Source: Propionibacteriales bacterium
GTDB lineage: Bacteria; Actinomycetota; Actinomycetes; Propionibacteriales; Nocardioidaceae
Reading direction: 5' to 3'
DNA length: 64,000 nt
Assembly (NCBI GenBank): GCA_009377795.1
Contig: WHTJ01000012.1
Span: 1-64,000 of the forward strand
Each line of letters begins with the position of its first letter. The first letter of the stretch is position 1. The position numbers were made by a program, and so were the translations under genes. The notes below the pieces were generated by a model. The model was not told the DNA's origin. It was given only the letters and a program-made list of their open reading frames with translations, and searched no databases. This document shows positions 1-64,000 of this stretch, in pieces.

Positions 1-1
1 C

Positions 2-40
2 ACACCCCTACCCGAGCTCGTCCACGACGCCCTCGGCTGA
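2..40 (+). CDS. 3' end of an unidentified gene cut by the window edge
   Basis: Reading the first bases in frame gives TPLPELVHDALG followed by TGA at 38-40. This could be the tail of a gene entering from the left, but twelve codons are too few to identify a family or prove coding. The next ~190 bases up to the converging gene at 235 show no convincing gene; a 66-codon minus-strand frame there has no family resemblance and no good ribosome binding site. Confidence 0.25.
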   Translation, partial: TPLPELVHDALG

Positions 41-234
41 ACCTCACCCAAAGGGCGTTACGACCCCAGCCGTCACAGTCATCGTGTTGCGACGATCATT
101 GGAATCCGCCCAGCCATTAATGACCCTGCAGCGCTCGGCACGTTCGCCGCCCAGAGTCCACGCTGGTGCATTCCCGACGCGCATCCGGACGAACTCGTAA
201 TGAGTAGGTCGCCGCCCGCCGATGCTGAGGAGTC

Positions 235-1119
235 CTAATCCCATCTCTCGCCAAGCGGATAGACCAACCTAATGTTCAGCTTTGACAAATACGCAATCAG
301 GTCGGCGCGCGGCTCGCTCGGTACAAGGACCGCGAGGGCCTTGTTTTCCACGAACCTGCCGTAGTCGAGAAGCTGGCCAACGGCTGAACGGATCTGCTCC
401 CGCGTTACTCCTCCCTTCGCCTCGATGAGAGTGCGCGTCGTTTCGTCCCACAGATCGCTGTACAGCGGAGCCGACTCGCCAGGTGGGACCACCCGAAGCC
501 TGCCGACCTCGTGACCCATCCTCAGCAGGTGGCTCCTGTAGTCGTGCACGAGCTCCGCTTCGCGACGCTCCGCTTCATACGGCTTCCGATCTGGCGCGAC
601 GAACGCGCGCTCGGTGTGTCGCTCCTCGACAGGCACGACATCCACTCGGCTATTGGCCCTAGGAGTCATGGGGACGGTGGGTATGGGGAGGTCGGCGGGT
701 AGATCGCCGACGGCACGAAGCCGGAAGACGACGACCTGTCGCAGCGACATCGGGTCACCCGACTCGTGGGCCTCGCTGAAGTAATGGTCGGCCAGTACGA
801 ACTCGCCGAGGTACGTGACCATTGGGCCATCAGCGAGGAAGCCCTCAAGCGTTCGGCCGTCCTCGATGTGCTGCAGGATCGCCTTGTTGCCTTGGGCAAG
901 GCGCTGATCGCCACGTTGGCCCTCACCGACGTAGTTGAACAGACCATCGTCGTCCCACCCGTCGTAGTAGCCATGCTGATGACCCGTCGCCGGATCGGTG
1001 AAGAACAGAACGACTGGGCTCGTGCGAGATGGGCCGATGCCACCTTGCTGCCTGCCCCCGAACCTTGCGTGAACCTCGCGGCGCGGCAGCCTATCGCCAG
1101 GAGCGAGACCTTCCAACAT
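235..1119 (-). CDS. SRA-domain / PD-(D/E)xK nuclease, type IV restriction-like protein
   Basis: 294 aa. The first ~140 residues match the ScoMcrA-like SRA fold that recognises modified cytosine: GGRQQGGIGPSR, GYYDGWDDDGLFNYVGEGQ and GNKAILQHIEDGR are its hallmark blocks. The C-terminal ~100 residues carry a PD-(D/E)xK-like nuclease core: Asp in YSDLWDE, then IEAKGG, then a helix with GQLLDYGRF. The likely role is cleavage of incoming modified DNA. Known ScoMcrA joins a sulfur-binding domain and an HNH nuclease to its SRA; neither is present here. There is no methyltransferase partner, as expected for a type IV enzyme. The ATG has only a modest GAAGG site, and a perfect 7-bp inverted repeat lies just upstream. 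Domain assignment is fairly secure; target specificity is unknown. Confidence 0.8.
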   Translation of the reverse strand: MLEGLAPGDRLPRREVHARFGGRQQGGIGPSRTSPVVLFFTDPATGHQHGYYDGWDDDGLFNYVGEGQRGDQRLAQGNKAILQHIEDGRTLEGFLADGPMVTYLGEFVLADHYFSEAHESGDPMSLRQVVVFRLRAVGDLPADLPIPTVPMTPRANSRVDVVPVEERHTERAFVAPDRKPYEAERREAELVHDYRSHLLRMGHEVGRLRVVPPGESAPLYSDLWDETTRTLIEAKGGVTREQIRSAVGQLLDYGRFVENKALAVLVPSEPRADLIAYLSKLNIRLVYPLGERWD

Positions 1120-1134
1120 CGTTTACCTTCTCAC

Positions 1135-1165
1135 TTAGGCTTCCCAGTTAGCCTAAATATAACAC
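1135..1165 (-). promoter_or_regulatory. putative operator and -10 region of the SRA-nuclease gene
   Basis: A perfect 7-bp inverted repeat, TTAGGCT (1135-1141) and AGCCTAA (1150-1156), is centred about 26 bp upstream of the ATG. On the minus strand an AT-rich TTATATT, resembling a -10 box, abuts it. A repressor bound here would block the promoter, as is common for toxic restriction genes. A short hairpin in the 5' UTR is the alternative. No dedicated regulator gene is visible nearby. Confidence 0.4.
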
Positions 1166-1350
1166 CTACTCGGCCGGGAGGCCTCGACGCGAGCCCATGA
1201 ACAGGCGTGATTGATCGCCGCTCACAGCGCACGTAATGGGGCGTGTAGCCAGACATGTAGCCAAACTGTGGCGCTCCGGGGTCTCAGAATGGACCTCTGC
1301 GGATGACCTCGCAGCGCGCGAAGGCCTCTGCGACGCTTGGCCGGATCCGT

Positions 1351-1393
1351 TTGCAAGGCGGGGGTTGAGGGTTCGAGTCCCTTCGTCTCCACC
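1351..1393 (+). other. 3' fragment of a tRNA or tmRNA (possible attachment-site scar)
   Basis: The segment has a complete T arm (GAGGG, loop TTCGAGT, CCCTT) and the 3' acceptor strand CGTCTCC followed by ACC. The upstream sequence cannot form the matching 5' acceptor strand, D arm or anticodon stem, so this is only the 3' half. Such fragments commonly mark attL/attR of elements integrated into tRNA or tmRNA genes. The rest of 1120-1591 (about 470 bp) holds only the operator region and this fragment; the frames crossing it antisense are artefacts of T-loop sequence. No integrase is visible in the window. Confidence 0.55.
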
Positions 1394-1591
1394 GACCCGA
1401 ACCCGCAGGTCAGCGGCGGTTTTCCAAGGCACTCCATTGTGCCAGGCGTGGCGGGAAGTGCCCCAGCCGCCCGTCAGCGAGTTCAGCCTGAGCATGGTGA
1501 ACGCGAACGTAGCCGGGCTTGTGGTCTGCGGAGCACGCGATATTTCATGTTCGCTCCTGCGCAGCAAGAGATACGTGGTTAGCGTAGGCAC

Positions 1592-2317
1592 GTGCTGATC
1601 TTGGCTGTGATGGTGCCGACACTCAACCAGGCGGACGGCCTCCTCGCAGACGTCCAAACAGTGATCGACATCTTTGGAACAATTGTTACCGCTACGGCGG
1701 TCATCGTGGGTGGCTGGTGGGCGTACTTCAAGTTCGTAAAGGCGAGGACGTTCCGGCCTCGAGTAGATGTCGGGCTATTTGGTCAGTGGAGAGTGCTCGA
1801 TGGCCGACCGTTGTTGCACGCCCGGATCACTGTGAAGAACATTGGTGCGTCAGACCTGCAGTTAGTCCAGGAGGGTACGGGGTTGCGTGTGAGCCGCCTC
1901 AAGGAGACTCAGGCATCGGTTCCCGTTGCGATGGAGTGGGAGAGGTTCAAGACGTTCAGGGTTCTTGGTGAGCATCACTGGATCGAACCGGGAGAGACGG
2001 TCTCTGATGATCTGCTACTCGATCTAGGGGTCCCGGGCCCTCTATTGACCCTGTTTGAGGCGCGGCTGCTTTGGAGCCGCCCCGAACCTGAACCCAACAT
2101 CGATGTGTTGACGCGCCGGATCATTCCGGCCGATGCAGTGCTGACGGATGACACCGTGAAAGGACAGCTAGATTTGTCCGCTGAGCAACAACGCGAGGAT
2201 CCGGCGAAGACCAGCGGAGCGGAACGTGAATCATCCAAGTCGGCTGAGCCGGTCGAGGAGACACTCCAGCGACATGAGGATCTTAAGACCACGGACGACT
2301 GGGAGAAGGACAGGTAG
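1592..2317 (+). CDS. membrane-anchored hypothetical protein with a C-terminal KTTDDWEKD tag
   Basis: 241 aa, family not recognised. One strong membrane segment (about residues 26-48, TIVTATAVIVGGWWAYFKFV) is followed by a soluble beta-rich domain (about 55-190) and a charged, Glu/Ser-rich tail. The last residues, HEDLKTTDDWEKDR, are nearly repeated at the end of the next gene, although the bodies of the two proteins are unrelated. The GTG start is uncertain because no clear Shine-Dalgarno sequence precedes it; ATG at 1610 is an alternative. The next gene follows after 27 nt, so the two are probably co-transcribed. Lower GC than the housekeeping genes suggests accessory DNA. Confidence 0.55.
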   Translation: MLILAVMVPTLNQADGLLADVQTVIDIFGTIVTATAVIVGGWWAYFKFVKARTFRPRVDVGLFGQWRVLDGRPLLHARITVKNIGASDLQLVQEGTGLRVSRLKETQASVPVAMEWERFKTFRVLGEHHWIEPGETVSDDLLLDLGVPGPLLTLFEARLLWSRPEPEPNIDVLTRRIIPADAVLTDDTVKGQLDLSAEQQREDPAKTSGAERESSKSAEPVEETLQRHEDLKTTDDWEKDR

Positions 2318-2329
2318 GTGGGGCTATGA
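2273..2329 (+). repeat. direct repeat copy 1 covering a shared C-terminal tag and the stop codon
   Basis: 57 bp from CATGAGGATC to GGGGCTATGA. It matches 2642-2698 at 52 of 57 positions by eye. Similarity crosses the stop codon into GTAGGTGGGGCTA. One of the five differences falls in a wobble position and changes Asp to Glu (DDW/EDW). Confidence 0.8.
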
Positions 2330-2344
2330 GCTGGGAGGATCATC

Positions 2345-2686
2345 GTGACTGCGAGATTTGAGCTGTTCGAGGACGGAGCCGGCCAGATCCGCTTCCGTTT
2401 TATAGCCGACACCGGCCAACTCATAGCGCAGAGCGAGGGCTTTCAAAGTAAGCGGGACGTACTGGAGGTTCTCGAACTGCTCAGGAGCACCGCGCTGGAG
2501 CGGTACGCGATCGACATGACGATCACTTCCGCGGCGGCGGGTCCCACGGCTGATCCTGGTCCCCCGGCGGCTCCCGCGCAGGCGCCTTACCCGATGCCGA
2601 GTTACCCGGCGCCGGCTTACGAGGGGCCGCTGCGGCAGATGCATGAGGATCCAAAGACCACGGAAGACTGGGAGAAGGACAAGTAG
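2345..2686 (+). CDS. DUF1508 (YegP-like) small protein with the same C-terminal tag
   Basis: 113 aa. Residues about 4-50 (FELFEDGAGQIRFRF, ADTGQLIAQSEGF, SKRDVLEVLELLR) fit the DUF1508/YegP fold, a small beta-beta-beta-alpha domain of unknown function. A Pro/Ala/Tyr-rich linker (about 62-95) leads to HEDPKTTEDWEKDK, almost identical to the end of the preceding gene. The GTG start at 2345 is chosen because GGGAGG sits 6-7 bases upstream. Function is unknown. Sharing a terminal tag with its neighbour suggests a common binding partner, processing factor or recent duplication of the end. Confidence 0.65.
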   Translation: MTARFELFEDGAGQIRFRFIADTGQLIAQSEGFQSKRDVLEVLELLRSTALERYAIDMTITSAAAGPTADPGPPAAPAQAPYPMPSYPAPAYEGPLRQMHEDPKTTEDWEKDK

Positions 2687-2698
2687 GTGGGGCTACGA
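2642..2698 (+). repeat. direct repeat copy 2 covering a shared C-terminal tag and the stop codon
   Basis: Second copy of the 57-bp unit at 2273-2329. It starts CATGAGGATCC and ends GGGGCTACGA, and lies in the same position relative to the stop codon of its gene. Confidence 0.8.
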
Positions 2699-2702
2699 CC
2701 CC

Positions 2703-2822
2703 ATGCTTGACCCCGACGACCGGCCTCGGCAGCACCCCCGCGCCACCACGATGGACGCCGAGTACCCCCCGTCGCTGTTCGGCGAAGCGTCACCTTCGTC
2801 ACCGACGCCCGATTACCCTTGA
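2703..2822 (+). CDS. possible 39-aa Pro-rich peptide
   Basis: An ATG frame starting MLDPDDRPRQHPR and ending PSSPTPDYP lies directly after the tagged genes. It fills the gap to the next gene, whose Shine-Dalgarno site begins just past its stop. There is no recognisable domain and no good ribosome binding site, so it may be spurious. Confidence 0.2.
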   Translation: MLDPDDRPRQHPRATTMDAEYPPSLFGEASPSSPTPDYP

Positions 2823-2836
2823 GGCGGGAGGTATCC

Positions 2837-3607
2837 ATGCGTCGTACGTCGGGAGTCGCGGTGGCGAGCGTGCTCAGCGCTGCACTCGCGGGGGGTTGTG
2901 CCGTCTCGCTGAGCTCGAACGCCGAGCCCGACCCGAAGAGACCGGAGGTCGCCGTCGTATCCGCGCCACCCCGCGATGAGGCCCGGCCGGTCGCCCGGGG
3001 CCTGATCTTCGGCGACGAGGACCAGCCGATCGTGCTGAGCGCCGCCTCGGACCGGGTCGGTGCGTCGGAGAAGACCCGGCGGCTGCGCGAGATGCGCGAC
3101 CGGGTGCAGAAGGTCGCCCGGCGGCTGGAGGGCGATATCGCACCGACCGAGACCGCGGCGCTGGCCGGCGCCGCCGCCGATTTCGGCGACTTCACGTACC
3201 GCTACTTCGCCAACGGAGCGATCGAGCCCGACCCGGACTGGGTGGCGAAGTACATCGTCACCGAGCCGGTGCCGATCCTCGGCGAGGTCCAGTGTCACCG
3301 GCTGATGATCCCGCAGCTTCGCGCGGCCTTGCAGCAGGTGGTCGACGAGGGGCTGGCGTCCGAGATCCACCCCGAGGAGTACGCCGGCTGCTACGTGCCT
3401 CGCTTCATCGGCCGAGACCCGCGCAACCCGGTTTCGTTGCACACCTGGGGAATCGCGGTCGATCTCAACGTTCCGGGCAACCAGCGGGGAACGGTCGGCG
3501 AGATCGATCGCCGGGTGGTCGAGATCTTCAAGAGCTGGGGGTTCGGCTGGGGTGGAGACTGGTCCTGGACCGACCCCATGCACTTCGAGCTGGCGGCGCT
3601 GTACTGA
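2837..3607 (+). CDS. lipoprotein with an M15-family peptidase domain
   Basis: 256 aa. The N-terminus MRRTSGVAVASVLSAALAGGC is a lipoprotein signal with lipobox LAGGC. After a ~90-residue linker, the C-terminal half has the zinc-peptidase pattern of M15 (VanY / L-alanyl-D-glutamate peptidase type): SLHTWGIAVDLN supplies H and D ligands, and WSWTDPMHFEL supplies the terminal H. Expected role: outer-surface cleavage of peptidoglycan stem peptides. ATG 2837 is preferred over an in-frame TTG at 2819 because GGCGGGAGG lies 6-7 bases before it and the signal then begins correctly. SURF1 follows after two bases, though the functions appear unrelated. Confidence 0.8.
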   Translation: MRRTSGVAVASVLSAALAGGCAVSLSSNAEPDPKRPEVAVVSAPPRDEARPVARGLIFGDEDQPIVLSAASDRVGASEKTRRLREMRDRVQKVARRLEGDIAPTETAALAGAAADFGDFTYRYFANGAIEPDPDWVAKYIVTEPVPILGEVQCHRLMIPQLRAALQQVVDEGLASEIHPEEYAGCYVPRFIGRDPRNPVSLHTWGIAVDLNVPGNQRGTVGEIDRRVVEIFKSWGFGWGGDWSWTDPMHFELAALY

Positions 3608-3609
3608 CC

Positions 3610-4362
3610 ATGTGGCGATGGCTGACGCCGAAGCTGATCGGCTTGCACCTGCTCGCGTCGATACTGGTCGCGGGCATGACGGTGATGGGGCTCTGGCAGC
3701 TGGGTACGTACGACGAACGCCAGGCCAGCTCGATCGCCGAACGCGCGGCCGCGCCCCCCGTACCACTGGACGACGTACTCGGGCCCGACGACGCACTCAC
3801 CGGCGACGCGCACGGCCGCACGGTGACGGTGAGCGGACGGTACGCCGGTCCGCAGCTGCTGGTGACGAGACCGAACGCAGAACCCTGGCTGGTGACGCCG
3901 CTGACCACCGAGAGCTCGGCCGCCGTCCTCGTCGTACGCGGACACGCCACCCACCGGCCAGCCCCGCCCGACGGACCGGTGTCCGTGACCGGGATATTGC
4001 AGCCCACCGAGCCGGCCGGTGACCCGGCCTCGGCCGACCAGCCTCGGGTGCCGGCGCTCAACATCGCCCAGCTGGTCGGACGGTACGACACCGATCTCTA
4101 CAGCGGCTTCGTCGTCCTGACCGAGCAGACGCCCGCGCCACCCGCCAGCCTGCCACTCGTCGAGCCGGACCTCGACGAGGTATCGACGACCGCCGGACTG
4201 CGGAACCTCATGTACGCCGTCCAGTGGTGGATCTTCGCGTTGTTCGCGGTCTTCATGTGGTGGCGGATCGTCCGGGAGGTCGCCGCCGATCGCCAGCCGG
4301 AAGAGGGGGACCACGACGCATCCGCCGGAGGACGCCCAAGTCATGTCGATGCCGTCCGGTAG
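3610..4362 (+). CDS. SURF1-family cytochrome oxidase assembly protein
   Basis: 250 aa with the SURF1 plan: an N-terminal membrane helix (LIGLHLLASILVAGMTVMGLW), an extracytoplasmic domain of about 170 residues containing VSGRY, RPNAEPWLVTPL and VVRGH blocks, and a second helix near residue 205 (YAVQWWIFALFAVFMWW) with the family's typical QWW. SURF1 helps insert haem a into aa3-type oxidase. It starts two bases after the peptidase gene, and its 3' end overlaps the DUF3817 gene by 20 nt, so translation is probably coupled. Confidence 0.85.
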   Translation: MWRWLTPKLIGLHLLASILVAGMTVMGLWQLGTYDERQASSIAERAAAPPVPLDDVLGPDDALTGDAHGRTVTVSGRYAGPQLLVTRPNAEPWLVTPLTTESSAAVLVVRGHATHRPAPPDGPVSVTGILQPTEPAGDPASADQPRVPALNIAQLVGRYDTDLYSGFVVLTEQTPAPPASLPLVEPDLDEVSTTAGLRNLMYAVQWWIFALFAVFMWWRIVREVAADRQPEEGDHDASAGGRPSHVDAVR

Positions 4363-4738
4363 CGTGAGACACGTGGCTCTCGCACTCGTCCGCTACCGCG
4401 TGATGGCCTACATCGTGGGTGTGCTTCTCATCGTGCTGATCTGCGTCGGCGTGCCCCTGAAGTACCTCACCATGGAAGGCACCGACCCGCAGCACCTCGG
4501 TGAGTGGATCACCACGTACTTCGGGGTCGCGCACGGCTGGCTCTACATGATCTTTCTGGTGATGGCGCTGCTGCTCGCCCGGCAGGCGCGCTGGCCGCTC
4601 GGGTTCACACTGGTCACCCTGATTCTGGGCACGATTCCGGTGCTGTCGTTCGTCGGCGAGCGCCGTGCAACCGGGCGCGCCCGGACGCAGATGGCGGAGA
4701 CGGTCCGCAGGGGCGCCCCGGCCCCGCGCGGCGGATGA
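4343..4738 (+). CDS. DUF3817 integral membrane protein
   Basis: 131 aa with three membrane helices: VMAYIVGVLLIVLICVGVPL, then HGWLYMIFLVMALLLA, then LGFTLVTLILGTIPVLSFVGE. The PLKYL and AHGWLYM blocks are characteristic of the actinobacterial DUF3817 family, whose function is unknown. The ATG lies within the end of the SURF1 gene. A short basic tail (RRATGRARTQM) should face the cytoplasm. Confidence 0.8.
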   Translation: MSMPSGSVRHVALALVRYRVMAYIVGVLLIVLICVGVPLKYLTMEGTDPQHLGEWITTYFGVAHGWLYMIFLVMALLLARQARWPLGFTLVTLILGTIPVLSFVGERRATGRARTQMAETVRRGAPAPRGG

Positions 4739-4785
4739 CCGCGGTGGGTGGCCCGATGCCCGCGGATGGCGGGTGCGGGTCTGAG

Positions 4786-5019
4786 TTAGCTCTCGGTCGT
4801 GGAGTCGCCGGTCGACGCTTCGGGGTCGGCCGCCTCGTCCTCGGTGGGTTCCGCCGGCGTGGTGGGCTCGTACGCGCTCTGCCACTCGTCGTCGCCGCGC
4901 CCGGTGATCTTCTTGTACGCGACGGCGGCCGCGCCTCCGATCGCGCCGAGCATCAGGAGCTTGCGTAGTTTGTGTGACACTTTGGTCGTCTCCTCTGGTT
5001 CGTCTTCCATCGTAGGCAT
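4786..5019 (-). CDS. small single-helix membrane protein
   Basis: 77 aa: an acidic N-terminus, one helix (KLLMLGAIGGAAAVAYKKI), then a Glu/Thr/Pro-rich acidic tail. Small proteins of this style (for example DLW-39) occur near gyrA and the cyclophilin gene in Actinomycetota. The resemblance is in layout only and I do not assign it. ATG at 5010 is an alternative start. The gene converges with DUF3817 and diverges from the cyclophilin gene. Confidence 0.55.
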   Translation of the reverse strand: MPTMEDEPEETTKVSHKLRKLLMLGAIGGAAAVAYKKITGRGDDEWQSAYEPTTPAEPTEDEAADPEASTGDSTTES

Positions 5020-5195
5020 CCCTCTCCGCGTGAGAACGTCGCCCTGCCAGTCCTACCCGATCATGCCGTGTTCCGGTCGTCATCGCACGGGGGCGTGTCG
5101 TGGCGGACGGGATTCACGACGTACGCCGTCGTGTCGGACCGGTTGCGCATCATGACAGGATGGCCGGTATACCCAAAGAATCGAAAGGCAGGGCC

Positions 5196-5717
5196 GTGGC
5201 CGAGGATCTGTACGCCACTCTCAAGACCAACCAGGGCGACATCACGATCAAGTTGTTCCCCAACCATGCTCCGAAGACGGTGGACAACTTCGTGGGGCTC
5301 GCCCAGGGTGAGAAGGAGTGGACCGACCCCAAGACCGGTACGTCGTCGACCGACCGTTTCTACGATGGGCTGGGCTTCCATCGGGTGATCGACGGATTCA
5401 TGATTCAGGGCGGCTGTCCGCTGGGTGACGGGCGCGGCGGGCCCGGATACACGTTCAAGGACGAGTTCCATCCCGAGCTCAGCTTCGACCGGCCGTACCT
5501 TCTCGCGATGGCGAACGCCGGCCCTGGCACCAACGGTTCGCAGTTCTTCGTGACCGTATCGCCGACGCCGCACCTCAACCGCCGGCACACCATCTTCGGT
5601 GAGGTGGAGCCGTCGTGCCGGCAGGTCGTCGATGCGATCGCGACCGCGCCCACCGGCCAGGACGACCGGCCGCTGGATGACGTCGTCATCGACACGGTCG
5701 TCATCGAGCGACGCTGA
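5196..5717 (+). CDS. cyclophilin-type peptidyl-prolyl cis-trans isomerase
   Basis: 173 aa from GTG 5196. All the cyclophilin blocks are present: [13 protein letters not shown] (catalytic Arg and Phe/Met), NGSQFFVT, and HTIFGEV. It lacks a signal peptide and so should be cytoplasmic, accelerating proline isomerisation during folding. In-frame ATG codons at 5160 and upstream would add a non-conserved stretch; GTG 5196 follows AAAGGCAGGG and gives the usual family N-terminus [15 protein letters not shown]. The rhomboid gene follows after 18 nt, an arrangement common in this phylum. Confidence 0.92.
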
Positions 5718-5735
5718 TCGGGAACCGGGAGCGTC

Positions 5736-6638
5736 GTGAGCGGAGGCATGGCCCAGGGCGGGAGCGGCGGCCGGAGTCAGGCGGTGCCGACGTGCTACCA
5801 GCACCCGAACCGCGAGACCTACATCAGGTGTCAGCGCTGCGATCGGCCGATCTGCCCCGACTGCATGCGGGAGGCCTCGGTCGGCTACCAGTGCCCGGTC
5901 TGCGTGGCCGAGGGCCAGGCGACGGTGCGGCAGCCGCGCACGGTGTACGGCGGCGCGCTCGGGCCCGGCAGACCGGTCGTGACCTACGGCCTGATCGCGA
6001 TCAACACCGCGTTGATGATCCTGGTCTGGGTCACCGGCGGCTCGATGAGCGGAATCTACCTCGACAGCCTGCAATACAGCGGTGAACCGCTGACCAACCA
6101 GATCGACCCCGCCGGCGGGGTCGGTGACGGCGAGTACTGGCGGCTGATCACGTCGGCGTTCATGCATGACCCGGGGATGCCGTTCCACATCCTGATGAAC
6201 ATGTTCGCGCTGTACATCTTCGGGCCCGCGCTCGAGGCGCGGATGGGATGGTGGCGGTTCCTCTCGGTCTACCTGCTGGCGGCGCTGTCCGGTTCGCTGT
6301 TCGTCTACTGGCTCTCCCCCAATCCCACGGTGGGCGCCTCGGGCGCCGTGTTCGGGCTGCTGGGAGCCGCGCTGGTGATCACCGTACGCCGGGGACAGGA
6401 CGCCAGCTGGCTGATCGGCCTGCTGCTGATCAACGTGGTGATCTCGGTCGGGGCGCCGAACATCTCCTGGCAGGGACATCTCGGCGGATTCGTCGGGGGC
6501 GCGCTGCTCGCGCTGCTACTGGAGCACGCGCCGCGTCGGCATCGGACGCTGGTGCAGGTCGTCGGCTTCGTCGTGGTGCTCGCCGTGCTCGTGGTCCTGG
6601 TCGCCGTACGCACCAGCCAGATCGACATCGGCCGCTGA
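5736..6638 (+). CDS. rhomboid intramembrane serine protease with an N-terminal zinc finger
   Basis: 300 aa. Residues about 18-60 hold a B-box-like zinc-binding module (CYQHPNRETYIRCQRC, CPDCM, CPVCV). Six or more membrane helices follow. The catalytic Ser lies in GASGAVFGLLG (about residue 202) and the His in WQGHLGGFVGG (about 248); HILMNMFALY is a conserved rhomboid helix. It should cleave membrane-protein helices within the bilayer. The GTG start is preceded by GGGAGCG. Rhomboid beside cyclophilin and upstream of crgA is a conserved actinobacterial context. Confidence 0.93.
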   Translation: MSGGMAQGGSGGRSQAVPTCYQHPNRETYIRCQRCDRPICPDCMREASVGYQCPVCVAEGQATVRQPRTVYGGALGPGRPVVTYGLIAINTALMILVWVTGGSMSGIYLDSLQYSGEPLTNQIDPAGGVGDGEYWRLITSAFMHDPGMPFHILMNMFALYIFGPALEARMGWWRFLSVYLLAALSGSLFVYWLSPNPTVGASGAVFGLLGAALVITVRRGQDASWLIGLLLINVVISVGAPNISWQGHLGGFVGGALLALLLEHAPRRHRTLVQVVGFVVVLAVLVVLVAVRTSQIDIGR

Positions 6639-6643
6639 CCAAG

Positions 6644-6675
6644 ATATCCACAGGCGTTATCCACAGTGTGGAGAA
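6644..6675. promoter_or_regulatory. cluster of three DnaA-box-like nonamers
   Basis: Between the convergent rhomboid and lipoprotein genes lie ATATCCACA (6644-6652), the consensus DnaA box TTATCCACA (6657-6665) and an inverted TTCTCCACA (read on minus, 6667-6675). The first two are 13 bp apart on one strand. The cluster is too small to be oriC; it could titrate DnaA or mark a regulatory site. Confidence 0.5.
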
Positions 6676-6715
6676 CTACACGCGTGTAACCCAGCCCGTG
6701 CCGTCCTCCGTCAGT

Positions 6716-7618
6716 TCATGGCTGGAAGGGGTGCAGGGCCGAGGACACGACGACGGCCCCGGCGCCGTACTGCTCGTCGAGCTGTGCCTGGAGCGAGCCG
6801 TCGTCCCAGACGACGGTCACCTCTACCCGTCCGTCCCCGATGCCTGAGGAGAGGAGGTCCGGAGTCGACCGGATCTGGCGCTGGATCCGAACCAGGTGGC
6901 GCTCGGTGTACTTCGCCGGGCTGACGCACAGCGCGCCGCCCCAGGTCCGGCGCAGATCGGCTTCGGCCGCGCTGGGGTCGCCGGTCACGGCGACATTGAG
7001 GATCATCTGCTCGGGGTCGTTGAGCCGTTCCTCACCGTTGGCCTGGTTTCCATCCGTTGCGGCGGGGTTGATGGACTGGTCGACCCACAAGCCGCCGAAG
7101 TCGGGGCGCGCTCGCGCCGCCCGCATCGTCTGGTCGAAGTTGTGTTGGCTGGTCAGTGCGGGGTCGACGACCCGCCAGCCGCCATCCGGCTCCGGACACG
7201 GCGTGTGCCACACCGGCTCGTTGTCCTCCGCCTCCGGGAGCCCGGTGCCGTCGTACTCCTCGGCCGGTACGGCCGGACGCGTCAGGGTGAAGGTCCCGGC
7301 GGCCCGATCGTAGGTCCCGATCACCACGAAGACGCCCCATCGGGTCCCGTGCGATTGGTCGAAACCTGATACCGCTTTCCAGTCCCAGCCGGGCAGGTCC
7401 GGGCCGCCGCACTGCGGCGGCAACGAGTCCATCACGCCGCCCAGACACAGCTGCGGGCCGTGCGAGCCGTCTTCGAGGACCATCGACTCCGCGATCATCT
7501 CGTCCTGCCGCCCGTCGACGCCGGAGGCAGCACCGGCGTCCTGGCCGTCCACCTCGCCGCAGGCGGCCGGCACCACCAGCAACAACGCCGGTACCCCGGC
7601 CAGCACTCGCAGGAACAT
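6716..7618 (-). CDS. secreted lipoprotein of unknown function
   Basis: 300 aa from ATG 7618, which has AAGGGGG seven bases upstream. The N-terminus MFLRVLAGVPALLLVVPAAC is a signal peptide ending in a lipobox-like VPAAC. The mature part contains several Cys (QLCLGG, PPQCGG, TPCPEPD, GALCVS) that could form disulfides, but no family I recognise. Longer in-frame extensions reach 7873 but lack a signal-like start. It is divergent from the RTX-repeat gene, with a 194-bp shared upstream region. Confidence 0.65.
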   Translation of the reverse strand: MFLRVLAGVPALLLVVPAACGEVDGQDAGAASGVDGRQDEMIAESMVLEDGSHGPQLCLGGVMDSLPPQCGGPDLPGWDWKAVSGFDQSHGTRWGVFVVIGTYDRAAGTFTLTRPAVPAEEYDGTGLPEAEDNEPVWHTPCPEPDGGWRVVDPALTSQHNFDQTMRAARARPDFGGLWVDQSINPAATDGNQANGEERLNDPEQMILNVAVTGDPSAAEADLRRTWGGALCVSPAKYTERHLVRIQRQIRSTPDLLSSGIGDGRVEVTVVWDDGSLQAQLDEQYGAGAVVVSSALHPFQP

Positions 7619-7812
7619 GCGAACCCCCTTCACTGAGCTTGCCTCACCGATCCGACGTGGCGAACGGCCGGATGGTTCCACGTCCAACGTGTCCAGTTCC
7701 GACTCCGGGGGGTGCTCATCGCTCGGGCCCATTTGGCGTGACGCGACAACCAACTGGCCACGTTCCGCATCCCATGGAATGTCAGCACATCGGACTCGGA
7801 GGGGAACGAACC

Positions 7813-8382
7813 ATGAAAGCTTGGCTAGGGACGGCTGCCGGGAGTGTGTTTTTTGTCGGTTTGATGGCGACACCGAGTCTGGCCGCGGGATACACCCACA
7901 TCGACGGAACCGCTGGAGACGATCGGATCGTCGGCACCGCGGGCCGAGATTGGGTGGATGCTCGAGGGGGAGACGACACGGTGAAGGGACGGGATGGTCG
8001 AGACATCCTGGAAGGACGCCGTGGCGACGACATCCTGCGCGGCGGCAAGGCGGGGGATTCGCTGTACGGCAACCGGGGCGCCGATATCCTCTACGGCGGT
8101 CGTGGCCACGACATCCTCTCGTCGGGGTACGGCGGTGACGTGCTGCGCGGCGGCCGCGGCGCCGACCGGTTTGCCCCGGGAGGCGGGGCGGACGTCGCGT
8201 TTGGTGGACCCGGAGCGGACACCTTCTTCATTCAGAAGGACGGAAAGTCCGATCTGATCAAGTGCGGAGCGGGCGTGGATACCGTGGAGATCCCCACGGC
8301 TCACGGCGAGCCGCTGAGCGAGGACGACTTCGATCCCAATGACGACTTCGTCGACTGCGAGAACTTCGTGGCCGCCGAGTGA
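7813..8382 (+). CDS. secreted RTX (haemolysin-type calcium-binding) repeat protein
   Basis: 189 aa. The signal peptide ends near residue 28 (VFFVGLMATPSLAAG). About twelve consecutive nonapeptides of the GGxGxDxhx type follow (GTAGDDRIV, ARGGDDTVK, GRRGDDILR, GNRGADILY, GGRGADRFA, GGPGADTFF), forming a parallel beta-roll that binds Ca2+ outside the cell. A C-terminal cap with two Cys (IKCGAG, DFVDCENF) ends the protein. No enzymatic domain is attached. ATG 7813 is chosen for GGAGGGG at 7798-7804 and the signal peptide; the in-frame stretch from 7639 is upstream DNA. Confidence 0.85.
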   Translation: MKAWLGTAAGSVFFVGLMATPSLAAGYTHIDGTAGDDRIVGTAGRDWVDARGGDDTVKGRDGRDILEGRRGDDILRGGKAGDSLYGNRGADILYGGRGHDILSSGYGGDVLRGGRGADRFAPGGGADVAFGGPGADTFFIQKDGKSDLIKCGAGVDTVEIPTAHGEPLSEDDFDPNDDFVDCENFVAAE

Positions 8383-8442
8383 CCGGGACGGTCGCCGCCC
8401 TAGCCGCGCGGCGGCCGCGCCCCGGTTCTCGACCGACGCGGT

Positions 8443-9087
8443 TCAGACACCCGCACGGGTGAACGTCACATGCGTGACTCCGCTGGGCGAGGAGGTGGCC
8501 TCGACCTCGTAGTCCTTCTCGAGGCCCTCCAGTCCGTCCCAGAGGCGTACGCCTCGGCCGAGCAGGATCGGAACCACCACGATGTGCATGTGATCGACGA
8601 GCCCGGCGACAAGGAAGCCGCGGATCACGGTGGCGCCACCGCCGATGCGTACGTCTTGGCCGTCGGCAGCCTCGCGGGCGGTCTCGAGGGCCTCGGCGGG
8701 AGAAGCGTCGATGAAGTGGTACGTCGTGCCGCCCTCCATCTCGATCGACGGGCGCGGGTGGTGGGTGATGATGAAGGTCGGTGTGTGGAAGGGCGGGTTG
8801 GGACCCCACCAGCCCTTCCACTCCGGGTCCTCGTGCCATCCGGGCGGGCCAAACTTCCTGGCACCCATGATCTCGGCGCCGATCCCCGGAGTGAACAGCT
8901 GGGCGAAGGCGTCGTCGACACCGCCGCTACCACCTGGCTCGTCGAGCCCGCGCCACCACCGGGTGAGGAACATCCATTCGTGCAGCCTTTCGCCGGCGTG
9001 ACCGAACGGGGTGTCGTGGCTTTGACCCTCACCGGTGCCGAAGCCGTCGAGTGAGATGGCGAAGTTGTGGACGCGGGCGAGTGATAT
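8443..9087 (-). CDS. DHFR/RibD-C-like reductase with an apparent ATA start codon
   Basis: 214 aa if read from ATA at 9085-9087. The frame begins ISLARVHNFAISLDGFGTGEG, the usual N-terminus of small DHFR-like (RibD C-terminal) reductases, and continues with EIMGARKFGPPGW, FIITHHPRPSI, RIGGGATVIRGFLVAGLVD and PILLGRG. AAGGAG sits 8 bases before the ATA, where an ATG is expected. Between that codon and an in-frame TGA at 9145-9147 there is no ATG, GTG or TTG. The first standard start is ATG 8973, which would remove the first strand and the SLDG block. Either ATA initiates weakly or the start is mutated. The gene is divergent from lysR. Confidence 0.7.
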   Translation of the reverse strand: MSLARVHNFAISLDGFGTGEGQSHDTPFGHAGERLHEWMFLTRWWRGLDEPGGSGGVDDAFAQLFTPGIGAEIMGARKFGPPGWHEDPEWKGWWGPNPPFHTPTFIITHHPRPSIEMEGGTTYHFIDASPAEALETAREAADGQDVRIGGGATVIRGFLVAGLVDHMHIVVVPILLGRGVRLWDGLEGLEKDYEVEATSSPSGVTHVTFTRAGV

Positions 9088-9222
9088 GGCTGGTGCTCCT
9101 TCGGTAATCGGGCGGTCAGTTCTCGTAGGAGGCGCGGCAGGACGTCATGAAGCGATGATGGCTTGCCAATGTCATGACGTCTAATGCCAAGTCTGTCCAA
9201 ATCTCATTGATAAACTTGATCC
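9088..9222. promoter_or_regulatory. divergent promoter region between the reductase gene and lysR
   Basis: 135 bp shared by two divergent genes, the classic site for LysR autoregulation. It holds two GTCATGA motifs (near 9144 and 9172) and CTTGCCAA/ATGCCAAG half-sites around the second. These are candidate binding sites; no confident -35/-10 pair can be named. LysR itself has no obvious Shine-Dalgarno sequence. Confidence 0.4.
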
Positions 9223-10083
9223 ATGCTGAAGCTGACCCACCTCAAAGTGCTGGAGGCGGTCGCCCGCCGTGGATCGGTGACCGAAGCCGCGAAGGAGCTG
9301 CATTACTCCCAGCCGTCGGTCAGTCACCACCTGGGGCGACTGGAAGCTGCCACCGGAGCCAGACTCATCCAACGAGTGGGCCGTGGGATCCGACTCACTC
9401 CCGAAGGGGAGCTGTTGGCGGGGCGGGCGACAGAGATCCTGGGGCGAGTGGACGCCGCATCTGTCGAGCTGGCCGCCCGCGTGGGACTTCGTGCCGGACG
9501 GGTACGACTCGCCGGTTTCCAAACGGTCCTCAGCACCCTCGTACCGAAGGCAGCCGCCGAGCTGTCCCGGTCGCACCCGGGAATCGAGTTGAACCTCGTT
9601 GATGCCCACCCGGTCGAGGGCCTGAAGATGCTGCGTGCCGGACACGTCGACATCGCCTTGATCTTCCGGCACGCCGACACTCCGCTGGAGGAGGAAGGAT
9701 TCCGGCTCACCCACCTGCTGGACGACCCCCTCTACCTCGTCAGTGACCAACCCCATCAGCGTCTCGAGGACCACCGTGACTCCGCCTGGGTCGGCGGCTG
9801 CGAACGCTGTCGAGCCGCCACGATCACGGCATGCGAGCGCGCCGGCTTCTCACCACGCATCGCCTACTCGTGCGACGACACGGTCGTCGCACAGTCGCTG
9901 GTGGCCGCCGGAATGGGCGTCGCCATACTTAACGGACTCGCGTTGCATGCGCACCGAGCGCCGGGCATCCACACCACACAGCTCACCGACAGCGCCCGCC
10001 AGATCTATGCCGCCATGTACGGCGACCCGCCAGACCCACCCGCCACGACCGCGCTGATCGAGATCCTGGCATCACTGGAATAA
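9223..10083 (+). CDS. LysR-family transcriptional regulator
   Basis: 286 aa. The N-terminal winged helix (residues 1-60: HLKVLEAVARRGSVTEAAKELH, then SQPSVSHHLGRLE) is typical of LysR. The effector-binding domain (about 88-286) contains VRLAGFQTVLSTLVPKA and DIALIFR. The GMGVAILN block near residue 230 belongs to the same domain. It is divergently paired with the DHFR-like reductase, so that gene is its most likely target; the ligand is unknown. Confidence 0.9.
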   Translation: MLKLTHLKVLEAVARRGSVTEAAKELHYSQPSVSHHLGRLEAATGARLIQRVGRGIRLTPEGELLAGRATEILGRVDAASVELAARVGLRAGRVRLAGFQTVLSTLVPKAAAELSRSHPGIELNLVDAHPVEGLKMLRAGHVDIALIFRHADTPLEEEGFRLTHLLDDPLYLVSDQPHQRLEDHRDSAWVGGCERCRAATITACERAGFSPRIAYSCDDTVVAQSLVAAGMGVAILNGLALHAHRAPGIHTTQLTDSARQIYAAMYGDPPDPPATTALIEILASLE

Positions 10084-10120
10084 CACTCCGAGCCCCGGGT
10101 ACCGAGCCGTCATCGAGCGG

Positions 10121-10396
10121 CTACTCCCATTTCATCGCGGTCAGCAGACCCAGCATGATCGCTCCCATGCCGATGAGGAGGTTCCAGTCGCCCAGGTCAC
10201 TCATGTACGGAACGTCCTGACCGCCGATGTAGTAGACCACGATCCACACCAGCCCTGCGACGAGCAGGAAGACCATGACCGGCGCGACCCAGCGTCCGCC
10301 GCCCACCTTCCGCGGCTTGACCTCGCCGGACGACTGCGAGCCGCCCCCGGACTTCGACGTCAGGCGCTTCTTCTTGCGGGAACGCGACTCGGGCAC
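10121..10396 (-). CDS. crgA: cell division protein CrgA
   Basis: 91 aa with the CrgA layout: a basic, Ser/Gly-rich N-terminus (PESRSRKKKRLTSK), then helix one (RWVAPVMVFLLVAGLVWIVVYYI), a short loop and helix two (WNLLIGMGAIMLGLLTAMKW). CrgA is a small septal membrane protein that recruits other divisome proteins. The GTG start at 10396 is chosen because GAGGAG lies 7 bases upstream and the peptide begins as in relatives; a TTG two codons earlier is the alternative. It is divergent from the DUF881 gene, the standard arrangement. Confidence 0.93.
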   Translation of the reverse strand: MPESRSRKKKRLTSKSGGGSQSSGEVKPRKVGGGRWVAPVMVFLLVAGLVWIVVYYIGGQDVPYMSDLGDWNLLIGMGAIMLGLLTAMKWE

Positions 10397-10509
10397 GGTC
10401 AAACTCCTCGGTGATGCGCCAGGCTGTACTTTTCGGGCGTGGGCTAGCGTAGTTAATGCCTACCGTCTTACACCCAACCGGACCCGCGCCCAAACAAGGA
10501 CCGCAGCGC

Positions 10510-11313
10510 ATGACCGACGCTCCGAACCGGGAAGCACGCTCGAGGCTCCATCCTCGGCGCCTGTGGGCGGCGGTGTCTCGACGTCCGAAGAACGGCTGGC
10601 AGCTCGTCATACCGCTGGTCTTCGGGGCGGCCGGATTCCTGTTCGCGACCAGCGCGGGCGCGGCCGACGGGTACGACCTGCGCCCCGCCGACCCCGTGAG
10701 CCTGAGTGGGCTGGTCCGTGAGCAGCGCGGCGAGGTCAATGCCCTGCACGCCCAGGTCGCCCAGTTGCAGAGCGATATCGAGTCCATGACGTCGCAGGTG
10801 GAGGACACCACGCTGAACCGGCTCGAACAACGGGCCGAAGAGCTGCGCGGACCCGCGGGCCTCGAGGACGTGAGCGGCCCCGGCCTGCGGGTCACCCTGG
10901 ACGACGCCCCGGTCGACCAACTGATCCCCGAGGGGGTCGATCCGAACGACGTGGTGGTCCATCAACAGGACCTGCGGGCCGTGGTCGACGCGCTGTGGAG
11001 CGGCGGCGCCGAGGCGATCTCGCTGCAGGGGCAGCGCCTGATCTCCACCACCGGCATCAAGTGTGTGGGCAACACCGTCGTCCTGGAGGGCGTGCCCTAC
11101 TCACCGCCGTATGTATTCGAGGCGGTCGGGCCGGCGTCCGGCATGCTCCAGGCCCTCGGTAACTCGGACTACCTGCAGCGGCAGTACATCCCGTACACCA
11201 GGCCGCCGGTCAACCTCACCTGGGACGTGGACGTGCTCGACAATCTCACGGTCCAGGCGTACGACGGCCCGCTCGACTTCAACCACGCCGAGATCCCCGC
11301 GCGCGCCGAATAA
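10510..11313 (+). CDS. DUF881 family membrane-anchored protein
   Basis: 267 aa from ATG 10510 (AAGGACC upstream). It has one N-terminal membrane helix (WQLVIPLVFGAAGFLFATSAG), a coiled-coil segment (about residues 75-115: REQRGEVNALHAQVAQLQ) and the DUF881 domain with GPGLRVTLDDAP and HQQDLRAVVDALWSGGAEAIS. Function is unknown, but the gene is a constant neighbour of crgA and pknB, implying an envelope or division role. Class E sortase and pabA, often found next in this cluster, are absent here. Confidence 0.85.
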   Translation: MTDAPNREARSRLHPRRLWAAVSRRPKNGWQLVIPLVFGAAGFLFATSAGAADGYDLRPADPVSLSGLVREQRGEVNALHAQVAQLQSDIESMTSQVEDTTLNRLEQRAEELRGPAGLEDVSGPGLRVTLDDAPVDQLIPEGVDPNDVVVHQQDLRAVVDALWSGGAEAISLQGQRLISTTGIKCVGNTVVLEGVPYSPPYVFEAVGPASGMLQALGNSDYLQRQYIPYTRPPVNLTWDVDVLDNLTVQAYDGPLDFNHAEIPARAE

Positions 11314-11325
11314 CGACCGCGCGGA

Positions 11326-13125
11326 CTACAGGATGGTGGGCGGTGGCGTCTCGTCCCCCGGAGGCGGTGTCCCCTCCCCCGGGGGTGGTGTCTCGCCTGG
11401 GGGAGGCGTCTCGTCCCCCGGGGGTGGTGTCTCCTCGCCGCCCTCACCGGTCGAGACATAGAAGGTCACGACGTCGCCGGACCCGACCTGGGTGCCCGGA
11501 TCCGGGATCTGCTGGGTGACGATGCCCTCGTCCTCCTCGGCCTGCGGGTCGGGGCGGGTCTCGTACTCCAGGTTGCGACTCTCCAGCTGACCGATCGCGT
11601 CCTCTTCGGTGCTTCCGATCAGGTCGGGCACCGTCCTGAGCCCGCGCGACACGGACACCGTGATCTCGGCACCCTGGCGCACCTCCCTGCCGGGTTCGGG
11701 GTCAGTGGCCGTCACCTGGTTCAGGGGTGCGTCGGCGTCGACCCGCTCCTGCCGGACGGTGAAGTTGTACGGTCTGCCCTCGAGCTCGGCACGCGCCTCC
11801 TCGAAGTCGTCGCCTACGACGAACGGCACCTGCACCGTGCGCACGCCGGTCGAGACCACCAGGTCGACCGCGGAGCCCTCGTCGATCACCTCGCCGGGCT
11901 CGGGGTCCTGCGAGATGACGCGCCCGCGCGCGACCTCGTCGCTGGGTCGCCTGCGGACCTCGCCGACCTCCAGGCCGGCTCCCTCGATCTCCTGGGTGGC
12001 CTGGTCCAGAGTGTCGCCGTCGGTGACTGTGGGGACGGTGGTCTGCGGCGGCTGATCCTCGGCCATCAGGCCGGGCAGGAACCAGAGGCCGGCCACGATG
12101 AGGAGCAACACGAGGAAGGCGAGCAGCGCCCAGATCCAGCCGCGGCCGCGATTCTCCTCCTCCTCGCCCGTCTGGTCGCTGACCGGGAGGATGGTCCGGG
12201 TGGCCTCCGGTATGCCGGCCGCGGCGACCGGCAGTGCGTGCACCGGCTGGCCGGCGAGCGCGCGCTCGATGTCGGCGCGCATCTCGGCCGCGTTCTGGTA
12301 GCGCTCGGTGGTGGACTTCGCCAGCGCCTTCATCGCGATGGCGTCGACCTCAGGCGAGATCTCCGGGTCGATGGTCGACGGCGGCTCCGGCTCCTCCCGC
12401 ACGTGTTGGTACGCGACCGCGACCGGGCTGTCGCCGACGAACGGCGGCTGGCCGGTGAGCAGCTCGTACAGCAGGCAGCCGGTGGAGTAGATGTCGCTGC
12501 GGGCGTCCACCTGTTCCCCGCGGGCCTGCTCCGGCGAGAGGTACTGCGCCGTACCGACGACCGCCGCGGTCTGGGTCATCGTCGCCGACGAGTCCGCGAT
12601 CGCGCGGGCGATGCCGAAGTCCATCACCTTGACATTGCCGGACGGCGTGAGCATCACGTTGGCTGGCTTGATGTCGCGGTGGATGATCCCGGCGCGATGG
12701 CTGTAGTCGAGGGCCGCGAGCACGTCGGCGGTGATCCCGAGCGCCCGCTCGGGCAGGATCTTGCGCCCCTCGCGGAGGATTTCGCGCAGCGTCCGGCCGC
12801 TGACGTACTCCATCACGATGTACGGGATGGGCATCCCGCCGTCGTGCGAGGCCGGCTCCTCGCCGGTGTCGTAGACGGCGACGATCGCGGGATGGTTCAG
12901 CGAGGCGGCCGACTGCGCCTCGCGGCGGAACCGGGCCTGGAACGTGGTGTCGCTGGCGAGGTCGGTACGCAGCCGCTTGACGGCGACCGTGCGCCCCAGC
13001 CGGAGATCCGTCCCCACACGTACCTCGGCCATGCCGCCCCGGCCCAGCAGTCCGGCCAGCTCGTAGCGCCCCCCGACCCGCGGGCCCGAGGTTCCGCCTC
13101 CATTCGGCGTCTCGGTGGTCATCAT
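11326..13125 (-). CDS. pknB: membrane Ser/Thr protein kinase with PASTA domains
   Basis: 599 aa. The kinase domain (about residues 18-280) has GRGGMAEV (P-loop), VAVKRL (Lys), HRDIKPANVML (catalytic loop), DFG, GTAQYLSPEQ and SDIYSTGCLLYELL. A cytoplasmic linker leads to one membrane helix (WIWALLAFLVLLLIVAGLWF) and three PASTA repeats (about 365-565) that sense muropeptides or lipid II outside. The last ~35 residues are a Pro-rich repeat (GDETPPPGETPPPG) encoded by repetitive DNA. It heads the pknB-pbpA-rodA-pstP-fhaB-fhaA block, although fhaA lies upstream in transcription order. There is no separate pknA. Confidence 0.95.
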   Translation of the reverse strand: MMTTETPNGGGTSGPRVGGRYELAGLLGRGGMAEVRVGTDLRLGRTVAVKRLRTDLASDTTFQARFRREAQSAASLNHPAIVAVYDTGEEPASHDGGMPIPYIVMEYVSGRTLREILREGRKILPERALGITADVLAALDYSHRAGIIHRDIKPANVMLTPSGNVKVMDFGIARAIADSSATMTQTAAVVGTAQYLSPEQARGEQVDARSDIYSTGCLLYELLTGQPPFVGDSPVAVAYQHVREEPEPPSTIDPEISPEVDAIAMKALAKSTTERYQNAAEMRADIERALAGQPVHALPVAAAGIPEATRTILPVSDQTGEEEENRGRGWIWALLAFLVLLLIVAGLWFLPGLMAEDQPPQTTVPTVTDGDTLDQATQEIEGAGLEVGEVRRRPSDEVARGRVISQDPEPGEVIDEGSAVDLVVSTGVRTVQVPFVVGDDFEEARAELEGRPYNFTVRQERVDADAPLNQVTATDPEPGREVRQGAEITVSVSRGLRTVPDLIGSTEEDAIGQLESRNLEYETRPDPQAEEDEGIVTQQIPDPGTQVGSGDVVTFYVSTGEGGEETPPPGDETPPPGETPPPGEGTPPPGDETPPPTIL

Positions 13126-13201
13126 CCGCCCTTTCGAGACAGCGTTCCTGTGTCAACACCGGCACCCCGCCGGCGGTTGCCTTGCGTCGTCCTCATGCGA
13201 G

Positions 13202-14665
13202 TCATTGGTTGATCACGGCCTCCATCACCGCCCTGGCTATCGGCCCGGCCAGCCCGCCCCCTGTGATCTCGCTGCGCGGCACGTTGGCGTCCTCGACGAA
13301 GACCGCGACCGCGACCTGCGGATCCTCCACCGGCGCGAAGGACACGAACCACGCGTACGGGTGCTGCTCGCTGGACCGCTCGGCGGTCCCGGTCTTGCTG
13401 CCCACCTCGATCCCCTCGATCTGGGCGCTTTCGCCGGTGCCGTTGTTCGTGACCTCGACCATCATCTGCTGCAGCTGCTCGGCGACCTCGGGGGTGACCG
13501 CCTCGCTCAGCTCCTGCGGGTCGGCCTCCTCGACGGTGTCGAGGTCGGGCGAGCGCAGCTCCGAGATCAGGTAGGGCTTCATCACCAGACCGTCGTTGGC
13601 GATGCCGGCGGCCACCATGGCCATCTGCAGCGGGGTGGTGGCCACGTCGAACTGGCCGATCGCGGAGTATCCGGTCTGCGGTTGGTCGGCGTTGCGTGGG
13701 AACACGCTCTCGGCGTCGGACGGCAGGTCGTCCAGCACGTCCTGTCCGAAGCCGAACCTCTCCGCCTGGTCGGCCAGTGCGCCGGGACCGAGATCCATGC
13801 CGACGCTGCCGAAGGCGGTGTTGCAGGACACCGCGAGCGCCTGCGTGAGTGTGATCTCCTCGGCACCGCAGGAGCCTCCGGTGTGGTTGCGCAGGACCAG
13901 GTCGGTCTGCGGCAGGTCGAGCACCGCCGTACCCGTGACGCCCGTGTCCGGGGTGTACTGCCCGGACGAGAGCGCGGCCGCCGACGTGACCAGCTTGAAG
14001 GTCGACCCGGGCGGGTAACGGCCCTGGATCGCCCGGTTGAACATCGGCTGGGCCGGGTTGTTGTTCAGGGATCTCCAGTTGCCGGCGCCCTGCTTGAAGT
14101 TGTGCGTGGCGATCAGGTTCGGGTCGTACGTCGGTACGGAGGACATCGCGAGGATCTCCCCGGTGTCCGGACGCAACGCCACCACGGCGCCCTTGGCGTT
14201 CGCCGGAAGGTCCATAAGGCCGCCGAACGCCGCCTGCTGCGCGACTCGGTCGATGGTCAGTAGGGCGCTGCCGCCCTGCGGCTCCTCGTTGGTGACCAGG
14301 TCGATGATCCGGTTGACCAGCAGCCGGGGGTCGTCCCCGGAGAGGAAGTCGTTCTCCGTCAGCTCGACCCCGGTCTTGTCGTACCGATAGGAGAAGAAGC
14401 CGGTCAGGTGGGCGTAGATGAGCGGTTGGTTGTACCGCCGCTGGAACTGGTACGTGTCGTCGACCGGCCGGCTCTCGGCGATCGGGTCGTCGGCCACCAG
14501 AATCGGCCCGCGTTCCCGAGAGAACTCCGCGTCCCGGGCGCGGGTGTTGGCCGCCTGGTCGTTGAGCTCGTCGGACTGCCATGCCTGCACGTAGTTGACG
14601 TTCAGCAGGAGCGCCAGGAACAGCAGGATGCAGCCGACGGACATGAGCCGAATGGGCCGGTTCAT
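13202..14665 (-). CDS. pbpA: class B penicillin-binding protein of the elongation/division cluster
   Basis: 487 aa. One N-terminal membrane helix (LMSVGCILLFLALLLNVNYV) anchors a periplasmic transpeptidase. The catalytic Ser is in PGSTFKLVTSAAAL (SxxK), with SCN in the second motif and KTGTAE in the third. It crosslinks glycan made by its partner RodA. Its ATG overlaps the end of rodA by four bases (14662-14665), so the SEDS polymerase and transpeptidase are translated together. PknB/PstP phosphorylation control is expected from family knowledge. Confidence 0.94.
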   Translation of the reverse strand: MNRPIRLMSVGCILLFLALLLNVNYVQAWQSDELNDQAANTRARDAEFSRERGPILVADDPIAESRPVDDTYQFQRRYNQPLIYAHLTGFFSYRYDKTGVELTENDFLSGDDPRLLVNRIIDLVTNEEPQGGSALLTIDRVAQQAAFGGLMDLPANAKGAVVALRPDTGEILAMSSVPTYDPNLIATHNFKQGAGNWRSLNNNPAQPMFNRAIQGRYPPGSTFKLVTSAAALSSGQYTPDTGVTGTAVLDLPQTDLVLRNHTGGSCGAEEITLTQALAVSCNTAFGSVGMDLGPGALADQAERFGFGQDVLDDLPSDAESVFPRNADQPQTGYSAIGQFDVATTPLQMAMVAAGIANDGLVMKPYLISELRSPDLDTVEEADPQELSEAVTPEVAEQLQQMMVEVTNNGTGESAQIEGIEVGSKTGTAERSSEQHPYAWFVSFAPVEDPQVAVAVFVEDANVPRSEITGGGLAGPIARAVMEAVINQ

Positions 14666-16086
14666 CGCAGCTTCACCACCTGCGTCGCGTCATCGGGCTC
14701 GGGTGCCCAGACCTCCGGCGGCGGCCGCCGGGCGTGGTCACTGATCCGGAGGAGCAGAGCGATGATCGCCCAGTTGGCCACCAGGGAGGATCCGCCCGCC
14801 GACAGGAACGGCGTGGTCAGACCGGTGAGCGGGATCAGCCGGGTGACTCCCCCAATGACCACGAACACCTGGAGCGCGAGACTCACCGCCAGGCCGACGG
14901 CGAGCAGCTTGCCGAAGGCGTCCCGGCAGATCAGCGCCGTGCGCAGCCCGCGCTCCACGATGAACGCGTACAGCAGGATGATCGCCATCAGCCCGGTCAA
15001 CCCGAGCTCCTCGCCCAGCGCCGTCGCGATGAAGTCGGACCAGGCGTACGACACCAGGGTCGGGCTCCCCTCACCCAGACCGCGGCCGAGCAGGCTGCCC
15101 CACGCGAGGCCGTACTGTGCCTGCACGATCTGCGCGTAGGTGTCGATGTCGCCGAACGGATCGAGCCAGCCCTCGACGCGGTTCCGCACGTGACCGAAGA
15201 GGTAGTAGCCGGCGTACGCGCCGCCGAGGAACATGCCGCCGCCGAGGAACAACCACCCCGGCCGCTCGGTGGAGACGTACAGCAGCACCACGAAGATCCC
15301 GAAGAACAGCAGCGACGAGCCCAGGTCACGCTGGAAGACCAGGATCCCGAGGCTGGCCGCCCAGGCCACGAGGATCGGCCCGAGATCGCGGCCGCGAGGG
15401 AAGTCGATGCCGAGGAATCGCTTGCCCGCGAGGGCGAGCGCGTCGCGGTTCACCACGAGGTAACCGGCGAAGAACACCACGAGGCAGACCTTGGCGATCT
15501 CACCGGGCTGGAACGAGAAGCCGAGCATCGAGATCCAGATCCGGGAGCCGTTGATGTTGACGCCGATCCCCGGCAGCAGCGGGAGGATCAGCAGCCCCAG
15601 ACCCACCAGCCCCCACGTGTACGTGAGGGTCTGCAGGCGGCGGTGGTCGCGGATCACGACGAGTACGGCGCAGAACAGGGCGACACCGACCGCCGACCAC
15701 AACAGTTGCGACGGACCGAACGGCCCGAAGGGCGAATCGGACGCCTCCAAGGACATGTCGATGCGCTGGATCATCGCCAGGCCGATGCCGTTGAGCGCGA
15801 CCGCGATCGGGAGTAGCACGGGGTCGGCGTACGGAGCGAAGAATCGCCGTACGACGTGCGCGGCGACGGCCAGCGCGGTCAGCCCGCCACCGTAGACCAC
15901 GATGTCGGCCGGGATCGATCCTTCGCGGGCCAGGCCCACGATCGCGTAGGCGCCCACACCGATCGCGAGCGCCAGGATGAGGAGCATCAGCTCCGCGGTA
16001 CGGCGGGTGCGATGGACGATCGCGCCGCCCGATCCCGACCCGGTCCCTCTCGACCGACCCGGGGGCGTCGGCGTACTCACGCTCAT
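14662..16086 (-). CDS. rodA: SEDS-family peptidoglycan glycosyltransferase (RodA/FtsW)
   Basis: 474 aa integral membrane protein with about 11-12 helices. SEDS signatures: GSRIWISMLGFSFQPGEIAK, LVAWAASLGILVFQRDLGSS, then LGEELGLTG and PLTGLTTPFLSAGGSSL near the C-terminus. SEDS proteins polymerise lipid II; this copy, fused by overlap to pbpA, should act with it in wall synthesis. The N-terminal ~30 residues are Pro/Gly-rich and cytoplasmic. The gap to pstP is 82 bp. Confidence 0.94.
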   Translation of the reverse strand: MSVSTPTPPGRSRGTGSGSGGAIVHRTRRTAELMLLILALAIGVGAYAIVGLAREGSIPADIVVYGGGLTALAVAAHVVRRFFAPYADPVLLPIAVALNGIGLAMIQRIDMSLEASDSPFGPFGPSQLLWSAVGVALFCAVLVVIRDHRRLQTLTYTWGLVGLGLLILPLLPGIGVNINGSRIWISMLGFSFQPGEIAKVCLVVFFAGYLVVNRDALALAGKRFLGIDFPRGRDLGPILVAWAASLGILVFQRDLGSSLLFFGIFVVLLYVSTERPGWLFLGGGMFLGGAYAGYYLFGHVRNRVEGWLDPFGDIDTYAQIVQAQYGLAWGSLLGRGLGEGSPTLVSYAWSDFIATALGEELGLTGLMAIILLYAFIVERGLRTALICRDAFGKLLAVGLAVSLALQVFVVIGGVTRLIPLTGLTTPFLSAGGSSLVANWAIIALLLRISDHARRPPPEVWAPEPDDATQVVKLR

Positions 16087-16168
16087 GTGGTCCCCCTTGA
16101 CGTGTCAGGCACATAGTGCGCCAGAGCGCACGGATCGCCTGACCCGGGGGTCGTGGGCACGCGCATGG

Positions 16169-17575
16169 TCACTGACCGGCACCGCCGTTCGCGCTCGCGC
16201 CCTCGCCGACGCCCTCACAGGACGTGTCCGGTGGCAACTCGGTGGGAGATTCCGTCGGCGACTGCTGGTTGTCCCGCCGGTCCCCGGGCCGCTTGGTTCC
16301 CTGCCGGTCTCCGGTCCCCTTCCTCCCGTCCCGGGTGGCGTCGTCGTCCTTGGTCGCCTCGGCGCAGAGTCTCGCGGTCTCCTCCAGCTGGGTGACGATG
16401 TCCTCGGCGTGCTCCAGGTCGTTGGCCTCCAGGCCTTCCACGACGCGGTCCCGCCAATAGGTCGGCAGCTCGGTCAGCTCGAGCGCGCTCGTCTCGTACA
16501 GAGAGGACAGCGGCAGGTCGGCGTCGACACCCTGGTAGATCACGACCCGACCCCCGGAATCCGCGACGTAGTACTGCCGCTGCGTCCAGTCGTAGGCCAT
16601 TTTCCCCGCGAAGCCGACGATCGCCGCGATCATCGCCAGCAGCAGGATCCGGCGAAGCCAGCGGAACCGGCGCGGGGGGCGGGGCGCGTAGCGCAGCTCC
16701 TCGGGATCGGGGGTGAACTCGCGGTCGATCTCGTCCTCGTACCCGGCGACCGGGGCGTGGTTGGCGGTGTCGCCGACTCTGCTGTACGCCTGCTCGGCCG
16801 CCGAGCCCACCAGCAGCGGAACGGCGGGGGTCGCCGCCGAAAGCGCGTCCATCGGGGCGGCGGCGTCGACCACCTCCCCCACGACGCAGGTGATGTTGTC
16901 GCCGCCACCGGCCTCCAGGGCGCGGCTGACCAGCTCGACGCTGGCCGCCTCGGGCGTACCGCTGGCGAGCACTCCGGCGATGACCTTGTCGTCCACGAAG
17001 CCACACAGGCCGTCGCTGCAGAGCAGGAGCCGGTCTCCGGCCTGCAGGGTGTGCGTCGTGAGGTCCGGGTCGGTGTCGTGCCGGCCGTCCAGGGCTCGAA
17101 GGATCAGCGACCGGTGTGGATGGCTGCGGGCCTCGGCCTCGGTGATCCGGCCCTCGTCGACCAGCCCCTGCACGAAGGTGTGGTCGTGGGTGAGCCGGGT
17201 GAGCTGTCCGTTGCGGAACAGGTAGGCGCGGGAGTCGCCGATATGGGCCAGTCCGAGCCGGTGGCCGTCGAACAGCGCGGCCGTGACCGTCGTCCCCATG
17301 CCCTCGACGCTCGGGTCCTCCTCGATGATCTCGCCGAGCCGGTCGTTGGCCCGATGGACCGCGCCGGCGAGCGCCTCCAGCATGTCCTCGGGATGGGTGT
17401 TGTCGAGCCGGCGCAGCGTCTCGACGGTCACCGCGGAGGCGAGGTCTCCGGCGGCGGCGCCGCCCATACCGTCCGCGACCACCAGCAGGTTGGAGCTGGC
17501 GAATCCGGAGTCCTGGTTGTTGCGCCGTACCCGGCCGACGTCGGAGGTGGCCGAGAAGCGCAGGGCTAGATTCAT
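16169..17575 (-). CDS. pstP: PP2C-type Ser/Thr protein phosphatase
   Basis: 468 aa. The phosphatase domain (about residues 5-235) contains DVGRVRRNNQDSGF, VVADGMGGAAAGDLAS (metal-binding Asp), GDSRAYLFRNGQL, LLLCSDGLCGFVDD and GGGDNITCVVGEV. A linker with acidic and basic patches leads to one membrane helix (about 310-330: ILLLAMIAAIVGFAGKMAYDW), followed by an external domain of ~110 residues and a Thr/Asp/Pro-rich tail. It reverses PknB phosphorylation. It begins seven bases after fhaB and is transcribed from the same strand. Confidence 0.94.
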   Translation of the reverse strand: MNLALRFSATSDVGRVRRNNQDSGFASSNLLVVADGMGGAAAGDLASAVTVETLRRLDNTHPEDMLEALAGAVHRANDRLGEIIEEDPSVEGMGTTVTAALFDGHRLGLAHIGDSRAYLFRNGQLTRLTHDHTFVQGLVDEGRITEAEARSHPHRSLILRALDGRHDTDPDLTTHTLQAGDRLLLCSDGLCGFVDDKVIAGVLASGTPEAASVELVSRALEAGGGDNITCVVGEVVDAAAPMDALSAATPAVPLLVGSAAEQAYSRVGDTANHAPVAGYEDEIDREFTPDPEELRYAPRPPRRFRWLRRILLLAMIAAIVGFAGKMAYDWTQRQYYVADSGGRVVIYQGVDADLPLSSLYETSALELTELPTYWRDRVVEGLEANDLEHAEDIVTQLEETARLCAEATKDDDATRDGRKGTGDRQGTKRPGDRRDNQQSPTESPTELPPDTSCEGVGEGASANGGAGQ

Positions 17576-17582
17576 CGGCGGC

Positions 17583-18056
17583 TTACTTCCTCAGCTCGAC
17601 GACGGTCTTGCCCATGCGTACGGCGGTTCCCGCGTTGATCACCGTTGTCCGGGTGACCCGGCTGCTGCCGATGTAGGTGCCGTTCGTGGAGCCCATGTCC
17701 TCGACGAACCATTCCTCGCCGTTGGTGACGAATCGCGCATGCCGGGAGGAGACGTAGTCGTCATCGAGCCGGATCGTGGTGTCGGTGCCGCGGCCGAGCG
17801 TGATCGTCTCCCCGCTCAGTGGGAGCGTCTGACCGGCGTTGGATCCCTCGGTGATCACCAGCTGGGTGGGTACACCGCGGCGCCGCTTGGACTGCTTGGG
17901 CTGCTTCGGGGCGCGTGGGGACTCCTTGGCCAGTTGCCCGGGGTCCACGCGGGCTCCGAACAGGTCGGAGCGGATCACCGACACGATGGAGAGGACGAAG
18001 ATCCACAGCAACGCCAAGAATCCGAACTTGATCAGCGTCAGGGTGAACTCAGACAA
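17583..18056 (-). CDS. fhaB: FHA-domain protein FhaB (FipA-type)
   Basis: 157 aa. An N-terminal membrane helix (LIKFGFLALLWIFVLSIVSVI) anchors a cytoplasmic linker and a C-terminal FHA domain (about 65-157). The phosphothreonine-binding residues lie in TLGRGTDTTIRL, SSRHARF and GSTNGTYI. FhaB docks phosphorylated partners of PknB to the wall-synthesis machinery. Three bases separate it from fhaA and seven from pstP, indicating one transcript. Confidence 0.93.
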   Translation of the reverse strand: MSEFTLTLIKFGFLALLWIFVLSIVSVIRSDLFGARVDPGQLAKESPRAPKQPKQSKRRRGVPTQLVITEGSNAGQTLPLSGETITLGRGTDTTIRLDDDYVSSRHARFVTNGEEWFVEDMGSTNGTYIGSSRVTRTTVINAGTAVRMGKTVVELRK

Positions 18057-18059
18057 CGG

Positions 18060-19016
18060 TCACCTCATCCAGTTCGCGGAGGGTGTATTCGGGCCCGGCG
18101 GGCCGGATGGTCCTTGCCGGCCGGGCGGTCCCTGCGACCCCGGTCCCGGTGGCCGCCCACTCGATCCGTCCGGCCGGCGTGGTTCCGGGGAGCCTCCGGA
18201 GGAGCGGCGTGGCGGTGAGCCGGGGTTCGGTGGCGGGTCCGCGGGAGGTGCGGGCCCCCGAGTGCGGTAGTCCATCGGAGGTGATTGTGCCGGGTTCGAG
18301 GCGTGGCCGCGAGGGTGGCGAAGTCGCATGACCGTATTACCTATGTGGATTTCGGCGTTGTCGGTCAACGTGGCGTGCTGTACGCGCTTGCCGTTGACCC
18401 GGGTGCCGTTGGTGGAGCCGAGGTCGACGAGGATCACGGTCACGTCCTCCCGTCCGGGTTGGACGCGCAGCTCGACATGGCGGCGCGAGACCCCGGGGTC
18501 GTTCACCCGCAGGTCGGACTCGGTGCCGCGGCCGATGACCATGCCCGGGGGCTCGAGCGGATGCTGGATGCCGTTGACCTCCAGGATGACCGGCGCCCGG
18601 CGTACCGCGGTCTCGGTGAGCCGTTGCCCCTCGACCGGAGTGACCTTCGCCATGGCCTGGCTCGTGATGCGGAACCTCCCGGTCGTCAGGTTGTCGCGCT
18701 CCTGGAAGGTGATCGAGATCGGGCCCGTGAACACGTACCGTTGCTCGTCGGCGTGCTGGCGGAGCAGGTCGGTGAGCTCCGCGGCGAGCATTCCGGTGTA
18801 CGGCGAGAGGCGCTCGTGGTCCGCCGGGGAGAGTTCCACCTGGAACGAATTGGGGACCAGCCGGCGGTTGCGGCTGAGGATTTGAGCCGAGTTGTCGACC
18901 TCGCGCTGCAGGGCCGCGGCGATCTCGACCGGCTGGACGGCGCTGCGGAACACCCGAGCGAAGGTGCCCGTCACCAGCCGCTCCAACCGCTGTTCGAAGC
19001 GCTGCAGAGCACTCAT
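18060..19016 (-). CDS. fhaA: FhaA: DUF3662 plus FHA-domain protein with an unusual collagen-like tail
   Basis: 318 aa. Residues 1-115 are the DUF3662 domain (RLVTGTFARVFRSAVQPVEI). The FHA domain spans about 150-235, with MVIGRGTESDLRV, VSRRHVEL and GSTNGTRV for phosphothreonine binding. In most relatives the FHA domain ends the protein. Here ~75 further residues are Pro/Gly/Arg-rich and collagen-like (GPGSQGPPGRQGPSGPPG), probably disordered. It is first in the fhaA-fhaB-pstP-rodA-pbpA-pknB series and lies beside tRNA-Leu. The role is a phospho-dependent scaffold in wall assembly. Confidence 0.92.
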   Translation of the reverse strand: MSALQRFEQRLERLVTGTFARVFRSAVQPVEIAAALQREVDNSAQILSRNRRLVPNSFQVELSPADHERLSPYTGMLAAELTDLLRQHADEQRYVFTGPISITFQERDNLTTGRFRITSQAMAKVTPVEGQRLTETAVRRAPVILEVNGIQHPLEPPGMVIGRGTESDLRVNDPGVSRRHVELRVQPGREDVTVILVDLGSTNGTRVNGKRVQHATLTDNAEIHIGNTVMRLRHPRGHASNPAQSPPMDYRTRGPAPPADPPPNPGSPPRRSSGGSPEPRRPDGSSGRPPGPGSQGPPGRQGPSGPPGPNTPSANWMR

Positions 19017-19182
19017 GGGCCCTCCTTCCGGTTTGCGTGCCCCATACGGTCCAGACCCGGTGCGGTCTCACCCGAAACTCGATCGTACGGCAGCGGGCCA
19101 GACGGTACGGGTCCGCGGCTGAACCACGGGCGTACCGCGTGTTAGTCTTCATCGGCGCTGGTCCAGTTGGCCCGGCGACAGC

Positions 19183-19266
19183 GCGCGAGTGGCGGAATAG
19201 GCAGACGCGCACGGTTCAGGTCCGTGTGCCCTAACGGGCGTGGGGGTTCAACTCCCCCCTCGCGCA
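19183..19266 (+). tRNA. tRNA-Leu (anticodon CAG)
   Basis: 84 nt. The acceptor stem pairs GCGCGAG (19183-19189) with CTCGCGC (19259-19265), and A at 19266 is the discriminator. The anticodon stem-loop is ACGG-TTCAGGT-CCGT, giving CAG. A long variable arm (TGCCCTAACGGGCG), as expected for a type II Leu tRNA, precedes the T arm GGGGGTTCAACTCCCCC. CC but not CCA follows in the DNA. Confidence 0.97.
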
Positions 19267-19316
19267 CCCTTCCGGTCATCATCGGCGGCCCGGGTGTGGG
19301 CGTCTAGCCTGAGTCC

Positions 19317-20081
19317 ATGACGGCGGTACGCACAGAGCGCAGCGGCCCGGTCACCACGGTCGTCCTCTCCCGGCCGGAGACACGCAACGCGGTCGACGGG
19401 CCGACGGCGGACGCGCTCGCCGAGGCCTTCCGCGCGTTCGACGCGGATTCCGATGCGGCGGTGGCCGTGCTCTGGGGAGACCACGGCACGTTCTGTTCCG
19501 GGGCCGACCTGCGGGCGGTCGGGACCGAGCGCGGCAACCGGGTCGCCGAGGACGGCGACGGCCCGATGGGTCCGACCCGGCTGCGTCTCGGGAAGCCGGT
19601 GATCGCCGCGATCTCGGGGTACGCCGTGGCCGGCGGGCTGGAACTGGCGCTGTGGTGCGACGTGCGGGTGGCGGAGGAGGACGCGGTCCTCGGGGTGTTC
19701 TGCCGGCGCTGGGGCGTGCCGCTGGTCGACGGCGGCACGGTCCGGCCGCCGCGGCTGATCGGTGCGAGCCGAGCGATGGACCTGGTGCTGACCGGGCGCC
19801 CGGTGGCGGCCGACGAGGCGTACGCGATGGGCCTCGTCAACCGGGTGGTGTCGGCCGGCCGGGCGCGGGCGGCCGCCGAGGAGCTGGCCGCGGAGATCGC
19901 GCGGTTCCCGCAGACCTGCGTACGGCACGACCGGCTGTCCTTATTAGAGGGCGAGGGACTGACCGAGCCCGAGGCCCTGGCATTGGAGCTGCGGCACGGC
20001 ATGGAGTCGCTGTCCGCGGACACGCTCGCCGGGGCGCGGCGGTTCGCCTCCGGCGCTGGCCGGCACGGCGCGTTCGACTAA
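19317..20081 (+). CDS. enoyl-CoA hydratase/isomerase (crotonase) family protein
   Basis: 254 aa. Crotonase landmarks: RPETRNAVDG near the N-terminus, the oxyanion-hole segment FCSGADLRA, and VIAAISGYAVAGGLELALWCD. Where classic hydratases have two Glu, this one has Gly-Val and Asp in FCRRWGVPLVDGG, so the exact reaction (hydratase, isomerase or other) is uncertain. Codons 209-210 are two consecutive TTA leucines (19941-19946), which is odd in DNA this GC-rich and could make translation depend on the TTA-reading tRNA. The gene follows tRNA-Leu and stands alone. Confidence 0.85.
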   Translation: MTAVRTERSGPVTTVVLSRPETRNAVDGPTADALAEAFRAFDADSDAAVAVLWGDHGTFCSGADLRAVGTERGNRVAEDGDGPMGPTRLRLGKPVIAAISGYAVAGGLELALWCDVRVAEEDAVLGVFCRRWGVPLVDGGTVRPPRLIGASRAMDLVLTGRPVAADEAYAMGLVNRVVSAGRARAAAEELAAEIARFPQTCVRHDRLSLLEGEGLTEPEALALELRHGMESLSADTLAGARRFASGAGRHGAFD

Positions 20082-20172
20082 CGGGCGGGCTCCTGTGTAC
20101 TCCCACACCAGGCCGTGACCATTGGGCTCGCGCGGCGTTCTACCTGTCAGTAGCCGAGCGAGGGAGTACGTC

Positions 20173-21477
20173 ATGGACCGGCCGAGAACTACACGACGGA
20201 TCCGGCTGGGTGTGCTCGGCGCCGGACTGGCTCTGGTCGCCGCGGCCGTGCCCGCCGCCGGCCAACCCGCGTCGACTGTCCCCGTTCGTACGGACACGCC
20301 GGCGAGTCGCGCGCAACCCAGGACACTCGCCGAGGAGAAGCGCGCCACCGAGCCGGTCATCTTCGTGGGCAACAACTGGGACGGTACGGCGGACGTCATC
20401 GAGGCGGGCGGTGAGTACCGGCGAATCGGCCGGATCAACATCATTCCGGACATCGAGCAGCGCATGGCCGAGATCTACACCGACCCGGTCCGGCTCGCCT
20501 ACTTCCTCGGCATCCGTCATCTCATCGGCGAGGGAAACGACCAGTACGTCGATGACATGTTCAGCTCGAGCGACGGCCGGCTGCTGGTCGTGTCCCGCCC
20601 CAGCCTCGCCGACGTCGTGGCCATAGACCTGCGAACCCGGGAGATCGTCTGGCGGTTCCGTGTCGGCGGGCAGCGGAGCGACCACATGGCGATCTCGCCG
20701 GACGGCGAACACGTCGCGGTCTCCGCCTCGACGGCGAACGTCGTACACATCCTCGAGACCGAGACCGGCCGGGAGGTCGGCACCTTCCCGTCCGGAGACT
20801 CGCCGCACGAGAACAACTACTCCGAGGACGGCGACCGGATCTACCACGCCAGCATCGGCCTGGTGTACACCCCGCTCGACCACCCGTTGCTGGACTCGAC
20901 GAAGGGCGAGCGGTACTTCCAGGTGGTGGACGCGAGGACTCGCGAGGTCGTGAAGCGGATCGACATGGGCGAGAAGCTGGAGGAGGCCGGCTATCCCGAC
21001 ATGAGCTCCGCGGTCCGTCCGATGGCGCTATCCCCGGACGGGGGGTTCGTCTACTTCCAGGTCTCCTTCTTCCATGGCTTCGTCGAGTACGACCTGCGGC
21101 GGGATCGGGTGGTCCGGGTCGCGACCCTCCCGAACCTGGTCCCGGACGTCCCGCGCGAGCAGTACCTGCTCGACTCCGCCCATCACGGAATCGCGATGAA
21201 CCGCAAGGGCACCAAGCTGTGTGTGGCCGGCACGATGTCCGATTACGCGGCGATAGTCTCGCGCGCGACCTTCGAGTACGAGCTGATTCGGGGTGGGGAG
21301 AAGCCGTACTGGTCGACGTCCAGCGAGGACGGCCGGCACTGCTATGTCTCCTGGAGTGGCAGCGACCGGGTCTCGGTCATCTCCTACAAGAGTGGTGAGG
21401 AGATCGCCCGGATTCCGGTGGGCGACCATCCGCAGCGGGTGCGCACCGGGGTCGTACCGGCCGGCTGGCCGCGCTGA
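20173..21477 (+). CDS. secreted YncE-like beta-propeller protein
   Basis: 434 aa from ATG 20173, preceded by GAGGGAG. A signal peptide (about 1-35, [21 protein letters not shown]) is followed by WD/YVTN-type propeller repeats recognisable as [44 protein letters not shown] and [20 protein letters not shown]. Proteins of this group act outside the membrane as binding or scaffold propellers. No catalytic motif is seen and the ligand is unknown. It has its own upstream region after the crotonase gene. Confidence 0.8.
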
Positions 21478-21559
21478 TGCGGCCTCCACGTGGGAACAGA
21501 GACCACTCTGCGACGCAGAGCCGCTCGGTCGCGCGGCCTCCGGCCTGCACACTGAGGCC

Positions 21560-21733
21560 ATGGAGGTACTGAGCAGCCGGGTGTTGCTCCGTCCGGCCGA
21601 CCCCGCGGTGGTGACGGTCTTCTACCTCGGCCAGGGGTTTCTGGAGGTCAGTGGACACGGATCTGCCGGCGCCGGTCCGCAGGTGGCGTTGTGGATCCAG
21701 GGGCATCCTGCGCCGCTGGCGAGTACCCTGTAG
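21560..21733 (+). pseudogene. remnant of a VOC (glyoxalase/bleomycin-resistance) gene with an internal deletion
   Basis: The frame opens MEVLSSRVLLRPADP, a typical VOC start, then jumps directly to VVTVFYLGQGFLEVSGHG and VALWIQ, which in intact proteins lie about 25-30 residues further on. The stop follows after 57 codons, where ~120 residues are expected. The missing first alpha-beta unit would remove metal-binding residues. It is read as an internally deleted, truncated gene. The rest of 21478-21802 has no gene. Confidence 0.6.
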
Positions 21734-21802
21734 CTCAAAGTGAGACTCGTATACGCGCGGTCGGCGAGCCGGATCGGCTCGCCCTGTGGAGGTGGTCCGG
21801 CC

Positions 21803-22117
21803 ATGACGCACCCGACACTGAGTCTGGACGAGGTCGTCCATCAGCGAGTACGGCTCGGAATCCTCTCCATCCTGGCCGAGGAGCAGCAGGCCGATTTCAG
21901 CTACCTCCGGACGACGCTCGGCCTCACGGACGGGAACCTGTCGGGGCATCTTCGGGTGCTCGAGGACGCCGGCTACGTCCGGATCGCCAAGCTCTTCGAG
22001 AACCGCCGACCGCGTACCCGGGTGACCAGGACGGCGTCCGGACTGGAGGCCTTCGACGCCGAGCTCGCCGCGCTTCAAAAGCTGTTCGCGAGGCTGGATT
22101 TCGTGGAACTGGGGTGA
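21803..22117 (+). CDS. winged-helix transcriptional regulator (HTH_34 / MarR-like)
   Basis: 104 aa from ATG 21803 with GGAGG at 21788-21792. Almost the whole protein is one winged helix: LDEVVHQRVRLGILSILA, then FSYLRTTLGLTDGNLSGHLRVLEDAGYV (recognition helix) and a wing with RPRTRVTRTASGLEAF. It resembles the single-domain family that controls neighbouring transport or envelope genes. The nearest downstream target is the surface-protein island starting at ~22.2 kb; this link is inference. Confidence 0.8.
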   Translation: MTHPTLSLDEVVHQRVRLGILSILAEEQQADFSYLRTTLGLTDGNLSGHLRVLEDAGYVRIAKLFENRRPRTRVTRTASGLEAFDAELAALQKLFARLDFVELG

Positions 22118-22179
22118 CCCTCCGACGCCTGCCCGGACGGACATCCGGTCGTTCGCGAGGGTATGCGGACTCGGACGGG

Positions 22180-22511
22180 GTATGAACGGTTTGACGAGAT
22201 TTGTGATGGGTCTGGACAGGCACACGCGGTAGCGGTAATGTCGCGGACAGCGACAAGGGGTCCTCGAGTCTCCGAGTCTCGAGGGTTCTGGTTCCGAGAG
22301 TGGCGACATCGAGAGATGTCGCATCCGAGCGCTCGTCGGTTCCCCCAGGGTTTCGCGGTACGCCCTGCGTGAGGACGATCTCTGAGCGCGTGCATCCCGA
22401 GAAACTTCAAGGAATAAGGGAAAACGAGAGTTCTCCCGGAATACAGACGGTTGCCACAGAACACCGGGCCGGCTGGTGCGGCCCAACTCTTCTCGGGGTG
22501 GTGAACGGCGA
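22180..22511 (+). repeat. duplicated leader region, copy 1
   Basis: About 330 bp of non-coding DNA before the first paralogous secreted protein. It resembles 26240-26550 block by block and in the same order: GAGATTTG, TCTGGACAG, GGTTCTGGTTCCGAGA, GCTCGTCGGTT, ACGGTTGC, and TCTTCTCGGGGTGGTGAA running into the gene. Conservation outside the reading frame suggests promoter or 5' UTR control shared by the two genes. No canonical -35/-10 pair can be singled out. Confidence 0.6.
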
Positions 22512-23969
22512 ATGGTCGCAGGGGCCAGGACCACCGTGCGTGGTCGTGCGAGGCGGATTGCCTTCGGCGACGCGGGTGCCACAACCCGCGCCGACGGACG
22601 CGTCCTCGTGGTCGCTGGGCTGGCCGCCGTCGTCATGGTCGTGTTCGGGTCTACGGCCCACGCGGCCGACGAAGCTCAAGCAGCCGACCAACCGGATTCG
22701 TCCTCCACGGCCGGTTCGGCAGCCGCCACCGGCACCTCGGTGTCGGGCGGAACGCCGACGGAACCGGAGGAAACAGCGGCCGCCGCGCGACCCCGCGCGC
22801 AGGCTGGCCGAGCGTCGGTGGAGGAGACCAGTCAGGCGGATCAGCGAGCACCCACCGTCCCCGCGGTAAGCGGTAGCTCCGTTGCCCCCTCGGATACGTC
22901 GAGCACCGGCTCAGCGGAGGACGAAGCTGCTGCTGAGACGGTCTCCTCCACCGACCATACGGACGCGGCAACCGCGGCGCCGGCACCTCCAGGATCCACC
23001 GAGGGGGTGCTCGGCGCCGTGACCGGCGAGGCCGCTTCGATCCTCGGCGAGAGCCCTGGATCGACGCCGACGGAACGGTCGGTGACGCCGGCCACGCAGT
23101 CGACAACGGGGCCGTCGGCACAGCCGCTCGGCGGGCCGCAGCCCGCCGAGCCCGCCGTCCCTGCCGATCACGCCGATCACGCCGATCACGCCGACGGACC
23201 GGCCCGACCGCCACTCGGCACGGGTGTCCTGCAGGACCTCATGAACCAGCCGGCGACGTTGCCCCACCAGGCGGTCTCGACCGTGAAGCAGGCCGTCTCG
23301 TCGTTGCCGGTGGCGCGGTCGGCGGTTCCCCGGCGTACGGTCGAGGGGGTGCTCGGGGATGTCACCCACCAGGTGGACGGCGTGACGAACGGCGTACTCG
23401 ATCAAACGGCCGACGGGGTCACCCGCGACGCGGTGGAATCGGTGGTCTCCATTCTCCCGGGCCGCCTGAACGCCCGGTCCGGCGGCGACGACCAGGCCAG
23501 CGAAGCCACCGGGGAATCTGCGATCGACCACGAGCCCGCGCCCGGTGCGTTCGGATCGGATGACGTGTCCGCCGGTTCGGTACCGGTGCCGACCGTTCCC
23601 AGGGTGCCCGCGCATGAGGGCGGGTCGGACGGCCCGGCGCACGCCGCGGGGTTCATTCAGCACACCGCCGCGGGCGACGCGGTCCGCAAGACATCCTCAC
23701 CGGCTTCGCACGGCATGGACCCGGCGTCCCAAGCCGGCGCCGGCGCGAGTCCGGAGCTGCCCGTACCTGGTTCGATGAGCCTGCCTGGCGTAGTCGGCGT
23801 GACCGGCCATGGCGGTGGGTCCGTCCATTCCGGTGGGGGAGCCGATCTCGGTCCGGTCGACACAGCCGCACTGAGCCTTCCTGGTACGTCCACTCCCGGA
23901 GCCGTGCATGCGGTGGGGTGGCGTCTACCGGGATCCCCCAGCTTTGATTCCGGCCAGTCGCCCGATTAG
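22512..23969 (+). CDS. secreted low-complexity protein, paralogue 1 of 3
   Basis: 485 aa, no known domain. The signal segment VLVVAGLAAVVMVVFGSTAHAAD (about 32-54) follows a basic N-terminus beginning MVAGARTTVRGRARR. The body is rich in Ala, Ser, Thr, Pro and Gly and probably extended. A block ASVEETSQADQRAPTVPA recurs in the two paralogues, and the end WRLPGSPSFDSGQSPD is matched in paralogue 3. A short HADHADHAD run comes from a 9-bp DNA repeat near 23165. ATG 22512 is chosen because all three paralogues align from MVA; the Shine-Dalgarno sequence is weak. It has no C-terminal anchor. Confidence 0.65.
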   Translation: MVAGARTTVRGRARRIAFGDAGATTRADGRVLVVAGLAAVVMVVFGSTAHAADEAQAADQPDSSSTAGSAAATGTSVSGGTPTEPEETAAAARPRAQAGRASVEETSQADQRAPTVPAVSGSSVAPSDTSSTGSAEDEAAAETVSSTDHTDAATAAPAPPGSTEGVLGAVTGEAASILGESPGSTPTERSVTPATQSTTGPSAQPLGGPQPAEPAVPADHADHADHADGPARPPLGTGVLQDLMNQPATLPHQAVSTVKQAVSSLPVARSAVPRRTVEGVLGDVTHQVDGVTNGVLDQTADGVTRDAVESVVSILPGRLNARSGGDDQASEATGESAIDHEPAPGAFGSDDVSAGSVPVPTVPRVPAHEGGSDGPAHAAGFIQHTAAGDAVRKTSSPASHGMDPASQAGAGASPELPVPGSMSLPGVVGVTGHGGGSVHSGGGADLGPVDTAALSLPGTSTPGAVHAVGWRLPGSPSFDSGQSPD

Positions 23970-23979
23970 AGGGGACCAC

Positions 23980-23999
23980 TGTGCCTCACTGACGGCACA
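23980..23999 (+). terminator. small hairpin after paralogue 1
   Basis: TGTGCC (23980-23985) pairs with GGCACA (23994-23999) across an 8-nt loop just past the stop of paralogue 1. The stem is short and there is no U-run, so it is a weak candidate terminator or RNA-processing hairpin. Confidence 0.3.
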
Positions 24000-24049
24000 A
24001 GACGGTCATAGCGGCATCGAAGCCGCACCCTTCGACTCGGGAGAAGGAA

Positions 24050-24892
24050 ATGAATGCGAAGCTCCGTAAGAGCATGACGAGAGCGGTCGGGGCAGGTCTG
24101 ATCGCCGGAGGCCTGACCGTCGCCGGCACAGCGGTAGCCCAGGCCGACACTGGGTGGGCGACCCAGGACGACAGCGGTCTGGACCCCGGAGTCGTGGTCC
24201 AGACCGTCACCGAACGGGTCACGGCGCCGACCGGCAGTGCGCCGGCGGACGAGAGCATGTGCATCGCCATCTACCCACCGCCGCCGGGCTGTAGTGACGG
24301 GCCGGTCGGTGACGTCGGCGTGTCGGCCGCTCTCGATGCGGCCAGCCGGCTCACGACCACGGTCGTCGACGGGATTCAGTTGACCCCGCGCGGCCAGCAG
24401 GCACCCGCGCCGCTCTCTGGGTCGTCGGATGACGTGGGTGCCTGCGGCTGCGACGCCGATCCCACGCCTCCTTCTTATCCGGACCGCGAGCATGGCGAGA
24501 TCGCGATCGGATCCTCGAACGCGAGCGGTCAGGCGGCAGGCTCGGACGCAGATCCGGGCGCGACCACGGGCGAGCCCGTTGCGGTGGTCCGTCCCGCGGG
24601 AGCAACCACGGTCTCCACCGGCAAGGACCGAGCAGGTAAGTCGACAAGTACCGGAACCCCCCAGGCGGCCGGTCAATCCGGCGCGGGCGGCGACGGTGCG
24701 AGTGAGTACGGCCCGGGCCAGGTGACGCATCTGCCGGTCGGCGGCGTCGCCGCTGGTGAGGGGACCTCCGCGCCCGGCAACGGCTGGCTGTACGGCGCAG
24801 GCGGGCTGGCACTGTTCGCCGCGCTCGGAGTCGGGATCACCGCGCGACGCCGCAGCCCGCAGCCGGTAGGCAACCGAGTCAGCGATCGGTGA
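24050..24892 (+). CDS. surface protein with a sortase-type LPVGG-TM-Arg tail
   Basis: 280 aa. It has a signal peptide (1-32, GLIAGGLTVAGTAVAQA) and a Gly/Ala/Ser/Thr-rich stalk containing four Cys in two pairs (MCIAIYPPPPGC, ACGC). The C-terminus has the sorting layout: HLPVGG at 227-232, a Gly-rich spacer, a membrane helix (246-265, WLYGAGGLALFAALGVGITA) and RRR (266-268), followed by a 12-residue tail. It should therefore be the substrate of the sortase encoded two genes downstream. GGAGAAGGAA precedes the ATG. The pseudosortase gene begins 4 nt after the stop. Confidence 0.75.
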   Translation: MNAKLRKSMTRAVGAGLIAGGLTVAGTAVAQADTGWATQDDSGLDPGVVVQTVTERVTAPTGSAPADESMCIAIYPPPPGCSDGPVGDVGVSAALDAASRLTTTVVDGIQLTPRGQQAPAPLSGSSDDVGACGCDADPTPPSYPDREHGEIAIGSSNASGQAAGSDADPGATTGEPVAVVRPAGATTVSTGKDRAGKSTSTGTPQAAGQSGAGGDGASEYGPGQVTHLPVGGVAAGEGTSAPGNGWLYGAGGLALFAALGVGITARRRSPQPVGNRVSDR

Positions 24893-24896
24893 TCTC

Positions 24897-25550
24897 GTGA
24901 GTCCCACGAGACGCGGCGGCCGACGGGGCCTCGCGGTCTCGGTGGCCGTCGTAGCGCTCGCCCTCATCCTGGCGATGATGATGGGCGGCGCCTTGATCAA
25001 CGGCGGCCCGAATCAGCCCTCCGACGCGGCCGGTCAAGACGGGGCGGCCGGCGCGGACCGTACCGACGACAGCACCGGCTCGACCGGGCCGGCGTCCAAG
25101 GTCGGATCCATGCCCGAGGCGCTCGTCATACCGGCCATCGGGGTGAACGGCGAGTTGCTGACGTTGGGGGTCACGAGGAAGGACACCGTCCGCCAGCCAT
25201 CCGTACCGACCAAGGCCGGATGGTTCGGACAGTCCGCGGTCCCCGGGGACCCAGGGGTGTCGGTGATCGTGGGCTACATCCGCAAGTCGGAGAGTCAGCC
25301 GGGTGTGTTCGCGCGGCTGTCCGGTTTGAAGGTGGGGCACCGGATCTCGGTACGCCGTTCCGACAGCACGGTCGCGGTCTTCCGGGTGGACGAGATCGCG
25401 ACCTACCCGAAGGGAAGGTTCCCCACCTCCAAGGTGTACGCAGCGACGGCCGACGCCGAGCTGCGTGTGATCACCGGCGGAGGGACCCTCGGTCCGAAGG
25501 ATCCGCCGGGCAATGTGGTCGTCTACGCCAGCCTGGTCGGCCCGCGATGA
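24897..25550 (+). CDS. sortase-fold protein lacking catalytic His and Cys (pseudosortase 1)
   Basis: 217 aa: an N-terminal helix (LAVSVAVVALALILAMMMGGAL), a linker, then a class F-like sortase fold (about 75-217). The catalytic His position is Tyr127 (VIVGYIRKSESQPGVF) and the Cys position is Gly194 (LRVITGGGTLGP), so it cannot act as a cysteine transpeptidase. The frame is intact, the fold is otherwise complete, and the gene sits 4 nt after its likely substrate and overlaps the active sortase by ATGA. That argues for a retained, non-catalytic role such as substrate binding or sortase regulation. Pseudosortase 2 at 35808 shares its altered motifs. Confidence 0.8.
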   Translation: MSPTRRGGRRGLAVSVAVVALALILAMMMGGALINGGPNQPSDAAGQDGAAGADRTDDSTGSTGPASKVGSMPEALVIPAIGVNGELLTLGVTRKDTVRQPSVPTKAGWFGQSAVPGDPGVSVIVGYIRKSESQPGVFARLSGLKVGHRISVRRSDSTVAVFRVDEIATYPKGRFPTSKVYAATADAELRVITGGGTLGPKDPPGNVVVYASLVGPR

Positions 25551-26230
25551 CCGGCGAGCCGCGGGGCCGGCACCGGGCGATCGCCGACCCTGTCGCCGGG
25601 AGGGCCCGACATCTCGGCGGCGCCTTCGCCGCTGCCGCCGTACTGGCCGTCGTCGGGTGTGCCCTGCTCACCTTCGCAGTGGCACGCGGCGACGGCCCTC
25701 CGCCGTCCCCGGAAGCCGGACCACCGGCCCCCGCGGGCTCGCGAACCGACGCGACAGCCTTGGCCCGCTCGGTCCCGGTCCAGGTGACGATCCCCACGAT
25801 CGGGGTCAAGTCCCCTCTCATGACGCTCGGGATCAACGCGGACCGGACGCTCCAGGTGCCACCGCTCAGCCGGGCGGGCACGGCGGGCTGGTACCGCCAC
25901 TCCCCCACACCGGGCCAACGCGGACCGGCCATCATCGTGGGGCACGTGGACTCGGAATCCGGGCCGGCCGTCTTCTACGAGCTGAGCTCGCTGCGGCCGG
26001 GCGACGCGGTGCGGGTACGTCGCGCCGACGGAGTCGTCGCCGTCTTCACCGTCGATCGGGTGGTCGCATTCTCGAAGGACGACTTCCCGACCGGGTTGGT
26101 GTACGGCGACATCGACCACTCCGGACTCCGGCTCATCACCTGCGGCGGCACGTACGAACCGGACACTGGCGGCTACGAGGACAACACGGTGGCCTTCGCC
26201 TCGCTGGATCGCATCGAGAGCGCCGAGTAA
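25547..26230 (+). CDS. class F-like sortase, catalytically intact
   Basis: 227 aa with an N-terminal membrane helix (about 24-46) and an external sortase domain (about 78-227). The catalytic His133 is in AIIVGHVDSESGPAVFYEL and Cys199 in LRLITCGGTYEP, followed by GGYEDNTVAFA. I could not settle the third (Arg) catalytic residue by eye. It should cleave the LPVGG motif of the 24050 protein and attach it to the wall or to another acceptor. Its ATG overlaps the pseudosortase stop (ATGA), so the two are made together. Confidence 0.88.
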   Translation: MTGEPRGRHRAIADPVAGRARHLGGAFAAAAVLAVVGCALLTFAVARGDGPPPSPEAGPPAPAGSRTDATALARSVPVQVTIPTIGVKSPLMTLGINADRTLQVPPLSRAGTAGWYRHSPTPGQRGPAIIVGHVDSESGPAVFYELSSLRPGDAVRVRRADGVVAVFTVDRVVAFSKDDFPTGLVYGDIDHSGLRLITCGGTYEPDTGGYEDNTVAFASLDRIESAE

Positions 26231-26239
26231 ATGCGTGGT

Positions 26240-26550
26240 CCGGAGTCCGCTGAATGGGTGTCATCGCGGGCGTCGTGTAGGACGTGGTGAGATTTGGACG
26301 TGTAATGCTGGACAGATACGGGTAGTAGCAGTAAGTTGCGGAGCGCGAACGTAGAGTCCTGATGGCCGATAAATGAAGGGCTCTGGTTCCGAGAACGGCG
26401 GCGTACCAAGGCGTCGCGTACAAACGCTCCTCGGTTCGCCAGTACGAGAAAGGAAAGCGCGATCTCCCGACATAATTAGCGGTTGCGGTAGCCAGAGAAC
26501 ATGAGTCGGCTCGTCCGTCCACACTCTCCTCGGGGTTGGTGAAACGGGAA
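26240..26550 (+). repeat. duplicated leader region, copy 2
   Basis: About 310 bp, homologous to 22180-22511 and also placed immediately before a paralogous secreted-protein gene. Conserved blocks include GAGATTTGG, GCTGGACAG, GGCTCTGGTTCCGAGA, GCTCCTCGGTT, GCGGTTGC and TCTCCTCGGGGTTGGTGAA. It is visibly more AT-rich than the flanking genes. Confidence 0.6.
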
Positions 26551-27288
26551 ATGGTCGCTACGGCCAGGACCACCATGCGTGGTCGCGCGACACGTGCAAC
26601 CTTTGGTGGTGCGGAGATGTATACCCGCACCACAGCCCGCGCTCCTGTGGGTGCGGGGCTCAGTGGCATCGCCATCGGGCAGCCACCATCAATGAGCGCC
26701 AAGACAGTCGAGTTGCTTTTCGGCGTCCGGGTTCCAGCAGACGCCGATACGGCCGGAGTTCCGGTCGAGAACGAGTCACCGGCATCTCCCCAGACAGTCG
26801 GTGCGCCCCCTCACGAGCCAGCGGACGGCGCCGAGATCGGCGACGACCGCCCGGCGAGGGGAGAGCCAACCCAGTTGGCCTTCTGGTTCGGCGAGATCGA
26901 GGCCATCACCGAGTCGGTGACGGGTAATTCGTCGGCAACCAGGGAGGATCGTCCGCTCGCTGCACCTGCTCTCGCGCGAGCCGGACGGGCGCCGGTGGAG
27001 GAGATCGATCAGGCGGATCAACGACCCGCCTCGGCAGCGGGCGGTAGCTCCGTGCACCCCTCCGTCACGTCGAGCTCTGCGGAAAACGACGCCGCTGCCG
27101 AGGCGGTCTCCTCCACCGGATGCGCCGCTTCGACCGGCCCGGACACGCACGAAGCCGGGTGGGATCGAGCTGGCCCGGCGTGCCAGACCGCGTCCATGGA
27201 GGGCACAACGGCGCGCGGGGCAGCGGATCTGCTGACCTTGAGCGCGGAAGCCGCAAATGAAGGTCTCAATGACGTAGGAAAACGCTAG
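26551..27288 (+). CDS. paralogue 2 of 3, truncated
   Basis: 245 aa. It aligns with paralogue 1 from MVATARTTMRGRATR and through the core (GRAPVEEIDQADQRP, SSAENDAAAEAVSST) but ends in an unrelated EAANEGLNDVGKR. It therefore lacks the long C-terminal half and the LPGSP end. The hydrophobic export segment is also weaker than in paralogues 1 and 3 (APVGAGLSGIAIGQPP). It is probably decaying after duplication. Paralogue 3 begins 79 bp downstream. Confidence 0.5.
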   Translation: MVATARTTMRGRATRATFGGAEMYTRTTARAPVGAGLSGIAIGQPPSMSAKTVELLFGVRVPADADTAGVPVENESPASPQTVGAPPHEPADGAEIGDDRPARGEPTQLAFWFGEIEAITESVTGNSSATREDRPLAAPALARAGRAPVEEIDQADQRPASAAGGSSVHPSVTSSSAENDAAAEAVSSTGCAASTGPDTHEAGWDRAGPACQTASMEGTTARGAADLLTLSAEAANEGLNDVGKR

Positions 27289-27367
27289 AACTTCAAGACC
27301 GACGGTCGCCATGAACAGTGGTCGGCAGCAGCCGACGCACATTCTCTCGGGTGGTGGAATTCGGCAG

Positions 27368-28918
27368 ATGGTCGCAGAGGCAATGACCACGAGATGTGGT
27401 CGAACCGCGAGGCGCGAATGCGCTGGCGGTGTGGCGTTATGGGTTCGCTACACCGGCCGCGTTGTCGTCGTCGCGGGCGTCGGCGCGGCCGCAATGGTGG
27501 CGATGAGCTCTACGTCCAACGCCACCGATTCGACCGCCTTGGGTGACCTACTAGGACCGAATTGGTCCACGAACGAGACCGCGAACCAGCACGTCGACGA
27601 CGCGCTGATTCCGGTCCTTGGACTGGTCGACGTCGACAGCCTGACCAACCTGTCGACGACGACCCGACGGCCGACGGCTTCGCTCCCCGCTGGGCACGTC
27701 GGCAAGGCGCCGGTGGAGGAGATCGCCCCGGCAGATCAGCGACCACCGACCGTCCCCGCGACCGGCGACAGCTCCGTGACGTCCCCTCCAGTCATGTCGA
27801 GTGCCACCGCGGAGGACGGCGCTGAGGCCGCGATCTCCTCCACCGATTGCGCCGATCTCAAGTCCACGACGGCGACTCGCCCTTCCGGCCACCGCCGCTG
27901 CGTACCCGGCCAGGACACAGGCACGACATCGCAGAACGGGAGCGACTCCAGGCAGTCGAGCGGGTACGGCGTTGCCGACCCACAGTCGCGACCGGACGAC
28001 GAGCTCTCGGCTCCAGCGACGGCTCCGACCGAGCCCACGTCGTCGCACGATGCCCAGCCAGGGACGGCCGATTCGACCGGACTCGGCCGGGCTGTCCTGG
28101 ACTTGGTGTCCGGGCAGGCCGCCACCCAGGCGGACTCGGCCGACACCACCGCGCCAGGGCCGACCGGCACCGAGCCGACCCCCGCCATCCCCGGGATCGC
28201 ACCGAGGAGACCGGAGGGCGGGATCGGCGACCTGACCCGGCTCGCCCTTCAACCGGTCACCCGCCTCCCGGGCGGACTCCGACCGCTGACGAAGACCGTA
28301 GATCGGGTCAGCGTCGGCGCGGTGGAGCCCGTCGTGGACTCGCTCGCCGAACCTGTGGTGTCGGCGGTCGGGTCCGGCGGTCTGTCCATTCCGGTGGACT
28401 CGTCGGGCGTGCGCAAGGTGGTGAGCGGACTCCTGTCCCATGGGCAGTCACCGACATCCGGAGCCAGCCGCTACGCCGGTCGTGACGATGCCGACCACGG
28501 CGACCCGGGCGCTCCGGCGAGCGACCTGCCGGTCCCGGCGCTTCATGAATCCGGCGGCATCGACGGCGAGACCTCGTGCATCACGACCGGACCCGGCGCC
28601 TGCGCCCTTGTGGGCGCGAGCGCCGGCCGGCAGCCGGCCACGGGCGCGGCCCTATCCGACCGGCTACCCGGCGGTGCTCCGGACGGCGAAGGTAGGGCAT
28701 CGGGCATCCGCATGGCTGGTTCGCCGAACCAGCCGGTCGGCTCTGGCTCGGGCAGTCTCGCGGGCGGCTCGGCGCCGTCCGGTGGAGCCGTCAGTGCGGG
28801 ACCGACCGACACCGACACCCTCGGGCTTTCCGGCCCACCGGAGGCCGGGCTCGTCCCCGCCGGCTCATGGCGCTTGCCAGGATCCCCTACGTACGCTCCG
28901 GGACACTCTCCCGATTAA
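27368..28918 (+). CDS. secreted low-complexity protein, paralogue 3 of 3
   Basis: 516 aa. A basic N-terminus (MVAEAMTTRCGRTARR) is followed by a signal segment (VVVVAGVGAAAMVAMSSTSNA). The core GKAPVEEIAPADQRPPTVPA matches paralogues 1 and 2. The end, SWRLPGSPTYAPGHSPD, matches the end of paralogue 1 at about 11 of 17 positions. The body is Ala/Pro/Gly/Thr-rich with paired Cys (SSTDCADL, ETSCITTGPGAC). It may be a wall-associated, extended protein. No membrane anchor is visible. ATG 27368 is taken by alignment; an in-frame upstream ATG lies at 27311. Confidence 0.6.
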   Translation: MVAEAMTTRCGRTARRECAGGVALWVRYTGRVVVVAGVGAAAMVAMSSTSNATDSTALGDLLGPNWSTNETANQHVDDALIPVLGLVDVDSLTNLSTTTRRPTASLPAGHVGKAPVEEIAPADQRPPTVPATGDSSVTSPPVMSSATAEDGAEAAISSTDCADLKSTTATRPSGHRRCVPGQDTGTTSQNGSDSRQSSGYGVADPQSRPDDELSAPATAPTEPTSSHDAQPGTADSTGLGRAVLDLVSGQAATQADSADTTAPGPTGTEPTPAIPGIAPRRPEGGIGDLTRLALQPVTRLPGGLRPLTKTVDRVSVGAVEPVVDSLAEPVVSAVGSGGLSIPVDSSGVRKVVSGLLSHGQSPTSGASRYAGRDDADHGDPGAPASDLPVPALHESGGIDGETSCITTGPGACALVGASAGRQPATGAALSDRLPGGAPDGEGRASGIRMAGSPNQPVGSGSGSLAGGSAPSGGAVSAGPTDTDTLGLSGPPEAGLVPAGSWRLPGSPTYAPGHSPD

Positions 28919-29011
28919 CGCCGCGCACTCTCCGAGTGATGCACGCAAGGCGAAGCACGGCATTCAAGCCACTCCTTCTCAGGTTGCGGGAGTAGGAGAG
29001 GCTGCGGGAGT

Positions 29012-29030
29012 AGGAGGCGCACAGCCTCCT
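29012..29030 (+). terminator. hairpin in the 600-bp gap after paralogue 3
   Basis: AGGAGGC (29012-29018) and GCCTCCT (29024-29030) form a perfect 7-bp stem with a 5-nt loop, with no U-run. Just upstream, TGCGGGAGTAGGAG occurs twice (28985-28998, 29003-29016). The rest of 28919-29514 has no convincing gene. Its last ~200 bp probably hold the promoter and 5' UTR of the adhesin operon. Confidence 0.4.
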
Positions 29031-29514
29031 CACCAGGAGCATGCGGAGATCGGTCGACGCCCTCGGTACGCCGGAGTCGGCGCGGGGCGACAAACGACCG
29101 AACGAGCATCGAACTGCTCGGCAGAGGCCGACGTCGTGAGTGGACTTCTCGGGGATCCGCGCACGTCCGGTGACACCCGCCGACGGATTCGATGATCGGT
29201 TCCGATGCGGTGAAGCGGGTTACTCGGAGTCCGCCGGACCGCTTCGGTGCCGGTTCCGAACCTGGTGACCTTTAGAGAGAGCGCCATTCATCTCCGCATC
29301 TGGAGAAGACGGACAGCGTGATGTGCATACAGATCTGCCCGGCCCAGCGGCGGGGATCCCGACGCGAGTGGCCTGGTTGTGGCGGGTGTGGGCACCTCGT
29401 GCGCGCATGACCCGCCGTTGCTGATCGAAGGACGTCAGGAGCCGGTATCCAACGCTGTTCGACGTCCATCCGATCAAGAGCAAGTTACTCAACTCATTTG
29501 GAAACGGAGAGTTT

Positions 29515-32500
29515 ATGACTATCCATCGCTGGAGCGGCCACAATAGGTCGGACGCTCCACCAGGATGGCAGCCGATAGGCCTGCCATCCGAGGCATCGCC
29601 GGGAACGGACGCCGATCCGTGTCCGGCGAAGGCGATCGCCCGCCACAAGGCGCCGAGTAGAGCGCTGCGCAAGTCGGTACGGGCGATGGCTGCTCCGATG
29701 ATCGGGCTGGTCGCAACGCTCGGGATGACGACCGCGGCTGCCGCGCACCCAGGCGTGTTGCAGGCCGCGGACAGCCTGCCCGCGCCTGGGCTGCCGTCCC
29801 TCCCACAAGCGGGTGATGTCACTGGTGGTGGCAGTCCGCTGGATTCGCTGCCTCAGCCGGGTAGCGTCCTTGGCGGCCGGGGCCCGCTTGGTGGCGGGAG
29901 CCCGCTGGGCTCGCTGCCTCAGCCGGGTGATGTGACCGGTGGTGGCAGTCCGCTGGATTCGCTGCCTCAGCCGGGTAGCGTCCTTGGCGGCGGGAGCCCG
30001 CTTGGTGGTGGCAGTCCGTTGGATTCGTTGCCTCAGCCGGGTGATGTCACTGGTGGTGGCAGTCCGTTGGATTCGTTGCCTCAGCCGGGTGATGTGACCG
30101 GTGGTGGCAGTCCGCTGGATTCGCTGCCTCAGCCGGGTGATGTCACTGGTGGCGGGAGCCCGTTGGATTCGCTCCACTCGCTCCCACAGCCGGGTGGCGA
30201 CGCCGGCGACCTGACCCCCAGCCTGCCGAGTCTGGACCAGGTGACGTCGCTTCCTTCGGTCACTGAGCCCGACGGCGCCGACGCGAACGTGTGGACGCCA
30301 GGAGCGGCGACCAGCGAGCCCGACGGTGCGACCTACTTCGGGCAGCTGTCCACCAGCAACCCGGTCGAGGGCGCACCGCTCGACAACGGCGGTCACGTCT
30401 ACCCGGCCGACCCGACGGCACAGAACTTCAACGGGTCGACCGGCGATTGGGCGGCCTATCAGGAGTACTCGCCGTTCTGCCACGCGCGCGGTGTCACCTG
30501 CGTGAACTGGAACTTCCAGCACGAGCAGAGCGGTGGGCCGGCGGGCCCGGGCGACGGGTTCATTCGCGTCAACGGCGACTCGCTGGGTGTCGCACCGTGC
30601 ATTCCGAACAACGGAGTCGCGCGGTGGGTGTCCCCGATGTTCACCTACAGCACGCCCAATGCCGACAGCTGGGCGGTCAACTTCGACCACCGGCAGACCG
30701 AGCTGCTCGCGGGTGAGGGCCACTCGACGTACAGCATCCAGGTCCTGGATGAGGCCGGCCGAGTGGTGACCACGGCGCACGGGCCGGAGGCCACCTTCCC
30801 GCTCAACCAGTGGCGGAGCGTGGAGACGGCGTTCGACGGCTCCAAGCTGGTGTACGGCAAGAACTACCGGATCAGCATCATGGTGGACGTCGTCCATGCA
30901 GAGACCGCCCTGAACTGGGGCAACATGGACTTCGACAACGTCAGCATCACCGCGGTTCCCGCCAAGCAGAACGGTGACGCGGCGGCGACGCCGTACACGG
31001 TCTGCAAGGCCAACGGCGATGCCGGCCTCTCCATGGCCGGGCTCTTCGCCGGACGTCGGCAGGACTTCTGCCCGGTGACCAACCAGCTGGGCCAGGGCGC
31101 TGCGCCGCTTCTGGACGTCGCCAACGACGTCATGACCAGCGAGCCGTTCAACGGCGTGTTGGACAAGGCGAGTGGTGCGTTCGCTGTGGCGGATCTCGAA
31201 ACCGGGCAGTTCCTCGGCTATCTGTTCGGCAAGGAGTCGATCCCCAGCACGGATCCGCGCAACCTGGTCGCCTACGTGAAGGACGGCACCCTCGGTGAGG
31301 CGGGGAACTACGTGGTGGTCTTCGCCATGAAGACCCTGGAGCTGCCGCCCATGCTGCTGGAGGACCCTGCGGGGAACCTGCAGAGCATCACCGCGGGTCA
31401 GCTGGAGAACCTGACCCGGGTCGTGTCCGATCCGGGCCGGCTGACGCGGATCCCGCTCGACTGGCAGGCGGACAACGCCAAGTTCGTGCTTCACACGATC
31501 CTGAACCCGCTGACGTCGGACACCAAGCGCGACACCGCCCTCGGTGGCGTCGTGTGGTCGGACGAGGACGCCGACGGCAGCCTCGACGACGGTGAGCCGG
31601 CGGTTCCGGGTGTCGACGTGACGTTGACCGACGTCAACGGCAACCAGTACGGCACCCAGACCACCGACGAAAACGGTGGCTACCGGTTCTCGGGTCTGCA
31701 GCCACGGTTCGACCCGTCGAGCTACTTCGTCACCTTCGACCCGGCCTCGCTGCCCGAAGGAGCGTCCTTCACCCAGCAGCACGCGCCGGGCACGGTACAC
31801 GGCACCACGTCCCACGCGGACGAGGAGTCCGGCCAGACCGGTCGGATCACGGTGGCTCGGTACGAGGAGGACATGAACTGGAACGCAGGCCTGGTCGATG
31901 CCTCGGCCGGTGAGCCTGGTGACCCGGGCGACCCCGGCGATCCCGGTGACCCGGGCGACCCCGGTGACCCGGGTGACGAGGCGTCGATTGCCGTCGGATC
32001 GCCGACGGTCAACGGCGAGCCCGCGACCGGCGATGGTCCCACGGTGCCCGAGGGTGAGGAGATCACCGTCGTGGTTCCGGTGACCAACACCGGCGATGTG
32101 CCAGTGTCCGGCCTCAGTGGCGAAACCGAGTTCGGCGAGATGGTGTGCGAACCGGTTTCGCTGCAGCCAGGCGAGACGGCCGACTGCGCGGTGACGACCA
32201 CCGTGGAGCGCGGAGCTCAGGACCTGCAGATCACGTTCACCGCGCAAGACGAGAACGGCGAGCCGGTGAGCCAGAACTGCACCGTCTCGTACACCGGTGA
32301 GCTGGTCCGCCACGGTGACGTCGCCGTGACCGACAACGTGATGGTCAACGGCGAGTCCGTCGACCCAGCGGAAGACGTCACGCTCGAGGAGGGCAGCGAG
32401 TCTCAGCTCGACCTCGAGGTCGTCAACCGTGGCGACGCTCCGATCCGGAACCTTTCCGCCTCCTCGGAGAGCGGTGAGGTGGCCTGCGCATCGTCGACGC

Positions 32501-32682
32501 TGCGACCCAGCGAGTCGACGACGTGCACGCTGCAGTTCACGCCGGAGTCCGGACCGGACTCCGTGAAGGTGCAGGTCGTCGGCACCGACAGGTCCGGTGC
32601 GACGTCGAGAGCGGCGCAAACCATGGCCTACATCACCTGCGGGTGTAGCGATGACGTGGCCGGCAACGGCCGCAACGCGTAG
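29515..32682 (+). CDS. large secreted repeat adhesin with LPQPG repeats, an SdrD-like domain and GDP repeats
   Basis: 1055 aa. The signal-like helix (59-77, AAPMIGLVATLGMTTAAAA) lies behind an unusual 52-residue polar N-terminus. Residues ~86-228 are tandem repeats of the type SLPQPGDVTGGGSPLD. A jelly-roll-like, probably carbohydrate-binding domain (about 265-480) follows. An SdrD B-like domain lies near 675-735 (WSDEDADGSLDDGEPAVPGVDV). A collagen-like GDPGDPGDPG stretch is at about 800-822, then two related Ig-like repeats (823-930, 935-1045) with Cys pairs. There is no C-terminal membrane anchor or LPxTG. ATG is preceded by CGGAGAG. The MFS gene starts 22 nt after the stop. Confidence 0.8.
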   Translation: MTIHRWSGHNRSDAPPGWQPIGLPSEASPGTDADPCPAKAIARHKAPSRALRKSVRAMAAPMIGLVATLGMTTAAAAHPGVLQAADSLPAPGLPSLPQAGDVTGGGSPLDSLPQPGSVLGGRGPLGGGSPLGSLPQPGDVTGGGSPLDSLPQPGSVLGGGSPLGGGSPLDSLPQPGDVTGGGSPLDSLPQPGDVTGGGSPLDSLPQPGDVTGGGSPLDSLHSLPQPGGDAGDLTPSLPSLDQVTSLPSVTEPDGADANVWTPGAATSEPDGATYFGQLSTSNPVEGAPLDNGGHVYPADPTAQNFNGSTGDWAAYQEYSPFCHARGVTCVNWNFQHEQSGGPAGPGDGFIRVNGDSLGVAPCIPNNGVARWVSPMFTYSTPNADSWAVNFDHRQTELLAGEGHSTYSIQVLDEAGRVVTTAHGPEATFPLNQWRSVETAFDGSKLVYGKNYRISIMVDVVHAETALNWGNMDFDNVSITAVPAKQNGDAAATPYTVCKANGDAGLSMAGLFAGRRQDFCPVTNQLGQGAAPLLDVANDVMTSEPFNGVLDKASGAFAVADLETGQFLGYLFGKESIPSTDPRNLVAYVKDGTLGEAGNYVVVFAMKTLELPPMLLEDPAGNLQSITAGQLENLTRVVSDPGRLTRIPLDWQADNAKFVLHTILNPLTSDTKRDTALGGVVWSDEDADGSLDDGEPAVPGVDVTLTDVNGNQYGTQTTDENGGYRFSGLQPRFDPSSYFVTFDPASLPEGASFTQQHAPGTVHGTTSHADEESGQTGRITVARYEEDMNWNAGLVDASAGEPGDPGDPGDPGDPGDPGDPGDEASIAVGSPTVNGEPATGDGPTVPEGEEITVVVPVTNTGDVPVSGLSGETEFGEMVCEPVSLQPGETADCAVTTTVERGAQDLQITFTAQDENGEPVSQNCTVSYTGELVRHGDVAVTDNVMVNGESVDPAEDVTLEEGSESQLDLEVVNRGDAPIRNLSASSESGEVACASSTLRPSESTTCTLQFTPESGPDSVKVQVVGTDRSGATSRAAQTMAYITCGCSDDVAGNGRNA
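29791..30195 (+). repeat. tandem 48-bp coding repeats inside the adhesin gene
   Basis: In-frame imperfect repeats with core GATTCGCTGCCTCAGCCGGG, encoding SLPQPG seven times plus one SLPQAG. Units alternate between DVTGGGSPLD and SVLGG types. Near-identical third positions among units suggest recent expansion or gene-conversion-like homogenisation. Confidence 0.85.
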
Positions 32683-32704
32683 GTCATGAGGCGGATACCA
32701 GCTC

Positions 32705-34381
32705 TTGACTGAGCATCCAGAAGCGGTGGGGTGTGGTCATCTCGGGGCCACACCCCACCCCGCCTATGTGTGGGGCACGTCGATCGTCGTACTCGGCGTG
32801 CTCCTTCATCTGCCGATGTACGTCGCGTCCCGCGACGTGCAGTTCCACATGCGTGGCATGGCGATGGATCCGTGGATGCAAGTCGGCATGATCGCCATCG
32901 CCATCGGCCTCGTCCTCAGCTACGCCGGAATTGCCTTGCCGACAAGGCGAACCGAACTCCTCGCCGGGGCGGGCTCACCGTCGCCCACCGCCACAGTGCG
33001 CTCGGCGGCGAGGCCGCAGGTCGATACGGAGGCCCCGTCCGATCGGCTGCGGCCCGCGCATCGCAGGTTGGTCGCCGCGCTGATCTTCGCCGTGGCCATC
33101 GACACCCAAAAGCCGTTCACCTTCACCTTCATCGTGCCCGATGCCGCGGCCGAGTACGGGCTGTCGACGCCCGCCGCGCCCGTTCCCGGTGCGCTCCCGG
33201 TCGCGCTGCTCCCGCTCAGCGGCATCGTCGGGACCGCGATCGGCTCGTTCATCTGGGGATTTCTCGGCGATCGCATCGGCCGGCGCTCGGCCCTGTTGTT
33301 CGCCGCCGTGCTCTTCGTCGCGACCTCCGTATGCGGGGCGATGCCCAGCTTCACATGGAACGTCGTGATGTGCTTCGTCATGGGTCTGGGAGCCGGGGGG
33401 ATGCTGCCCGCCGCGTACGCATTGCTCTCCGAGACCATGCCCACGCGACACCGCGGAAAGCTGCTGGTCCTCGTCGGCGGCATGGGCACCGCGTTGGGGT
33501 TCGTGGCGGCCGCGCTGGCCGCGGCCTGGGTGATGCCGGTGTTCGGGTGGCGGATCATGTGGCTCATCGGTGCTCCGACCGGCCTCGCACTGTTGTACGC
33601 CAGTCGGTTCATCCCCGAGTCGCCGCGCTTCCTGCTGGCGCGCGGCCGGAGTGCCGAAGCGGGGGACGTACTGAATACCTTCGGATCTCCGCTGCCGATG
33701 CTGGGCGGGCTCGACGGGTCCACCGGAGACCGGCGGACCTCGGTCGTCTCCCTGTTCTCCCGCCCCTACACGTACATCACTGCGGGCCTGGTCATCTGCA
33801 GTGCCGCCTGGGGCGTCGTCACCTTCGGGTTCCTGGTGTGGCTGCCGGACAACGTGGCCGCACTCGGCGTCGGCACCGAGCAGATCAACGACGTTCTGGC
33901 GCGGAGCGCATTGATCGCCTTGCCGGCGGCGGTCGTCGTCGCGTGGCTGTATGCCCGCTGGAGTTCCTACCGCACCATGGTGTCCGCGGCGCTGCTCACC
34001 GCACTGGTGCTCACCGTCTTCGGGCTGACCGGCCCGGCGGTCGCCCAGACCGCAACCGCCCTGCTGGTCCTGGTGCTCGTCCTCCTGGTCGGTACGTGGG
34101 CGGTCGCCGCCGTCGTGACGCCGTACTCGGCCGAGGTGTATCCGACCGACGTGCGTACGCGAGGCGCCGCGATCACCGCAGGCGCCGGGAAACTCGGCGG
34201 CGTCGTCGCACTCACCATGGCGGCGACCGGGATCACGCCGCCCGGGCTCGCCGCCTCCGCCACGTTGGCCGCCATCCCGATGCTCGTCGGCGCCGCCCTG
34301 CTTCTGGCGTTTGCGGTGGAAACCAGGGCCCAGCCGCTAGAGATGGTGACCGCCACCCTCGACCGGGAGCGACGGCCATGA
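32705..34381 (+). CDS. MFS transporter with an extra N-terminal two-helix segment
   Basis: 558 aa. Two helices (VWGTSIVVLGVLLHLPMYV and VGMIAIAIGLVLSYAGIAL) and a ~50-residue linker precede an otherwise standard 12-helix major facilitator core (about 115-540). It has the DRIGRR loop (GFLGDRIGRRSALL) and the sugar/organic-acid porter motif PESPRFLLARGR. Substrate is unknown. The TTG start with GAGGCGG upstream is preferred; GTG 32726 is an alternative. It lies between the adhesin (22 nt) and the FAD oxidoreductase (4-nt ATGA overlap), indicating one operon. Confidence 0.85.
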   Translation: MTEHPEAVGCGHLGATPHPAYVWGTSIVVLGVLLHLPMYVASRDVQFHMRGMAMDPWMQVGMIAIAIGLVLSYAGIALPTRRTELLAGAGSPSPTATVRSAARPQVDTEAPSDRLRPAHRRLVAALIFAVAIDTQKPFTFTFIVPDAAAEYGLSTPAAPVPGALPVALLPLSGIVGTAIGSFIWGFLGDRIGRRSALLFAAVLFVATSVCGAMPSFTWNVVMCFVMGLGAGGMLPAAYALLSETMPTRHRGKLLVLVGGMGTALGFVAAALAAAWVMPVFGWRIMWLIGAPTGLALLYASRFIPESPRFLLARGRSAEAGDVLNTFGSPLPMLGGLDGSTGDRRTSVVSLFSRPYTYITAGLVICSAAWGVVTFGFLVWLPDNVAALGVGTEQINDVLARSALIALPAAVVVAWLYARWSSYRTMVSAALLTALVLTVFGLTGPAVAQTATALLVLVLVLLVGTWAVAAVVTPYSAEVYPTDVRTRGAAITAGAGKLGGVVALTMAATGITPPGLAASATLAAIPMLVGAALLLAFAVETRAQPLEMVTATLDRERRP

Positions 34382-35811
34382 CGTCTTCCCCGAGAGAGGA
34401 GATCCCGTTCATCTCCATCGGCGGCGGCCTCGGGTCGTTCGCGCTGGTGCACCGCCTGCGCATCGCCGGCGTCCCGGAGGACGACATCCGGGTGATCTCA
34501 CCGCACCGCGCGCCGTACGAGAGGTTCGCCGCGCTCTGCCGCGCGTCCGGACTGCTCGACGAGGACAAGCTGCGCTCGGATTCGTCGGCACGCATGGACA
34601 ATCTCTGGGGCTTTCCCAGCTACGCCGTCGAGGAGTCGTGGCGGACGAGACGGCCGGGGCCGCTCGCGCGGGTGTTGGCCGAGCCCGTTCTCTGTGACTA
34701 CTACACACCCAGTGTCGGTCTGATGCGAGCCGGCATGGCTCGCGAGACCGACCGGATCGGCTGGGATTCCATGCTGGTCGAGGGTTCGGCGATCAAGGTG
34801 GCCAGACAGACCGGCGGCGGCTACCTCGTTCTCGTACGCCGGGACGGTGCTGACCGGCCGGTTGCGTACCGCTGCGGCCATGTCCATCTGGCACTCGGTC
34901 CCGCCGCCCTGCAGATCAGTCCGGAGGCCGCGGAGTTCCGCAGCGGTCCTCTCGGAGGTGATCGGATCGTACACATCTACGAGCCGCATGAACACGTGCA
35001 CGAGGCCCTCGCGGCCCAGGGTGGAGAGGTGCTGGTGCGGGGTACCGGCATTGCCGCGTCTCGAGTGTTGCAGCGGCTCATCGACGATCGCGAAGCATCC
35101 GGCCAGGACGTGCGGATCCGGCACCTTTTCCGGCACTACCAGCGAGGTGACGTCGGGCCGATCTGGTTCCGGAAGCGGGGAGGGTATGGATTCAGCCATC
35201 AGGCATTCAACTTTCCGAAGGCGGCGGTCGCCGGCCAGCTGCGCGATCGGACCCGCCGACTCGCGGAGGACGAGCGCATCGAGTTCGTCAAGGAGATCGG
35301 CGCGACGTCCACGCCGTACCGCGGCTACTGGGCAAGCCAGCTCCGGCGAGGTCGCGACGAGGGGTGGTACCAGGCCGTCGTCGGCGAGGTGGCGGCATTC
35401 AAGACCGACGGTGACGAGGTCGTGGCTCGGATATCTCTGGATACCGGCAAGGCTCTCGAGGTCCGGGCCGGTTTCGTGATCGACGCCACCGGCGTCGATC
35501 GGGACTCCCGGCGCCATCCCCTGCTCGCCGATCTCGTGGCCGACACCGACGCCTCCGTCAACCCGCTGGGCGGTCTGCGGATCGACGAGGACTTCACGGT
35601 AGTGGGCGCCGAGAGCGGCGACGGCCGGGTGTTCGCGTCGGGGATGAACGCTCAGGGCGGCTACCTGGCTCCGGTCGACTCGTTCGCCGGTCTGCACAGT
35701 GCCGCGATGTCCATTGCCGACGCGCTGGCCGGACGGGGTATTGGTCATCGGCTGACGCCGCTGAAGTCCGTTCTCGGCTGGCTGAAATGGATGAGGGGGC
35801 AACAGCCATGA
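34378..35811 (+). CDS. FAD/NAD(P)-binding oxidoreductase of unknown substrate
   Basis: 477 aa. The N-terminal dinucleotide fold starts FISIGGGLGSFALVHRLRIAG. A second Rossmann glycine motif is near residue 220 (GEVLVRGTGIAASRVLQRLID), and FVIDATGVD lies near residue 370, the pattern of flavin-dependent monooxygenase/reductase families. The C-terminal GRVFASGMNAQGGYLAPVDS resembles the FAD-site region. No signal peptide, so cytoplasmic. It is translationally coupled to the MFS gene before it and the pseudosortase after it (ATGA overlaps at both ends), so it should work with them. Confidence 0.75.
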   Translation: MTSSPREEIPFISIGGGLGSFALVHRLRIAGVPEDDIRVISPHRAPYERFAALCRASGLLDEDKLRSDSSARMDNLWGFPSYAVEESWRTRRPGPLARVLAEPVLCDYYTPSVGLMRAGMARETDRIGWDSMLVEGSAIKVARQTGGGYLVLVRRDGADRPVAYRCGHVHLALGPAALQISPEAAEFRSGPLGGDRIVHIYEPHEHVHEALAAQGGEVLVRGTGIAASRVLQRLIDDREASGQDVRIRHLFRHYQRGDVGPIWFRKRGGYGFSHQAFNFPKAAVAGQLRDRTRRLAEDERIEFVKEIGATSTPYRGYWASQLRRGRDEGWYQAVVGEVAAFKTDGDEVVARISLDTGKALEVRAGFVIDATGVDRDSRRHPLLADLVADTDASVNPLGGLRIDEDFTVVGAESGDGRVFASGMNAQGGYLAPVDSFAGLHSAAMSIADALAGRGIGHRLTPLKSVLGWLKWMRGQQP

Positions 35812-36920
35812 CCTTGACCCTGGCAGGGCGCCTGCAGACCCGACTCGTGCTGCTTGCCGCCGTCGGCGTCCTGTGGACGCTGCTGATCGTTCCGGCGTTG
35901 CCCGGTCCGGTGTCGGCGGCGGCGGCCGTGGCGACGATTGGCGTCATCGCCCTCCTCGGACTCGGCTGGGAGCTGGTCTATCACCTCTGCCAGCAACTGC
36001 GGTGGGACAAGGACTGGCCGAGCGTCTTCACCCTCGTGGCCGGCGTGCCCGAGGCGGTCGTCGCCTGGCCCGCCTTGGTGGCGCTTGGGCTGGCTCCGGC
36101 CTCTGTAACAACCTACGTTCTGCATTTCGGCTCTACCTGGGTGGTGATCTGGTTGGCAATGCAGGGCCCGATCCGGGCGCTCTTCCCCCGCTGGCGGTAC
36201 GACGGAGGGCTGTTCGGCGTCCACCGATCGGAGGGTGAGGTCGGCTCACGATCGGAGACGGAGCGGTATCGGATGACGAGACGAACGGTCGCGGTCGCGA
36301 CCGGGATAGGCGTCACCCTCGCCGTCGTTCTCGCGATCGGCGTGACCGTGCTCGGCGGCTTGCAGAGCCCGCCGAGCGACGCCTCGGATGGAGCCGCCGG
36401 TTCTCCGGGTACGGCGGAGCGGCAACGGGACCGGGGCGACAACGCAGGTTCCCGCGACTCGGCTCGGCGCAACCGGCCGATCCCGAAGAGGGTTGCCATC
36501 CGGGCGATCGGGGTGCGGAGCAAGCTGGTGACGCTCGACGCCAAGAAGGGCGGCCGGATGGAGCTGCCGCGAAGGGCCCGCGCGGGCTGGGACACCCGTT
36601 CCGCGATTCCCGGCCGGAAGAAGGGCGTGGCCATCATCGTGGGATCGATCCGAAAGTCCGCGATCCGGCCGGGAGTGTTCAAGAAGGTCCCGAGGCTCGA
36701 GGCCGGAGCCAAGATCCGCGTACGCAGATCCGACGGCAAGAAGGCCATCTACGTGGTCACGGGCATGGTGAGCTATCCGGTGGATCAGTTCCCGGCGAAG
36801 TACATATATGCACCGACCAAGGAGCCACTCCTTCGGATCATCACCGCCGGAGGAGGGCTCTATCCAGGGAACTCATCCGGATATGTCGTCGTCACGTCCC
36901 GCCTCGATGCGACCCGCTGA
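35808..36920 (+). CDS. multi-TM protein fused to a sortase-fold domain lacking His and Cys (pseudosortase 2)
   Basis: 370 aa. Four helices occupy residues ~13-127 and a fifth about 160-184 (VAVATGIGVTLAVVLAIGVTV). The external domain (about 226-370) is a class F-like sortase fold. The His position is Ser280 (AIIVGSIRKSAIRPGVF) and the Cys position is Ala347 (LRIITAGGGLYPG). Both pseudosortases keep IVG-x-IRKS-x3-PGVF and IT-[AG]-GG, unlike the active sortase, so they form a distinct subgroup. The fused membrane domain is unlike ordinary sortase anchors. It is last in the adhesin-MFS-oxidoreductase operon, with a strong hairpin 150 bp downstream. Confidence 0.8.
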   Translation: MTLTLAGRLQTRLVLLAAVGVLWTLLIVPALPGPVSAAAAVATIGVIALLGLGWELVYHLCQQLRWDKDWPSVFTLVAGVPEAVVAWPALVALGLAPASVTTYVLHFGSTWVVIWLAMQGPIRALFPRWRYDGGLFGVHRSEGEVGSRSETERYRMTRRTVAVATGIGVTLAVVLAIGVTVLGGLQSPPSDASDGAAGSPGTAERQRDRGDNAGSRDSARRNRPIPKRVAIRAIGVRSKLVTLDAKKGGRMELPRRARAGWDTRSAIPGRKKGVAIIVGSIRKSAIRPGVFKKVPRLEAGAKIRVRRSDGKKAIYVVTGMVSYPVDQFPAKYIYAPTKEPLLRIITAGGGLYPGNSSGYVVVTSRLDATR

Positions 36921-37068
36921 CCCATCGGCGATGCAGGGTTGTCGTAGAGGCGACTCCCACAGCTGCCGCCACGGGACCCGCTCAACGTTCCGGTGGCGCG
37001 CGAGCCGTCGTCGTACCGGCCATTACCGGGTGCCCCCTGCTCGCACTCGGGCCTGGTACGCGGCGGCG

Positions 37069-37116
37069 CCCCTCCTGCCCCAGCGCCCGAAACGGCGGCG
37101 TCTGGGGCAGGAGGGG
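37069..37116. terminator. strong inverted repeat between pseudosortase 2 and npdG
   Basis: A perfect 15-bp inverted repeat, CCCCTCCTGCCCCAG (37069-37083) and CTGGGGCAGGAGGGG (37102-37116), with an 18-nt loop that can pair further. There is no U-run, as is common in high-GC actinomycete terminators. It closes the adhesin operon. Confidence 0.75.
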
Positions 37117-37154
37117 CTCACTACCTGAGAGCGCGATAGGGCAGGATTGCCTGG

Positions 37155-37826
37155 ATGAGCGACGAGATCCGCGACCTCACGATCGGCATCCTCGGCGGCA
37201 CCGGCCCACTGGGCCGGGGTCTGGCCATCCGCTGGGCGCGGGCCGGCCTGCGGGTGATCGTGGGATCACGGGACGCCGACCGAGCCGCCAAGACCGCGAA
37301 TGAGATCTTCGAGCAGTCCGGCGTCGATCACGTATCCGGTCTCGGCAACCTGGACTGCACGTCGGTGGCCGATGTGGTGGTGGTCGCGGTGCCGTACGAC
37401 GGCCACAAGGCCCTGCTCGAGACCATCGGCGGGGCCGTCGACGGGAAGATTGTCGTCGACGCGGTCAACCCGCTGGGTTTCGACAAGCGCGGTCCGTACC
37501 GGATCGACGTACCCGAGGGAAGCGCGGCCGAGGAGGCCGAGCAGGCGCTTCCGGGAGCCCGTGTGACCGCGGCCTTCCACCACGTGTCCGCCGTGCTGCT
37601 CAACGATCCGGACCAACCCGAGATCCCGCTCGACGTGCTCGTACTGGGCGATGATCGCGAGGCCACGGATGTGGTGCGCGCGCTGGCCGATGCCATCCCC
37701 GGGATGCGGGGCGTATACGGCGGCCGGCTCCGGAACGCCGGTCAGGTGGAGGCCCTGACCGCGAACCTGATCGCCATCAACCGGCGATACAAGACCCACG
37801 CCGGGGTCCGGGTCACGGGCCTCTAG
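37155..37826 (+). CDS. npdG: F420-dependent NADP reductase
   Basis: 223 aa. It opens with the NADP-binding fold IGILGGTGPLGRGLAIRWA, then GSRDADRA (phosphate of NADP). VVVAVPYDGHKALLETI and VDAVNPLGFDKRG are typical of the Fno/NpdG family, and GARVTAAFHHVSA lies near the F420 site. It moves hydride between NADPH and coenzyme F420, supplying reduced F420 to F420-dependent enzymes. The ATG lies after the strong hairpin, so it is an independent unit. Confidence 0.9.
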   Translation: MSDEIRDLTIGILGGTGPLGRGLAIRWARAGLRVIVGSRDADRAAKTANEIFEQSGVDHVSGLGNLDCTSVADVVVVAVPYDGHKALLETIGGAVDGKIVVDAVNPLGFDKRGPYRIDVPEGSAAEEAEQALPGARVTAAFHHVSAVLLNDPDQPEIPLDVLVLGDDREATDVVRALADAIPGMRGVYGGRLRNAGQVEALTANLIAINRRYKTHAGVRVTGL

Positions 37827-37896
37827 GGTCTGCCGTACGACGCGGCCAGGACGGCCGGGACATGTCGGCCGAACCGAGTTCGGGGCAGGAGGAGAT

Positions 37897-38346
37897 GTGG
37901 CGATCAACTTTCAGCTGACCATCGACTGCACGGATCCGGACCGGCTGGTGTCCTTCTGGGCCGCTGCTCTGGGCTACCGGCCGGAGGACCCGCCTGAGGG
38001 GTACGCGACCTGGCGGGCGTACTGGCTGCACGTCGGGGTACCCGCGGAGGAGCTCGGAGCAGGGGACTGCAACGACTCCCTCGTCGACCCGGACGGCATT
38101 GGCCCGCGGATCGTATTTTTGCCTGTTCCGGAAGGCAAGACCGTCAAGAATCGGTTGCACCTCGACCTGAAGGTGGGTGGTGGCCGCGAGGTCCCGCTGG
38201 AGACTCGAAGGCACCGGGTCGACGCCCGCGTCGACCAGCTGGTCGCGGCGGGTGCGAAGAGGGCGCTGGTATTCGACGAGCCGGACGCCAACCACTACCA
38301 CGTGCTGATGCACGACCCAGAGGGCAACGAGTTCGACGTCGTCTGA
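37897..38346 (+). CDS. VOC-superfamily (glyoxalase-like) protein
   Basis: 149 aa with one complete VOC module pair: an N-terminal IDCTDPDRLVSFWAAALGY unit and a C-terminal unit ending YHVLMHDPEGNEFDVV. RLHLDLKVGGG is the central strand with the first metal-ligand position (His). The GTG start has GGAGG upstream. The substrate cannot be told; many members handle small electrophiles or drugs. It lies between npdG and the carboxylase genes on the same strand. Confidence 0.8.
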   Translation: MAINFQLTIDCTDPDRLVSFWAAALGYRPEDPPEGYATWRAYWLHVGVPAEELGAGDCNDSLVDPDGIGPRIVFLPVPEGKTVKNRLHLDLKVGGGREVPLETRRHRVDARVDQLVAAGAKRALVFDEPDANHYHVLMHDPEGNEFDVV

Positions 38347-38439
38347 CCCCGCGCTTCTCGCACTCTGGCTATCGTTGCGTGCGGTGACGTGTGGACCGTC
38401 GGCCACGGTCCAGCGGGACCCAACGAGGCGGGAGGTGTC

Positions 38440-39995
38440 ATGGTGGCGTCGATGCGCGATCTCGTCGACGAGCTGCGTGATCGGCTCGCGGAAGCGCGGC
38501 GAGGAGGGTCGGAGGCGGCGCGTGCCAGGCATCTGGAACGTGGCAAGCTGCTGGTCCGCGACCGGGTGGACCGGGTGCTCGACCCGGGGTCGCCGTTCCT
38601 CGAGCTCTCTCCCCTGGCGGCCACCGGCATGTACGACGACGAGGTACCCAGTGCGGGGATCGTCACCGGTATCGGGCGCATCTCCGGTCGCGAGTGCGTG
38701 GTGGTGGCGAACGACGCGACGGTCAAGGGCGGAACCTACTACCCCATCACCGTGAAGAAGCACCTTCGGGCCCAGACCGTCGCCGGCGACAACCGGCTTC
38801 CGTGCGTGTACCTCGTCGACTCGGGTGGCGCCTTTCTGCCGATGCAGGACGAGGTGTTCCCCGACCGTGAACATTTCGGCCGGATTTTCTTCAACCAGGC
38901 AACGCTTTCCGCGCGGGGGATCCCGCAGATCGCCTCGGTGATGGGTTCGTGCACGGCGGGCGGGGCCTACGTACCGGCGATGTCCGACGAGTCCGTGATC
39001 GTGAGGGAGGAGGGCACGATCTTTCTGGGCGGCCCGCCCCTGGTCAAGGCTGCGACCGGGGAGATCGTCACCGCGGAGCAACTGGGCGGCGGCGACGTAC
39101 ACGCGCGGGAGTCCGGGGTGGTGGACCATCTGGCGACCGACGACGCCGAGGCGCTCGCGATCGTACGCTCCATCGTCGGGACCCTCGAACGGGCCGCAGC
39201 ACCCTCGCTCGCACAGGCCACCCCCGAGGAGCCGGCCGCGGATCCGGAGGAACTGTTCGACGTCGTGCCGGTCGACAGCCGTTCGCCGTACGACGTCCGC
39301 GACGTCATCCGGCGTCTCGTGGACGGGTCACGGCTGCACGAGTTCAAGGCTCTGTACGGCGAGACCCTGGTCTGCGGGTTCGCCCGGATCTGGGGATATC
39401 CGGTCGGGATCGTCGCGAACAACGGCATTCTCTTCAGCGAGTCGGCGCTCAAGGGTGCGCATTTCATCGAGCTGTGCAACCAGCGCGGGGTCCCGTTGGT
39501 GTTCCTGCAGAACATCACCGGCTTCATGGTCGGACGGGAGTACGAGAACCGCGGCATCGCGAAGGACGGTGCGAAGCTGGTGACCGCCGTGGCGTGCTCG
39601 GTGGTGCCGAGGTTCACGGTCGTGATCGGCGGCTCGTTCGGCGCCGGGAACTACGGGATGTGCGGGCGGGCGTACGACCCGCGGTTCCTGTGGATGTGGC
39701 CGAACGCCCGGATCTCCGTGATGGGCGGCGAGCAGGCCGCGTCGGTCCTGGCGACGGTGCGGCGCGACGGGATCGAGGCCAGGGGCGGCGAGTGGTCGGC
39801 CGAGGAGGAAGGGGCGTTCAGGGCCCCGATCCTGGAGCAGTACGAGCATCAGGGTTCGCCGTACTATTCGACGGCCCGGCTCTGGGACGACGGGGTCATC
39901 GACCCGGCCGATACCCGCCGGGTCCTCGGGATGGGCCTGGCGGCCGCGTCCAACGCCCCGGTTCCCGAGCCGTCGTACGGCGTCTTCCGGATGTA

Positions 39996-39996
<1 letters not shown>
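38440..39996 (+). CDS. methylcrotonyl-CoA carboxylase-type carboxyltransferase (beta) subunit
   Basis: 518 aa, the usual length. The crotonase-like carboxyltransferase halves contain [73 protein letters not shown] and [16 protein letters not shown]. These specific blocks fit MccB/AccD1 rather than acetyl- or propionyl-CoA carboxylases. It transfers CO2 from biotin to 3-methylcrotonyl-CoA in leucine catabolism. ATG 38440 has GGGAGG upstream. The alpha-subunit ATG overlaps its TAA. Confidence 0.9.
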
Positions 39997-41927
<1,931 letters not shown>

Positions 41928-41950
41928 GTTGATCTCCGAACACGTCCCCT

Positions 41951-41977
41951 TCGCACCGCGATTGCACATCTGGCCGA
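41951..41977 (+). repeat. interspersed palindromic element, locus 1 (half element)
   Basis: TCGCACCGCGATTGCACATC plus TGGCCGA: a single degenerate arm of the repeat family, between the mccA-like gene and the MerR-like remnant. The rest of 41928-42081 has no gene. Confidence 0.7.
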
Positions 41978-42081
41978 CTTGACCTTCGCTGGCACGACCT
42001 GTGCCGCACCGGCGCCGTCCTCGCCGCCCAGGCCCGGCGCGACGCTGGCAGGGCGCAATCCGCGTTCGCTGGCCTGAGCGA

Positions 42082-42898
42082 CTACGCGGGAACCTTCGCC
42101 TTGCGGCTGCGCAGCCCTTCGAGATGACATGCGAGCCCCTTGGCGTCAACGGTGCGTCCTTCGAGGAGCGGAACGGTCACCTGACCGCGCTCCGCCTGGG
42201 GCAGCGGCTCGACCGTGATCCGCATCCCAAGCGCAGCAGCGACCTCCGCAAGCGTGCCCAAGGTCGGGTTGGCCTTGTCGGAGGCGAAGAGCCTGCGGAT
42301 CGTCGCCGGCTCGACTTGGATGGCGCGAGCGAGCTCGGCCTTGGACAGACCCGCGGCCTCACGAGCGTCGTCGAGCGCGTTCACGATCGCGTCGATGGGG
42401 CCGATCAGTTCGTCGTACAACGGCTGGATGACCGGACCGATCGACTCGGGTTCGAAACCGGCCGCGGTGGCGCTGAGCTCGGCGACCCGGACTCCCGGAA
42501 CGCGCTTGATCTGCACGTCGTCGGTTGGCATGGCACCCTCGGTTTCGATGATCCGGAGCCTCGCCTCGACCTGAGCCAGCCGGGCGGTGTCGGCCGCGAT
42601 CTGCGTCTGCAGATCGGCCCCCGCAACCGCAGCATCCCGCGCAACTCCTCGGCGCTCACCTTGTCGTCGAGGATCGACTGCACCTGCTGGAGGGTGAATC
42701 CCAGATCCTTCAGCGCGACGATCCGGTTGAGTCGGGAGAGCGGCTCGGCATGGTAGGAGCGGTAGCCGGTGGCCCGGTCGACATACACCGGCCGCAGCAA
42801 CCCGATCGCGTCGTAATGGCGCCGCGTAATGGCGCAGCATGCGGACCGATACCCGGCCGTGTCTGGCGAAGTCTCCGATACTGAACATGGCGTCTCCT
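42082..42898 (-). pseudogene. MerR-type regulator with two frame disruptions, fused to an XRE-type HTH
   Basis: ATG 42898 has AGGAG upstream and opens MFSIGDFARHGRVSVRMLRHY, a MerR helix-turn-helix. A 13-bp duplication (GTAATGGCGC at 42813 and 42826) shifts frame; the expected LRPVYVDRATGYRSYHAEPL continues in the other frame. An extended C-run at 42618-42622 restores the original frame at ADLQTQIAADTARL. A GyrI-like start (VQIKRVPGVRVAEL) runs directly into a different DNA-binding domain, AAGLSKAELARAIQVEPATI and LGTLAEVAAALGM. The 272-aa frame is open but about 60 residues are scrambled. Non-functional MerR part very likely; the XRE part might still fold. Confidence 0.75.
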
Positions 42899-42998
42899 GG
42901 TCTACGGCCTGACACGGTGTGAGGGTCAACCGCCCGCTCGGCAGAGGTGTGCCGAGCTATAGCGTGGCAGCAGCCGAATCACGGTGAGGAGATGCCGG

Positions 42999-43922
42999 AT
43001 GCGCGTGCCGCAGGTGGTGCCGGGCGAGCGATTGCCGGCGGAGATCACGATCTACGAGGTGGGCCCGCGGGACGGCCTGCAGAACGAGCAGGCGATCGTT
43101 CCGGCGGAGGTGAAGGCGGAGTTCGTACGCCGGCTGGTCGCCGCCGGACTCCGGGCGGTCGAGGTGACCAGCTTCGTCCATCCGCGATGGGTGCCACAGC
43201 TCGCGGACGCTGCCGAGCTGATCGAGCTGGTGGACCTGAACATCGCTCCCCGCATGCCGGTCTTGGTACCCAACGAGCGCGGGCTGGATCGCGCGCTGGC
43301 GGCCGGCGTGCGCGAGGTCGCGATCTTCGGGAGCGCGACGGAGTCCTTCGCGCGGCGCAACCTTAACCAGAGCCTGGACGGCCAGTTCACGATGTTCGAG
43401 CCGGTCGTCGCGCGGGCGCGGGGCGCGGGGCTGGCGGTACGCGCGTATGTGTCCATGTGCTTCGGCGACCCGTGGGAGGGCGACGTACCGCTCACACAGG
43501 TGGTCGACGTCGGCCGTCGCCTGGTCGAGCTCGGCGCGTCGCAGCTGTCCCTCGGCGACACCATCGGCGTCGGTACGCCGGGGCATGTGCGCGCGCTGAT
43601 CGCGTCGTTCGCCGAGGCGGGGGTCGGGGTCGAGCGGCTCGCGATGCATTTCCACGACACGTATGGACAGGCGTTGGCGAACGCGCTGACGGCCATGCAA
43701 TGCGGCGTGACGACGTTCGATGCGTCCGCGGGTGGTCTTGGCGGTTGCCCGTACGCCGAGAGCGCCACCGGCAACCTCGCGACCGAGGACCTCGTCTGGC
43801 AGTCGCAGGGACTCGGGATCGAGACCGGAGTCGATCTCGCCGCACTCGTGGAGACCAGCGTCTGGATGGCCGAGCGGCTCGGCCGCCCGAGCCCGTCACG
43901 AGCCGTCCAGGCGCTGAGCTGA
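42999..43922 (+). CDS. hydroxymethylglutaryl-CoA lyase
   Basis: 307 aa TIM barrel of the HMGL-like family. Landmarks: YEVGPRDGLQNE (catalytic Arg-Asp), EVTSFVHPRWVPQLAD, SLGDTIGVGTP, AMHFHDTYGQALAN (metal His pair) and the active-site loop with GGLGGCPYAESATGN (catalytic Cys). It splits HMG-CoA to acetyl-CoA and acetoacetate, the last step of leucine breakdown, matching the carboxylase genes 1 kb upstream. ATG 42999 is chosen with GAGGAG at 42986-42991. A palindromic repeat separates it from the converging hydrolase. Confidence 0.93.
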   Translation: MRVPQVVPGERLPAEITIYEVGPRDGLQNEQAIVPAEVKAEFVRRLVAAGLRAVEVTSFVHPRWVPQLADAAELIELVDLNIAPRMPVLVPNERGLDRALAAGVREVAIFGSATESFARRNLNQSLDGQFTMFEPVVARARGAGLAVRAYVSMCFGDPWEGDVPLTQVVDVGRRLVELGASQLSLGDTIGVGTPGHVRALIASFAEAGVGVERLAMHFHDTYGQALANALTAMQCGVTTFDASAGGLGGCPYAESATGNLATEDLVWQSQGLGIETGVDLAALVETSVWMAERLGRPSPSRAVQALS

Positions 43923-43967
43923 CCCAGACGAACTCGCTGACCGGATGAACTCGCTGACCACATGAAA

Positions 43968-44030
43968 CTCGCGCCGAGATTGCAGTTCTGGTCGAGTTCG
44001 GGCCGACCAGAAGTGCAATCTCGGCGCGAG
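43968..44030. repeat. interspersed palindromic element, locus 2 (complete)
   Basis: Two long arms, CTCGCGCCGAGATTGCAGTT on the left and its near-complement ending TCTCGGCGCGAG on the right, around GTCGAGTTCGGGCCGAC. It lies exactly between two convergent genes and can form a long hairpin, so it may act as a bidirectional terminator. Confidence 0.85.
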
Positions 44031-44031
44031 G

Positions 44032-44898
44032 CTAGGGGGACGTGTGCTCCAACAATGCGGGGATGACGACGTCCCACACCGGTCGCGGCGGCACCTGGTG
44101 ACCGACTCCCTCCAATGGGATCAGCCGGGCACCGGGAATCGCCCGGGCCAGCGCTTCCCCATGAGGCAACGGAAACAACGGGTCTTCGGTCCCGTGCAGC
44201 ACGAGGGTCGGCGCGGTGACCTCACTGAGACGTACGTCGACCGGCTCGCCCTCCTCCAGGATCCAGTGGTTCTTGATGCTCGATTCGATGTTGGTCGTGC
44301 GATCGAAGATCCGGCCGGCGAGGACCCGCACGCGTTCCTCGTCGAACAGAGACGGACCCTCCAACGCCCGCTCCTCCTCGACTAGGTAGTCGATCACCGC
44401 CGCTCGGTCCGACCAGTTCGGGTCCGGTGGCGGAGCGGCGAAGCGGGCCTTGAGCTCGTCCGACATCGGTGGGAGCTCGGCCGCATCCTGGTCGCCGAGG
44501 CCGATCGGGCTGGTCGACATCAGCGTGAGGGAGGCGACCCGATCGGGGTGCTGGGCCACCAACTCCTGGGCGATTCCTCCGCCCGCCGAGATGCCGACGA
44601 GGTGCGCGCGGGCCAGGCCGAGCCCGTCCAGGAGGTGCAGGGCGTCTGAGGTCAGGTCGGCCCCGGTGTACGCCGGAGCGCCAGGCGGGTAGCTGGTCGA
44701 ACGTCCGGTGTCCCGATGGTCGTACCGGATGACGAACCGGCGGCCAGCCACCAGATGCTCGCAGAACTCCTCATCCCACCAGTCCATCGAGGCGGCGAGT
44801 CCGCCGATGAGCAGGATGGCCGGGTCGGCGGGCTCGCCGAAGGTCTCGACGCAGATCTCCACCCCGTCGACCTGGACAAGCCGGTGTTTCCCGTGCAC
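44032..44898 (-). CDS. alpha/beta hydrolase
   Basis: 288 aa. The nucleophile elbow is GISAGGGIAQ (Ser about residue 98) within AHLVGISAGGG. The oxyanion region is IGGLAASMDWWDEEF, and the His is in GVGHQVPP near the C-terminus, with the Asp in VLHGTEDPLFPLPHG. Substrate unknown. The start GTG 44898 is preferred (GGGAG 8 bases upstream). A longer frame from 44970 would translate through the palindromic repeat at 44931-44982, giving a non-conserved N-terminus. Confidence 0.85.
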   Translation of the reverse strand: MHGKHRLVQVDGVEICVETFGEPADPAILLIGGLAASMDWWDEEFCEHLVAGRRFVIRYDHRDTGRSTSYPPGAPAYTGADLTSDALHLLDGLGLARAHLVGISAGGGIAQELVAQHPDRVASLTLMSTSPIGLGDQDAAELPPMSDELKARFAAPPPDPNWSDRAAVIDYLVEEERALEGPSLFDEERVRVLAGRIFDRTTNIESSIKNHWILEEGEPVDVRLSEVTAPTLVLHGTEDPLFPLPHGEALARAIPGARLIPLEGVGHQVPPRPVWDVVIPALLEHTSP

Positions 44899-44930
44899 GA
44901 CGACATGCTCCCACGGCCGTGGACTCCTCT

Positions 44931-44982
44931 TTCGCGCCGAGGTTGCACTTCTGGTCGACCACATGTGCAATCTCGGCGCGAG
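44931..44982. repeat. interspersed palindromic element, locus 3 (complete)
   Basis: TTCGCGCCGAGGTTGCACTT arm, centre CTGGTCGACCAC, then the arm ATGTGCAATCTCGGCGCGAG. It lies between the hydrolase start and the EcsC gene's 3' end. The centre contains the GTCGAC palindrome. Confidence 0.85.
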
Positions 44983-45008
44983 GGGCTGGGGGAGGGGCGG
45001 CGCGCGCG

Positions 45009-45692
45009 TTATTTGGCGCCGCGGGAGAGGAGGGCGCGCTCGGCGTACCGGCCGACCTGCCAGGTGGAGAACCCGTCCGCCACGGCGCCGATTCCGCCGC
45101 CGATCAAGGGGGTACGCCGGCCGACCGCCGTGACGATGCGTTTGCCGCTCACCTTGGTCAGCATGTCGGCGGTGACCTCGATGGCGGTGCGATGAGCGAG
45201 CTCAGGGTCGTGTTCGGGAGCGGTAGCGATGGCCATGGGGGACGTCGGGATCCGACCTTGGCGCATCAGTGACTTGAGGTTGTCTTCCCCAAGCAGACAA
45301 GTCAAAATCGCGGTGCGTACCCGTGGGTCCTCGACGTCGTACCCGCGCAGGTGGGCGATCGTCGCCACCAGATGACATTGCAGCAGCGCCAGCCCGGTCA
45401 CGTTGGCCGGAATGGTGAACGTCAGGGTCACCACGCCGCCGAGGTTGGTGAGGAACCCCTGCGCACCGGCCAGGCGCACATGGGACTCGATGGTGTCGCG
45501 AATGGCCTGGTCGACGTCGCCGGCCGCGGTGTCCAGCCGCTTGGCGGCGGTCGCCTTCACGCCGGGGAGCCTCGTGCCGACCCCGTCGATCGCGAGCTCC
45601 AACGCCTGCCGGACCAGTCCGGCGGCGAACTCCGGTGAGATCCGTTGCGCCGCCGGCGCGAGGGCCCTACCCACCATGCTCCCTAGTCCCAT
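45009..45692 (-). CDS. EcsC family protein
   Basis: 227 aa. It fits the EcsC family: an amphipathic N-terminal half, a central hydrophobic segment (GFLTNLGGVVTLTFTIPANVTGLALLQ) and a C-terminal glycine-rich block RTPLIGGGIGAVADGFSTWQVGRYA. EcsC proteins occur with ABC exporters or alone; biochemical role is unclear. Starts at ATG 45692. The short region to aat holds a threefold 14-nt direct repeat (CAGACGGCGTAC type, near 45735-45765). Confidence 0.8.
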   Translation of the reverse strand: MGLGSMVGRALAPAAQRISPEFAAGLVRQALELAIDGVGTRLPGVKATAAKRLDTAAGDVDQAIRDTIESHVRLAGAQGFLTNLGGVVTLTFTIPANVTGLALLQCHLVATIAHLRGYDVEDPRVRTAILTCLLGEDNLKSLMRQGRIPTSPMAIATAPEHDPELAHRTAIEVTADMLTKVSGKRIVTAVGRRTPLIGGGIGAVADGFSTWQVGRYAERALLSRGAK

Positions 45693-45828
45693 CGCAGGCT
45701 CCGATCTTCTGTGCTCGTACTGATGAGAACTCTACGACGGCGCACCAGACGGCGTACCAGACGGCGTGACTGCGTGCTCGCGGCCTCCTCCGACCCGAGC
45801 CGGCGTGCGCCGCTGACACGATAGTGGT

Positions 45829-46500
45829 GTGCCGATCGAGCCACCCGAGTCGCCGTGGGAGATCCCGTCGCCGAAGTCCGCCGGCGACGAGGATCTGGTC
45901 GGCGGTGGCGCGGACCTCGAGCCGGGTACCGTCCTGGCGGCGTACCGGGCGGGGATCTTCCCGATGCCGGTCGAGGGCGTCGCGCACATGCTGTGGTGGT
46001 CGCCGGCGATGCGCGGCGTGTTGCCACCGGACGGCCTGCGGGTGAGCCGGTCGCTCCGCCAGTCGTGCAAGCGGTTCGAGATCCGGGTGGACACCGCATG
46101 CCACGAGGTGATCAAGGCGTGCGCCGATCCGGCCCGGCCGGGCGGCTGGATCAACGACGACATCATCGCCGCGTACACCCGGCTGCATGAGCTCGGCTGG
46201 GTGCACTCCGTCGAGGCGTGGAACGCCGAGGGTGAGCTGGCCGGCGGGTTGTACGGCGTGGCGATCGGCGGGCTGTTCGCCGGTGAGTCGATGTTCTACC
46301 GGCAGCGGGACGCGTCCAAGGTCGCCCTGGTGGGGCTCGTGGACATCGTGCGCGCCGCGAACCCGGACGGTCGGCTGATCGACGTGCAGTGGCAGACCAA
46401 GCACCTGCAGAGCCTGGGTGTGATCGACGTACCCCGGAAGCGGTACCTACAGCTCCTCGACTCCGCCCTCCAGCTGCCCCTCCCGGAGCCGTTCGCGTAG
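45829..46500 (+). CDS. aat: leucyl/phenylalanyl-tRNA--protein transferase
   Basis: 223 aa. Aat blocks: YRAGIFPMPVEG, WWSPAMRGVLPPDG, WINDDIIAAYTRLHELGWVH, GGLYGVAIGGLFAGESMFY, and DVQWQTKHLQSLGV. The enzyme attaches Leu or Phe from charged tRNA to proteins with N-terminal Arg or Lys, marking them for ClpS/ClpAP-type degradation (N-degron pathway). The GTG start has no strong Shine-Dalgarno sequence. It is converging with the small gene at 46509. Confidence 0.93.
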   Translation: MPIEPPESPWEIPSPKSAGDEDLVGGGADLEPGTVLAAYRAGIFPMPVEGVAHMLWWSPAMRGVLPPDGLRVSRSLRQSCKRFEIRVDTACHEVIKACADPARPGGWINDDIIAAYTRLHELGWVHSVEAWNAEGELAGGLYGVAIGGLFAGESMFYRQRDASKVALVGLVDIVRAANPDGRLIDVQWQTKHLQSLGVIDVPRKRYLQLLDSALQLPLPEPFA

Positions 46501-46508
46501 TCGGCCGG

Positions 46509-46760
46509 TCACCCGGCGTCGTACGCCGACCGCTGCTGCGGCAGCTGGTACCCGTCCGCCAGCCCGGCGACGAGGGCGTCGACGAACGGTATGACGTCGG
46601 CCTTGTCCAGCCGGAAGGTGGCGGCGCAGGTGCCATTGCGCCAGAAGGACAGGACCACCATCCCGGCCTCGTGGTGCCAGGTCACTCGCAGTGCGCGGTC
46701 GGAGCCGCGGGAGTCGAGGAAGACCCCGCCCGGTGCGGGCATCGGCACCACGTCACTCAT
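46509..46760 (-). CDS. conserved small protein of unknown function
   Basis: 83 aa beginning MSDVVPMPAPGGVFLDSRG. The pattern DRALRVTWHHEAGMVVLSFWRNGTC, then ATFRLDKADVIPFVDALVAGL, looks like a small two-layer domain common in actinomycetes, but I know no function. The larger in-frame extension upstream lies over the glycosylase gene start and is rejected. It is divergent from that gene. Confidence 0.6.
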   Translation of the reverse strand: MSDVVPMPAPGGVFLDSRGSDRALRVTWHHEAGMVVLSFWRNGTCAATFRLDKADVIPFVDALVAGLADGYQLPQQRSAYDAG

Positions 46761-46860
46761 GTACAGATGATGCCTTTTCGTGCCGGTCGGCGCCAGGCCG
46801 ACGCGACCTTCCTTCGTACGCCCGCGTGTGCCGGAGCGATGATCCGGCGATACTGAATGC

Positions 46861-47724
46861 ATGCCGGAGCTACCGGAGGTGCATGCGCTCGCCGAGGATC
46901 TCCGCGCGCGCCTGGACTCGAAGGCCGTCGCACGGTTCGAGCTGGCGGCATTCAGCGCGCTCAAGACGTACGACCCGCCACCCACCGCGCTACACGGATT
47001 GGTGATCGACGGCGTACAACGTCGCGGGAAGTTCCTCGATGTGGAGGCGTCCGGGCTGCATCTCGCGTTCCATCTGGCGCTAGGCGGATGGATGCGCTGG
47101 CGGGACAGCATCCCGCGGAAGCCGCTGCGGATGGGCAAGGGCCCGCTTGCCGCGCGGGTCGTGCTGGACGACGACTCGGGGTTCGACGTCACGGAGGCGG
47201 GGACACAGAAACGGCTGGCCATCTACGTCGTCCGCGACCTGGCCGACGTACCCGGAATAGCCCGGCTCGGACCGGACCCGCTCGACGACGCCTTCACCCA
47301 GGAGGTGTTCGTCGGCATCGTGCGGAGCTCCGGGCGCGCGCAGCTCAAGGGAACGCTGCGGGACCAGTCGAAGATCGCCGGTGTCGGCAACGCGTACTCC
47401 GACGAGATCCTGCATGCCGCGAAGCTGTCGCCGTACAAACCCAGCAACTCGCTCACGGAGACCGAGCTGGAGGAGCTGTACGCCGCCCTGCGCGGCGTTC
47501 TCACCGACGCGATCGCGCGTTCGGAGGGCCTGGCCGCGAGCGAGCTCAAGGCGGAGAAGAAGTCCGGTCTCCGGGTGCACGGGCGGACCGGAGAGGCCTG
47601 CCCGGTCTGCGGAGACACGATCCGGGAGGTGTCGTTTGCCGACCGCGCGATGCAGTACTGCCCGACCTGCCAGACCGGCGGCAAGCCGCTGGCCGACCGC
47701 CGGATGTCCCGCCTGCTCAAATGA
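46861..47724 (+). CDS. Fpg/Nei-family DNA glycosylase
   Basis: 287 aa. Met1 is followed by PELPEV, giving the catalytic N-terminal Pro and Glu. The H2TH domain contains LKGTLRDQSKIAGVGNAYSDEILHAAKLSP, with QSKIAGVGN at the usual DNA contacts. The C-terminal zinc finger is CPVCGDTIREVSFADRAMQYCPTC, whose Arg reaches the lesion. It removes oxidised bases in base-excision repair. Whether the preference is MutM-like or Nei-like cannot be fixed by eye. Confidence 0.93.
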   Translation: MPELPEVHALAEDLRARLDSKAVARFELAAFSALKTYDPPPTALHGLVIDGVQRRGKFLDVEASGLHLAFHLALGGWMRWRDSIPRKPLRMGKGPLAARVVLDDDSGFDVTEAGTQKRLAIYVVRDLADVPGIARLGPDPLDDAFTQEVFVGIVRSSGRAQLKGTLRDQSKIAGVGNAYSDEILHAAKLSPYKPSNSLTETELEELYAALRGVLTDAIARSEGLAASELKAEKKSGLRVHGRTGEACPVCGDTIREVSFADRAMQYCPTCQTGGKPLADRRMSRLLK

Positions 47725-47806
47725 CGCGCCTGCGCATTGACCCTGACTATTGGTTACGCTCAGAAGTCTGGGTAGGAGGATCCGGGAGCTGAAAGGGGGT
47801 AGGGCC

Positions 47807-49042
47807 GTGCAGTGTCTCAGGTGCGGGCTCGCGAACGCACCCGGTGCGGACCATTGCATCCGGTGCGCAACGCCTCTGGACACTCCGCCCGAACCGGGCT
47901 CGTCGGGATCGGATTCGTCGGGACCTGGCTCGTCGCAGTCTGCGCCCGGGCAGCCACGCCCGGCTGGGCAGCCACGCCCGGCGGGGCCGCAGCCGCCACC
48001 TGGGCAACAGGCCGCACCTGGGCAACAGCGCCCACCGGGGCAACAGAACTCACCGGGGCAACAGAACCCGCCGGGACAACCGCCCCCAGCGGGGCGGTCG
48101 TGGCCGCCGCCGAGCCGACCGCAGGGAGCTCCTCCGCCCGGCCAGCCGTCATCGGCCGGACCACCACCGCAGGGAGCTCCTCCACCCGGCCAGCGGCCAC
48201 CGCCGCCATACGGGACGGGTCCGCAGCAGGGGCCACCCTCCGGGACGGGTCCGCAGCAGGGACCGCCCTCCGGTGCGCCGTCACCGGCCGAGCACCCCAC
48301 TCAGCGGATGCCGCCGCAGTGGCAGCGTCCGGCGAATGCTCCTCCGGCCGGTACCTGGCCGACCGCCGTACCGGACGACGCCCGACCGACCGGATCAGTC
48401 CCGGGGCGGGCGCCCGGCGAGGGCCGCCCGCAGACCACGGTCACCGGTGGACCGGGCGCTCAGCAGCAGACCGGGTACGGCGGCTGGGAGCACCCCGGCT
48501 ATGCGCCGCGCACGCCTCCGAAGCCGGCTGAGCCCGCGCCGACCGGCGGCATCTGGCGGGTATTCGCGGTCATCACCTTGGCGCTTGCGGCTCTCGGCTG
48601 CCTCTTCTACGCCGGTTGGGCCGGCACCGAGCGCCGCGGCATCTTCAGCGACTTCGCCGATGACGCGAGCTCGGTCTCGATGCGCCGCGCGGAGGACAGC
48701 GATGCGCGCGACGAGATGTTCCTCTATATCGCGGTCGCGCTGATCGCGGTGGCGGTCCTCTTCTGGATGTTGACCAGGGTCATGGGCCGGCTGCCGTTCA
48801 TGGCCCTCGGGTTCACCGGGCTGGCCCTGCTGGCCGTCGGCGGCATCGTCGTCGGCGTCGGCGCCTACCTCACCGCCATGGTCGGGAGTGATCCGTCCGA
48901 AGCGGACCGGGCGGTGGTCGGATACCTGGTGATGGGCGGCGGGTTCGTGTTGATCGCGGCAGGCTTGATCGCCGGTCTTTTCTCGCTAGTCTTGGCGCGC
49001 AGGTCCGATGACGAGCTCGACTTTGGGGTGTGGAACGGCTGA
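47807..49042 (+). CDS. zinc-ribbon, Pro/Gln-rich multi-TM membrane protein
   Basis: 411 aa from GTG 47807 (AAAGGGGG upstream). A zinc ribbon opens the protein (CLRCGLANAPGADHCIRC). A ~220-residue Pro/Gln/Gly-rich, low-complexity region follows (repeats such as GQQNPPGQPP). Four C-terminal helices begin near residue 250 (VITLALAALGCLFYAGWAG, FLYIAVALIAVAVLFWMLT, ALGFTGLALLAVGGIVVGVGA, VLIAAGLIAGLFSLVLA). Function unknown; such layouts often belong to membrane scaffold or regulatory proteins. GDPD follows after 28 nt. Confidence 0.7.
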   Translation: MQCLRCGLANAPGADHCIRCATPLDTPPEPGSSGSDSSGPGSSQSAPGQPRPAGQPRPAGPQPPPGQQAAPGQQRPPGQQNSPGQQNPPGQPPPAGRSWPPPSRPQGAPPPGQPSSAGPPPQGAPPPGQRPPPPYGTGPQQGPPSGTGPQQGPPSGAPSPAEHPTQRMPPQWQRPANAPPAGTWPTAVPDDARPTGSVPGRAPGEGRPQTTVTGGPGAQQQTGYGGWEHPGYAPRTPPKPAEPAPTGGIWRVFAVITLALAALGCLFYAGWAGTERRGIFSDFADDASSVSMRRAEDSDARDEMFLYIAVALIAVAVLFWMLTRVMGRLPFMALGFTGLALLAVGGIVVGVGAYLTAMVGSDPSEADRAVVGYLVMGGGFVLIAAGLIAGLFSLVLARRSDDELDFGVWNG

Positions 49043-49070
49043 ACGCTCGCGTTGCGTTGGCCGGATCATC

Positions 49071-49883
49071 ATGCAGGAAAGCCCATACCCACGGCCATGG
49101 GTCATCGCCCACCGCGGTGCGAGCGACACACACGCTGAGCACACCTTGGCGGCGTACGAGCAGGCCGTCAAGGACGGCGCGGACGGGTTGGAGTGCGACG
49201 TACGCCTCACCCGAGACGGGCACCTGGTCTGTGTGCACGACCGCCGAGTCGAACGTACGTCGGACGGTCGCGGTGTCATTTCCACCAAACGGCTGGACGA
49301 GCTCAACCGATTCGACTGGAGCAGTTGGAAGAATCCGTGGGCGGATCTCGACGACGAGGCCGAGCTGCCCGACACCGAGGGGCGGGTCGTACTCACATTG
49401 CACAGCCTGCTGGGAATGGTCCAGGATCACGACCAGCCGCTCACCGTCTCGATTGAGACCAAGCACCCCACTCGCTACTCGGGACTGGTGGAGCGGATGC
49501 TCGTCGAGCTCCTCGACCATTTCGGCCTGGCCCGGCCAAGCAGTGGTGTGTCGTCGGCACGTGTGATGAGTTTTTCTTTGCTGTCAATGCGAAGACTGAC
49601 CCGCATGGCGCCCGCGGTTCCGCTGGTTTGGTTGATGGATGGCAAGCTCCCGGCCCGGGTGGGTGACGGCCGACTGCCGGCCGGTGTCGGCACGGCCGGG
49701 CCGTCCTGCGAGCTCGTGCGGGAGAACCCGGACTGGGTGCGGCGGGTGGACAAACGCGGACACGGTGTTCACGTGTGGACGGTGAATACCGCTGAGGACG
49801 CGAAGATGTGCCAGAGTTTACCCGTGGAGGCGGTCATAACGGACCGGCCGCAGATGATGCGGCAATGGTTGACGCGGGATTGA
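49071..49883 (+). CDS. glycerophosphodiester phosphodiesterase
   Basis: 270 aa TIM barrel. GDPD motif HRGASDTHAEHTLAAYEQAV opens the fold, followed by GLECDVRLTRDGHLVCVHD (metal Glu and Asp, catalytic His) and the C-terminal VHVWTVNTAEDAKMC and AVITDRPQ. It hydrolyses glycerophosphodiesters to glycerol-3-phosphate and alcohols. It has no signal peptide. The start ATG 49071 is 28 nt after the upstream stop, and the few in-frame codons upstream are not conserved. Confidence 0.9.
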   Translation: MQESPYPRPWVIAHRGASDTHAEHTLAAYEQAVKDGADGLECDVRLTRDGHLVCVHDRRVERTSDGRGVISTKRLDELNRFDWSSWKNPWADLDDEAELPDTEGRVVLTLHSLLGMVQDHDQPLTVSIETKHPTRYSGLVERMLVELLDHFGLARPSSGVSSARVMSFSLLSMRRLTRMAPAVPLVWLMDGKLPARVGDGRLPAGVGTAGPSCELVRENPDWVRRVDKRGHGVHVWTVNTAEDAKMCQSLPVEAVITDRPQMMRQWLTRD

Positions 49884-49904
49884 ATTCGCCCGGCTGAGTT
49901 GGTT

Positions 49905-49952
49905 TCGCATGGTGGGGGAAATGGGAACCCTTTGAGGGTAAACACCATGCGA
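49905..49952. promoter_or_regulatory. nested inverted repeat upstream of the RsbW-like gene
   Basis: TCGCATGGTG (49905-49914) pairs with CACCATGCGA (49943-49952), and inside it ACCCT...AGGGT forms a second hairpin. It ends 16 bp before the start codon. It may be an operator, an attenuator or a transcription terminator for the GDPD gene. Confidence 0.45.
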
Positions 49953-49968
49953 TAAGTGAGGAAACGGG

Positions 49969-50388
49969 ATGGGAGTCGTGGGGGCGGTGCGGCGCTCAGA
50001 GGCTGCAACCTCGGTGAGGTTGCCGTTCTCGCCCGCCAGCGTGCGCACGATCCGCGACCGGCTCACTACCGACCTCGAGGCTCGCGAGCTACCGGCAGAG
50101 AGCGTGGACGACGCGCGGATCGTACTGAGCGAGCTGGTCGCCAATGCGCTCCGCCATGCCCGTCCGCTGCCCGAGGACACACTTTGCGCGAGCTGGCACG
50201 TGCGCGAGAACGGCATGGTGGTTTCGGTCACCGACGGCGGCTCGTCCACCGCGCCACACGTCCAGCGCACCTCGGAGCTGTCCGACGGCGGACGTGGTCT
50301 CGCAATCGTCGACGTCCTCGCCCACCGGTGGTGGATGGAGTCCGACGCCTCGCAGAGCTCGGTCTTCGCGGAGATCGCCTGGCACTGA
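49969..50388 (+). CDS. RsbW-like anti-sigma / ATP-binding regulator
   Basis: 139 aa, a single GHKL ATPase domain (HATPase_c_2): N-box ELVANALRHA (Asn binds Mg), G1 box VVSVTDGG, and GGRGLAIVD (G2). Such proteins phosphorylate anti-anti-sigma factors or hold a sigma factor. No partner sigma or anti-anti-sigma gene is adjacent, so the target is unknown. The GAGGAAACGGG sequence precedes the ATG. A palindromic repeat element follows the stop. Confidence 0.88.
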   Translation: MGVVGAVRRSEAATSVRLPFSPASVRTIRDRLTTDLEARELPAESVDDARIVLSELVANALRHARPLPEDTLCASWHVRENGMVVSVTDGGSSTAPHVQRTSELSDGGRGLAIVDVLAHRWWMESDASQSSVFAEIAWH

Positions 50389-50397
50389 TCTCCGCCT

Positions 50398-50472
50398 TTC
50401 GCGCCGAGATTGCACATCTGGCAACTTCTTCGTGCCGAGATTGCACATCTGGCCGTTCCCTCTCGGCGCGAG
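50398..50472. repeat. interspersed palindromic element, locus 4 (rearranged)
   Basis: Two direct left arms, CGCGCCGAGATTGCACATCT at 50400-50419 and CGTGCCGAGATTGCACATCT at 50430-50449, then a right-arm remnant TCTCGGCGCGAG (50461-50472). The inverted arm between them is lost. Confidence 0.85.
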
Positions 50473-50532
50473 GGGTGTCGCGGTCGTGGGCTAGGGTGCG
50501 AGGCGGACGTCGTACCCGGAAGGAATGCTCGC

Positions 50533-51468
50533 ATGGGCAAACGTGCACGCCGGAAGAGGGAAGCCGCACCCGCCGAGGCCGCCGAGGTCGGGCCGAGACA
50601 GCCGTGCCCCTGCGGATCGGGCCGGCGCTACAAGGCGTGTCATGGTCGGGACGGCGGCTCCCCACCATTCGTGGCGCGGGCGTTCGAGGGATTGCCGAAC
50701 GAGTGCGACTGGATCGCGCTGCGGGAGTTCGTGCCCGCGGCAACCGCGCCATTGCCACTGAGGGATCACTCCCATACCGTCCAGCTCTGCAGCCTGCTGC
50801 CCGGGGGATGGCCGGCAATGGTGCGGGACTCTGGCGACATCTGGCTCGGTCTACAGGTCCAGCACGACTCGGGCGATGCCAGCCGGGACCTGGCCCGGAC
50901 GCTGGAACTCGCTCTCGAGACCGAGGCCGGGAGCCCGGTCGCACTGGACGAACTTCCGGGTCCGGGGACGCGTCTGCAAGACCTGGTGGACCCGGACGCC
51001 GATCTCGAGGTCACCGTCCATGCGGGGTTCGACTTCTGGGTCAGCGACGTCGACGACCCGAGCGGCGAGATCGCGGCCTCGCTGGAGGCCGCCAACGAGG
51101 CGACGATTCCCACCGCGCGGCTGGAGTCGGTCGATGCGGCGTACTGGTGTGACGTCGGCACGAAGGAGCACCTGCGTTGGGTCATGCCGCATGAGGAGGA
51201 CACCGCGCTGAACGCGCTGGCGCGGCTCCACGCCAGGGGCGCGGATGCGCTGTTCGAGGGCAGTCGGCTGGTGGGGTCGTTCCGCGCCTACGGCCTGCTG
51301 GTGCCGGTATGGGATCTGCCGGTGGGTACCGGGGCCGCCGCGGTGGAGGAGCCCGCGGCGGCGTTCGGCGAGCGGTTCGGTGAGGCCGCGGCGACGACCG
51401 GGCCGCTGTCCGCCGACGAGCGTTCGGCTCGGGCGGGTCTGGCGAACCGGCAGCTCACCATTCGGTGA
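50533..51468 (+). CDS. DUF5926-type protein with a SEC-C zinc motif
   Basis: 311 aa. The N-terminus is basic (GKRARRKREAAP), followed by the SEC-C metal motif PCPCGSGRRYKACHG (residues about 24-38). The remaining ~270 residues form a conserved actinobacterial domain of unknown role, with FVPAATAPLPLRD, WVMPHEEDTALNALARLHARG and LVPVWDLP as its recognisable blocks. SEC-C modules often bind nucleic acid or ribosome-associated partners. ATG 50533 is chosen by AAGGAATG upstream. Confidence 0.75.
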   Translation: MGKRARRKREAAPAEAAEVGPRQPCPCGSGRRYKACHGRDGGSPPFVARAFEGLPNECDWIALREFVPAATAPLPLRDHSHTVQLCSLLPGGWPAMVRDSGDIWLGLQVQHDSGDASRDLARTLELALETEAGSPVALDELPGPGTRLQDLVDPDADLEVTVHAGFDFWVSDVDDPSGEIAASLEAANEATIPTARLESVDAAYWCDVGTKEHLRWVMPHEEDTALNALARLHARGADALFEGSRLVGSFRAYGLLVPVWDLPVGTGAAAVEEPAAAFGERFGEAAATTGPLSADERSARAGLANRQLTIR

Positions 51469-51506
51469 ACTGTGACATGCAAGATGTTGAATAGCTGAGA
51501 AGATTT

Positions 51507-51527
51507 GCTCTAGTCTTCAACTAGAGC
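51507..51527. terminator. hairpin overlapping the arcA stop codon
   Basis: GCTCTAGT (51507-51514), loop CTTCA, ACTAGAGC (51520-51527). It sits between the converging DUF5926 and arginine deiminase genes and includes the arcA TAG. A likely bidirectional terminator. Confidence 0.6.
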
Positions 51528-52834
51528 CCGGTCGTTGCTGTATCCCCCGTCGGCAGCGACCGGGCTCCTCCATGTTCGTACGCACCGCTCCACCCGCCGT
51601 CACGACGCTGGATGTTCGCCCCCTCCGGGCGGTCCCGCAGGACCGGGCACGACATGCATCGCGGACCGCCCCGGCCCGATCCGAGCTCGGACCCGGCGAT
51701 GGTCACGACCTCGATGCCGTGTTCCTCGAGTCGCCGGTTGGTCTCGACATTGCGCTCGTACGCCACCGCGATCCGCGGCGCGATGGCGAGCGTGTTGTTG
51801 CCGTCGTCCCACTGCTCCCGCTCGGCGGTGACCGGGTCCAGACCGGTCTCGATCTGCTGCAGGGTGTCGATGCCCATCGCCTTGGCCGCGGCGACCAGGA
51901 ACGGTTCCGGCTCGGCGAGCTCCAGGACCAGCCGGTCGGGCCCGTCGCGGTCCGGACAGGTGATCGTGACCGCGGATAACGTGTCGGCGACGTTGGGGTA
52001 CATGACGATGGTGTCGACGTCGACCATCGTGCACACCGTGTCGAGGTGCATGGTGGCGCGCTCTTGAGCGATCGGTACGGCGAGGACGGTATGGGCGAGG
52101 TTCTCGGCGAACAGTCGCCGGGCCAAGCGCTCGGCACCGGCCGGTGTCGTTCGTTCTCCGACCCCGACCGCGATCACCCCCGGTGCCAGCAGCATCACGT
52201 CGCCGCCCTCGACATGCTCGAGCCGCCATTCGTAGATGTGTGGTGTTCCTGCGAACCGGGGGTGCATCCGGTAGATCAGGTCGGTGAGCTGGGTCTCCCG
52301 CTCGCGGGCGGGCATAGCCAGGCTGGTGACCGCGACGTGGTCGCCGATCCAGGTGCTCGAGTCGCGGGTGAACAGCAGGTTCGGCAATGGGTCGATGAGG
52401 AAGTCGTCGTGGCCGAGCAGGCTGGTGACGAGACCACTGGTGTGGCGCACCTCGTCGTTGCGTACGCCGGCCGTGAGGGCTTCGGCCAACGCCGCGGGGG
52501 CGAGATCGGCCAACGCGTCCCGTAGGTACTCGCGCAACGCGTCGCCGAGACGGAGGCTGTTGGTGACGTCGGTGATCGCGGCGTGCCGGGCGTCCGGGCT
52601 GGCGAGCGTCTCGATGAGCAGGTCGAGCACGTAAAGGACCTCGACGCCGCGAGCTCGAAGCGCGTGCGCGAAGGCGTCGTGCTCTTCCTGGGCCCGGCTC
52701 ACCCAGGGGATCCCGTCGAAGAGCAGCGCGTCGTTGTTGCGCGGGGTCAGCCGCTTGAGTTCTGGACCCGGCCGATGCAGGAGTACGGTCCTGAGTCGGC
52801 CGACCTCGGTGTCGACTCGCGGAGCTGTGCTCAC
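51521..52834 (-). CDS. arcA: arginine deiminase
   Basis: 437 aa. The guanidino-modifying fold shows [38 protein letters not shown] (Glu and Asp), [20 protein letters not shown] (catalytic His), and [15 protein letters not shown] with the nucleophilic Cys. It converts arginine to citrulline and ammonia. arcB and arcC are not adjacent, so it is not part of a full ADI operon here. Relatives usually end shortly after the SCP motif; here ~35 extra residues follow (ending [12 protein letters not shown]). GTG 52834 is chosen as the family start, [14 protein letters not shown]. Confidence 0.92.
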
Positions 52835-52860
52835 ATGTCGAGCGTAACGAGGTGGCCAGG

Positions 52861-52903
52861 CTCGGCGCGAAAAAGGCGGCCTGATGTGCAATCTCGGCGC
52901 GAG
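52861..52903. repeat. interspersed palindromic element, locus 5
   Basis: CTCGGCGCGA, spacer AAAAGGCGGCCTG, then ATGTGCAATCTCGGCGCGAG. The left arm is shortened to its outer end. It lies between arcA's start and larC's stop. Confidence 0.8.
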
Positions 52904-52922
52904 GGCGGTGCGCGAGGAGGGG

Positions 52923-54089
52923 TCAGCGCAGATCGCGGGCGAGGGCGGCGGCGTCGGCGAGTACAGCCACCACCGGGCGGCCGGTCTTCTCCGCGACTGC
53001 CGCCACGTCGTCGAACTCGGGCTGCGCGTTGACCACGACACCGTCGTACAGCGCGACCTTGACCCGCACCGGCTGACCGGAGAGCTCGATCGTTTCCTCC
53101 CGACGTTCCAGTACGTGCTTCGCCACCGGATGCTCCCGCACCCCCAGGGTCGACGTCTCGCGGAACAGCACCTCTCGCACCAGGGCCATTCGGTCGCGCG
53201 GCACCAGCACCGAAAGGGTGTGCGCCGGCCGGCCCTTCTTCATCAGGATGGGAGTCAGCCAGGCGTCACTCGCGCCCTCGTCCAGGAGACGGGTCAAGAT
53301 TCCCGGCCACAGCCGCGGGTCCAGGTCGTCGATGTTCGTCTCGAGGACCAGCGGCGTCTCCGCGGGGGTGCCCGAAAGGGGCGTGCCGAGCAGGAGGCGC
53401 AGGACGTTGGCGTGACCATGGATATCCCGCCGGCCTGCCCCGACACCGAGTCGCTCGGTGGTCATGGCCGGCTGCGGCGCCCAGTCTGCGACCCACTCCC
53501 GGAGCAGGGCCGCGCCGGTGGGCGTGCACAGCTCGACGTCCACCGGGCCGCCGTACGACGGAATCCCCCGCAGCAGTTCGACGACCGCCGGGACGGGCAC
53601 AGACAGCGTGCCGTGCGCGGTCGGCACCGTACCCCCGCCGACGGCGACCGGCGACGCCACGAGCCAATCCAGGCCGAGGTGCACGAATCCGGCGCAGACG
53701 CCGACGACGTCGGCGATCGCATCCAGGGCGCCGATCTCGTGGAACGACACGTCCTCCGGCGGGCACGCATGCACCGCACCCTCGGCCTCGGCCAGCCGGG
53801 CGAACGTGGAGACCGCGCGCTGTCGTACGGCGGGCTCCAGGGGTGCGTCCTCGAGGAGGGTACGGATGTCGGCCCAGGTGCGCCGCACATCCGAGGCCGG
53901 CGTATCCACATGCGCCCGGGTGGCCGCGAAACCCGCCCGCCTGGTCGGTTCCACGTGGATGTGCACCACATCCGGTGCGGCCGCGGACACCGCCGAGGAG
54001 ATCACCTCGTCCGCGACCCCCGCGCCGGCGAGGGCACCGAGGAACATGTCGCCGCTGGCGCCGGAGCCGCAGTCCAGCCAGCCGATCAC
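52923..54089 (-). CDS. larC: nickel-pincer cofactor chelatase LarC
   Basis: 388 aa from GTG 54089. LarC blocks: [27 protein letters not shown]-like [54 protein letters not shown], and [13 protein letters not shown]. It inserts nickel into the pyridinium dithiocarboxylate cofactor of lactate racemase. It is one continuous gene, without the programmed frameshift of some species. It overlaps larB by four bases. No larA or larE is in the window. Confidence 0.92.
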
Positions 54090-54802
54090 CCGCCGGCCCC
54101 CTCCGGATCGGGCCGGGCCGACCGCCGGGCCACCCGAGCCGCGAAGACGCCGGCCCCGAAGCCGTTGTCGATGTTCACCACGGTCACGCCGGGCGCGCAC
54201 GAGTTGAGCATCGCCAGCAGGGCCGCGACCCCGCCGAACGAGGCGCCGTACCCGACGCTGGTGGGCACGGCGACCAGAGGTACGCCGGTGAGCCCGCCGA
54301 CGACACTGGGCAACGCGCCCTCCATGCCGGCGACGACAATCAGGCAGTCGGCGGCATCCAGCCGGGCCTGGTGCTCGAGCACGCGATGCAGCCCGGCGAC
54401 GCCCACGTCGGCGATCGTCTCGGCGGTGCTGCCGAAGGCGCGCACCGTGACCGCCGCCTCGGCGGCGACCGGCGCATCGGAGGTGCCTGCGGCGATGACC
54501 GCGACCCGGCCCTGGGCGACCGCCAGCGGTCCGAGGATGGCGGTACGGGCCACCGGATCCAGCTCGGCGTCCGGATGAGCGGTCGCGACCGCGGCGAGCG
54601 CCTCGTCGGTGAGCCGGGTCGCGAGTGCGGCGTGCTCGGGGTGCTCGGCATGCAGGGTGCGGAGCAGGGTGACCACCTGCTCGGGGCTCTTCCCCGCGCC
54701 GTACACGACCTCGGGATGCCCGGTCCGGCGTACCCGATCGGTGTCCAGCCGGGCGAACCCGAGATCATGCGTTCGCCGGCCGGCCGCAGGACGGCTGTTC
54801 AT
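54086..54802 (-). CDS. larB: LarB, pyridinium-3,5-biscarboxylic acid mononucleotide synthase
   Basis: 238 aa. The C-terminal PurE-like domain has VIAAGTSDAPVAAEAAV, VVAGMEGALPSVVGGLTGVPLVAVPTSVGYG and LLAMLNSCAPGVTVVNIDNGFGAG, with the conserved Ser/Cys near the end. The N-terminal part (VYGAGKSPEQV) is typical. It makes the carboxylated precursor of the nickel pincer cofactor. The GTG of larC overlaps its stop. ATG 54802 is preferred; longer frames upstream overlap the divergent pheA promoter. Confidence 0.92.
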   Translation of the reverse strand: MNSRPAAGRRTHDLGFARLDTDRVRRTGHPEVVYGAGKSPEQVVTLLRTLHAEHPEHAALATRLTDEALAAVATAHPDAELDPVARTAILGPLAVAQGRVAVIAAGTSDAPVAAEAAVTVRAFGSTAETIADVGVAGLHRVLEHQARLDAADCLIVVAGMEGALPSVVGGLTGVPLVAVPTSVGYGASFGGVAALLAMLNSCAPGVTVVNIDNGFGAGVFAARVARRSARPDPEGAGG

Positions 54803-54902
54803 GCCCGCGAATCTATCTCGCGACGTGGAGTCGGCACATGCCGGACGGCACGAAGCTGCGACGCGCGGGACGATCACCTGAGACCGGGCGCCAGGCCGTA
54901 AT

Positions 54903-55856
54903 GTGTCTGTCGTGCCTGGTGTTCCTCCTGCTCGCTATGCCTATCTGGGTCCCGAGGGGACCTTCACCGAGACCGCACTGCGCTCGGTGCCCGCCGCGGC
55001 GAAGGCCGAACTGCGGCCGTGCGCCACGATCACCATTGCCCTCGACGCCGTGCGCGACGGCGAGGTCGACGGCGCGGTCGTGCCGATCGAGAACTCCGTC
55101 GAGGGCTCGGTCGCGGTGACGCTGGACGAGCTGGCCGTCGGCGAGCCGTTGGTGATCACCCGGGAGATGACGGTCCCGGTCCGGCTCACGCTGCTCGGCC
55201 GGCCGGGTTCCGACCTGTTCGCCGTACGCCGGGTCGTCACGCACCCTCATGCCGCGGCGCAGTGCCGTCGATGGCTGGCGAAACACCTGCCGGAGGCGGA
55301 GGTCGTCCAGGCTCCCTCGACCGCGCAGGCCGCACAGATGGTGGCGAACAAGGAGGACGAGTACGATGCCGCGATCGCGGCACCGCTCGCGGCTGAGAAG
55401 TACCGGCTTTCCATTCTCGCGCACGAAATCGGGGACAACGGCGATGCGGTGACGCGGTTCGTACTGGCGTCTCGTCCGGCTCCGGTGCCGCCGCCGACCG
55501 GAGCGGACAAGACGTCCCTGGTGGCATTCATCGGGGACGACCATCCCGGCGCCCTGCTCGAGGTGCTCGAGGAGTTCTCCGTCCGCGGGGTGAACCTGAC
55601 CCGCATCGAGTCCCGGCCGACCGGGACGGCGCTCGGTCGATACTGCTTCTCGATCGACGCCGAGGGGCATGTAACGGAGAAGCGGGTGGGCGAGGCGTTG
55701 ATGGGTCTGCGTCGGGTCTGTGCCGACGTACGCTTTCTCGGCTCGTATCCCCGCGTCGACAAGCTGCCGCCCACGATGCGCCGCGGGACGAGCGACGACG
55801 ACTTTCGCGACGCCGAGGTGTGGCTGGCCCGGTTGCGCGCGGGAGAGGGAGCGTAG
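54903..55856 (+). CDS. pheA: prephenate dehydratase
   Basis: 317 aa. The catalytic domain starts YLGPEGTFTETALRSV and carries GAVVPIENSVEGSVAVTLD and the catalytic-Thr region DNGDAVTRFVLASR (TRF). An ACT domain (about 205-285: SLVAFIGDDHPGALLEVLEEF, RIESRPT) gives phenylalanine feedback. It makes phenylpyruvate for phenylalanine synthesis. The GTG start could also be GTG 54912. DUF4446 begins two bases after its stop. Confidence 0.94.
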   Translation: MSVVPGVPPARYAYLGPEGTFTETALRSVPAAAKAELRPCATITIALDAVRDGEVDGAVVPIENSVEGSVAVTLDELAVGEPLVITREMTVPVRLTLLGRPGSDLFAVRRVVTHPHAAAQCRRWLAKHLPEAEVVQAPSTAQAAQMVANKEDEYDAAIAAPLAAEKYRLSILAHEIGDNGDAVTRFVLASRPAPVPPPTGADKTSLVAFIGDDHPGALLEVLEEFSVRGVNLTRIESRPTGTALGRYCFSIDAEGHVTEKRVGEALMGLRRVCADVRFLGSYPRVDKLPPTMRRGTSDDDFRDAEVWLARLRAGEGA

Positions 55857-55858
55857 AG

Positions 55859-56299
55859 GTGCCCGACGAGCTCACGGGCTGGCTTGCGGTCGCCGCGCTG
55901 CTCGTCGCGGTACTCGCCCTGCTGATCGGACTGCTCGCGTTGCGCAAAGCGCGGATCGGTTACCGGGGGCGATCCCGGCTCCGGCGTTCGAGCGCGGTCG
56001 ACGAGCGCGCGCTGCCGGAGGACGTACAGGGGCTTCGCGCGGAGGTGCAAGCCCTGCGACTGGAGAGCCGGGACGCCATGCGCCACCTGGCGGTCGTGCG
56101 GTACGACGCGTTCGGGGACATGGGGGGCCATCTGTCGTGGTCCATGGCGTTGCTCGACGACGGTGGGAACGGGATCGTGCTGACGTCGATCCACGGCCGG
56201 ACGGAGTCCCGGACGTACGCGAAGAACATCACCGAGTGGTCGAGCGACCAGACCCTGTCCCCGGAGGAAGAAGAGGCGGTCTCCGCGGCCCGGCCGTGA
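55859..56299 (+). CDS. DUF4446 family membrane protein
   Basis: 146 aa. One N-terminal helix (LAVAALLVAVLALLIGLLAL) and a cytoplasmic domain with the family pattern AMRHLAVVRYDAFGDMGGHLSWSMALLD, GIVLTSIHGRTESRTYAK and LSPEEEEAV. Function unknown. GTG 55859 is taken with GGAGAGGGAG just upstream. It is a frequent neighbour of pheA in Actinomycetota. Confidence 0.88.
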   Translation: MPDELTGWLAVAALLVAVLALLIGLLALRKARIGYRGRSRLRRSSAVDERALPEDVQGLRAEVQALRLESRDAMRHLAVVRYDAFGDMGGHLSWSMALLDDGGNGIVLTSIHGRTESRTYAKNITEWSSDQTLSPEEEEAVSAARP

Positions 56300-56309
56300 G
56301 TTCCCCTTT

Positions 56310-56350
56310 TCGGCGCGAAAAGACGGCCAGACGTGCAATCTCGGCGCGAG
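56310..56350. repeat. interspersed palindromic element, locus 6
   Basis: TCGGCGCGAAAAGACGGCCA followed by GACGTGCAATCTCGGCGCGAG. Like locus 5 it keeps the right arm and only the outer end of the left arm. It lies between the convergent DUF4446 and PAP2-kinase genes. Confidence 0.8.
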
Positions 56351-56383
56351 GGGCGGCGCGCGAGGGGGCGGGGACTATCTATC

Positions 56384-57952
56384 TCAGCGGGGGACGCGGA
56401 CGAGGAGTACTCCGGGCTGGATCTCGGCCGTGAGCTCCCTGCCGGCGCCGCACGTGTCGCCGTCCATCTGCCGCGGGATGAGCTTCTCGGTGCGCACGAC
56501 CACGGCACGGCCGGTCATCCGGTCCAGCCGTTCGTCGGTACGACGGCGACGGGTCAGCAGCCGGAAGAGCAGGCGTACCCACGTCAAGAATCGCCGCGGC
56601 GCGATCACCACCACGTCGAGCAGCCCGTCGTCGGGCACCGCGTCGGGCAGCAGCGGAAGACCACCGGTCAGCGTGCCGACGTTGCCGATCACGACCACAC
56701 TCGCGCGGTAGCTGCCGGTCGGATCGTCGTCCACGCTGATCTCGACCTTGAACGCGGGGTCGCGGAAATGCCGCAACCCTGCGAGGAAGTACGCCGACCA
56801 CCCGATCTTCTTCTTCAGCTCGTCCGGTGCGCCCTGCATGATGGCGGCGTCGAGCCCCATACCGCCCATGATCGCGAAGTGCTCGGGCTCCATGTCATCG
56901 CCAGACATGCGCACCAGGTCGATCGCCCGGTCCTGGCCGGACAGGATCACGTCGAGGGCCGGTTCCAACTGCAAGGGAAGCGAAAGATTACGGGCCAGCA
57001 TGTTGCTAGTGCCGGCGGGCAACACCCCGAGTGCGACCCCCGTACGCGCGAGCTCGTCCGCGACCACCCGCACGGTCCCGTCGCCGCCGGCCGCGATCAC
57101 CACGTCGGCCCCCGCGGTCAGCGCGGCATGCGTCATCGAACGGCCGGCGTCGTCCACCGAGGTCTCGAACCACATCGGCGTGTCCCATCCGGCGTGCTCC
57201 GCCGACTCGTTGACCAGCCGGCGGAACGAGCTCACGTCGGGCACCTTGGCCGGGTTCATCACCACGGCGAGCCGGGACTTCCGGGTGCCTGGCACCGACG
57301 TCTTCGGCGACACCGGTTTCGGTCGTGCGCCGACGCCCCGGTTGGCGATCGCGACCCCGCACAGCAGGACGACGACGAGGAGGTACCCGGCGATGACATC
57401 GGAGGGATGGTGTACGCCGAGGATCAGCCGGTCCAAACCCAGGAGCAGCGCGAAGCCGACCCCCACGGCGTACATCGCGACCCGCACACCCGGCCTGCGT
57501 ACCAACACATGCGCCAGCACGATCACGGCACCCGCGAACAACGCGCCGCCGGCGGCATGGCCGGACGGGAACGCCCAGCCGCCTGCCGTACCCAGCGGAT
57601 CGTCCCACTCCGGGCGCGGCCGTTCCATGGTCACCTTCGTCGCCGCGACCAGCACCAGCTCGCCGACCACGCTGGCGAACAACCAGTACGCGGTCTGGCG
57701 CAGCCGCTGCCACCACAGCACGAGCGCCGTGACCACCAGCACGACCCGCACCACGACCGGGGCCAGCGCGACGTCGACGAACTCGGCGGTGCTGACCACC
57801 CAGGACCGGTCCGCCGCCCAGTCGTGCATCGGGTCGAGCGCGGCGTCGTCGAACGACTGCAGCGGCTCCCACTCGACGGCGACCAGCGCGGTGAGCACCG
57901 CGAAGACCACCGCGCTGGCGGCTCCCCACAGGGCGGTCCGTCGGCTGCTCAC
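56384..57952 (-). CDS. PAP2 phosphatase fused to a diacylglycerol kinase-like domain
   Basis: 522 aa. The N-terminal ~215 residues are a multi-helix PAP2 phosphatase: KVTMERPRP, PSGHAAGGALFAG and GLDRLILGVHHPSD are its three motifs. The rest is a lipid-kinase domain (DAGK_cat): VIAAGGDGTVRVVADEL, GVLPAGTSNMLARNL and MGGMGLDAAIMQG. The fusion suggests coupled turnover of lipid phosphates, such as phosphatidic acid and diacylglycerol. GTG 57952 is favoured over the preceding GTG by spacing to GGAG. Upstream of it lies a palindromic repeat, so longer readings are rejected. Confidence 0.88.
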   Translation of the reverse strand: MSSRRTALWGAASAVVFAVLTALVAVEWEPLQSFDDAALDPMHDWAADRSWVVSTAEFVDVALAPVVVRVVLVVTALVLWWQRLRQTAYWLFASVVGELVLVAATKVTMERPRPEWDDPLGTAGGWAFPSGHAAGGALFAGAVIVLAHVLVRRPGVRVAMYAVGVGFALLLGLDRLILGVHHPSDVIAGYLLVVVLLCGVAIANRGVGARPKPVSPKTSVPGTRKSRLAVVMNPAKVPDVSSFRRLVNESAEHAGWDTPMWFETSVDDAGRSMTHAALTAGADVVIAAGGDGTVRVVADELARTGVALGVLPAGTSNMLARNLSLPLQLEPALDVILSGQDRAIDLVRMSGDDMEPEHFAIMGGMGLDAAIMQGAPDELKKKIGWSAYFLAGLRHFRDPAFKVEISVDDDPTGSYRASVVVIGNVGTLTGGLPLLPDAVPDDGLLDVVVIAPRRFLTWVRLLFRLLTRRRRTDERLDRMTGRAVVVRTEKLIPRQMDGDTCGAGRELTAEIQPGVLLVRVPR

Positions 57953-57969
57953 CACATCGCTCCGGTTTC

Positions 57970-58021
57970 CTCGCGCCGAGATTGCATATCGGGTCGACCA
58001 GATGTGCAATCTCGGCGCGAA
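57970..58021. repeat. interspersed palindromic element, locus 7 (complete)
   Basis: CTCGCGCCGAGATTGCATAT arm, centre CGGGTCGACCAG, then the arm ATGTGCAATCTCGGCGCGAA. It is nearly a perfect palindrome. The following ~200 bp to the HAD gene have no gene; serS, often found here in related genomes, is absent. Confidence 0.85.
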
Positions 58022-58229
58022 AGTCTTCCTGCCGGGCTCTAAGTGTGCCGACACGCGCAGCCGACCGGGTGGAAGGGGGTGCGGTCCGTGGGTCGACGCC
58101 TCACCACCGAGTGGCCCTGAATGGCCGGCGACACAGGCACGCCGCGTACATCCGAGGCCACTCGGCGGAAGCGGGCCGTCTTGCTTTGTTTCGCGCACCA
58201 CGTCTTTGCGTTCCCTATACCCTCGCTGC

Positions 58230-59024
58230 GTGACGCCCTTCTTACCCCATCTGATCGCGCTCGACGTCGACGGAACGCTGATTGACCGCAACGAGCGGAT
58301 CTCCCCCGCGGTGCTGGACGCCGTGGCCCGGGCCCGCGCCGCCGGTACGCATATCGCATTGTCGACTGGACGATCTGTGCACGGCCTGATGCCCGTGCTC
58401 GAACAGCTGGGCGACCATGACGGTCTCGGGGTGGCCAGCAACGGCGCTGTGACGTATGCGCATTGGCCGGTCGAGATCCTGTCCACGGTGACGTTCGACG
58501 CGCGCAAGGCCGTCACCATGCTGCTGGAGCGGGTGCCCGACGCGCTGGTCGCGGTCGAGGTCATCGGTCGCGGGTATCGGGTGAACCGGCACTTTCCCGA
58601 GGGTGAGATCACCGGCGAGATGTGGCTGGAGTCCGTGGACGACCTGGTGTCGGACCCGGTGACCCGCGTCATCATCCGCGATCCGTCGGCGTCGGCCGAG
58701 GAGTTCGCCGAGATGGCCACCGACATCGGGCTGCACGGCACCAACTACTTCGTCGGCTGGACCGCCTGGCTGGATCTCGCGCCCGAGGACGTGTCGAAGG
58801 CGTCCGGGCTCACCCAGCTCGCGGAACGGCTGGGGGTCGACCAGTCCGACGTACTCGCCATCGGCGACGGTCGCAACGACGTCGAGATGCTGAGATGGGC
58901 CGGGCGTGGCGTCGCCATCGGCGGATCGCCGCTCGAGGTCCAGTCGGCCGCGGACGACGTGACCGAGACCGTCGAGCGGGATGGCGTGGCGGTCGAGCTG
59001 GCCCGGCATTTCCCGGACCTGTGA
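58230..59024 (+). CDS. HAD-superfamily (Cof-type) hydrolase
   Basis: 264 aa. Motif I is LIALDVDGTLIDR (nucleophile Asp), motif II ALSTGRSV, motif III around the Lys region, and motif IV GDGRNDVEMLRWAGRGVAIG. The cap lies between. It should remove phosphate from a small metabolite; substrate is not predictable. GTG 58230 gives the normal family start MTPFLPHLIALDVDGT. The following HAD gene begins two bases after its stop. Confidence 0.9.
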   Translation: MTPFLPHLIALDVDGTLIDRNERISPAVLDAVARARAAGTHIALSTGRSVHGLMPVLEQLGDHDGLGVASNGAVTYAHWPVEILSTVTFDARKAVTMLLERVPDALVAVEVIGRGYRVNRHFPEGEITGEMWLESVDDLVSDPVTRVIIRDPSASAEEFAEMATDIGLHGTNYFVGWTAWLDLAPEDVSKASGLTQLAERLGVDQSDVLAIGDGRNDVEMLRWAGRGVAIGGSPLEVQSAADDVTETVERDGVAVELARHFPDL

Positions 59025-59026
59025 CG

Positions 59027-59854
59027 ATGGGTTCGGCCTCGCCTCGGTCCGCGCGTCGTCCGCGTCTGGTCGCCACCGACCTCGACGGCACGCTCGTCCG
59101 CTCCGACCGCAGCATCTCCGAGCGCAGCCGGCGGGCTCTGGCATCGGTCCATGACGCGGGTGCGCACGTGGTCTTCGTGAGCGCGCGACCGCCACGATGG
59201 CTCGACGGCCTGGCCGACCTCGTGGGCGCGCACGGGTTGGCGATCTGCGCGAACGGCGGTTTCGTTTACGACGTCGTGCGCCGCGCGATCGTCCGGCATC
59301 GGCCGTTCCCGGTCGAGTCCGCGGCGGAGATCGTACGCCGGTTGCGCGCCGCCATGCCCGGGGTCAGTTTCGCCGTCGAGAGCTGTGCGGGATTCGGTCG
59401 CGAGCCGGATTACTGGACGTCGTACCCGATCCCCGAGGGCAGCGGCCTCGGCGCCATCGAGGACCTGCTCGGCGACGCCCCGGTCAAGCTGCTGGCACGC
59501 CATCCGGATCTGGACGTCGACGAGATGTATCGCCGGGCCGCCCCGCTGGTCGCCTCGCTGGGCGAGCTCTCGCATTCCGGGGCGGTGGGGCTGTTGGAGA
59601 TCGCCGCCCACGGGGTCTCGAAGGCGAGCGCGCTGGCCGGGCTGAGCGAGGAGTTGGGGGTGGCCGCGCCCCAGGTGGTGGCGTTCGGCGACATGCCGAA
59701 CGACATCCCGATGCTCAACTGGGCGGGTACGTCGTACGCCGTGGCGAACGCCCATCGCGACGTCGTCGAGTGCGCGGACCACATCGCGCCGAGCAACGAC
59801 GAGGACGGCGTCGCCGTCGTACTGGAAGAGCTGTTCGCCGTCGCTCCCGGCTGA
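59027..59854 (+). CDS. second HAD-superfamily (Cof-type) hydrolase
   Basis: 275 aa, a paralogue of its upstream neighbour: LVATDLDGTLVRSDR (motif I), VVFVSARPPRW (II), and FGDMPNDIPMLNWAGTSYAVANA (IV). The two genes are almost contiguous, suggesting tandem duplication followed by divergence and possibly complementary substrates. Cytoplasmic. It converges with the whiB-like gene with 7 bp between stops. Confidence 0.9.
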   Translation: MGSASPRSARRPRLVATDLDGTLVRSDRSISERSRRALASVHDAGAHVVFVSARPPRWLDGLADLVGAHGLAICANGGFVYDVVRRAIVRHRPFPVESAAEIVRRLRAAMPGVSFAVESCAGFGREPDYWTSYPIPEGSGLGAIEDLLGDAPVKLLARHPDLDVDEMYRRAAPLVASLGELSHSGAVGLLEIAAHGVSKASALAGLSEELGVAAPQVVAFGDMPNDIPMLNWAGTSYAVANAHRDVVECADHIAPSNDEDGVAVVLEELFAVAPG

Positions 59855-59861
59855 CCACTCC

Positions 59862-60458
59862 CTACGAGGCGGTGCGGCCCCGACGAACCTCCACGACCTC
59901 ATCGAATGCCTCGAACACCGAATCCACGGTCGGGGCCGGCGCAGCCTTCTTCGGCGACGGTGCCGCGCCTTTCTGGCGGGCCCTTCGCATGTGTCTTTTC
60001 ACGGTGGACAAGGAGCAACCGAGCCGGTTGGCGAGCATCTCGAGGCTGTCGTCGGGATAGGCGGCCCGAGCTCGCAGTACGTCGTCGTGATCCACCGGAC
60101 GCCGTGCGCCACGGGTCCCGGCGGCGGTGTCGAAGTTCTCGGCGTCGAGCTTGACCCCGAGCTTGGTGCGAATCTGCTGTCGTTCTTTGGGAGTGGTGCA
60201 TCCGACGTACCCCGAGATGTCGGTCTGGACGACGGCCTTGTAGAGGCAGTCCACGAGGAGCGGGCAGCCGGCGCAGTGACCGCGCGCCCGGGAGACGAGG
60301 GTCTGGTACTGCTGCCAGGTGGCGGCGTCGACCGCGGAGCGCGTAGGTGGCTCCTCCAGCAGAGGATGGAGGTAGAGATCGAAATGGACCGAGCAGGGGG
60401 TGGCCGACTGGTCAGCCGCCGACGAGGCTCGCGCCTCCGCGGGGCGGGCTGGCTGCAT
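59862..60458 (-). CDS. WhiB-like iron-sulfur regulator with a C-terminal HTH
   Basis: 198 aa. Four Cys (22, 62, 65, 71) fit the WhiB spacing C-Xn-C-x2-C-x5-C that holds a 4Fe-4S cluster. The usual G-(V/I)-W-G-G turn reads GYVGCTTPKER, so one glycine is Cys. Residues ~130-165 add a helix-turn-helix (SLEMLANRLGCSLSTVKRH), which short WhiB proteins lack, followed by an Ala/Pro/Lys tail. It is likely a redox- or NO-responsive regulator that binds DNA directly. ATG 60458 is supported by GGGGGA 6 bases upstream. Confidence 0.85.
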   Translation of the reverse strand: MQPARPAEARASSAADQSATPCSVHFDLYLHPLLEEPPTRSAVDAATWQQYQTLVSRARGHCAGCPLLVDCLYKAVVQTDISGYVGCTTPKERQQIRTKLGVKLDAENFDTAAGTRGARRPVDHDDVLRARAAYPDDSLEMLANRLGCSLSTVKRHMRRARQKGAAPSPKKAAPAPTVDSVFEAFDEVVEVRRGRTAS

Positions 60459-60722
60459 CTGTCGTCCCCCATGTGCAGGTGTCGGTGGTTGGCGAGAGGG
60501 GAGGCTGGGTGTGAGACGGTCGACCTCGGCCGTTATGACGCCGACGGTGGCCCATTCTGCTCACTCAAGGTGATCGATGGCAACCCGGTGCCAGCGCGCA
60601 TGTCCTTCCGCATGCCGTGTGCTTACTCCCTGTTTCCGTCACCCCTATACCATCGCGCATTCGGATTCTCGGCAACCCTGGGTGACCCGGTGTCGCCGAT
60701 CAGGTGAGGAGCCGCGCGGTGA
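60459..60722 (-). promoter_or_regulatory. intergenic region upstream of the whiB-like gene
   Basis: 264 bp between bpa's stop and the whiB-like start. It contains no gene and should hold the regulator's promoter. No clear terminator for bpa or -35/-10 pair can be identified. Confidence 0.35.
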
Positions 60723-61301
60723 TCAGAGGTACATGCCGCGGCCTGGGCCGGAACGCTGGTCGGGCTGCTGCTGGCCCGGTTCCCCCGGCTCGACGCCGGG
60801 AGGCAGCGCGCGGCGCATCTGTTCGAGCTGCGCGCGAGCGGCCATCTGCTGGGCGTAGATCGCGGTCTGGATGCCGTGGAAGAGCCCTTCGAGCCAGCCC
60901 ACGAGCTGGGCCTGCGCGATGCGCAGCTCGCTGTCGGACGGTGCGCCCTCGCTGAGCGGCAGACTGAGACGTTCGAGCTCCTCGATCAGCTCCGGCGCGA
61001 GGCCCTGTTCGAGCTCCTCGATCGACGCCTGGTGAATCTCCCGCAGTCGCTGTCGGCTGGCCTCATCGAGCGGCGCCGCCTTCACCTCTTCGAGCAGCTG
61101 CCGGATCATGCTGCCGATGCGCATGACCTTCGCCGGCTGCTCGACCAGCTCCGTCACCGAGCGTTCGCTCCCGCCCTCGGCCCGTTCGCCCTCCTCGCCG
61201 GGCGGCGGCCCTTCGACGGCCATGCCGTCCGGTCCTACGATCACGACACGGGGGTCCTCGCCGGCCTCGCCTCGGGGCTGTTGCTGCGACTCGTCCGCCA
61301 T
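60723..61301 (-). CDS. bpa: bacterial proteasome activator Bpa
   Basis: 192 aa. The DUF2587 helical domain (about 55-160) has VTELVEQPAKVMRIGSMIRQL, LREIHQASIEELEQGL and AQAQLVGWLEGLFHGIQTAI. The protein ends GPGRGMYL: an HbYX-like tail with penultimate Tyr that inserts into pockets of the 20S proteasome to open its gate. This is an ATP-independent activator, so proteasome genes should exist elsewhere in the genome. Its acidic N-terminus is variable and probably disordered. Confidence 0.94.
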   Translation of the reverse strand: MADESQQQPRGEAGEDPRVVIVGPDGMAVEGPPPGEEGERAEGGSERSVTELVEQPAKVMRIGSMIRQLLEEVKAAPLDEASRQRLREIHQASIEELEQGLAPELIEELERLSLPLSEGAPSDSELRIAQAQLVGWLEGLFHGIQTAIYAQQMAARAQLEQMRRALPPGVEPGEPGQQQPDQRSGPGRGMYL

Positions 61302-61360
61302 GAGTTCTACCTTAGATGGTGCGCAAATAGGGTGATTCGCGGCTCCTGCTGCGTGGCCAC

Positions 61361-62335
61361 CTATGGCGTGAGCAGGACCTTGCCGATCTGCTCGCCCGAT
61401 TCGAGGATCCGGTGCGCTTCGCGCGCGTCGTCCAACGGCAGGACGGTGTGCACGATCGGCCGGATGTGACCCTGCTCGACGAGCGGCCACACGTGCTCAC
61501 GCACGCTCGCCACGATCGCCGCCTTCTCCTCGAGCGGGCGGCCACGCAGGCTGGTCGCCATGACGGCGCCCCGCTTGCGAAGCAGGGTGGCGATGTTGAG
61601 CTCGGCCTTCGTACCGCCCTGCAGGCCGATGATCACCAACCGGCCGTTCCGGGCGAGCGCGTCGACGTTGCGCGAGAGGTACGCCGCGCCCATGTTGTCG
61701 AGGATCACGTCGACGCCGCCGTCGGTCTCGCGGCGTACGACGTCCACGAAATCGTCGTCCCGGTAGGAGATCGCGACATCGGCACCGAGCTCCCGGCAGC
61801 GTGCGAGCTTCTCCTCGGAACCGGCCGTGGTGAACACCCGCGCGCCGAGCGTCTTGGCCAGCTGGATGGCCATGGTGCCGATGCCGCCGGAGCCACCGTG
61901 CACCAGCAGGGTCTCGTCGGGCCGCAATCCGGCGGCCATGAAGACGTTGGCCCACACCGTGCAGGCGATCTCCGGCAGCCCGGCGGCCGTGGTCAGGTCA
62001 ACACCGGCGGGTATCGGCAGCAGCTGGCCGGCCGGTACGGCGACCTTCTCGGCGTACCCTCCGCCGGCCAGCAGGGCGCACACCTGATCGCCCGGTCGCC
62101 AGCCGTCGACGTCGTCCGCGACCGAGGAGATGACACCGGAGCACTCCAGCCCGAGTACGTCGGACGCACCCGGTGGCGGGTCGTAGTGTCCCTGGCGCTG
62201 CATGAGGTCGGCCCGGTTGACCGCGGTCGCCGCGACGTCGACCACCACCTCGCCGTCGGCCGCCGTCGGTTCGGGCCGGTCACCCACCTTCAGTACGTCG
62301 ATTCCACCGGGCTCGGAGCAGATCACCGCACGCAT
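61361..62335 (-). CDS. zinc-independent quinone oxidoreductase (zeta-crystallin-like)
   Basis: 324 aa MDR protein. The N-terminal GroES-like domain has NRADLMQRQGHYDPPPG and LGLECSGVISSV. The NADPH fold has LLVHGGSGGIGTMAIQLAKTLGARVFTTAGS, then LDNMGAAYLSRNV. Zinc-site Cys/His residues of alcohol dehydrogenases are absent, so it should be a NADPH:quinone or enoyl reductase. The ATG lies close to a palindromic half-element. Confidence 0.88.
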   Translation of the reverse strand: MRAVICSEPGGIDVLKVGDRPEPTAADGEVVVDVAATAVNRADLMQRQGHYDPPPGASDVLGLECSGVISSVADDVDGWRPGDQVCALLAGGGYAEKVAVPAGQLLPIPAGVDLTTAAGLPEIACTVWANVFMAAGLRPDETLLVHGGSGGIGTMAIQLAKTLGARVFTTAGSEEKLARCRELGADVAISYRDDDFVDVVRRETDGGVDVILDNMGAAYLSRNVDALARNGRLVIIGLQGGTKAELNIATLLRKRGAVMATSLRGRPLEEKAAIVASVREHVWPLVEQGHIRPIVHTVLPLDDAREAHRILESGEQIGKVLLTP

Positions 62336-62412
62336 GTGCGCAACTCTAGAGCGTCCGCCATCCCGGGTCCCCGCGTCCCTCGGGTGTCCGCGTCCGGACG
62401 CGACCCCGCCCC

Positions 62413-62446
62413 GCTCGCATCGAGATTGCACATCTGGGCGAGAGTG
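62413..62446. repeat. interspersed palindromic element, locus 8 (half element)
   Basis: CTCGCATCGAGATTGCACAT followed by CTGGGCGAGAG: a left arm in which CGCC has become CATC, plus a decayed right end. It is the most right-hand locus found. Confidence 0.7.
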
Positions 62447-62468
62447 GGGCGTGCGGGTCGGGGAGCGA

Positions 62469-62711
62469 CTAGGAGCCGTCCTCCCAGTCCGTGGCGAGGT
62501 CGCTGGCGATGTCCACGCACTCGTTGATGTCGGCGAGGGATCCCCCGCGCATGGCGGCGGCGTACCCCACCAGGAACGTCGTGAGCGGCGCCGCTGGCCG
62601 ATCCACGGTGTGAGCGGCATCGCGGGCCAGGTCGAGGATGGCGCCGGTGTCGACGTCGAGATCGACGCCCAGCTCCTCACTGAGTTTGATCGTCCAGTCC
62701 TGCAGGCTCAT
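62469..62711 (-). CDS. DUF6457 small protein
   Basis: 80 aa. The helical pattern LQDWTIKLSEELGVDLDVDTGAILDLARDAAHTVDRPAAPLTTF, with TTFLVGYAAAMRGGS and ADINECVDIASDLA, is the DUF6457 domain. In actinomycetes this module usually sits next to, or at the end of, molybdenum-cofactor guanylyltransferase (MobA). Here it follows the remnant of such a gene, so it has lost its partner. Function unknown. Confidence 0.75.
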   Translation of the reverse strand: MSLQDWTIKLSEELGVDLDVDTGAILDLARDAAHTVDRPAAPLTTFLVGYAAAMRGGSLADINECVDIASDLATDWEDGS

Positions 62712-62742
62712 GGTGTCTCCCGCAGCGTCCGGTTGTGCAGAC

Positions 62743-62937
62743 TCATCGTCCCTCCAGCAGCATCGAAGCCCACCGTACGTCGGCCCAGGTGTCGCAGTCG
62801 ATTGCTTCCTCAGCCTGCGCCGGAACATCGTGTGCACGCAAGTCCGAAACCAAGTCCCGCATGGCCCGGCCGGTGAGCGCCGCGACGAGGCGGGACGCGC
62901 CTCCACCCGCGACCACGATCGCGTCGAATCCGGCCAT
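62743..62937 (-). pseudogene. MobA-like nucleotidyltransferase with a large internal deletion
   Basis: 64 codons. It starts MAGFDAIVVAGGGASRL, the exact opening of MobA-type NTP transferases, then jumps to RAMRDLVSDLRAHD and ends EEAIDCDTWADVRWASMLLEG, the normal C-terminus of the same family. About 100-130 residues with the substrate-binding core are missing. The deletion kept the frame, so a short non-functional peptide could still be made. The DUF6457 gene follows, confirming the family context. Confidence 0.8.
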
Positions 62938-63011
62938 GGCGCCGAGTCTCGAATCTCACCGCGCGCACCGGTCGTGGACATCCGGACGACATACCTTGGC
63001 AGACTGTCTCC

Positions 63012-63803
63012 ATGCGCCTATCCCTGGTACAGCTGAGCGCCTCCACGGACAAGGCCGCCAACCTGGAGGCGATCGACCGACTGGTCGCGCTGGCCGGGGA
63101 GCAGGACCCCGATCTCGTGGTGTTCCCCGAGGCCGTCATGCGGGACTTCGGCAAGCCGGACGAGCCGCTTGCTCCCGATGCCGAGCCGATCGACGGGCCG
63201 TTCGTCAGCGAGTTGCAGCGGCTCGCCCGGCTGCACGCGACCACGATCGTGGCGGGGATGTTCGAGCAGGGCGACACCGAGCTTCCGTACAACACCCTGG
63301 TGGCGGTCGACAGCACCGGGCCGGTCGCCAGCTATCGCAAGATCCATATGTACGACTCGTTCGGTTATCGGGAGTCGGATCGGCTGGCCGCGGGATATCC
63401 CGAGGCGACCGTCCTCCGGCTCGCCGATCTCAATCTCGGGCTGATGACGTGTTACGACCTGCGATTCCCGGAGATGGCCCGGATGCTCGTGGACAACGGC
63501 GCGGACACCCTCGTCGTGCCCTCGGCCTGGGTGGCCGGCGAGTACAAGGTCGACCACTGGCGGACGCTGTTGCGCGCCCGTGCGATCGAGAACACCTGCT
63601 TCGTGGCCGCCGCCGCGCAGTGCGGTCGGCGCTACAGCGGCAATAGTGCGGTGATCGATCCGATGGGCGTCGTCCTCGCCTCGCTCGGGGACGAGGAGGG
63701 CATCGCCTCAGCGCAGATTGCTTCGGGCGGATTATTCGCCGCGAGGCAACGAAATCCGGCGTTGGCCCATCGCCGGCTGTCGATCAGCACACGTGAAGCA
63801 TGA
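63012..63803 (+). CDS. nitrilase/amidase superfamily carbon-nitrogen hydrolase
   Basis: 263 aa. The Glu-Lys-Cys triad is visible: PEAVMRD (Glu about residue 40), ASYRKIHMYDSFG (Lys) and LMTCYDLRFPE (Cys). The alpha-beta-beta-alpha fold ends normally with SAVIDPMGVVLASL. It should hydrolyse a non-peptide amide, possibly a deaminated glutathione- or omega-amidase-type substrate, but the specific one is not clear. Confidence 0.9.
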   Translation: MRLSLVQLSASTDKAANLEAIDRLVALAGEQDPDLVVFPEAVMRDFGKPDEPLAPDAEPIDGPFVSELQRLARLHATTIVAGMFEQGDTELPYNTLVAVDSTGPVASYRKIHMYDSFGYRESDRLAAGYPEATVLRLADLNLGLMTCYDLRFPEMARMLVDNGADTLVVPSAWVAGEYKVDHWRTLLRARAIENTCFVAAAAQCGRRYSGNSAVIDPMGVVLASLGDEEGIASAQIASGGLFAARQRNPALAHRRLSISTREA

Positions 63804-63825
63804 ATGACCCTGCGATAATCCACGC

Positions 63826-64000
63826 GTGCTGACCCAGTACGAAGACCCGCCACCCGGTGCGCTGAGCGAGCGGCACCGCAGTCGGTCGAGCCTTCGAGTG
63901 AGCCGATTCCTGCTGTGGTCGGTCATCACACTGGCCGCCCTGGCCGCCCTGGCGGCCGGTTTGACCCGCTTCGTGACGCCGCCGTGGGGCCTGCCGGAGC
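63826..64000 (+). CDS. N-terminal part of a membrane protein cut by the window edge
   Basis: GTG 63826 opens a frame with a polar N-terminus (LTQYEDPPPGALSERHR) and one hydrophobic helix (FLLWSVITLAALAALAAGL), continuing to the window edge. No family can be assigned from 58 residues. Confidence 0.55.
   Translation, partial: MLTQYEDPPPGALSERHRSRSSLRVSRFLLWSVITLAALAALAAGLTRFVTPPWGLPE

Follow-up and report, generated by a model that had tools for sequence, protein, structure and literature searches.

Why should a bacterium keep a sortase that has lost its catalytic residues, and why should this protein be joined to a multi-helix membrane domain? The question is raised by a gene in the first 64,000 nucleotides (here, the window) of contig WHTJ01000012.1 from a bacterium of the family Nocardioidaceae (GenBank assembly GCA_009377795.1). 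The window also encodes a stand-alone pseudosortase, here pseudosortase 1, and an active sortase (Table 1). A sequence-only reading of the locus, made without database searches, had taken the two pseudosortases for a separate, functional subfamily of class E/F sortases and had held that the fused helices are not an ordinary sortase anchor.

Table 1. Coordinates of the fusion gene, its parts, and the neighboring genes in the window.
Feature	Position	Strand	Basis or remark
Putative sortase substrate, secreted	24050..24892	+	C-terminal signal HLPVGGVAAGEG, TM helix, RRR
Pseudosortase 1, stand-alone type A	24897..25550	+	Domain matches, alignment, tree
Active class F sortase, His and Cys present	25547..26230	+	NF033748, 206 bits; ATGA overlap with pseudosortase 1
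Large secreted repeat protein, SdrD_B domain	29515..32682	+	PF17210, 77.2 bits
MFS transporter	32705..34381	+	PF07690, 113.8 bits; ATGA overlap with flavoprotein gene
Flavoprotein-like protein, 477 aa	34378..35811	+	Two GxGxxG-type dinucleotide-binding motifs; ATGA overlap with fusion gene
Pseudosortase-membrane fusion gene	35808-36920	+	370 aa; ATG at 35808, stop 36918-36920
Four-helix membrane domain (aa 1-145)	35808..36242	+	Relative of stand-alone ~140-aa membrane protein encoded after flavoprotein elsewhere
Fifth helix (aa ~156-178), N-terminal anchor of the pseudosortase itself	36273..36341	+	Model helix 157-178, sequence context
Pseudosortase domain, class F-like	36465..36914	+	PF04203, NF033748, Foldseek sortases
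Ser280 codon, catalytic His position	36645..36647	+	Alignment with active sortase
Ala347 codon, catalytic Cys position	36846..36848	+	Alignment with active sortase

The open reading frame of the fusion is uninterrupted, and its GC fractions at the three codon positions (0.67/0.54/0.83) are normal for a genome of 69% GC; a second in-frame ATG lies at 35787. In the protein, a four-helix membrane domain comes first, then one more helix, and finally a sortase domain of the class F type. Residues of about 225 to 365 match PF04203 with 31.6 bits (curated cut-off, 26.6), so that the criterion for the sortase superfamily is met. The best NCBIfam model is the class F sortase NF033748 (cut-off, 166 bits), with scores of 101.5 for the fusion, 139.6 for pseudosortase 1, and 206 for the active neighbor. 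The class is thus F, not E, as the earlier wording had allowed, and the fusion itself fails the class F criteria both on score and on the catalytic His and Cys. An AlphaFold model of the fusion shows helices at residues 3-30, 34-63, 71-92, 98-125, and 157-178, which bears out the extra helices claimed before, and then a sortase-like barrel, although its mean pLDDT is only 57. The top Foldseek matches of this model are all sortases (E about 1e-6). The model of the sortase domain alone was poor; because both sortase-domain models are of low confidence, an intact groove is not shown. As a separate observation, an in-frame ATG with an upstream GGAG is found at 36273, just ahead of the fifth helix. 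Translation from this codon could possibly yield a separate 215-aa pseudosortase resembling pseudosortase 1, which remains untested.

Alignment with the island's active sortase and with 55 active homologues confirms the earlier assignment of Ser280 and Ala347 to the catalytic positions. The active sortase has His and Cys there, and in the tree alignment His and Cys are each found in 55/55 active homologues; the label “active” was partly defined by the His, and the Cys played no part in the definition. Pseudosortase 1 has Tyr at the His position and Gly at the Cys position. The catalytic Arg was considered as well, and its loss is not usable as evidence because even the active class F sequences lack a conserved Arg C-terminal to the Cys.

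The fusion and pseudosortase 1 have the motifs IVGxIRKS-x3-PGVF and IT[AG]GG in common (IVGSIRKSAIRPGVF and IVGYIRKSESQPGVF in the two pseudosortases versus IVGHVDSESGPAVF in the active sortase), and the active sortase lacks them. The sequence-only reading had claimed this pattern and had named two results that would refute its interpretation, namely, that the motif is common in active sortases and that the two pseudosortases do not group together. The pattern held as stated, and the motif is not common in active sortases. The exact DNA-level signature gave two matches in the genome of the window and none in the 341 other family genomes searched; beyond the family, it was matched solely in Arthrobacter castelli among 84,980 species genomes. 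This match is likewise a dead sortase (GYIRKS, ITSGG); its gene is flanked by those of a secreted protein and of an active class F sortase. “PGVF” by itself does not discriminate, as active sortases of a related genus have GHVRWSGRPGVF; the distinctive half is “IRKS”.

On the second point, the two pseudosortases do fall into one clade of dead sortases, type A (this name and type B, used below, were coined in this analysis). Type A contains 10 sequences, both window copies included, from nine genomes, one of which is micrococcal: the genome of the window, A. castelli, G265, G489, G218, G152, G141, G188, and G330. A maximum-likelihood tree of 70 sortases separates the nine aligned type A proteins from the rest by a branch whose support is 100/99. 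The support is 97/90 after both catalytic-loop regions are dropped from the alignment, and thus type A was not created by the shared motifs alone. The window fusion lies on a long branch, and the data neither favor nor rule out a sister pairing of the two window pseudosortases (AU p = 0.53). The family search gave scores of at least 183 bits for type A proteins and of no more than 139 for the next matches, and the best of these next matches (G109) retains His and Cys. Because of this gap and the active residues of G109, we place type A in 7 of the 337 family genomes. Stand-alone type A genes directly adjoin an active class F sortase gene in all nine genomes. The window fusion is the exception, as it has no adjoining active sortase; the active sortase is 9.6 kb away, and the fusion belongs to a different operon, that of the flavoprotein.

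A second clade, type B, is found in six genomes (support of 99/97 with the catalytic-loop regions removed) and carries the motifs VIGSxDxxF and LRLVGYD...RNTIVFA. Type B domains are attached to the membrane domain seen in the window, and the very next gene is that of an active class F sortase in six of the six genomes. This recurrence of the fusion architecture in six other genomes, with a second pseudosortase clade, goes beyond anything claimed before. The fused domain of the window groups with type A, and a tree constrained to place it in type B is worse by 22.5 log-likelihood units (AU p = 0.07); such a placement is thus not formally rejected. As the same kind of test does not exclude that all dead sortases had one origin (AU p = 0.39), we do not claim two independent losses.

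Other searches delimit the phenomenon. An initial contig scan with a two-sequence alignment, in which uninformative peptides were used, found no confirmed relatives. A plasmid search returned only matches below 44% identity, the best of which are annotated as class F sortases. The 30 best-scoring loci of a class-wide profile search, the window aside, all retain His and Cys, and dead sortases are therefore not a general feature of the class.

Are these genes simply decaying? In the comparison of G336 with G199, dN/dS is 0.17 for the fused pseudosortase domain, 0.23 for the active sortase domain, 0.31 for the membrane domain, and 0.47 for the linker; between type A pairs it is about 0.3-0.5. These low values indicate that the pseudosortase genes are not decaying. 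A decaying sortase duplicate with a chance fusion would account for the lost catalytic residues and for the long branch of the window copy, but the open frame, the normal codon GC, the conserved clade, the recurrence of the fusion in six other genomes, and dN/dS values well below 1 in close pairs leave almost no room for it. The recurrence of dead sortases beside a working one in distantly related bacteria suggests that we are probably dealing with a real non-catalytic partner in the assembly of the cell surface rather than a broken gene. The proposed separate subfamily is supported by relatives in eight other genomes, by the fixed adjacency to active sortases, and by purifying selection, while its function is inferred.

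A second possibility is that the pseudosortases employ an altered chemistry, with Tyr or Ser at the His position and Thr, Ser, or Cys at the Cys position forming a different catalytic center. In its favor, Tyr occupies the His position in 8/9 aligned type A proteins (the window fusion has Ser), Thr occupies the Cys position in 5/9, and one member, encoded at locus L063, keeps the Cys. However, type A proteins have any of T, S, C, G, and A at the Cys position, type B proteins have a deletion or Phe there, and the window fusion itself, with Ser and Ala, lacks a nucleophile at this site. With the Cys position variable in type A and lost in type B, we consider this explanation unlikely. The L063 protein (positions 1459-1923, genome G489), in which the catalytic Cys is retained (LITCGGTLKPKDPPGN) and Tyr replaces the His, might represent an intermediate on the way to activity loss.

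As to the helices, the claim that they are not an ordinary sortase anchor held, since the domain has its homologue in a separate membrane protein that is encoded after a flavoprotein gene. Residues 1-145 of the fusion share 41% identity with the stand-alone protein of G002 (locus L008) and 51% with the fusion of G336. The membrane domain is present in 37 of the 337 family genomes, usually as a stand-alone protein, and was not found in a search of the A. castelli genome. At the loci that were read and have no sortase domain, the membrane protein follows the same flavoprotein, and an FHA-domain gene comes next in two of them. In at least seven genomes (the window, G336, G199, G218, G152, G141, and G188), the membrane domain is extended by a dead sortase, and in 7/7 fusion loci the flavoprotein stop and the membrane-domain start overlap by 4 nt (ATGA or GTGA). 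We conclude that the membrane domain is the translationally coupled partner of the flavoprotein; as it usually stands alone and is coupled in this way, the fusion joins two modules. Because the attached domain is of type A in the window and of type B in the six others, two different dead sortase domains are joined to the membrane domain. Most economically, the membrane domain was joined to dead sortases twice, or one domain was swapped for another; whichever the route, the combination of membrane domain and dead sortase was selected for.

At 14 other loci, the membrane protein or the fusion is preceded by a flavoprotein homologue with 41-54% identity. No Pfam or NCBIfam family includes the flavoprotein, a PDB search gave no identification, and its only weak profile matches are FSP1 and Trp halogenase. 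Together with a GGGxGS motif and a second dinucleotide-binding motif, this similarity does no more than suggest an FAD/NAD(P) enzyme of no described family.

The surroundings of these genes are equally regular. The complete order, found in four genomes (L138-L141), is adhesin, flavoprotein, membrane/type B fusion, active sortase, and type A. The order in G336 and G199 is similar, with no type A gene seen within the stretch read, and that in G265, G489, G330, and A. castelli is substrate or adhesin, type A, and active sortase. In the window, the parts are distributed over two operons, one with the putative substrate, pseudosortase 1, and the active sortase and the other with the repeat protein, the MFS transporter, the flavoprotein, and the fusion; ATGA overlaps couple pseudosortase 1 to the active sortase and the last three genes of the second operon to one another. 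The repeat region of the large secreted protein resembles the adhesins of related islands (tblastn matches upstream of the flavoprotein at L138-L141 and L146). The MFS transporter, which has an N-terminal extension of about two TM helices, had no tblastn match in 15 related loci, and a defense-system library gave no match.

The island adhesins end in P-x-G-[GS]-V-x-[TA]-G, a TM helix, and basic residues. This signal lies within 1.5 kb of 25 of the 67 class F sortases examined, with no occurrence in reversed sequences, and the tail of the putative substrate in the window matches it. It looks like a class F counterpart of LPxTG, with V-x-T-G replacing P-x-T-G. An extended form, P-x-G-[GS]-V-x-[TA]-G-x-G with a TM helix and an Arg cluster, was noted in the same window protein and at L018, L023, L045, L057, L059, L060, and L062; further loci with the extended signal are L063, L068, L075-L103, and L138-L141.

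Some side observations concern the same regions. (i) Long low-complexity secreted proteins near the islands (22476-23969 and 27311-28918 in the window; L063, 4053-6467) end in [PS]xxGxSPD, with the tails WRLPGSPTYAPGHSPD, WRLPGSPSFDSGQSPD, and STFDPGFSPD. (ii) Several family genomes contain secreted frames of about 1,000-2,400 aa with a class F-like sortase domain (L061, 735-4802; L069, 2-3661; and others). In the two that were read fully, this domain lies at the C-terminus and retains its His and Cys (GHVSDRRDRPGAFGKL ... LVTCTG); we regard these frames as a sortase fused to a large surface protein. (iii) The type A island of G265 (L181) shares a contig with rpsF-ssb-rplI, a MATE transporter gene, and dnaB, and the type B islands of G336 (L060) and G199 (L135) adjoin dnaB, with a MATE gene also in G199. 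These surroundings may hint at a single ancestral location.

An alternative is that only a redox module is involved: the flavoprotein and the four-helix protein would form a membrane oxidoreductase or sensor, and the dead sortase would be an added extracytoplasmic binding domain unrelated to anchoring. Most carriers indeed have the flavoprotein and membrane protein without a sortase, some beside an FHA-domain gene, and the sorting signal was found in 0/26 unfused flavoprotein loci. Against it, every fusion locus outside the window has an active sortase directly after the fusion and an adhesin before it, and we therefore regard this alternative as improbable.

The fold, the loss of His and Cys, the separate clade, purifying selection, the recurrence of the fusion, and the fixed neighborhood with an active class F sortase, an adhesin, and the flavoprotein are shown. 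The role must be inferred from them. We favor, with moderate confidence, the view that the fusion is the membrane-bound dead component of a dedicated class F sortase island displaying large repeat adhesins, in which it would act as a non-catalytic adaptor. The pseudosortase domain would retain a peptide-binding groove and work without catalysis, either by holding the sorting signal of the adhesin or by binding to the active sortase. The four-helix domain, in turn, would connect this extracytoplasmic module with a cytoplasmic flavoprotein; surface anchoring may thus be coupled to, or recruited by, the flavoprotein-membrane module. There are no interaction, expression, or localization data for these steps. 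That Cys-less sortases still bind substrate is supported by the titles of structures among the Foldseek hits (“C208A Sortase A bound to LPATS”). Further points against an adaptor are the distance and separate operon of the window fusion relative to the active sortase, and a flavoprotein of no described family whose substrate is unknown.

The same genomic evidence fits a decoy or brake, which remains possible. Here the pseudosortase would occupy the sorting signals or the active sortase and limit anchoring, perhaps being released by the redox state of the flavoprotein. Pseudoenzymes often inhibit their active paralogues, and separate stand-alone and usually fused lineages would permit one activator and one inhibitor. 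However, the sequence gives no preference for inhibition over assistance. A bolder version of the adaptor reading is also conceivable, in which a surface-display system of five components would pair active class F sortases with conserved dead ones as their obligate partners, and the cytoplasmic flavoprotein, via the fusion of membrane domain and pseudosortase, gates or energizes the covalent anchoring of giant adhesins. If true, this would be a redox-linked sortase complex without a known counterpart.

Work on sortases treats each of them as an enzyme acting alone, for which a substrate and a cell wall precursor suffice. The conserved dead sortase that accompanies a live one, in two clades and in islands of five genes, implies that complexes with non-catalytic paralogues are the working form of at least some sortases. 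Given the flavoprotein link, one may also ask whether cell wall anchoring can be tied to the redox or metabolic state, and P-x-G-[GS]-V-x-[TA]-G provides a definition of class F substrates that can be tested. The earliest study of the class F sortase was in Propionibacterium acnes (Di Girolamo et al. 2019, cited in PMC13251363). Its physiological roles are described as unknown; deletion of all four class F sortases of Actinoplanes missouriensis left the sporangia normal, and proteins beside two class F sortases were left unassigned for want of a pentapeptide motif (PMC13251363).

Compared with known systems, the fold and the pathway are familiar, and the non-catalytic partner and its fusion appear to be unreported; no report of conserved dead sortases was found in the literature searched, with subscription journals mostly outside its scope. 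All three window sortases share fold and sequence with the class F family, NF033748 being their best family match. The fusion differs from a class F sortase by the absence of the catalytic His and Cys, a score under the family cut-off, and the attached four-helix domain, and the pseudosortases differ in being encoded beside a normal class F sortase (stand-alone type A and type B fusions, the window fusion excepted). With FSP1-like and other flavoproteins with two dinucleotide-binding motifs, there is only weak profile similarity in the second half of the flavoprotein (E = 0.25), which is not a member by any tested model. A closer likeness is SipA, a protein with the signal-peptidase fold and without catalytic residues that is essential for pilus assembly in Streptococcus pyogenes (PMC4049620). 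It too is a catalytically inactive relative of an enzyme that processes peptides at the membrane surface, and its gene lies with those of a sortase and of surface proteins; the holding role proposed above for the pseudosortase is drawn partly by analogy with it. SipA differs in that its fold is that of a signal peptidase, it assists pilus polymerization, and it has neither a multi-helix fusion nor a flavoprotein partner. Gram-positive sortase islands and pilin gene clusters likewise have a dedicated sortase beside a large adhesin substrate, whereas the islands described here add two kinds of dead sortase and a flavoprotein-membrane module and use P-x-G-[GS]-V-x-[TA]-G rather than LPxTG as the signal.
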